Origin: a virus
DNA length: 22,111 bases
Strand: one strand, 5' to 3'
Virus record (IMG/VR): IMGVR_UViG_3300046010_014000
Span: 1 to 22,111 of that record
Position 1 is the first letter of the stretch. Each line of letters starts with the position of its first letter. A model generated the notes under the pieces. The model searched no databases. It was not told the DNA's origin and saw nothing but the letters and a program-made list of their open reading frames with translations. Below, one piece after another: positions 1-22,111 of this stretch. The position numbers and the translations under genes are program-made.

Positions 1-510
1 AAGGGTGATTCCATTACTACTAGCTACTATTCTTCTGATAGTCAAAGACCCTGCATCAATATTACCTGCAGTGTTTACAGCTGATTGAAAGACATAAGTT
101 TGAGTACCAGATACATAGTTTACAGATGCCGGGGAGACAAGACTTCCAATACTTCCAGGTGTACCTGCTACAGCTGCTCCGTTAGTAATTTGTACAGCAG
201 CTCCTGTAGAGTTATTGTAATACAAATCACCGTTGTAAGAGTATACAGCTCTAAGCTCAGAAGAAGCTAGAGCACTACCTTGTGGAGAGAAGTAGGTGGC
301 CTTGAGATTGATAGCACTATTGCCGTTAAAAGTAAGGTCAGAATTGATATTAAGACCTGAAGGCTGAATCTGTACCCCGTTACCAGAGGCGTGATTATGT
401 TGATCAAGGATTGATAAAGAGCTGTTTAAATCTAATGCCCAATTAGGTCCTGGCTCTTGTCCTACCGTTGGTAGAATCAGCGACATATTAGGGGAAATTG
501 TATTAGGCAT
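1..510 (-). CDS. Tail fibre protein, N-terminal part (runs off the left edge)
   Basis: The reading frame starts at ATG 510-508 and stays open for 170 codons to base 1, so the C-terminus lies outside the window. The start has AGAGGA five bases upstream. The N-terminus reads MPNTISPNMSLILPTVG and is followed by a short helical stretch with DQHNHASG. The rest is low-complexity beta-type sequence rich in Ser, Asn, Gly, Thr and Ala (for example NINSDLTFNGNSAINLK and GDLYYNNSTGAAVQ). This pattern, with an N-terminal attachment segment and then repetitive beta strands, is typical of phage tail fibres or appendages that bind host receptors. It follows a small tail gene with a 9-base gap, so it is probably the last part of the virion operon visible on this side. 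Receptor specificity cannot be read. The fibre role is inferred from composition and position. Confidence 0.7.
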   Translation of the reverse strand, partial: MPNTISPNMSLILPTVGQEPGPNWALDLNSSLSILDQHNHASGNGVQIQPSGLNINSDLTFNGNSAINLKATYFSPQGSALASSELRAVYSYNGDLYYNNSTGAAVQITNGAAVAGTPGSIGSLVSPASVNYVSGTQTYVFQSAVNTAGNIDAGSLTIRRIVASSNGITL

Positions 511-519
511 ATAGTCCTC

Positions 520-825
520 TTAAAACACGTATAAGTCCACAGTTACAGGAGCCGAGCTATTAAGTATAAGTGTACGGCTCTTTACTTGATTAGAGTCTTG
601 TTTATCATATATTACAGCAGCTGCCCTTACTCTAACCAACATCCACCCTTGCAACACTCTGCCTAACTTATGATCAATAGTATTATCACCGGCTTTTAAC
701 ACTACACTTTGCAATGTAACACCGTTATTTGTAGGCAAAGCCAAGATAGGATTAATAGAGCTAGCCCATGCTGTCTGCATTAGCATAAGACTTTGATCAT
801 CTGACTTATAGATAGGCAGTGACAT
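520..825 (-). CDS. Small beta-rich tail-associated protein
   Basis: This encodes 101 residues from ATG 825-823. That ATG overlaps the stop of the adaptor gene by one base (TGATG), with GGAGG six bases upstream. A TTG one codon earlier is possible but less likely. The protein contains NTIDHKLGRVLQGWMLVRVR followed by beta-type sequence ending in VTVDLYVF. The pattern of an H-x-LGR-x-x-QGW core near a C-terminal beta strand occurs in small phage proteins beside fibre genes; I know no defined function for them. Its place between the head-tail adaptor and the fibre suggests a small structural or tail-tip component. No signal peptide, membrane segment or catalytic motif is visible. Confidence 0.65.
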   Translation of the reverse strand: MSLPIYKSDDQSLMLMQTAWASSINPILALPTNNGVTLQSVVLKAGDNTIDHKLGRVLQGWMLVRVRAAAVIYDKQDSNQVKSRTLILNSSAPVTVDLYVF

Positions 826-1838
826 CAATAGCCTCCAAAGCTTCCGTCGCCATTAGGTGAACCGTATCCACCCCAACGCTCACCAAAGGTGCGAACATCA
901 GAAATGGTATCTGGTTGCCCAGCATCCCTGTTCATAGCGGAAGACTGTATACGGTCAATTAGCATTTGTTTTTGTGCCATTAACACTGTAACATCAGATT
1001 CTTCTTTTTGCAAGCATTTAATAGCTGCATCAACTATAACATATTCCACCCATCCGCTAATGCTCTGTAACATATCGCTATCTTTAAGCAACGTAGCTAC
1101 ACGAGGAATATACCATAATCTGATATATTGATTAGCACTTGGGGTAGGTATGAAGAATAGTGTATTACCGACTACGCGGTAACGAAGATTAAATACGCCG
1201 AGGAAAGTAGAGGTAACGTTAGGAAAAACATACCTATTTCTGCTAATAAAGTCAAACTTGTGCAGTGTCACCCAGGCGTTATTATTAGCACCTAGTCCGC
1301 AGTCAACACCTAATAGCTTATAGAAAGCAGGAGCTCCACTAAAGTTGCTACCATTAGGCAATGTATACTGGCTAGTCGAACCGTCTGTTTGAAAGGTGAG
1401 GGGAGGAGCTACATAGTAATCCTCATACAGGGTTACGAGCAAGTCGTAAAGCTCTGTATATGATTGATTGATATAGCTATTCCATTCTTCCTTTGTAACA
1501 AAGTTACTATTCACTCTATCAGCTCTTTGCTGAGCTAATAAGCGTACTTGGCCTAACGACATTTCGCCGGTTAGAGCAGGTACAGCTGAAACTGAACTAC
1601 TAAAAGATGATTGGATTCCGTTAGTTGAAGCTACTCTGTAGTAATACGTAGTGCCAACAATGACAGAAGGATCAAGATACTCAGCCGCAGTAAGAGTGGC
1701 AATAGTCGAGAAATTGACATTGTCAGTACTCCTCTGTAAAGGGTATCCCGTGGCTCCTGCCACTTGGTCCCAAGAAAGGTAAATTTGTCCATTACCTTGT
1801 TGGGCAATAAGGTTTTGAGGTATTGATGGTGCAGGCAC
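825..1838 (-). CDS. Head-tail adaptor with N-terminal FN3 domain
   Basis: The 337-residue product starts at GTG 1838-1836, with AGGAG five bases upstream. Residues 1-90 look like a fibronectin type III domain: PSIPQNLIAQQGNGQIYLSW, then GYPLQRSTDN, and GTTYYYRVAS before the last strand. From about residue 92 (MSLGQVRLLAQQRADR) it resembles the adaptor/neck proteins that sit under the portal of SU10-like podoviruses. Helices come first (EEWNSYINQSYTELYDLLV), then beta strands (LFFIPTPSANQYIRLWYIP), then a C-terminal helix (YVIVDAAIKCLQKEESDV). The tail is Gly-rich and includes GERWGGYG. In a virion it would join portal to tail. Position downstream of capsid and upstream of the fibre fits. The FN3 call and the adaptor call are each from pattern only. 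Confidence 0.72.
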   Translation of the reverse strand: MPAPSIPQNLIAQQGNGQIYLSWDQVAGATGYPLQRSTDNVNFSTIATLTAAEYLDPSVIVGTTYYYRVASTNGIQSSFSSSVSAVPALTGEMSLGQVRLLAQQRADRVNSNFVTKEEWNSYINQSYTELYDLLVTLYEDYYVAPPLTFQTDGSTSQYTLPNGSNFSGAPAFYKLLGVDCGLGANNNAWVTLHKFDFISRNRYVFPNVTSTFLGVFNLRYRVVGNTLFFIPTPSANQYIRLWYIPRVATLLKDSDMLQSISGWVEYVIVDAAIKCLQKEESDVTVLMAQKQMLIDRIQSSAMNRDAGQPDTISDVRTFGERWGGYGSPNGDGSFGGY

Positions 1839-1905
1839 ACGCGCTCCTATGGAAGGGGGCCCAGGGACTGCCTAGGCCCTTTCGTCGTCTACGACTTTGG
1901 CGAGC
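1839..1905 (-). other. GC-rich structured gap upstream of the adaptor gene
   Basis: This 67-base gap is richer in G and C than its surroundings. On the minus strand it holds GTCG-TAGA-CGAC (a 4-bp hairpin), the palindrome GCCTAGGC, and a possible GGGCC/GGCCC stem, then the AGGAG of the next gene. There is no clear T-run, so it is not a convincing terminator. It may be an RNA stability or processing element in the late message. Confidence 0.3.
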
Positions 1906-2289
1906 TTAGGGAGCAGTGCTGTTACGAAGTACTAACACCATTTTACGAGATTCACCGGAAGATAAATATGTTCCGGCACCTGTAACAAGACTTGCAAACT
2001 GTATATCAATAATTTTATTTTGCACGTCATCATTATCTAATGACATAAGTACTGCAGCAGATACTGGATTAACAGGAAGTTGTTCCACCATTAGAAGTTT
2101 TACGTAAGCATCTTGCATGGTAATTCTGTATTTACCTGCAGCGCCTAACTTAGTGATAGATTCAATACCTTTGCTGTTAGCAGCATCTAGGACTGGATTT
2201 CCACTACCATCGATCGAGAAGCTTAGGAACAAGCTTACCCGCATTTTTTCTAAACCGAAAGAGAATTGATTAAAAAGCCTATTAGCCAT
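1906..2289 (-). CDS. Hypothetical virion protein, beta-rich
   Basis: Translation probably starts at ATG 2289-2287 (MANRLFNQFSFGLEKMRVSL), with AAAGGG eight bases upstream, giving 127 residues. A longer frame to 2358 exists, but its extra codons cover an AT/GC-mixed hairpin leader and do not look coding. The protein is hydrophobic to mixed beta sequence (VSLFLSFSIDGSGNPV, AAGKYRITMQDAYVKLLMVE) and ends RKMVLVLRNSTAP. I do not recognise a named family. It lies between the small basic protein and the adaptor in the virion operon, so a small head or head-decoration protein is plausible. That role is inferred from position only. Confidence 0.65.
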   Translation of the reverse strand: MANRLFNQFSFGLEKMRVSLFLSFSIDGSGNPVLDAANSKGIESITKLGAAGKYRITMQDAYVKLLMVEQLPVNPVSAAVLMSLDNDDVQNKIIDIQFASLVTGAGTYLSSGESRKMVLVLRNSTAP

Positions 2290-2414
2290 TTTAATGCCCT
2301 TTATTTGCCTCCGTTCACATTCACCGTACCTAAGGAGGCTTAGTAGGTCCGGGTGCAACCTAGAGCATTCTAGGCGTCATAAATGCCATATCAAACTATA
2401 GACACCAAATAAGT
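2290..2414 (-). other. Leader with two hairpins upstream of the 2289 gene
   Basis: The 125-base gap contains a perfect 6-bp hairpin with a four-base loop, CCTAGA-ATGC-TCTAGG (2359-2374). It also contains a GCCTCC/GGAGGC pair separated by 21 bases (2307-2339). Neither is followed by a T-run on the minus strand. They may be RNA processing or translation-control structures of the late transcript. No promoter with good -35 and -10 boxes was seen. Confidence 0.35.
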
Positions 2415-2726
2415 CTAGCATTTCCAACGCTTAAGCGCAGCACCCTTAGGAGTAAGTTTACCGTCTTTTGAGGTAGGACCTGACACTCCGGACATTCTTG
2501 CGCAGAAAGATTTACGTCTTTTCGCGGCCTTAGATCCGGGTTTGACTTTTCCAGTTACAGGTCTTTTTAAATTACTACCGTGTTCCCTGTTATACTTTTG
2601 ACGGTAAGAGTCGCTTAGTCCACCAGTGCGACTATGCTTTTTAGGGTTATATCTCAAAAAAGGCTTGGAGTCTTTAATACGCCCTCCACGAGCCATTCTT
2701 ATAATTTTAGCGATTCTGTCTCTCAT
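2415..2726 (-). CDS. Small basic phage protein with CARMSG and RWKC motifs
   Basis: This encodes up to 103 residues and is very rich in Lys and Arg. The C-terminal half has KRRKSFCARMSG and ends LKRWKC, preceded by GGLSDSYRQKYNREHGS. I have seen this arrangement (a GGLS..R..Y...GS segment, then SFCARM and a terminal KW-C) as a conserved domain of unknown function in small phage proteins. I am not sure of its family number. The start may be ATG 2726, whose Shine-Dalgarno-like GAGGG lies inside the upstream terminator stem, or ATG 2696 (MARGGRIK), which has only a weak TAAGA. It follows the capsid gene but is separated from it by a terminator. The charge suggests nucleic-acid contact, but this is not shown. 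Confidence 0.65.
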   Translation of the reverse strand: MRDRIAKIIRMARGGRIKDSKPFLRYNPKKHSRTGGLSDSYRQKYNREHGSNLKRPVTGKVKPGSKAAKRRKSFCARMSGVSGPTSKDGKLTPKGAALKRWKC

Positions 2727-2759
2727 AAAACAAAAGCCCTCAGGATTTCTCCCGAGGGC
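2727..2759 (-). terminator. Rho-independent terminator after the capsid gene
   Basis: Read on the minus strand, the stem is GCCCTCGGGA-GAAA-TCCTGAGGGC: ten pairs including one G-U, closed by a GAAA tetraloop. TTTTGTTTT follows at once. The T-run exists only on the minus strand, so termination is leftward. It lies 17 bases after the capsid stop codon and directly abuts the ATG at 2726. Confidence 0.88.
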
Positions 2760-2776
2760 CTCCGTTAGCTATGCTA

Positions 2777-4060
2777 TTAAGCAGATAGCGTGATTACGCA
2801 ATTCCAACCGGGAGCATTGCAAACCAGATTCGCGTAATAACCGATTCTGATTTCTAATGCATCAGCTGTGCCAACTCGTAATCCTTCCAAACCTTCTAGC
2901 CCGTAGGTTAGAATGTGAGGCGCTTTACCGAGTGAGCGGAGCTTCCAGGTATCCATTTGCAAGAGGTATGCCGTGTTAGCAGGGCAACTTCTGTCAGGAA
3001 TTACTGTGATAGGACCGTATGGAGCGTGTACACGGATACCGGCAAACGCTATGTCGGCCTCTTCGTGTTTGACATCGACATACTGCACTTTTGCTCCCAA
3101 ACTCTTCTCCAAAGCGGCGTAACTAGCGAATGACATGAAGCACATGTCAGGCTGTCCACCTTCTCGGGCTACGAGAGAGGATCCGTCGATTAGGGCTTCT
3201 TCGATTGACTGGCTTGCACCATTATATCGAACGCCAGCAAGACGGGTAGGATCTGCTGATCTGTCTACGTTCCAGAAGCTGTCTCCAGGAGCTGGTGCTA
3301 CCTTAGGAAGCCATGCTCCTAATCCGCTTACTTTTAAGTAAGAAGAAGTAGAAGTGGATCCACCGGAAGCCACGTCACCTTGTACAGACATATAACCCGA
3401 AGCTGCCCAATTTGCAGACAGTGGGTTAGCGGAAGCTGTTCCACGGAGTACGCCGGATGAACGGTTTACTGCTGTAAGAACAACTGTATCGGAAGAAGGA
3501 GTTCCTCCGTCTGTAGCAGATACTACAAGAGTCATGCCAACTTCGAAGTTGACTACTTCTTGGATATTTGCCAACTGGATTACAGTAGCTCCAACTGCTG
3601 TGGAAGGGGAGCTGATAGTCAAGATTTGACCACGGCTACCTGTACCAGACTTGAACAGATCGAGTGCCAAGTCGTTTGAGATATTGCGGAAAGCAGTATC
3701 CATAACGAGCTTTGCTTCGTCTACAAAAGCTCCGGCGTTATCCTTTGTAGCTTCCAATAGTTCGTTAGTGATAGTAGCTAACTGATAGTTGCTAATACGA
3801 TAAACGAAGAAGCTTGAGATTTGAGGAGCAGTCTGATTACCTTGAGCGTTGCTGAAGGTAGCAGATCGGCCTTGCGGTGTACCATACACCAAAGGCACTG
3901 GAATGTATTTACCAGCAAATCCACTTGGGCTTTCGTCCTTGGGGATGAGGCTGAGCAAAGGATTCTTTTTATAGACTAGATCCTTCATATAGTCGTCACC
4001 AGTATAGAGCTCTTTTAGCGCTGCTACCTGGTTACTTACATTTGCGTAAATTGCTGACAT
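2777..4060 (-). CDS. Major capsid protein (HK97-type fold expected)
   Basis: The 427-residue product starts at ATG 4060-4058, with AAGGTGA upstream, nine bases after the scaffold gene. The N-terminal region (LKELYTGDDYMKDLVYKKNP, then FAGKYIPVPLVYGTPQGRSA) and the following helical region (NDLALDLFKSGTG) fit the N-arm and spine-helix part of podovirus and other HK97-fold capsid proteins. Residues of about 155-235 form a Gly/Ser/Thr-rich beta insertion (VVLTAVNRSSGVLRGTAS). A late region reads IRVHAPYGPITVIPDRSCP, typical of the A-domain of this fold. The gene order portal, scaffold, capsid is the classical one. A strong terminator follows the gene, as expected for a product needed in hundreds of copies. 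The fold is inferred from pattern and context. Confidence 0.9.
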   Translation of the reverse strand: MSAIYANVSNQVAALKELYTGDDYMKDLVYKKNPLLSLIPKDESPSGFAGKYIPVPLVYGTPQGRSATFSNAQGNQTAPQISSFFVYRISNYQLATITNELLEATKDNAGAFVDEAKLVMDTAFRNISNDLALDLFKSGTGSRGQILTISSPSTAVGATVIQLANIQEVVNFEVGMTLVVSATDGGTPSSDTVVLTAVNRSSGVLRGTASANPLSANWAASGYMSVQGDVASGGSTSTSSYLKVSGLGAWLPKVAPAPGDSFWNVDRSADPTRLAGVRYNGASQSIEEALIDGSSLVAREGGQPDMCFMSFASYAALEKSLGAKVQYVDVKHEEADIAFAGIRVHAPYGPITVIPDRSCPANTAYLLQMDTWKLRSLGKAPHILTYGLEGLEGLRVGTADALEIRIGYYANLVCNAPGWNCVITLSA

Positions 4061-4068
4061 AAGTCACC

Positions 4069-4881
4069 TTATTTTAATTCACCTTTAAAGGCCGCAATAG
4101 CTCTTGCTCTGCGATCTTTATTGGATAATGGTTTAGACGAAGACACAATTGTATTCGTCAATGTTTTTGTTTTGATTTGTGGCTTCTGACCTTGTGGTAC
4201 TTCTGTCCCAGAATCTGCAGCTACTGGTGGAGCTAATTTAGACTGTACTTTTTTCAGCTTCGCCATCGTAAGGGCTTCGTCTAATAGGTATTCTTCTACC
4301 ATATCAGCAGCTTCCTCGGCGCTTAGTAGTACACCATCCTCATCATAAGTTTGCTTAATCAGTTCCACTACAGCTTCATGGGCTTTAGCGGATTGGATGG
4401 TCTCATAAGCCTCGTTACCGTCAACCAACATTTTAACTTCTCGGCTGACCTGTTTCACGGCTTGTTCATAGGCCGCTTTTTGAGCGTCCTGAATTTTTGT
4501 AAATTGTTCTTGTTGGCTATTTTTGATAGACTGTAGTTCTGCTTTAATACGCCGTAGCTCGATATCATCTGGACGGCTGTTAAGCAAAGCTTCAGCTATT
4601 TGATCATGAGTAAGACCAGCTTCAGCTAATACAGAAAGGGGATCGCTTTTGAGTCTTTCTGTTAAGCTTGACTGAGCTTTAGCTTGTTGTTCTTGGATAG
4701 CTCTTTGTTGCTCTTGCAATTGTCTTGCCTGAGATCGTAGAGCTTTCTCTTTTCTAGCCAATTGAGCAAAACGCTCTTGTGCAGGATCTGGTTGCTGAGC
4801 TTTTTGTTGCTCAACTACCGGTGCCTGTTCTTGTTGTTCAGTAGCTACAGGGGCTACTGCGCCCTTCACTTCGTTTGACAT
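4069..4881 (-). CDS. Capsid scaffolding protein
   Basis: This 270-residue protein starts at ATG 4881-4879 with AGGAG upstream. The first 30 residues are Gln/Glu/Ala/Pro-rich. A long charged coiled coil follows from about residue 35 to 75 (RFAQLARKEKALRSQARQLQ), then mostly helical sequence including SDPLSVLAEAGLTHDQIAEA. The C-terminus is short and basic (DRRARAIAAFKGELK), as in scaffolds that dock on the capsid protein through a basic C-terminal helix. Glu/Gln-rich coiled-coil composition, and a position between portal and capsid, identify it as the internal scaffold that guides procapsid assembly and then leaves. No protease motif is present. Confidence 0.85.
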   Translation of the reverse strand: MSNEVKGAVAPVATEQQEQAPVVEQQKAQQPDPAQERFAQLARKEKALRSQARQLQEQQRAIQEQQAKAQSSLTERLKSDPLSVLAEAGLTHDQIAEALLNSRPDDIELRRIKAELQSIKNSQQEQFTKIQDAQKAAYEQAVKQVSREVKMLVDGNEAYETIQSAKAHEAVVELIKQTYDEDGVLLSAEEAADMVEEYLLDEALTMAKLKKVQSKLAPPVAADSGTEVPQGQKPQIKTKTLTNTIVSSSKPLSNKDRRARAIAAFKGELK

Positions 4882-4892
4882 TTACACTCCTA

Positions 4893-6782
4893 TTAGGTTT
4901 GAGGGATCATTGGTGATGTAGGCAGCGGCTCTGCTACTGCTAATGGCGCTGTTCCAGGCATTGGAGCAGGCATTGGAGGCTGAGCTGCCATCTGCAACGC
5001 GATAGCTTGAGAATTGAAAGTGCGGATCATTTCGGCTCTTTCAGGCTCAAGTTTAGTTGGCATGTATAAGTTGTAGTACTGATTGCTTAACTTTACAGCC
5101 AAGTTTAAATCCATAAATGGATCTGGTGGAGTGTATTCACCCTTTTCAATTATATTGTCAAGAACATAAAGAATACGTTCTTCTCCGCTATTGGCAAGCT
5201 TTTCAACTTGCTCAAGGTCAGGGAAGTCAAGCATTCTTCTGCCTTCTTGGATATCAACCATACCACTTTGAATCATTTCGATAATCTTCTGTAAACGTCC
5301 GGCTGGGTCTCGTGGTAGACTTGATGAATCAAAACATTGAATAATATAAGTATTCTTTAATAAATCTACTTCAGGTAGGTTAACTTCTCTTGTGCCGTCT
5401 TTATTTGGGTATACAGTGGTGTAAGATCCGTCCCGTTCTGCAATGTCTTTTGCAAGCTCGATAATCTGGTAGGCCATGTCAACGTAGAAGTTATCATATC
5501 TTTTTGAAAGGGTAGCGAATCTATCAGACTGTAAATCATCATACTCTCGTAAGGCGGCACCAGAATCAAGTCCAGCAGGCTTTTTACTGGCAGCACTGAG
5601 GGCTGAGATACCGCTTTGTTGATAGGCGTAATCGACGAGTCTTTGTAATTGGGCATATACTTCAGCAGGCACACAAGGTGCCACTTCATAAACGGGCTTA
5701 GTGCCACGATATGTGACAATTGAACCCACATCGTTGTTAAGTTGAGCTTTAACGACTTTGGAGCCATCCTCGACGAAAACACGAGGTACGCCGACAAGAT
5801 TGATAGAACGGCTGATTGTCATTAAAAGCTTGTTAATTTCTACCTGAGTGCCCATTAGTTGTTCAGCTAAGGACTGGCCAAAGAATCCTAATAGACGTTG
5901 GCTATAATGAATAAATACAAAAGGGAACTTTTCTTTGTTATACTCTTCGTCTAATAAGCATACATTTGTGCAGGCGATAATACGTCTACCGTCTTTAGCT
6001 TCTGGACCGGAAGGAAGATGCCAGCCTTCGATGACCATAACTTGGTCAGATGCTGTCCTAGAGCTATCACCTGCAGTGTCAGGGAAAGCTTGCTCTGTAC
6101 GCATAATATCATTACGCTTTTCAGGGAACATCTCAGCTAACACTTCACGGTCAACAAGCTTAAGCTGATACATTTGACGAGGTTCACCGTAAAGACTATC
6201 GTTAGGATCTACAAGCAATTCTGTAAAAAGTACTCTTTCTAAATGTACTTGCTTATCTTGACCTTCATAAATCTTTAAACATCCAGTACCTAATACAGCA
6301 GCATCTCTCAAAGCCTGTGTACCTAAGTCATAGGCCTTGCTTCTGTAAAACTCACCCATAATGAATGAGTTTAACTGTTTAGCTAGGTTACGGGCTTTGT
6401 AATCGCCGTTATCGGTAAGGAAAACGGGACGGGGTTTTGACTGAGTCAAACGGCTCACCAGCGTGTCCACGCAAGATTGTACTACGTTCATAGTAGGACG
6501 ATCTAGAGGCAGCTGGTTATTCTGGCTCATTCTGTTTAAGCTAGTACCAGCCATCCCGAACAAAGGCATATTCGCATATAAGCGAGAGAAAATAGAAGCT
6601 TGTCTATATCTAAATTGTAATTGTTCTTTTAAAAACGCTGCTGTCTCAACAAGCTGAGCTCCACGTTCAGACTTAGACGATCCCTTCCACCATTTGTGGG
6701 AAGCATTGCCATCAGGCTTAGACTTAGTCTTTACGACAATAGTCTCACGATCACTCTTTTCTCGTTTTGTAATTTTAGCCAT
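4893..6782 (-). CDS. Portal (head-tail connector) protein
   Basis: The 629-residue product begins MAKITKREKSDRET and is within the usual size range for podovirus portals. Diagnostic stretches include LFGMAGTSLNRMSQNNQLPL, then TMNVVQSCVDTLVSRLTQSK (the wing entry helix), TQALRDAAVLGTGCLKIYEG, FVFIHYSQRLLGFFGQSLAE and QVEINKLLMTISRSINLVGV (the clip/stem region). The C-terminal tail is rich in Pro, Met and Ala. Portals form the dodecameric ring through which the terminase pumps DNA. The gene lies just upstream of the scaffold and downstream of the large terminase. There is no clear Shine-Dalgarno before the ATG; the preceding gene stops four bases earlier, so translation is probably coupled. 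Confidence 0.92.
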   Translation of the reverse strand: MAKITKREKSDRETIVVKTKSKPDGNASHKWWKGSSKSERGAQLVETAAFLKEQLQFRYRQASIFSRLYANMPLFGMAGTSLNRMSQNNQLPLDRPTMNVVQSCVDTLVSRLTQSKPRPVFLTDNGDYKARNLAKQLNSFIMGEFYRSKAYDLGTQALRDAAVLGTGCLKIYEGQDKQVHLERVLFTELLVDPNDSLYGEPRQMYQLKLVDREVLAEMFPEKRNDIMRTEQAFPDTAGDSSRTASDQVMVIEGWHLPSGPEAKDGRRIIACTNVCLLDEEYNKEKFPFVFIHYSQRLLGFFGQSLAEQLMGTQVEINKLLMTISRSINLVGVPRVFVEDGSKVVKAQLNNDVGSIVTYRGTKPVYEVAPCVPAEVYAQLQRLVDYAYQQSGISALSAASKKPAGLDSGAALREYDDLQSDRFATLSKRYDNFYVDMAYQIIELAKDIAERDGSYTTVYPNKDGTREVNLPEVDLLKNTYIIQCFDSSSLPRDPAGRLQKIIEMIQSGMVDIQEGRRMLDFPDLEQVEKLANSGEERILYVLDNIIEKGEYTPPDPFMDLNLAVKLSNQYYNLYMPTKLEPERAEMIRTFNSQAIALQMAAQPPMPAPMPGTAPLAVAEPLPTSPMIPQT

Positions 6783-6785
6783 ATA

Positions 6786-6989
6786 TTATATAGGTCCGGC
6801 TGACCACATCAATATCTCTTCTTCTGTATACTGCGGCTCTTCTTCAGGTACCGCTTCTTCCTTAGCCTTAAGTTTAGACTTAGGAGGAGATAAAGCTTCG
6901 ATAGTCAGGGACACCTCAGGTGTGGAAATAGATTTGACACTATATTTGTGACAAAGCTTTATTAGTTTTTCAATTTCTTTTAAATCCAT
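6786..6989 (-). CDS. Small acidic hypothetical protein upstream of portal
   Basis: This encodes 67 residues. Its ATG overlaps the stop of the upstream gene by one base (TAATG), indicating translational coupling. The N-terminal half reads MDLKEIEKLIKLCHKYSVKS and then TPEVSLTIE. The C-terminal half is acidic (EEEPQYTEEEILMWSAGP). Similar short proteins, with a helical LC-KY start, a TPEV/I strand and an acidic end, occur before portal genes in other phages, as far as I recall. No enzymatic motif is present. A packaging or head-assembly accessory role is only a guess from position. Confidence 0.6.
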   Translation of the reverse strand: MDLKEIEKLIKLCHKYSVKSISTPEVSLTIEALSPPKSKLKAKEEAVPEEEPQYTEEEILMWSAGPI

Positions 6990-7666
6990 TATTTGCCCTG
7001 TTTGGGAAATTTAGCTACTCGTCGTTTAGCCATGATTTTTTCTAAACGCTTTTTAGGATTGTATTCCATCATATCGTGAAAAGAGCTTGACTCTCCTTCA
7101 CCATGCTCTTCTTCTTCTACATCTGGATCAAAGCTTGCATGATGGTTAGAAGTCATTTCACCATAAGGATCGGCTAAAAACTCATCACTATGGAAGACAT
7201 TACCCATAGGCTCATTCTCAAGCTCATCAATATAGTCAGGTCGGCTCATGTGCTCATCTTCCTCTTCTTCCTCAACTTCGCCGCCTTCAGCAAATTTAGT
7301 AGCCTTTAAAAACTTTTCATACTCAACTGGATCTAAAGACATTTTATCGTGTTTCTTTTTCATAATCATTCTTTCGGGAGATACAGCTTCTTCTTTGTGA
7401 TCAGGATGAAGCTTTTTATTTCGTGGTTCTCCTTCATGTGGGTTTTCTACGCCGGGGACTAATCCACCTTCAGCATAACATCCCATAGCACACTTTACAG
7501 GTCCACCGTGGGCGCACATTACTTCGCCACCTTTGGCCATTTTCTGTGCTTTTCGTTTTACAGCGTATGCAATCGCTACAGCTTGTTTTTGAGGTTTTCC
7601 GTGTTCCATTTCAGTTTTAATATTTTCTTTAAAAGTTTTTTCAGATTTACCATGTTTTAGTGGCAT
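6989..7666 (-). CDS. Acidic/histidine-rich protein with KQAVAIA motif and A-x-GG-x-V repeats
   Basis: The 225-residue product starts at ATG 7666 with AAAGGA upstream. Residues 1-42 (KENIKTEMEHGKPQKQAVAI) match the KQAVAIA type of phage domain that I associate with DUF6496. A short motif A-x-GG-x-V then occurs four times: MAKGGEV at 43-49, AHGGPV at 52-57, YAEGGLV at 64-70 and FAEGGEV at 125-131. The middle is strongly acidic, with a run of Glu around 132-136, and rich in His and Met. The end is basic (KKRLEKIMAKRRVAK). It lies between large terminase and portal, so it is probably a virion or assembly protein of unknown function. The low complexity suggests much of it is disordered. Confidence 0.6.
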   Translation of the reverse strand: MPLKHGKSEKTFKENIKTEMEHGKPQKQAVAIAYAVKRKAQKMAKGGEVMCAHGGPVKCAMGCYAEGGLVPGVENPHEGEPRNKKLHPDHKEEAVSPERMIMKKKHDKMSLDPVEYEKFLKATKFAEGGEVEEEEEDEHMSRPDYIDELENEPMGNVFHSDEFLADPYGEMTSNHHASFDPDVEEEEHGEGESSSFHDMMEYNPKKRLEKIMAKRRVAKFPKQGK

Positions 7667-7723
7667 TTTAGGTCCTTTTACTGCAAATAGCTAAAAAAGC
7701 TACTAAAATTGCCTATAAACACA

Positions 7724-9145
7724 CTACCACTCACCAAAGTCATTGTTTTTATTAGTATCTTCTAAATTCTTGAAATACTCTTCTGCCTGCTCTTCCATAC
7801 GGTTAATTTCTTCTAATTGCCATTCCTTTGATCCATATTTAGGCTTAATAGGCACAGGCGCATGGGTGTAGGAATAGCTTTCTCTCCATGCGTATAAAAC
7901 GGCTTCGCAAATGTCTGAGTGGAACCTACGGCTAATAACTTTCTTATCGGGCGTACTTTTGTCTAAATCCCATTCCACTCTCATACAGTCATGAGCAAAT
8001 ACTGAATCTTCCTTAGCTTTAAGTCTACCTGTGCGTAAAGCATCATTCATTAATTCTATGTACTCTACTTTCCTAATCTTTTCAGCTGGTTGCACTGATA
8101 TCTTGTAACGCTTTGATATTTCTTCAGAAATCTTTTTACCTAAACCACCTGTGTCAACTACGATCTTGCTAAAATCGTATTGCATTCTAAGTGTTTCTAT
8201 TTGTTGAACAAGCTCCGTAATACCTTGATGCTTTGTGACAACTTCTTCGACAAGATAAGTCGAAGGACTAGATTCACTCCAAGCAAGAACACATAAGGCA
8301 TCAGCGTCATTATAACCCAAGTCAACACCAAGAATGTAATTCCATTTAACGATAGGTAATTCATCATAATCATTTATATGTTTACTATAATGATATACAA
8401 GAGAATCTACATCCAACACCCATTTACCAAACCACTCTCTTTGGATACTTGGATTGTCAGCTGTCACACCACGACGTTTTAATTCTTGTTCAAATACTTG
8501 CTGATGCGACATCCCAGACTTTTTAGATATGAAAGGATTATCCCAAAAACCCCAAGAATGCTGAGACCAATCTCTGCTGCGGCTACATACATAAAAATAC
8601 CCACTAGGAAGAACACCAGGAGTACCGATAAGGCAAAGAGTACCGGCATGATCAAGCAAAGCAGGGCCGATAATATCATTAACCAATTCATCAATAAACG
8701 AAGGGAATGACTGACATTCGTCAATATAGACTTTTTTGATCGCAAGTCCTCTGAATTTTTCAATTTCACTTTTATCAGCTGCTCCTGTGCAATAGATAGT
8801 CGAACCTGAGGGAAAAGTCACAGATAGCTCAGAAGAGTTAAATACGCCTCCCAATCCAAATTGTCTATTTATTTTTTTGAGTTCCGGCCAAACAATCCGC
8901 TTAGCATTGCTACGAGAAAGAGTAATGTAAACACAAATAGTATCCTGGTTATTTACAGCAGTGTGAACAAGGTCGGCAGCACAAGACACAGTCTTACCTG
9001 CACGGCGTGTTGTAACTGCCACCTTGAATCGGCTAGGGTCTGCAACAAACTTTAATTGCTGATCAAATAGAAAATCCTCAAGCTTAAATGGTTTGCTCTT
9101 ACGTTTTTTAAGCTCACCTAATACATGTTCAAGATTGGGTTTCAT
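7724..9145 (-). CDS. Terminase large subunit (packaging ATPase and nuclease)
   Basis: The 473-residue protein carries both terminase domains. The ATPase has a Walker A-like TTRRAGKT (45-52), Walker B KVYIDECQ with D142 and E143, and the coupling motif LIGTPG (172-177). The RNase H-like nuclease has GVDLGYNDADAL with D275, KIVVDTGG with D331, and HSDICEAVLYAW with D411. These acidic residues are the expected metal ligands. The enzyme cuts concatemers and powers DNA entry through the portal. Its ATG lies 17 bases inside the preceding gene and has no strong Shine-Dalgarno, so it is probably coupled. The packaging type (cos, pac or terminal repeats) cannot be decided from this sequence. Confidence 0.95.
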   Translation of the reverse strand: MKPNLEHVLGELKKRKSKPFKLEDFLFDQQLKFVADPSRFKVAVTTRRAGKTVSCAADLVHTAVNNQDTICVYITLSRSNAKRIVWPELKKINRQFGLGGVFNSSELSVTFPSGSTIYCTGAADKSEIEKFRGLAIKKVYIDECQSFPSFIDELVNDIIGPALLDHAGTLCLIGTPGVLPSGYFYVCSRSRDWSQHSWGFWDNPFISKKSGMSHQQVFEQELKRRGVTADNPSIQREWFGKWVLDVDSLVYHYSKHINDYDELPIVKWNYILGVDLGYNDADALCVLAWSESSPSTYLVEEVVTKHQGITELVQQIETLRMQYDFSKIVVDTGGLGKKISEEISKRYKISVQPAEKIRKVEYIELMNDALRTGRLKAKEDSVFAHDCMRVEWDLDKSTPDKKVISRRFHSDICEAVLYAWRESYSYTHAPVPIKPKYGSKEWQLEEINRMEEQAEEYFKNLEDTNKNNDFGEW

Positions 9146-9374
9146 TTAGTAATTCTTTTGCCAGCTTTTTAAGCTCGTCATCCGGTACTGCTGCTAGTTC
9201 TTCTTTTTGCTCTTTTTGCGCTTTAGACAAATCTGTCAATAATTTAACATAAGCTACTAAATCACGGGCAGACTTATCCGAAAGCTTCCTAGTAGACACT
9301 TCTTGGTAAATGTGATTTATATCACGCTTTACCGCGTCACTAGCTTTTTTGAGCAGTTTGTTTAGATCGTCCAC
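9129..9374 (-). CDS. Small charged helical protein before large terminase
   Basis: This encodes 81 residues from GTG 9374-9372, with AGAGG six bases upstream. The product looks wholly helical and highly charged (MDDLNKLLKKASDAVKRDIN, and later AQKEQKEELA). It overlaps the start of the large terminase by 17 bases and the end of the upstream gene by 35 bases, so the three are co-translated. It could be a small terminase-like or terminase-binding protein, but no helix-turn-helix is evident. The HTH gene at 9951-10310 is a better small-terminase candidate. I do not recognise the family. Confidence 0.6.
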   Translation of the reverse strand: MDDLNKLLKKASDAVKRDINHIYQEVSTRKLSDKSARDLVAYVKLLTDLSKAQKEQKEELAAVPDDELKKLAKELLNETQS

Positions 9375-9579
9375 TCTGTACCTCTGGTGCTAAAATTACT
9401 GATTTAATATTTGTCAAGGGAATAATAGCACTGATACCACGGCTTTCTACAAGCACTCCATTAGATTCCAAAGACAAAGACACATCAGGATGCTTTTCAG
9501 GAAAAATAGAAATAGCACCTAGAACGGATGTTCCGGGGATTGTTATAGCATTAATGATTTCTACTGATTTTACTTTCAT
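9340..9579 (-). CDS. Hypothetical beta-rich small protein
   Basis: The likely start is ATG 9579-9577 (MKVKSVEIINAITIPGTSV), with AGGAG about four bases upstream, giving 79 residues. A start at 9603 would overlap the upstream gene and lacks a comparable site. The sequence alternates in a beta pattern (SVLGAISIFPEKHPDVSLSL, then GVLVESRGISAIIPLTNIKS). This resembles short phage proteins of about 80 residues with a final ‘IPLTNIKSV' strand, near terminase genes. No catalytic motif is visible. Function is unknown; it may be a small virion or regulatory protein. Confidence 0.6.
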   Translation of the reverse strand: MKVKSVEIINAITIPGTSVLGAISIFPEKHPDVSLSLESNGVLVESRGISAIIPLTNIKSVILAPEVQSGRSKQTAQKS

Positions 9580-9586
9580 ACCACTC

Positions 9587-9982
9587 CTAGACAAAGGGAT
9601 CAAAATCCCATTCTTTTGGTTTTAACGATCTCCCTACTTTAGTGAGATGCGTACAAACATTTATATTTTGAGGCATAAGCATTTTAGCTATGCCCATTTT
9701 TCTCCAAGCTTTCTTTACAAAAAGCCAATCAAGAACATTACCACGGTAGCAAACATAACCAAGAATAACATCAGGATCTTCCTTTAACGCTGCTACTTTG
9801 ATTGTACAGTATGGGAGCCTTTTTTCCAAAGACACCTTGTAATTGGCAAAGAAAGAATCTTTTTTAATTCTACCAAACCAATCACACCCGTGATACAAGC
9901 CTAAAAGCCAGGTGGAATATATCAGAGGTAGGTCTTCTTCCCTAACATCTCTAACCAGGATCATATTTGATGTAACTTGCAT
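9587..9982 (-). CDS. GNAT-like acetyltransferase
   Basis: The 131-residue product shows the order of a GNAT fold. Strand 1 and helix are ILVRDVREEDLPLIYSTWLL (8-27). The beta4 region is DVILGYVCYRGNVLDWLFVK (71-90). The acetyl-CoA binding loop then reads R-K-M-G-I-A (94-99), matching the R/Q-x-x-G-x-G/A motif A. GNAT enzymes transfer acetyl groups from acetyl-CoA to amines or protein N-termini. The substrate here is unknown. The gene sits among packaging genes, overlapping the HTH gene by 32 bases, and shares their late transcription. Similar acetyltransferases near phage terminases are, to my knowledge, not assigned a role. A strained point is the short C-terminus, which lacks a clear last strand. 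Confidence 0.65.
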   Translation of the reverse strand: MQVTSNMILVRDVREEDLPLIYSTWLLGLYHGCDWFGRIKKDSFFANYKVSLEKRLPYCTIKVAALKEDPDVILGYVCYRGNVLDWLFVKKAWRKMGIAKMLMPQNINVCTHLTKVGRSLKPKEWDFDPFV

Positions 9983-10310
9983 ATCTTCTAATTATCCTGT
10001 TTATAGTGTTAGTATGTAACTCTACCGCTTCCGATATTTCCTTAGCAGGTCTACCTTCACAATGCATCTTCCAGATTTCTTTATCAATCTTACGTTTGAA
10101 TTTAAAATCATGAAGCATTTGACCGGCTAATTCAAAATACCTCTGCTTTTCCAAAAAGGATTGGGGAGTCCACATTTGTTGAAAATGAAAACTATCCCAA
10201 TGAATTAACGGATGGCCCGGGACATCGCTGTTTTCGATATCCTTAAAGCCTTTATCCGCTAACTTTTTGTACCACTTCTTCTGTAGCTTTTGAAATTCCT
10301 TCTGCGTCAT
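9951..10310 (-). CDS. Helix-turn-helix protein, possible small terminase
   Basis: This encodes 119 residues. The N-terminal part reads QKLQKKWYKKLADKGFKDIE, and the middle has SFLEKQRYFELAGQMLHD, a pattern I recall from a conserved phage family near terminase genes. The C-terminus contains a predicted helix-turn-helix, RPAKEISEAVELHTNTINRI (about 88-107), followed by IRRY. Small terminase subunits bind the packaging site through such a domain and pass DNA to the large subunit. Position three genes upstream of the large terminase is consistent. A transcription regulator of the late operon is the main alternative. It overlaps both neighbours, by 32 and 59 bases. Confidence 0.6.
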   Translation of the reverse strand: MTQKEFQKLQKKWYKKLADKGFKDIENSDVPGHPLIHWDSFHFQQMWTPQSFLEKQRYFELAGQMLHDFKFKRKIDKEIWKMHCEGRPAKEISEAVELHTNTINRIIRRYASYIKYDPG

Positions 10311-10572
10311 TTGCTTGCTCTTTCTTTGGCGCTTTGTCAGGATGCATCAGATAAAATGCTAGCTCGTTTGCTTTAGCTTTTCTCATCATTTTGCCTAGAA
10401 GGTCTGCGTCAAACGAATCTTCATTTTGAGGCAAATGTTGGACAAAAGCTGCAAATAGCTTTTTGGTGTCGGCATTAACTTCAAATCCTTGTGAGGATAG
10501 AAATTGCTCAGCCTGTGCTTCAAAAGCTTCTGGGGTTTGAGCTAACTTAGTCAGTCTGGCTTTCCGAAACAT
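10252..10572 (-). CDS. Hypothetical helical protein
   Basis: The 106-residue product starts at ATG 10572 with AAGGAG upstream. It is largely helical (EAFEAQAEQFLSSQGFEVNA, and LLGKMMRKAKANELAFYLM) and has an acidic, Lys/Glu-rich end. It overlaps the upstream coiled-coil gene by 26 bases and the HTH gene by 59 bases. No membrane segment, signal peptide or known motif is visible. Position at the head of the packaging unit suggests an accessory role, but the function is unknown. Confidence 0.6.
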   Translation of the reverse strand: MFRKARLTKLAQTPEAFEAQAEQFLSSQGFEVNADTKKLFAAFVQHLPQNEDSFDADLLGKMMRKAKANELAFYLMHPDKAPKKEQANDAEGISKATEEVVQKVSG

Positions 10573-10819
10573 TCTCAGCTCCTTGTTGGGATTGTTCTTT
10601 TTGTTGCTGTGCTTTTTTAAGCTCTACATATTCTTTGTTAACGTCAACAAGTTTATTGTTAATATCAACAAGAGCAATCTTCATTTGCTCGATTTGATAC
10701 TGAAGCTCACCAGCTTTAGTACACAAATCAATGTAGTCTTTCTTCAGTTGTTCCTCTGATCTCATTAGTTTTACTCCTTTTGCCTTAAGTGCTCTGCGTT
10801 GTTTTCTATTCAACTTCAT
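10547..10819 (-). CDS. Coiled-coil protein with RKQRRALK N-terminus; first leftward gene
   Basis: The longest frame begins MKLNRKQRRALKAKG (ATG 10819) and gives 90 residues. A basic N-(R/K)-x-QRRA opening is common in small phage proteins, which favours this start. The rest is a coiled coil (ELQYQIEQMKIALVDINNKL) with a Gln-rich tail. There is no Shine-Dalgarno before 10819. Instead a promoter -10 box ends six bases before this ATG, so the message from that promoter would be leaderless. An internal ATG at 10765 (MRSEEQLKK) has a very good AAAGGAG eight bases upstream and could give a 72-residue form. Function is unknown. Confidence 0.6.
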   Translation of the reverse strand: MKLNRKQRRALKAKGVKLMRSEEQLKKDYIDLCTKAGELQYQIEQMKIALVDINNKLVDVNKEYVELKKAQQQKEQSQQGAENVSESQTD

Positions 10820-10825
10820 ATATGT

Positions 10826-10854
10826 ATTATACCAAATTAGACTTAAAAAGTCAA
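10826..10854 (-). promoter_or_regulatory. Leftward promoter PL2 (leaderless for the 10819 gene)
   Basis: On the minus strand, TTGACT (10854-10849) and TATAAT (10831-10826) are separated by 17 bases. Five of six -35 bases and all six -10 bases match sigma70 consensus. The expected start of transcription is about base 10819, which is the A of the first gene's ATG. Confidence 0.85.
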
Positions 10855-10856
10855 TA

Positions 10857-10905
10857 AGTATTACGCCGCTTACATAATATATATAATAATTGTGGCGTAT
10901 TACTA
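10857..10905. repeat. Inverted repeat between the leftward promoters
   Basis: AGTATTACGCCGC (10857-10869) and GTGGCGTATTACT (10893-10905) are inverted copies of a 13-base unit with two mismatches. They are separated by 23 AT-rich bases. The left arm ends three bases from the PL2 -35 box, and the whole element lies in the transcribed leader of PL1. It could be a pair of protein-binding half sites, or a hairpin in the PL1 leader RNA. Which of the two cannot be decided from sequence. Confidence 0.65.
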
Positions 10906-10921
10906 AGTTACATATGTAGTT

Positions 10922-10949
10922 ATTATACCAGTATTTTTTAGCTTGTCAA
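10922..10949 (-). promoter_or_regulatory. Leftward promoter PL1
   Basis: TTGACA (10949-10944) and TATAAT (10927-10922) both match sigma70 consensus perfectly, with a 16-base spacer. Transcription should start near 10915, giving a leader of about 96 bases before ATG 10819. The leader contains the inverted repeat and the PL2 promoter. Confidence 0.88.
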
Positions 10950-10991
10950 GTACTATTTTATAAGTAGTTGATATTATTACGATCAAAATTC

Positions 10992-11034
10992 TTGACAAAT
11001 AATTCTTGTTTTTGTAAAAACGTTATGTTAATAT
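10992..11034 (+). promoter_or_regulatory. Rightward promoter region PR1
   Basis: Two overlapping readings exist. TTGACA (10992-10997) is a perfect -35 box with a weak -10, TAAAAA (11015-11020), 17 bases later. Alternatively, TTGTTT (11006-11011) is followed after 17 bases by TAATAT (11029-11034). A 14-base palindrome, GTTTTTGTAAAAAC (11008-11021), lies across both. The gene at 11056 follows, with AGGAGG as its ribosome site. Together with PL1 this is a divergent promoter pair. Confidence 0.7.
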
Positions 11035-11055
11035 ACAAACATAACAGGAGGTACT

Positions 11056-11316
11056 ATGGAATTAAATATTGGCAGATTGATTGATTGGGATGGCGAAGAA
11101 GGTCTTATCGAGGACGAACAAGGTGACGTTATACGCGTTACTTTCGAAGACTTCAATCCACATGACCTAAAACATGTTGTAGTCGGTTCTACTGTTATTA
11201 TTACAGAGAAAGGCTACTTAGAGCTTACTTCACAAAGCTTTTCGCATTACCTCGAAGAGCCTTTTGATGAATTAGCTTTTATGGATGATTCTGATGATTC
11301 TGAAGAAGATAGTTGA
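11056..11316 (+). CDS. Cold-shock-domain-like small acidic protein
   Basis: This 86-residue product is the first rightward gene, with AGGAGG seven bases before the ATG. Residues 5-60 have the strand order of a cold-shock OB fold: IGRLIDWDGEEGLIEDEQGD, then VIRVTFEDF, and VVGSTVIITEKGYLELTSQS. In true cold-shock proteins the second segment is K-G-F/Y-G-F-I with nucleic-acid-binding aromatics. Here it is EEGLIE, and the key aromatics are missing. The C-terminal tail is strongly acidic (DDSDDSEEDS). It may therefore be a divergent CSD that binds protein rather than RNA. As an immediate early gene it could act on host transcription or translation, but this is inference. Confidence 0.55.
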   Translation: MELNIGRLIDWDGEEGLIEDEQGDVIRVTFEDFNPHDLKHVVVGSTVIITEKGYLELTSQSFSHYLEEPFDELAFMDDSDDSEEDS

Positions 11317-11341
11317 CTTTTTGTTTTGTTTGAGGTATAAT
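11313..11341 (+). promoter_or_regulatory. Rightward promoter PR2 (leaderless for the nuclease gene)
   Basis: TTGACT (11313-11318) and TATAAT (11336-11341) are 17 bases apart, the same boxes and spacing as PL2. The -35 box overlaps the stop codon of the previous gene. Transcription should start at 11348-11349, where ATG 11349 begins. No Shine-Dalgarno is present between the -10 box and the ATG. Confidence 0.85.
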
Positions 11342-11348
11342 AGTATCT

Positions 11349-12218
11349 ATGAAATTGACAAATAAGTTAAATCTTCCTCAGCCAATAGTTAAAGCCGTGT
11401 CTAACGATGGTTACAGCAGCGGCGATTGTGATATCTCTGTCACGTCGCTGCTGAAGCCACCACAGATGCGAACACTTGAGCTTCGTCATGAAGATCAACT
11501 TACTGAAGATGTATCCGATAGAATTTGGAGCTTACTCGGTCAAGTTGTACATGGTATTCTTGAAAGAGCTGAAGAGACAGCTATTGCTGAGCAAAGACTT
11601 GTAATCGAAGTAGAAGGTTGGAAAGTCAGCGGACAAATGGATAGATTTCTTTTGAAAGAAGGAATTCTACAAGATTATAAGTTTACTTCAGTATACAAAG
11701 TAAGAGATGGTGTTCCAGAAGAGTATGCTAAGCAATTAAATATCTATGCCCATATTCTTCGAAAACATGGTAAGACAGTAAACAAATTGCAGATTGTAGC
11801 TATATTGCGTGATTGGTCTAAGAATCAATACATGCGTGAAGGAGATCCCTATCCGGCACATCAAGTAGTACTGCTAGACGTGCCGTTAATCCCTGATGAA
11901 GAGGTGGCAGCTTATGTGCGTGAGCGCGTGTTGGTGCACAAAGAGGCCGCCTCTCTTCCCTCTGATCAATTACCAGAATGTTCAGCGGAAGATCGATGGG
12001 CAAAACCTGATGTATGGGCTTTGATGAAGAAAGGGCAAAAGAAAGCCGTAAGACTTACTCAAAGCGAAGAGGCAGCTAAACTAGCATTAGAAGCTGCTGG
12101 GCCTAACCATAGCATCAAGTTTAGACCAGGAGAAAGCACACGTTGTAAGAGCTACTGTTCTGCAGCACCTTTCTGTGAGCAATATAAACGTATGAAGAAA
12201 GATGAGGATGAAGAATGA
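11349..12218 (+). CDS. PD-(D/E)XK nuclease (RecB/Cas4-type) with probable Fe-S cluster
   Basis: The 289-residue product shows the core of the RecB/Cas4 nuclease family. His68 in GQVVHGILE, Asp98 in GQMDRF, Asp109-x-Lys111 in LQDYKF, and Gln129 in KQLNIYA are the expected metal and DNA-binding residues. Four cysteines (C211, C266, C270, C276, the last three in RCKSYCSAAPFC) could ligate a 4Fe-4S cluster, as in AddB and Cas4. Phage homologues act as recombination or DNA-end processing exonucleases. There is no Shine-Dalgarno; promoter PR2 ends seven bases before the ATG, so the message is predicted leaderless. The gene is followed by an ATGA overlap with the next. A role in replication-linked recombination is inferred. 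Confidence 0.85.
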   Translation: MKLTNKLNLPQPIVKAVSNDGYSSGDCDISVTSLLKPPQMRTLELRHEDQLTEDVSDRIWSLLGQVVHGILERAEETAIAEQRLVIEVEGWKVSGQMDRFLLKEGILQDYKFTSVYKVRDGVPEEYAKQLNIYAHILRKHGKTVNKLQIVAILRDWSKNQYMREGDPYPAHQVVLLDVPLIPDEEVAAYVRERVLVHKEAASLPSDQLPECSAEDRWAKPDVWALMKKGQKKAVRLTQSEEAAKLALEAAGPNHSIKFRPGESTRCKSYCSAAPFCEQYKRMKKDEDEE

Positions 12219-12445
12219 AAATTAAAACAGATGACTTGAGAATGTTAATGGATTATATGGAAAAAGAGCTAGTAGAAGAAGTGGACATCTCTGAAGTAGC
12301 AGCTAACTTTGCCATATACGCTACTTTTTCAGACATTGAGGGGCGTGAATGCGAAATCACACTATATGACTCTATTCGCGATATGCGTCCTGATTTGACT
12401 AAAAAAATGCAATTAAGAACACGAATTAAAAAAGGAGATACATAA
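12215..12445 (+). CDS. Hypothetical small acidic protein
   Basis: This encodes 76 residues and starts in an ATGA overlap with the nuclease gene. It reads MKIKTDDLRMLMDYMEKELV, then a beta segment AIYATFSDIEGRECEITLYD, and a basic end. No known motif is seen. The layout of an N-terminal helix followed by EGRECEITLYDS-type strands occurs in other phage small proteins next to the RecB-like nuclease, as far as I can recall. Co-translation with the nuclease suggests a related role in DNA metabolism; function is unknown. Confidence 0.6.
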   Translation: MKIKTDDLRMLMDYMEKELVEEVDISEVAANFAIYATFSDIEGRECEITLYDSIRDMRPDLTKKMQLRTRIKKGDT

Positions 12446-12657
12446 TGAGTGATGGTATGACAGAAGTATTTAGACATAAGAAGATTGTTAGAAAGAAAAT
12501 TAACAAATATGTCACTTTATTCTTAGATAAGAATGATGACATTGTTATTATTGAAAACACAATAGGAGGACCTCAACTTACAAATCGAATTTATTTAAAG
12601 GTTAAAACTTTTAATAAGATCATAAAAGCTTTAAAAGGAATGACTAATGGATTTTAA
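12445..12657 (+). CDS. Hypothetical small basic protein
   Basis: The 70-residue product begins one base into the previous stop (TAATG), with AAGGAG eight bases upstream. It is Lys-rich and mixed alpha/beta (RHKKIVRKKINKYVTLFLDK, then DIVIIENTIGG). No cysteine pair, catalytic motif or membrane segment is present. It lies in a tight chain of four small genes between the nuclease and the DUF669-like gene. I do not recognise a family. A nucleic-acid-binding accessory is possible, given the charge, but unsupported. Confidence 0.55.
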   Translation: MSDGMTEVFRHKKIVRKKINKYVTLFLDKNDDIVIIENTIGGPQLTNRIYLKVKTFNKIIKALKGMTNGF

Positions 12658-12841
12658 ACATGAAATTAAATTACATTTGTTTGGAGCTGCTTTACAGTCT
12701 ATCATAACTAGAGAGGGTGGACTACTTGTAAAAACTCCTAGACAAATTGCTGAAGAAGCTATGAAGTATGCTGAAGCTTCTACTGATGTATGGTTTGCTA
12801 ATTTAGCTTCAACAAAGGATAAAAATGATGAGCCCGCTTAA
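12647..12841 (+). CDS. Hypothetical small protein
   Basis: This encodes 64 residues. ATG 12647 lies 11 bases inside the previous gene, with AAAGGA upstream. Its sequence (LKTPRQIAEEAMKYAEAST-like, preceded by LHLFGAALQSIITREGG) is helical, with the core KTPRQIAEEAMKYAEAS. No domain is recognised. It overlaps the next small gene by 17 bases. Function is unknown. Confidence 0.55.
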   Translation: MDFKHEIKLHLFGAALQSIITREGGLLVKTPRQIAEEAMKYAEASTDVWFANLASTKDKNDEPA

Positions 12842-12986
12842 GTTAGGATTGATGGTATATGCACTTGTATTAGGATTTGTACTTGTAAGAGCATTATTAA
12901 CTGCTATACATTACAAAATAGTAATATCTCTACTAAAAGAGGATATTAAGGATCTTATTAAACCAAAGGAGAACAAAGATGAGTAA
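12825..12986 (+). CDS. Small single-pass membrane protein
   Basis: A 53-residue frame starts at ATG 12825 with AAAGGA six bases upstream, and ends at TAA 12984-12986, eight bases into the next gene. The product reads MMSPLKLGLMVYALVLGFVL with a hydrophobic stretch at about residues 5-28, then an amphipathic KEDIKDLIKPKENKDE end. The overlap at both ends (17 and 8 bases), the ribosome site and the clean hydrophobic segment argue that it is a real gene. It would anchor in the inner membrane with a charged tail. The role is unknown; phage early membrane proteins often act in host takeover, superinfection exclusion or lysis control, but nothing here separates these. Confidence 0.6.
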   Translation: MMSPLKLGLMVYALVLGFVLVRALLTAIHYKIVISLLKEDIKDLIKPKENKDE

Positions 12987-13452
12987 ATCAAACACATCTA
13001 GTGCTGGTGGCAATTGGGCTACACGCACAAAAACAGCAACTAAATCAGTACCTCTTTCAAAGAGCACTGGTGATCGTGGAGAACGCCGTACAGCGGTTGT
13101 AGAATCTTTCACGCCTAAGTCTTACAAGACTGGAAGTTTTGGCGTAGAAGTGAAATATTCTGTAGCTGGCTTGCAGCGTCCTGTGTACGAAAATATTGTC
13201 TTGACAAAGCTGTCTGACAATGGTACTATGGAACCTACGAAATATGGTGAAAGTAATCTTAAACGAAGACTTCAGGCATTCGGATTGGATAGCGAAGCTA
13301 TTAACGCATTCCCGATTCCTAAGTCTCCTAAAGATGCTGGTAACGAAGCGTATGCACTTTCCGGCGCTCCCGTTGCCATTTACCTGGTAGACGAGGAATA
13401 CCTTGGAAAGCCAACTAAGCGTGTTCGAGCGGTATTCCCTGCTGAAGGGTAA
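12979..13452 (+). CDS. DUF669-like putative ssDNA-binding protein
   Basis: The 157-residue product starts at ATG 12979 with AAAGGAG upstream. The N-terminal 35 residues are Ser/Thr/Lys-rich and probably disordered. The rest runs VVESFTPKSYKTGSFGVEVK, then PVYENIVLTK, LKRRLQAFGL, and ALSGAPVAIYLVDEEYLGKP. This matches the beta-strand, short-helix, beta-strand order of phage DUF669 proteins. Those lie beside replication genes and are regarded as probable ssDNA-binding proteins. Its place immediately before DNA polymerase agrees. No acidic C-terminal tail typical of classical SSB or T7 gp2.5 is present, so the call rests on pattern and context. Confidence 0.6.
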   Translation: MSKSNTSSAGGNWATRTKTATKSVPLSKSTGDRGERRTAVVESFTPKSYKTGSFGVEVKYSVAGLQRPVYENIVLTKLSDNGTMEPTKYGESNLKRRLQAFGLDSEAINAFPIPKSPKDAGNEAYALSGAPVAIYLVDEEYLGKPTKRVRAVFPAEG

Positions 13453-13520
13453 CTTATAGCCGTGAATGTGAATCGGCTCGATAGCCGTGGTCCCGGGCTT
13501 ATACGGGACATTTTACTTAC
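13453..13520 (+). promoter_or_regulatory. Structured leader with alternative hairpins before DNA polymerase
   Basis: This 68-base gap holds a direct repeat ATAGCCGTG (13456-13464 and 13481-13489). CGGCT at 13474-13478 can pair with either AGCCG copy: 13458-13462 (11-base loop) or 13483-13487 (CGAT loop). Only one pairing can form at a time. A third hairpin, GTCCCG-GGCTTATA-CGGGAC (13490-13509), is followed by ATTTTAC and could attenuate transcription. No Shine-Dalgarno precedes ATG 13521. This arrangement suggests post-transcriptional control of polymerase, but is not proof. Confidence 0.45.
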
Positions 13521-15476
13521 ATGAATTATAAAATTATAAAATCAGTAAGAGAATTAAACGAAGTACTTGTCGAATGGCAAGGTCTTCTAGCATGTGATAT
13601 CGAGACACATCCAGGGCATATTTTAGGAATATCACTTGCACCGGAAAAAACAAAGAACGGCGTAGTAGCTGTTTACATACCATTAAAAGTTTATGACAAA
13701 GAGACGAATACGTTTATTGAGGCTTGCGATAAAGACTTGGCACATCATATTGGAAGTGTGTTATTGGATTATCGCTTGGTTGGTCATAATTTTACTTACG
13801 ACAAAAGCCATATAGACAGGCAGTATAAAGTAGACACTCAATGGGCAGCAGATACCCGTATTATGTGGCACTTAGCGTCAGCACCAGCAGGTCCCAGGCC
13901 GTATGGGCTTAAAGATGCCCAAGTGGAGCTGCTGGGCTACGCAGAGAAAGGTAATACAGAGCTAATAGCTAATATAAAAGCAAATGGAGGTAAAGGAAAA
14001 GGCGAAGACATGCATTTAGCTGATTTAGAAGTATTAGCTAAATACGCCGCTTTAGATGCCCACTCCACTATTGAATTGTATAAGAAATTGTCACCATTTT
14101 TTGATACCAATGATTATTGGTGGATGTTAGAAAAAATGATGCAGTATAATATTTTGCTGCAGAAAAATACAGACCTTGGCGTAACAGTTGACGTTCAAGG
14201 GTTAGAAAAATCACATAATAGATTATTAAGGGTGAAAGAAGCTGCCAAGGTTAGATTCCAAAAGGAGCTAAAGAATGAAATTGCGTCCCTCGAAAAAGAC
14301 TGGGCAGATCGTAGAATTGCCGAGTATAAACGAGAAAGTAACAAGGCTTGGTATGCTAATCATCCAGAAAAATGGGAAAGGTTTAACCTCAATTCTGACT
14401 CGCACAAAAGGGAATTGTTTTTTGAAAAGCTCGGCCATACTCCCACTAACTTCACTGAATCAGGCAAACCTAGTGTGGATGGGGACAGCATCAAACGAAT
14501 CCCAAGTAATTTTGTGGAGGCTTACTTAAAATATGAAAAAGCTAACACCTTATCTACTAATTTCTCTGGACCTTATTTGTCAAGTTGTGGAGATGGTAGG
14601 CTCCATCCTGGTTTTAACATTTGCGGGACTGTGTCATATCGTCTCAGTGGTTTTAAGCCTTATCTTCTTAACGCCCCTTTTGATGAAAAAGTTATACTTA
14701 AAAACCTTAAATGTGATGAAGGCTATGTTGGGGTACACGCGGACTTATCGGCAATCGAACCAACAATTACGGCGCATTACAGTGAAGATCCCTCACTCCT
14801 CAAAGTCTTCAGGGACGGGTTAGGTGATATTTATCTTGACTTAGCTTTAGAGCTATTTAAGAATGACAAGGAATTGCACTATGGGTATAATCCTAATATA
14901 CCAATCACAACGGAAGTTAAAGAGAGATTTGCTAAGCAGCGTAAAGTCGCTAAGGTTATTCAGCTTGCAGTACAGTATACAGGTACAAAACACACAGTGG
15001 CTAAAAACCTTACAAAAGAAGGCATACCGACTACTGTCGAACAAGCAGACGAATACGTAAAAGCTTATTGGCGTAAGTTTGACGCTGTCAAAAAGTTTAA
15101 CTACCAATTACGGGAAGTTAATAGAGATCAAGGTTATCTTAGAAATGTAATAGGGAGGATAATACGTGTACCCGATCCGGAATATAAAGACTTATCTAAC
15201 AGATTTATACAAAGTAGTGCGCACGACGTACTCGTACTATGGGTGCTTAGTATCTACCGGCGTTGCAAAGAGGAAGGCATTGAAATCAAGCCTATCCTAC
15301 TTGACTGTCACGATAGTACCAGCAATCAAGTACCTAAAGAGCAAGCCAAAAGACTCAGAGAAATATATGGAGCCACCCTCAACGTTTTAAATCATGAGTT
15401 AGGCTTGTGTGTAAAAATTAAAGCAGAAGCAAAGACTTTTAATACCTTAGCAGGTTTAAAAAACGAAGAAGAATAA
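13521..15476 (+). CDS. polA: DNA polymerase I family A, with 3'-5' exonuclease
   Basis: The 651-residue enzyme replicates phage DNA. The exonuclease has D26-x-E28 (ACDIETH), VGHNFTYDKSH with N90 and D94, and Y175-x3-D179 (KYAALDAHST). The polymerase has motif A, VHADLSAIEP (D408, E413); motif B, R474-x3-K478-x3-L482-x3-Y486 (RKVAKVIQLAVQYTG); and motif C, LLDCHDSTSNQ (H597, D598). There is no 5'-3' exonuclease domain, as in T7 gp5, and the length is somewhat below that of T7. Two deviations stand out: Leu replaces the usual Phe/Tyr at the E. coli 762 position, and the usual Glu after His-Asp in motif C is Ser599. No Shine-Dalgarno is seen. The gene follows the ssDNA-binding candidate. Confidence 0.95.
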   Translation: MNYKIIKSVRELNEVLVEWQGLLACDIETHPGHILGISLAPEKTKNGVVAVYIPLKVYDKETNTFIEACDKDLAHHIGSVLLDYRLVGHNFTYDKSHIDRQYKVDTQWAADTRIMWHLASAPAGPRPYGLKDAQVELLGYAEKGNTELIANIKANGGKGKGEDMHLADLEVLAKYAALDAHSTIELYKKLSPFFDTNDYWWMLEKMMQYNILLQKNTDLGVTVDVQGLEKSHNRLLRVKEAAKVRFQKELKNEIASLEKDWADRRIAEYKRESNKAWYANHPEKWERFNLNSDSHKRELFFEKLGHTPTNFTESGKPSVDGDSIKRIPSNFVEAYLKYEKANTLSTNFSGPYLSSCGDGRLHPGFNICGTVSYRLSGFKPYLLNAPFDEKVILKNLKCDEGYVGVHADLSAIEPTITAHYSEDPSLLKVFRDGLGDIYLDLALELFKNDKELHYGYNPNIPITTEVKERFAKQRKVAKVIQLAVQYTGTKHTVAKNLTKEGIPTTVEQADEYVKAYWRKFDAVKKFNYQLREVNRDQGYLRNVIGRIIRVPDPEYKDLSNRFIQSSAHDVLVLWVLSIYRRCKEEGIEIKPILLDCHDSTSNQVPKEQAKRLREIYGATLNVLNHELGLCVKIKAEAKTFNTLAGLKNEEE

Positions 15477-15479
15477 TAA

Positions 15480-15508
15480 TTGACATTATGATAAAGGTTT
15501 GTTATAAT
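15480..15508 (+). promoter_or_regulatory. Consensus sigma70 promoter for the ClpP-like gene
   Basis: TTGACA (15480-15485) and TATAAT (15503-15508) are both perfect, with a 17-base spacer. Transcription should start near 15515. It lies four bases after the polymerase stop codon, inside the early unit, and would boost the ClpP-like gene and everything downstream. The leader contains a four-codon frame, ATG GAG AAC AAA TGA (15518-15532), whose stop overlaps the ATG of the next gene. Confidence 0.9.
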
Positions 15509-15528
15509 GTTTTAACAATGGAGAACAA

Positions 15529-16338
15529 ATGAAAAGACGATCTGGAAAACAATTAATAATGGAATTAATCCCCTTAGTTCTGTTATCGATAATGTTAGGA
15601 ATGTGTGTTAAATCTCGTGGTTCAGAAGTAATTATGTTATCTGAGGAAAACACAGTAGCTTTAAATATGCCTATTTTTGGGCCTACCGTAGCCACTGTGC
15701 AAGAGCAATTGTTAGAAAAAGACAAGAACCTGAGAAAAGGTAAGCCTATTTATCTTGTTTTGAATTCCCCTGGTGGAAGCATTCAAGATGGTCTTAACAT
15801 GATTGAAGTGGCTAAAGGATTGGGACGTCCTGTCCATACTATCAGTCTTTTTAGCGCAAGTATGAGCTTTGTTACTAGCCAAAAGCTTAATGACAGGCTT
15901 GTTACAGACGCCACTATTATGATGAGCCATAGAGCATCCGTAGGAGGAATCGGCGGTAATATCCCAGGTTCATTTCTTACATTTGCTAACTTCCTAGCTA
16001 AGTATCTTTCCGATATTAACAAAGGAATTGCGCAAAGATCCGGTATGACTTTGGAAGCTTATGAAAAGCTTGTAGCTGATGAATTATGGATGAATGGTGA
16101 TGAAGCTATCCGACTTAAGTTTGCTGACCGTAAAGTTAACTTAAAATGTGATAAATCTTTGTCAGGGTACGGTCCTGTTCAAGAGCTTAGTCTTGGATTC
16201 TTTTCTGTAAAGTTGCAATTTCACAAATGCCCTATGATCACTGCTCCTAAGTTTGCCGGTGGAGATCAGTACATAGCTAATTTGTTAGCAAACGACAAAA
16301 TTGAATTCATTAACCGTTATAAACATTTACTTCAGTAA
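15529..16338 (+). CDS. Membrane-anchored ClpP/SppA-like serine protease
   Basis: The 269-residue product starts at ATG 15529 (GGAG five bases upstream). Residues 12-26 (ELIPLVLLSIMLGMC) form a hydrophobic N-terminal segment, a signal peptide or membrane anchor; Cys26 is not preceded by a canonical lipobox. The clan SK core follows: YLVLNSPGGSIQDGLNM (75-91), a nucleophile Ser111 in FSASMSF, His134 in MMSHRAS, and an acidic residue (D184 or E185) in VADELWMNGDEA. The order Ser, His, Asp and the SPGG oxyanion motif define ClpP-like fold. Head-maturation ClpP-type proteases normally lie beside the capsid gene and lack an anchor; here it lies among early genes, so a role on host membrane or exported proteins is more likely. 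It has its own promoter. The role is inference. Confidence 0.8.
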   Translation: MKRRSGKQLIMELIPLVLLSIMLGMCVKSRGSEVIMLSEENTVALNMPIFGPTVATVQEQLLEKDKNLRKGKPIYLVLNSPGGSIQDGLNMIEVAKGLGRPVHTISLFSASMSFVTSQKLNDRLVTDATIMMSHRASVGGIGGNIPGSFLTFANFLAKYLSDINKGIAQRSGMTLEAYEKLVADELWMNGDEAIRLKFADRKVNLKCDKSLSGYGPVQELSLGFFSVKLQFHKCPMITAPKFAGGDQYIANLLANDKIEFINRYKHLLQ

Positions 16339-16349
16339 GGAGGAATCGT

Positions 16350-17117
16350 GTGGACTACATCTATAGTCTTTACTCTGCTACCGCTAATTATGGCTCTAGC
16401 CCTCATTTTCTGGTACTCAGTGAGATTAACAGCGAAGGGTTTTGCTCTCTCTACCAGGTTACGAAGGGAACCGCAGAGGCGATTGAGCAGGCAGGAACTA
16501 CTAAGGGATTTAAAGGTGTTGTATGGTCAGAAAGGCTCTGGCTCGACTTCGACAACGAAGACGCCGCCCGAAGGGCCTCTAGCAAGTTGAAAGGAATGGG
16601 ATACGATTATGTATGTTATACGACTGGTAATAGGGGTTTGCATTATGGCATTCTTCGCCATAATAAACCTAGCCATCTTTTGCCTGCACTCGATAAAGCT
16701 TGGGTTAAAGCGAATTTCCCAGAAGCAGACATCTCGATCTACACCCATTTACATCCGTTCAGAATACCGGGAACCCGACACGAAAAAACTGGAAGAAGAA
16801 AGGAACTCATCTCTGCTAGCCCTGGAATACCTCTCGTGCTTCCCCCACTTAAAAAAGAAGAGATGCAAATTAGTTCACCTGGACAAATCGAAGGAAAGAG
16901 CATATTTGATTGTTTTCATGTGATGGCAAACACTGTACCAATTACTAGTGGACAAAGACATGAGACTATGGTAAGATTGCTGTATGCTCTTAAAAACGAT
17001 GCAGGCGTACCAATGGACATAGCAATGTGGTGGACAGCAGAGTGGAACAAGATGCTGAGTGAACCGAAGGAAGAGCATGAAATCGAAAAAGCCGTACGAT
17101 CAATATACGAAAGATGA
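16350..17117 (+). CDS. Archaeo-eukaryotic-type primase (PrimPol-like)
   Basis: The 255-residue enzyme starts at GTG 16350, six bases after AGGAGG. Motif I is LDFD with D66 and D68; motif II is TGNRGLHYG with His98; motif III is FRIPGTRHEKTGRRKE (137-152), rich in Arg/Lys that contact the triphosphate. These three motifs define the AEP/PrimPol catalytic core. The last 60 residues (QRHETMVRLLYALKNDAGVP and IEKAVRSIYER) look like a PriCT-type primase C-terminal helical domain. It would make primers, or also polymerise, for the family A polymerase upstream. No helicase domain is attached and none is visible in the window. A GTG two bases earlier in another frame opens an unrelated 80-codon frame, judged a shadow. 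Confidence 0.8.
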   Translation: MDYIYSLYSATANYGSSPHFLVLSEINSEGFCSLYQVTKGTAEAIEQAGTTKGFKGVVWSERLWLDFDNEDAARRASSKLKGMGYDYVCYTTGNRGLHYGILRHNKPSHLLPALDKAWVKANFPEADISIYTHLHPFRIPGTRHEKTGRRKELISASPGIPLVLPPLKKEEMQISSPGQIEGKSIFDCFHVMANTVPITSGQRHETMVRLLYALKNDAGVPMDIAMWWTAEWNKMLSEPKEEHEIEKAVRSIYER

Positions 17118-17445
17118 AATTGATAAATATCGATTTCAGTTTATAAAAAACACTCTACGACGAGCCAGCTATAGATGGCCTTGGCGAAGCGTAGCGACTA
17201 AACGAGCATGGCTCGAATGGGGAAAGTACCAATGCGAAAAATGCAAAAAAGTAGTCCCGGCAAAAGAAAAGCAACTAGACCACACTCTGCCCGTAGTGGA
17301 CATAAAAAAGGGATTCGAAGGTTGGGACAAGTACTGCGAGAGACTGTTCACCGACTCCTCGGGCTTCAAGGTCCTATGTTTAGAGTGCCACGAAAGCAAA
17401 ACAAAAAGGGAAAACACATTACGAAGGAAGTATAAAAATGAGTAA
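17077..17445 (+). CDS. HNH endonuclease
   Basis: The 122-residue product probably starts at ATG 17077 (AAGGAA upstream), overlapping the end of the primase gene by 41 bases; a GTG at 17059 is the alternative. The zinc-ribbon half has CEKC (C53, C56), followed by QLDHTLPVV with D68 and H69, and then FKVLCLECHESKTKREN (C101, C104, H105). This is the HNH arrangement C-x2-C, D-H, C-x2-C-H. The Asn of the canonical motif is replaced by Gly or Ser near residue 95. HNH proteins in phages nick or cut DNA and may act in packaging or recombination, or as free-standing homing nucleases. The basic N-terminal region (RRASYRWPWRSVATKRAW) supports DNA binding. Confidence 0.85.
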   Translation: MKSKKPYDQYTKDEIDKYRFQFIKNTLRRASYRWPWRSVATKRAWLEWGKYQCEKCKKVVPAKEKQLDHTLPVVDIKKGFEGWDKYCERLFTDSSGFKVLCLECHESKTKRENTLRRKYKNE

Positions 17446-18130
17446 AGTATTAGTCATAGCTGATACGCAAGCACCTTTTATACATCAAGATTATCTTAAG
17501 TTTTTAAAGGCAGTACAGAAAAAGTATAGTACTACAATTACTATACACGTAGGTGATTTAGTTGATCATCACGCTTTAGGCGATTGGGATCACGATCCAG
17601 ATGGGTTTAGTGCCGGTCAAGAGCTTAAAGAAGCTATTAAACAACTTACACCTTTCTATAAAGCATTTCCCAAGATGCTTGTATGTAAAGGTAATCATGA
17701 CGAGCGTATCTTTAGACGAGCCATGAAGTATGGAATCCCTCGGGCGTATTTAAGAGAATACAGAGATTTTCTCAAGGCTCCAAAAGGGTGGAAATGGCTT
17801 GATAAGGTAGAAGTAGACAATGTAGTGTATAAGCATGGTCTTGGGTACTCAGGTGTCCAGGGAGCTATAAACGCCGCTAAGGACGAGCTTAAATCGTGCG
17901 TTATAGGTCATTTACACGCTGATGCTGGTGTGTTGTTCTGGGCCAATTCCCAAGTGCTATTATTCGGTATGAATGTAGGCTCAGGAATTGATAAAGATGC
18001 TTATGCTTTTGAGTATGGAAAGCACATGCGTAAAAAGCCCATCCTAAGCTGCGGAGTTGTTATTGATGGCAATCCCGTGCTTGTCGTAATGCATCTTAAC
18101 AAAAGAGGACGTTGGACGGGTAAGTTATGA
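17438..18130 (+). CDS. Metallophosphoesterase (calcineurin-like)
   Basis: The 230-residue product has all blocks of the calcineurin-type fold. Motif 1 is IADTQAP (D9, with Gln11 in place of the usual His). Motif 2 is GDLVD (D40). Motif 3 is GNHDE (N86, H87). A later His is H133 in YKHG, and the last block is GHLH (H158, H160). Family members hydrolyse phosphomono- or diesters in nucleotides, RNA or DNA; the substrate cannot be read. The protein is probably cytoplasmic, as no signal or membrane segment is present. It overlaps the HNH gene by eight bases and its stop overlaps the next ATG (ATGA), so it belongs to the same translation chain and may act in nucleic-acid processing. Confidence 0.88.
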   Translation: MSKVLVIADTQAPFIHQDYLKFLKAVQKKYSTTITIHVGDLVDHHALGDWDHDPDGFSAGQELKEAIKQLTPFYKAFPKMLVCKGNHDERIFRRAMKYGIPRAYLREYRDFLKAPKGWKWLDKVEVDNVVYKHGLGYSGVQGAINAAKDELKSCVIGHLHADAGVLFWANSQVLLFGMNVGSGIDKDAYAFEYGKHMRKKPILSCGVVIDGNPVLVVMHLNKRGRWTGKL

Positions 18131-18363
18131 AATGGCTAACTGAACTAAAGCTAACACTCACTCAATGGATAGTTGTATCTTTATCTATAATTGTGGGCGT
18201 ATTACTAGTAGTTTTTGATCTTAAAAACAAAGAACTACGTGCAGCTAAAGTTAAGTTAGCAGAGAAAGAGCTTGACATAGCTATAGCTAAAGATTCAGCT
18301 AAAATTAAACAAAAGAAGAAAAAGCTAAAAGAAGCTAAAAATAAATTGAAGGAGGTAATGTGA
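18127..18363 (+). CDS. Small membrane protein with Lys-rich coiled coil (spanin-like candidate)
   Basis: The 78-residue product starts in an ATGA overlap. It has one hydrophobic segment at about residues 10-30 (LTQWIVVSLSIIVGVLLVVF), then a highly charged coiled coil (ELRAAKVKLAEKELDIAIAK, and KKKKLKEAKNKLKE). An N-terminal anchor plus periplasmic coiled coil resembles inner-membrane spanins (Rz-type), though such proteins are usually longer and Pro/Gln-containing. The alternative is a generic early membrane protein. No periplasmic partner is certain nearby; candidates are the exported proteins downstream. Confidence 0.55.
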   Translation: MKWLTELKLTLTQWIVVSLSIIVGVLLVVFDLKNKELRAAKVKLAEKELDIAIAKDSAKIKQKKKKLKEAKNKLKEVM

Positions 18364-18620
18364 AAGTGAAATACCATAAAAGTCTACCTATAGTTGTTAT
18401 TGAAGCAATTGATCATTGCATGGACACTCCTCGCAATTTGAGAGAAGATGTGATGAAATTTCACGTTACAGGCATTTTGTTTGCTGAGACTAAGGATGCT
18501 TGGTATCTAGCAAGCTGGTTATTTATGAAAGACATCAATGATGCCAATAATGAAGGCTTTATGATTGTCAAAACTCCTGGTGCTAAATTAACCGTATTAG
18601 GGCATGTAAATAATGAATAA
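18360..18620 (+). CDS. Conserved hypothetical small protein
   Basis: This encodes 86 residues from GTG 18360, within ATGTGA at the end of the previous gene, four bases after AAGGAGG. The sequence (HKSLPIVVIEAIDHCMD, then EDVMKFHVTGILFAETKDAW, and NNEGFMIVKTPGAKLTVL) has the look of a compact beta-rich cytoplasmic protein. The cores AETKDAWYLASWLF and NNEGFMIVK resemble small proteins in other phages that I know only as hypotheticals. No catalytic motif, cysteine pair or signal is present. Function is unknown. Confidence 0.6.
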   Translation: MKVKYHKSLPIVVIEAIDHCMDTPRNLREDVMKFHVTGILFAETKDAWYLASWLFMKDINDANNEGFMIVKTPGAKLTVLGHVNNE

Positions 18621-18864
18621 ACTAATAATTACATTATGCTTAGTATCCCAGCTAGCTTTAGCTGAATCTAAAGAATGTAAAGATTATGTTAAAGCTTGCG
18701 AAGAGACTGTAGCAGCTCAAGATAAAGCTATTGACAATTTAAAAAAATCTGTTAAGATACTTAAAGAAGAGTTGGAACAGGCCGAAAACAAAACTCCTAG
18801 TTGGGTAGTGCTTGTAGGAGGGATAGCAATCGGCGTAATACTAAACTCTACTATAAGGAGATAA
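18613..18864 (+). CDS. Exported coiled-coil protein with C-terminal membrane anchor
   Basis: The 83-residue product starts at ATG 18613, eight bases inside the previous gene. Residues 1-18 (MNKLIITLCLVSQLALAE) form a signal peptide with an ALA-E cleavage site. A charged coiled coil follows (ACEETVAAQDKAIDNLKK), then a C-terminal hydrophobic segment (WVVLVGGIAIGVIL) and a short basic tail. The topology is secretion through Sec with a final anchor in the inner membrane. Phage proteins of this build (signal, coiled coil, C-terminal anchor) are commonly lysis-associated; a u-spanin would need an N-terminal lipobox, which is absent. It sits immediately before the metzincin gene. Confidence 0.6.
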   Translation: MNKLIITLCLVSQLALAESKECKDYVKACEETVAAQDKAIDNLKKSVKILKEELEQAENKTPSWVVLVGGIAIGVILNSTIRR

Positions 18865-18865
18865 C

Positions 18866-19363
18866 ATGCTTAGATACTTTATTGTTTTAGCGCTATTCTT
18901 AGCCAATGTTGGATGCGGAAGAAGCGTATGGCCTGCTCACATTAAGTTTAATTCTAATACAATGAGCCCTGATGTAACTTTTGTTCTTACTCAGTATGTA
19001 AAAGACTTAAATAAACTAATGGATCAAAAGGTGTTAAAGTTTGATTCAGACACCGATCCTGATTCTCTTAGGTCTTACACTATCTTTGTAAAACTAGCTT
19101 TAGAAGATGTAGAGGGTAATAAAGCTGGTATAGCTGAGGTAGGTCCTTATGATTGTTTTATTACAATCTATCCTTTAGCTTATAGGTCTGATATTGTTAA
19201 GACTGTGTTATGGCACGAAATTGGCCATTGTGTTGGGTTAAGGCATATTGACGTGGGAAGAGAGATTATGTCCCCTGGTGTGGGACATTTTAGCTCTTAT
19301 CCTGAGCAAAAGATTAGAAATTTCCGAAATGAATTCTTATTAATGTTTAGACTTCTTCAATAA
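18866..19363 (+). CDS. Exported metzincin-type zinc metalloprotease
   Basis: The 165-residue product has AAGGAG before ATG 18866. Residues 1-17 (MLRYFIVLALFLANVGC) are a signal peptide ending in Cys17; NVGC is close to a lipobox but lacks the usual Leu at -3, so a lipoprotein is possible rather than certain. The protease core is H117-E118-x2-H121-x5-H127 (WHEIGHCVGLRH) with a Met-turn IMSP (M135). This is the metzincin signature, in which three His bind zinc and Glu is the base. Matrixin-like size fits. The enzyme would act in the periplasm or on the outer membrane. The substrate is unknown. A phage-encoded exported metzincin is unusual. Confidence 0.78.
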   Translation: MLRYFIVLALFLANVGCGRSVWPAHIKFNSNTMSPDVTFVLTQYVKDLNKLMDQKVLKFDSDTDPDSLRSYTIFVKLALEDVEGNKAGIAEVGPYDCFITIYPLAYRSDIVKTVLWHEIGHCVGLRHIDVGREIMSPGVGHFSSYPEQKIRNFRNEFLLMFRLLQ

Positions 19364-19373
19364 GGTGATCTAA

Positions 19374-19601
19374 ATGACTGATTCAAAGAATAAGTATTGT
19401 TGCGCAGGAAAGACTAACTTATACGAAATGTGCGCTTACTGTTATAACTCTTTCTTTGCCGATCCTGATGCCTTTGTGCCTCAAGATGAGTACGATTCTT
19501 ACCATGATGCTGGTATATTTACGCCACCTGTATGCGAATGCGGTAGCGAAGCTGCAGGAGGAACTACTCATAGTCACTGGTGTCCCAAGAGCCCTTCATG
19601 A
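19374..19601 (+). CDS. Small cysteine-rich zinc-binding-like protein
   Basis: The 75-residue product starts at ATG 19374 with AAGGTGA upstream. Cys pairs occur at the N-terminus (KYCCAG and CAYCYN), and the C-terminus has CECGSEAAGGTTHSHWCP. The last block matches a small zinc-binding motif, C-x-C-G then a Thr/His segment and HSHWCP, which I recall in short phage proteins. No enzyme motif is visible. Such proteins may bind nucleic acid or host proteins. Its stop overlaps the next start (ATGA). Confidence 0.6.
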   Translation: MTDSKNKYCCAGKTNLYEMCAYCYNSFFADPDAFVPQDEYDSYHDAGIFTPPVCECGSEAAGGTTHSHWCPKSPS

Positions 19602-19819
19602 GGATTATAGGTGCTAAAAACAAACAAGACCTCACTCGTGGGGATGAGGAAGCTTTAATAAGAGCTGTGTACGAAAGCACGTCTTTGCATAACATAAAGA
19701 ATATAAGGTTTATCAGGTCTATACTTGAAAACCTGTTTATCTTTAGAGAGGATCAATATGACCTGTTAATGCGGCGTATTAAGAAGGAATTCGATAAAGG
19801 GAGGATAAGTGAAGATTAA
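19598..19819 (+). CDS. Hypothetical small protein
   Basis: This encodes 73 residues from ATG 19598, which overlaps the previous stop (ATGA); a longer GTG start at 19580 is unlikely because it overlaps the zinc-protein end without a ribosome site. The product is helical and charged (DLTRGDEEALIRAVYESTSL, then YDLLMRRIKKEFDKGRISED). No known domain is recognised. It overlaps the next start by 11 bases. Function is unknown. Confidence 0.55.
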   Translation: MRIIGAKNKQDLTRGDEEALIRAVYESTSLHNIKNIRFIRSILENLFIFREDQYDLLMRRIKKEFDKGRISED

Positions 19820-20000
19820 CTGTAAAGAATGCAAGGAGGAGACAGAACATGTGGACCAAGGTAGCGATATTCGTCCTGACCGTAGGTTTTATTGTACAGT
19901 GTGTAGGAACACCAACCCAAAACCATTGCCCAAAGACGAGGATAACAAACAGGACAAAAAGGTGGACCGAAAACGATCAAAAGGTCTTAGAAAAAGCTAA
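19809..20000 (+). CDS. Small zinc-ribbon-like protein, overlapped out of frame
   Basis: This encodes 63 residues from GTG 19809, four bases after GGGAGG. It opens with a C-x2-C pair (MKINCKECKEETEHVD), has a second pair RFYCTVCRN about 22 residues later, and ends in a Lys/Arg-rich tail. Two C-x2-C knuckles about that distance apart suggest a zinc ribbon. The last 152 bases are shared, in another frame, with the gene at 19849. Both frames look real (ribosome sites and composition), so this is a candidate dual-coding region. A nucleic-acid-binding role is inferred from the ribbon and charge. Confidence 0.5.
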   Translation: MKINCKECKEETEHVDQGSDIRPDRRFYCTVCRNTNPKPLPKDEDNKQDKKVDRKRSKGLRKS

Positions 20001-20103
20001 GATTAGATGCAAGGAGATTTATAACGACGCTCCTTGTTTAAAAAGATTTGAAAAGTTAGAAGAGTTGAGGTATACTGCTAGGTGTGGAGTGACAAATGAC
20101 TGA
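19849..20103 (+). CDS. Exported Cys-rich protein, nested start inside the zinc-ribbon gene
   Basis: This encodes 84 residues from ATG 19849, with AAGGAGGA eight bases upstream. Residues 1-20 (MWTKVAIFVLTVGFIVQCVG) are a signal peptide or anchor; C18 follows FIVQ, not a canonical lipobox. The rest is TKRWTENDQKVLEKAKIRC, then EIYNDAPCLKRFEKLEELRY and ARCG. I recognise the core (W-x2-D-x3-L-x2-AK-x-RC, with later PCLK-x-F-x-K and Y-x-A-x-CG) as recurring in exported phage proteins of unknown function. It might be a lysis or envelope protein, paired with the other exported products nearby. The Shine-Dalgarno and the family match make it more secure than its overlapping partner. Confidence 0.65.
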   Translation: MWTKVAIFVLTVGFIVQCVGTPTQNHCPKTRITNRTKRWTENDQKVLEKAKIRCKEIYNDAPCLKRFEKLEELRYTARCGVTND

Positions 20104-20209
20104 AATTATATTTATTTGGCCTGGGGTTTTTCAGGTTTGGCAAGACGATGTCCTAATCTACGAAGGAACCTCTTATAAAATGGCTCAACTAGCCACAGTA
20201 CCGTTCTAA
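20096..20209 (+). CDS. 37-residue hypothetical protein
   Basis: A frame of 37 codons starts at ATG 20096, eight bases before the end of the previous gene, with GGAG seven bases upstream, and ends at TAA 20207-20209. It reads MTEIIFIWPGVFQVWQDDVL, then IYEGTSYKMAQLA. It is short but follows the local overlap style and has a hydrophobic, aromatic-rich core. I recall similar short W-rich proteins in phages without any function. It is the last rightward gene, only 11 bases from the converging endolysin gene, with no visible terminator between them. Confidence 0.5.
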   Translation: MTEIIFIWPGVFQVWQDDVLIYEGTSYKMAQLATVPF

Positions 20210-20220
20210 ACAGGAAATAC

Positions 20221-20655
20221 TTAAACATCATTACAGAACATGGCCTTTTCAGCGGCTCGGCGCTTGACTAGGCCATTTAGCTTTTGGCCTCCGGCATACA
20301 CCCACTTATCAAACTCATGGGAAGCAGCATTTTTCTTACCTTCCCTTAAAAGCTTATACATAGTGCTCTTTTTAAAGGCTCCTATGCCTATATTGTATAT
20401 AAAACATACAAGGGCATCAAATTCATACTGCTTTAGCTTGTTTTCAAATAGATTGGTAAGCTCTAAGCCTATATCTAGGACGTGGGCCATTAATAGGTAA
20501 TCGGCTGTCCTTTGCGTTATAGTGAGCCCAAATTGAATGCCTTTGCCTGTGGTACCCCATCCTATGGTCCATACCCCAGCAGAGTCCTGGTAAGCTTTTA
20601 AACGGCAAGATTCAAACCTTTTAATTAGGTTTATAGCCCTTTCGGAAGGAATCAT
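20221..20655 (-). CDS. Endolysin, GH24 lysozyme (T4-type muramidase)
   Basis: The 144-residue product has the canonical catalytic triad spacing E-x8-D-x5-T: E15 in KRFESCRLKAYQ, D24 in QDSAG, T30 in WTIGWGTT. The rest matches GH24 lysozymes (CFIYNIGIGAFKKST, and FDKWVYAGGQKLNGLVKRR). It cleaves the N-acetylmuramic acid-GlcNAc bond in peptidoglycan. There is no signal peptide, so it needs the holin encoded just upstream to reach the cell wall. Its ATG overlaps the holin stop (ATGA), with no strong ribosome site, so translation is coupled to the holin. The pair converges on the early unit at 20209. Confidence 0.95.
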   Translation of the reverse strand: MIPSERAINLIKRFESCRLKAYQDSAGVWTIGWGTTGKGIQFGLTITQRTADYLLMAHVLDIGLELTNLFENKLKQYEFDALVCFIYNIGIGAFKKSTMYKLLREGKKNAASHEFDKWVYAGGQKLNGLVKRRAAEKAMFCNDV

Positions 20656-21029
20656 TTTTTATCTGATTGATTAAGCTTGTCTATAAGCATGTGAATAATG
20701 GACATGCCTGAGATACGCTCAATATTCTCCATTACACTTTTAAGCTCGGTAAGTCCTATAAAACCGGCTAAAACTTTGACAATAGGAACCGCATCTCCTG
20801 TCATATATTGCTCGGTAAGGAACCCTAGCATAATGACGGCCTCATACACAGTCGTTTTAATGATTGTGCGCTTAAGTCCCGAAGAGGTGATCCTCTTCTT
20901 CTCCTTTCTAGCCGCCATTATGCCTGAAATCAAATCCACCACAGTAAGCACCATTACGGTGATTAGTGTAGCCTTAATGGGCATAAACACCATTGCTATA
21001 GAAGCTAAGAATGCTGTAAACTTTTGCAT
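20652..21029 (-). CDS. Phage holin (holin 4 type)
   Basis: The 125-residue product has hydrophobic segments at about 5-32 (FLASIAMVFMPIKATLITVM, and VLTVVDLISGIMAA), 63-78 and 83-100. The motif D-L-I-S-G-I-M-A-A followed by K-K-R-I-T-S-S-G-L-K-R-T matches the toxin-secretion/phage-lysis holin (Phage_holin_4) family. It would form inner-membrane lesions that release the endolysin and time lysis. It starts in a TAATG overlap with the glycine-rich gene and lacks a Shine-Dalgarno, so it is probably coupled. Holin then endolysin is the usual lysis order. Confidence 0.88.
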   Translation of the reverse strand: MQKFTAFLASIAMVFMPIKATLITVMVLTVVDLISGIMAARKEKKRITSSGLKRTIIKTTVYEAVIMLGFLTEQYMTGDAVPIVKVLAGFIGLTELKSVMENIERISGMSIIHMLIDKLNQSDKK

Positions 21030-21877
21030 TAGGAAAATGTTACCGTCTCAGAAGAAGTTGAAGTGGCTGTAATAGTGTATATCTTATAGCCAGGTACAGA
21101 TGTGCTCACTGAGCTTGTCACACCTGCTGAGAAAGTAGCTGTACGTGTATCGGGAATTTTTAGTATAATTACGCCCGAGCCACCATTAGATCCCATAGAG
21201 TTATAGCCACCGCCTCCACCGCCTCCGGTGTTAGCAGTGCCTGCTGTATTGCTAGCTCCTGAAGCATTTCGTCCGTTACCGCCTCCACCTGTGCCACCTG
21301 TTCCACCTGCGCTGGCTCCCCCGCCTCCTCCACCGCCTGCATAATAAACAGCAGAACCTGTGATAGAGCTTTGACTACCAATACCGCCATTTCCTCCGCT
21401 ATTACCTGCTCCATTGCCTCCAACTGCACCAGCACCGCCACCGCCACCTGCTGCTGTAGCTCCGTTAACAGCTAAACCTCCGTTATTACCTTGGGAAGGA
21501 GTACCACTGCCTGGTGTACCTGAAGCGTAAGAACCGCCATCTTCTGTTCCGGCACCGCCGCCACTTCCACCTGATCTACCGTCTTTGTTAGCAGTGCTAA
21601 AAGCTCCACCACCCCCGCCGCCTGCGGAAGTGATTAGGTCAAATACAGAATTTCCACCGTTAGTGCCTTTGTTTGAGGCAGCTCCACCTGTACCGCCTGC
21701 TCCAACGGTTACAGTATAAGGTATGTTTAGACTGACTGTATAATCTACATCAGTCCTAAATCCACCAGCTCCCCCTCCACCAAAGTCACCTCCACCGCCG
21801 CCTCCGGCGACGACAAGGTAATCTAGCTTTAGGCCAGCTTCAATCTTTCTAGCAGCTATAAGCCTTAGAAGATTCAT
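21029..21877 (-). CDS. Glycine-rich tail or fibre-associated protein
   Basis: The 282-residue product starts at ATG 21877 with AGGAT seven bases upstream. After a short N-terminus (RKIEAGLKLDYLVVAG) about half of the residues up to 230 are Gly, in runs like AGGGGGGDFGGGGAGGF and GAGGTGGAAS. The N-terminal LDYLVVAGGGGGG and the closing SGVIILKIPDTRTATFS pattern are typical of phage glycine-rich tail-tip or adhesin proteins, which can form polyglycine sandwiches as in T4-like gp38. It follows a fibre-type gene and precedes the lysis genes, consistent with host recognition. Repetitive glycine codons make this region GC-rich and prone to assembly errors. Confidence 0.78.
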   Translation of the reverse strand: MNLLRLIAARKIEAGLKLDYLVVAGGGGGGDFGGGGAGGFRTDVDYTVSLNIPYTVTVGAGGTGGAASNKGTNGGNSVFDLITSAGGGGGGAFSTANKDGRSGGSGGGAGTEDGGSYASGTPGSGTPSQGNNGGLAVNGATAAGGGGGAGAVGGNGAGNSGGNGGIGSQSSITGSAVYYAGGGGGGGASAGGTGGTGGGGNGRNASGASNTAGTANTGGGGGGGYNSMGSNGGSGVIILKIPDTRTATFSAGVTSSVSTSVPGYKIYTITATSTSSETVTFS

Positions 21878-21878
21878 A

Positions 21879-22111
21879 TTAGTATCCTAGGGCGTAAGTA
21901 CCGTAATAGCTTGTACCATCATAAAATAGATTTATAATATCTACATTACCAGTAGTGTTAGAAAGGGTAGGAGCCCCCGCTGCACCCCATTTTACGCTTA
22001 CTGGGAACGTAATAGTTCCAGGAGTAGCGCCCTGTACAATTTTGAGCAAATATGCTCCACCGGTGACAGGATTAGAGAGGGTGAGGACAAGAGGGCCTGC
22101 TGCATTGATAG
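21879..22111 (-). CDS. Fibre or tail-tip protein, C-terminal part (runs off the right edge)
   Basis: Reading leftward from the edge, a frame that is open from 22109 gives INAAGPLVLTLSNPVTGGAY and ends FYDGTSYYGTYALGY with stop TAA 21881-21879. The visible ~76 residues are beta-type with Gly/Thr/Asn and match the common C-terminal domain of phage fibre or tail-tip proteins (LTLSNP..., TITFPVSVKW, then NTTGNVDIINLFYDGTSYYG). The gene's start is outside the window. It lies directly before the glycine-rich gene (ATG 21877 overlaps the downstream bases), which suggests an appendage cluster. The frame does not join to that of the left-edge fibre (see findings). Confidence 0.65.
   Translation of the reverse strand, partial: INAAGPLVLTLSNPVTGGAYLLKIVQGATPGTITFPVSVKWGAAGAPTLSNTTGNVDIINLFYDGTSYYGTYALGY

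Follow-up and report, generated by a model that had tools for sequence, protein, structure and literature searches.

Phage-encoded metzincins

Metzincins encoded by phages are already known, but few have been described, namely the Listeria protease Mtz (PMC8235301), a lipoprotein of the Maribacter phage Molly (PMC8776804) and matrixin entries of BFVD. In Listeria, the phage-linked pair Mtz/Tim (LMRG_00713/00714) consists of a secreted protease (SPI) and a lipoprotein partner in a Gram-positive host; together with Tim, Mtz boosts phage lysis only if it is catalytically active (PMC8235301). The Maribacter phages Molly and Colly, which have a flavobacterial host, encode a lipoprotein of 199 aa with a zinc metallopeptidase domain, for which an action on the extracellular matrix was suggested (PMC8776804).

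Here we analyzed a metzincin gene located in a 22,111-nt stretch of viral DNA (IMG/VR record IMGVR_UViG_3300046010_014000), hereafter called the window. Compared by description, its product resembles Mtz in being an exported, phage-associated metzincin with a Met-turn, and its gene, like the Mtz copies of Listeria prophages, is found near holin and lysin genes together with a gene for an exported partner or candidate partner (PMC8235301). Unlike in Mtz/Tim, the protease itself bears a lipobox and the neighbouring protein is a coiled-coil-like protein with a transmembrane (TM) segment. No TIMP-like match was obtained among the neighbouring ORFs profiled and no Tim-like inhibitor was recognised near the metzincin gene. 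With the Molly/Colly lipoprotein the window protein shares its phage origin, its short length and a zinc peptidase domain (PMC8776804). The matrixin Colly_1 appeared in our BFVD fold search; close sequence kinship with the Maribacter phages was not found, since tblastn gave no match at E ≤ 1. New in the present case is a Cys-paired lipoprotein family that, within the phylum searched, was restricted to one bacterial class and that recurs in unrelated phages.

Identification of the metzincin gene and its fold

A first-pass annotation of this DNA had proposed an exported metzincin with a complete zinc signature and a Met-turn. The coordinates of this ORF were exact and the numbering of H117, E118, H121, H127 and M135 was correct (Table 1). 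The gene is preceded by a strong Shine-Dalgarno sequence that ends 3 bases 5′ of the ATG, which in turn is located one base beyond the stop codon of the upstream gene. The motif HExxHxxGxxH occurs a single time in the six-frame translation of the window and in none of 400 order-1 Markov randomisations. Based on these randomisations, the Pfam match and the predicted fold, a chance motif was ruled out.

Table 1. Positions of the metzincin gene, its sequence elements and neighbouring features in the window.
Feature	Position	Strand	Remarks
Sigma-70 promoter	15480..15508	+	12/12 consensus, extended -10; upstream of ClpP-like gene, heads metzincin unit
ClpP-fold serine protease	15529..16338	+	N-terminal signal/TM segment; CLP_protease 7.3e-14; first gene of likely transcription unit
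Protein with i-spanin-like topology	18127..18363	+	N-terminal TM, Lys-rich helical region; metzincin operon; homologue in G006
Adjacent gene	18613..18864	+	charged, coiled-coil-like region (with two conserved Cys) between signal peptide and C-terminal TM
Shine-Dalgarno AAGGAGAT	18855..18862	+	overlaps end of upstream gene (stop 18862-18864)
Metzincin (matrixin-fold) lipoprotein gene	18866..19363	+	165 aa, ATG to TAA, no pro-domain
Signal sequence ending in near-lipobox NVGC	18866..18916	+	hydrophobic N-terminus; C17 predicted lipidated Cys, followed by Gly
C97 codon	19154..19156	+	predicted disulfide partner in strand 96-101; invariant (23/23)
Zinc-binding active site HEIGHCVGLRH	19214..19246	+	H117, E118, H121, H127; contains C122 (19229-19231)
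Met-turn M135 codon	19268..19270	+	from alignment with MMP-11 and karilysin; invariant among 23 homologues
Endolysin (20221-20655) and holin (20652-21029)	20221..21029	-	convergent with metzincin operon

The window protein matched the Pfam family Peptidase_M57 (PF12388), with which it has the HEIGH motif in common, with 26.2 bits (gathering cutoff 21, E = 7.5e-6); the match comprised only residues 80-138 and covered the profile partially (100-160 of 212). For Peptidase_M10 (PF00413) the score of 23.0 was one bit under the cutoff of 24, which was exceeded by the phage homologues L065 and L066 (29.3 and 31.9). At E ≤ 0.1, PF12388 was matched by only 7 of 16 homologues and PF00413 by all 16.

The structure prediction that the annotation had proposed as a check yielded a matrixin fold. 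The AlphaFold2 model, which was based on a 7-row alignment, reached a pLDDT of 83 and a pTM of 0.81, with most of the core at ≥ 90. VIA-align gave a Z score of 12.2 to both MMP-9 and MMP-12 over 130-134 aligned residues, of 11.8 to karilysin and of 11.6 to snapalysin, and Foldseek retrieved matrixins with the model (E = 4.5e-5). A sequence profile of 23 homologues found fragilysin (E = 2.5e-7) and karilysin (E = 8e-7). The identity of the protein as a metzincin is supported by its zinc motif, its Met-turn, the Pfam match and its fold, the latter as predicted by the model.

Besides the fold, the window protein has HExxHxxGxx(H/D) in common with the matrixins (MEROPS M10A: MMPs, karilysin) and snapalysin, and its Met-turn methionine follows the third His at the distance of 8 residues that MMP-11 and karilysin also show. 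In contrast to these enzymes, it lacks a pro-domain with a Cys-switch and has Ile128, at a position that is variable across the family, instead of the Ser of M10 matrixins after the third His. The mature protein consists of the catalytic domain alone, which begins a few residues past C17; as a pro-domain is absent, no zymogen step is expected. The family in turn adds a lipobox and an invariant Cys pair.

This pair was evident from an alignment of 23 homologues, which included phage and chromosomal rows and divergence down to 21% identity. The invariant columns were C97, H117, E118, G120, H121, C122, G124, H127 and M135, so that both C97 and C122 (HE[IL]GHC) were present in 23/23 sequences. The window protein has three Cys residues in total, these two and that of the lipobox. 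According to DSSP, the active-site helix of the AlphaFold2 model (residues 111-122) ends with C122, and C97 is part of the strand formed by residues 96-101. The invariance of both residues suggests a disulfide, and the natural reading is that it pins the active-site helix in the oxidising periplasm.

Export and probable lipid anchor

Export of the window protein, as annotated, is supported by its signal sequence. The lipobox N14-V15-G16-C17 is weak due to Asn at -3, and “near-lipobox” is a fair description; homologues nevertheless carry LPSC, LTGC, LSSC, TSGC, LVSC, LISC, LSGC, or VSAC at the same place. In alignment A4, Cys is present at the C17 position in 15 of 16 rows, the exception being L016, which lacks the N-terminus. 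Since most homologues have a lipobox of the consensus type, the family appears to consist mainly of lipoproteins. The relative in L067 (1755-2285) has lost the Cys (LILASTQA) and kept the signal sequence, which indicates that export is constant in the family and lipidation common yet not universal; this relative is probably soluble. The poor lipobox of the window protein and the missing Cys in L067 argue against the lipid anchor, which overall is probable, with stronger support in the family than in the window protein itself.

In enterobacteria, a residue other than Asp after the lipobox Cys predicts localization in the outer membrane (+2 rule). None of the homologues having this Cys carries Asp behind it. 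The window protein, with Gly at +2, is predicted to be in the outer membrane's inner leaflet and, judged by its sequence, is probably tethered to this membrane. The annotation had considered cleavage of host surface proteins or a contribution to outer-membrane rupture; given the predicted location, substrates would by default be expected in the periplasm and not on the cell surface.

Genomic neighbourhood

The metzincin gene is found near the end of the rightward unit starting at the promoter upstream of the ClpP-like gene. A second sigma-70 promoter with 12/12 consensus and an extended -10 region (10922-10949, minus strand) heads a leftward structural unit. The N-terminal hydrophobic segment of the ClpP-like protein is kept in three phages, with 52% identity in G006 and 54% in G005. 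A PHROGs match suggests a head maturation protease in a displaced position as another possible identity of this protein.

The adjacent gene (18613-18864 in the window) stays beside the metzincin gene in G006, G005, and L067 as well, and in all four the two genes converge on an endolysin-holin pair at a distance of 0.3-1.3 kb. The product of the adjacent gene is a candidate partner or substrate of the metzincin. Two further small ORFs were observed in this region. One of them (window 18360-18620), predicted to be cytoplasmic, is located beside the metzincin module and shares 92% identity with its counterpart in G005 and 69% with that in G006; a look-alike, judged by eye, adjoins the metzincin gene in G007 (1977-2237). 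The other encodes a small exported protein (MKKLLLAALLMASFVKADIEPDKYKHLAVSYG...) directly 3′ of the metzincin gene in L028 (7352-7660, corresponding to G006 19352-19660) and L067 (2282-2590). It was not seen in the window, has a look-alike in G007 (13699-14004) and gave no Pfam match.

Distribution in phages

The assignment to a phage genome was borne out by TerL, which had 93 phage matches, by a family A DNA polymerase and by matches to phage lysozyme, holin and a phage metallophosphoesterase, which characterize the contig as a tailed phage. That the window is a complete 22-kb genome was ruled out, as G002 extends 7.7 kb past its right end. The viral collection contained six near-identical contigs (99-100%) and more distant metzincin relatives with 50% (L013/G005) and 33% identity (L014/G006). 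G006 is collinear with the window, sharing 84% identity in TerL and 87% in the major capsid candidate. With 33%, the metzincin is among the least conserved products of these two, with an unchanged active site; several small ORFs diverge equally.

The gene is carried by at least three unrelated phage lineages. In G007 and G008, which lack a TerL of the window type, it is located near genes for a rhomboid protease and a small coiled-coil TM protein. The rhomboid intramembrane protease gene was found in L007 (6827-7435, minus strand; Pfam 6.3e-15) beside the coiled-coil TM gene, and a further copy, judged by eye, in G008 (813-1457, minus strand). Two divergent metzincin lipoproteins (L063 5001-5474 and L066 4947-5489) are encoded on a 144-kb contig that has a tail sheath gene, one beside the tail sheath and one beside replication genes; in the tree, one belongs to the clade of the window protein and the other groups with the copy of a 52-kb contig (L065), which also carries genes for a UvsX-like recombinase and a dUTPase. 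This recurrence in at least three unrelated lineages, and twice in one genome, suggests that the gene is of use during infection.

Zinc proteases of this kind had been annotated as rare in phage genomes. Rarity stood, in that a tblastn search of 50,697 phage records (E ≤ 1) revealed no close kin among annotated phages and matched two bacterial-looking Acinetobacter contigs only; the gene is not unprecedented, given Listeria Mtz/Tim, phage Molly and the matrixin-like phage entries in BFVD. Two further homologues used as tblastn queries gave no convincing addition, and PHROGs had no family for the metzincin. In L008 (CAKLQH020000026), deposited as “Acinetobacter phage MD-2021a”, two matrixin genes are surrounded by grpE, dnaK, purK, purE, and mpl; because dnaK, grpE, and purK adjoin the matrixins, these contigs are probably mislabelled bacterial DNA.

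Chromosomal relatives and the likely host

Of 15 genomes from one bacterial class, 11 contained full-length chromosomal relatives, and none was found in the 354 other genomes searched in the phylum (E ≤ 1e-12). As the chromosomal homologues are confined to this class within the phylum searched, it is the likely host group. A search with TerL for prophages of the window type in the 15 genomes, carried out without a positive control, found none. Phage and chromosomal rows separated weakly in trees (54/76, and 17/61 with more rows), and this weak support favours neither a single capture nor several, nor a direction of transfer.

Possible functions

In the reading that we prefer, which we hold to have about an even chance of being correct, the protein is an exported, periplasm-facing zinc endopeptidase whose substrates are host envelope proteins and whose activity most likely assists lysis or progeny release. 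This reading is based on the fold, the intact active site, the export signal, the short distance from the lysis genes and the example of Listeria Mtz. The matrixin-type catalytic domain alone would form a small zinc endopeptidase that, after export by Sec and probable lipidation at C17, would be sorted to the outer membrane on its periplasmic side. A disulfide between C97 and C122 would stabilise its active-site helix there, and the enzyme, having no pro-domain, would be active at once. Cleavage of host envelope proteins during infection might then loosen the envelope, so that holin and endolysin could release the progeny. Against a role in lysis stand the position of the gene on the replication strand outside the holin-endolysin operon, the chromosomal homologues without any lysis context and the copies of the 144-kb phage beside tail sheath and replication genes.

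The position on the replication strand would suit an early function, in which the membrane-tethered protease trims or removes an envelope receptor and thereby prevents re-infection and the binding of progeny to debris. Small phage lipoproteins are known as exclusion factors, and the fast divergence of the metzincin relative to TerL and the major capsid candidate would agree with such receptor editing. However, other small ORFs diverge equally fast, the metzincin is predicted to face the periplasm, and to our knowledge exclusion lipoproteins act by binding and not by proteolysis, so that we regard this function as unlikely. PADLOC reported no defence-system match for the five proteins run. The presence of a related lipoprotein in most genomes of the presumed host class, with a similar glycosyltransferase - metzincin - guaB neighbourhood in two MAGs (read by eye from translations), would be expected if the phage supplied an extra dose of a host outer-membrane protease, e.g., for envelope quality control or release of nutrient peptides. 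The window protein, however, shows only 22-26% identity to most chromosomal forms in alignment A5, which suggests that its specificity has probably changed and makes an auxiliary host enzyme distinctly unlikely.

Two further proposals, both improbable in our view, involve the adjacent gene. Its product could be the main target of the metzincin, with cleavage freeing an active fragment, as is suggested by the tight spacing and the co-conservation of both genes and by the cleavage of Tim by Mtz in Listeria (PMC8235301); on the other hand, this neighbour is not adjacent to the metzincin gene in G007, did not appear among the genes listed around the metzincins of L063 and L065, and showed no resemblance to TIMP by profile search. 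Alternatively, the outer-membrane metzincin and the adjacent coiled-coil protein in the inner membrane might sever the connections between outer membrane and wall as a proteolytic counterpart of spanins, which we likewise consider a slim prospect. The topologies are similar to those of two-component spanins, which combine a coiled-coil protein of the inner membrane with a lipoprotein of the outer membrane and are encoded within or next to the lysis cassette, and the window showed no lipobox ORF besides the metzincin gene. However, the metzincin-side genes are on the strand opposite to holin and endolysin, and profile searches gave no match to a spanin family.

Biological significance

The metzincin family offers a marker that links uncultivated phages to the bacterial class carrying the chromosomal forms. 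If the metzincin does act as an aid to lysis, the concept drawn from Mtz/Tim of Listeria, in which a protease makes cells more susceptible to lysis by phages, would extend to Gram-negative envelopes. If it were a proteolytic counterpart of spanins, the last step of lysis by a Gram-negative phage would be accomplished by proteolysis and not by membrane fusion.
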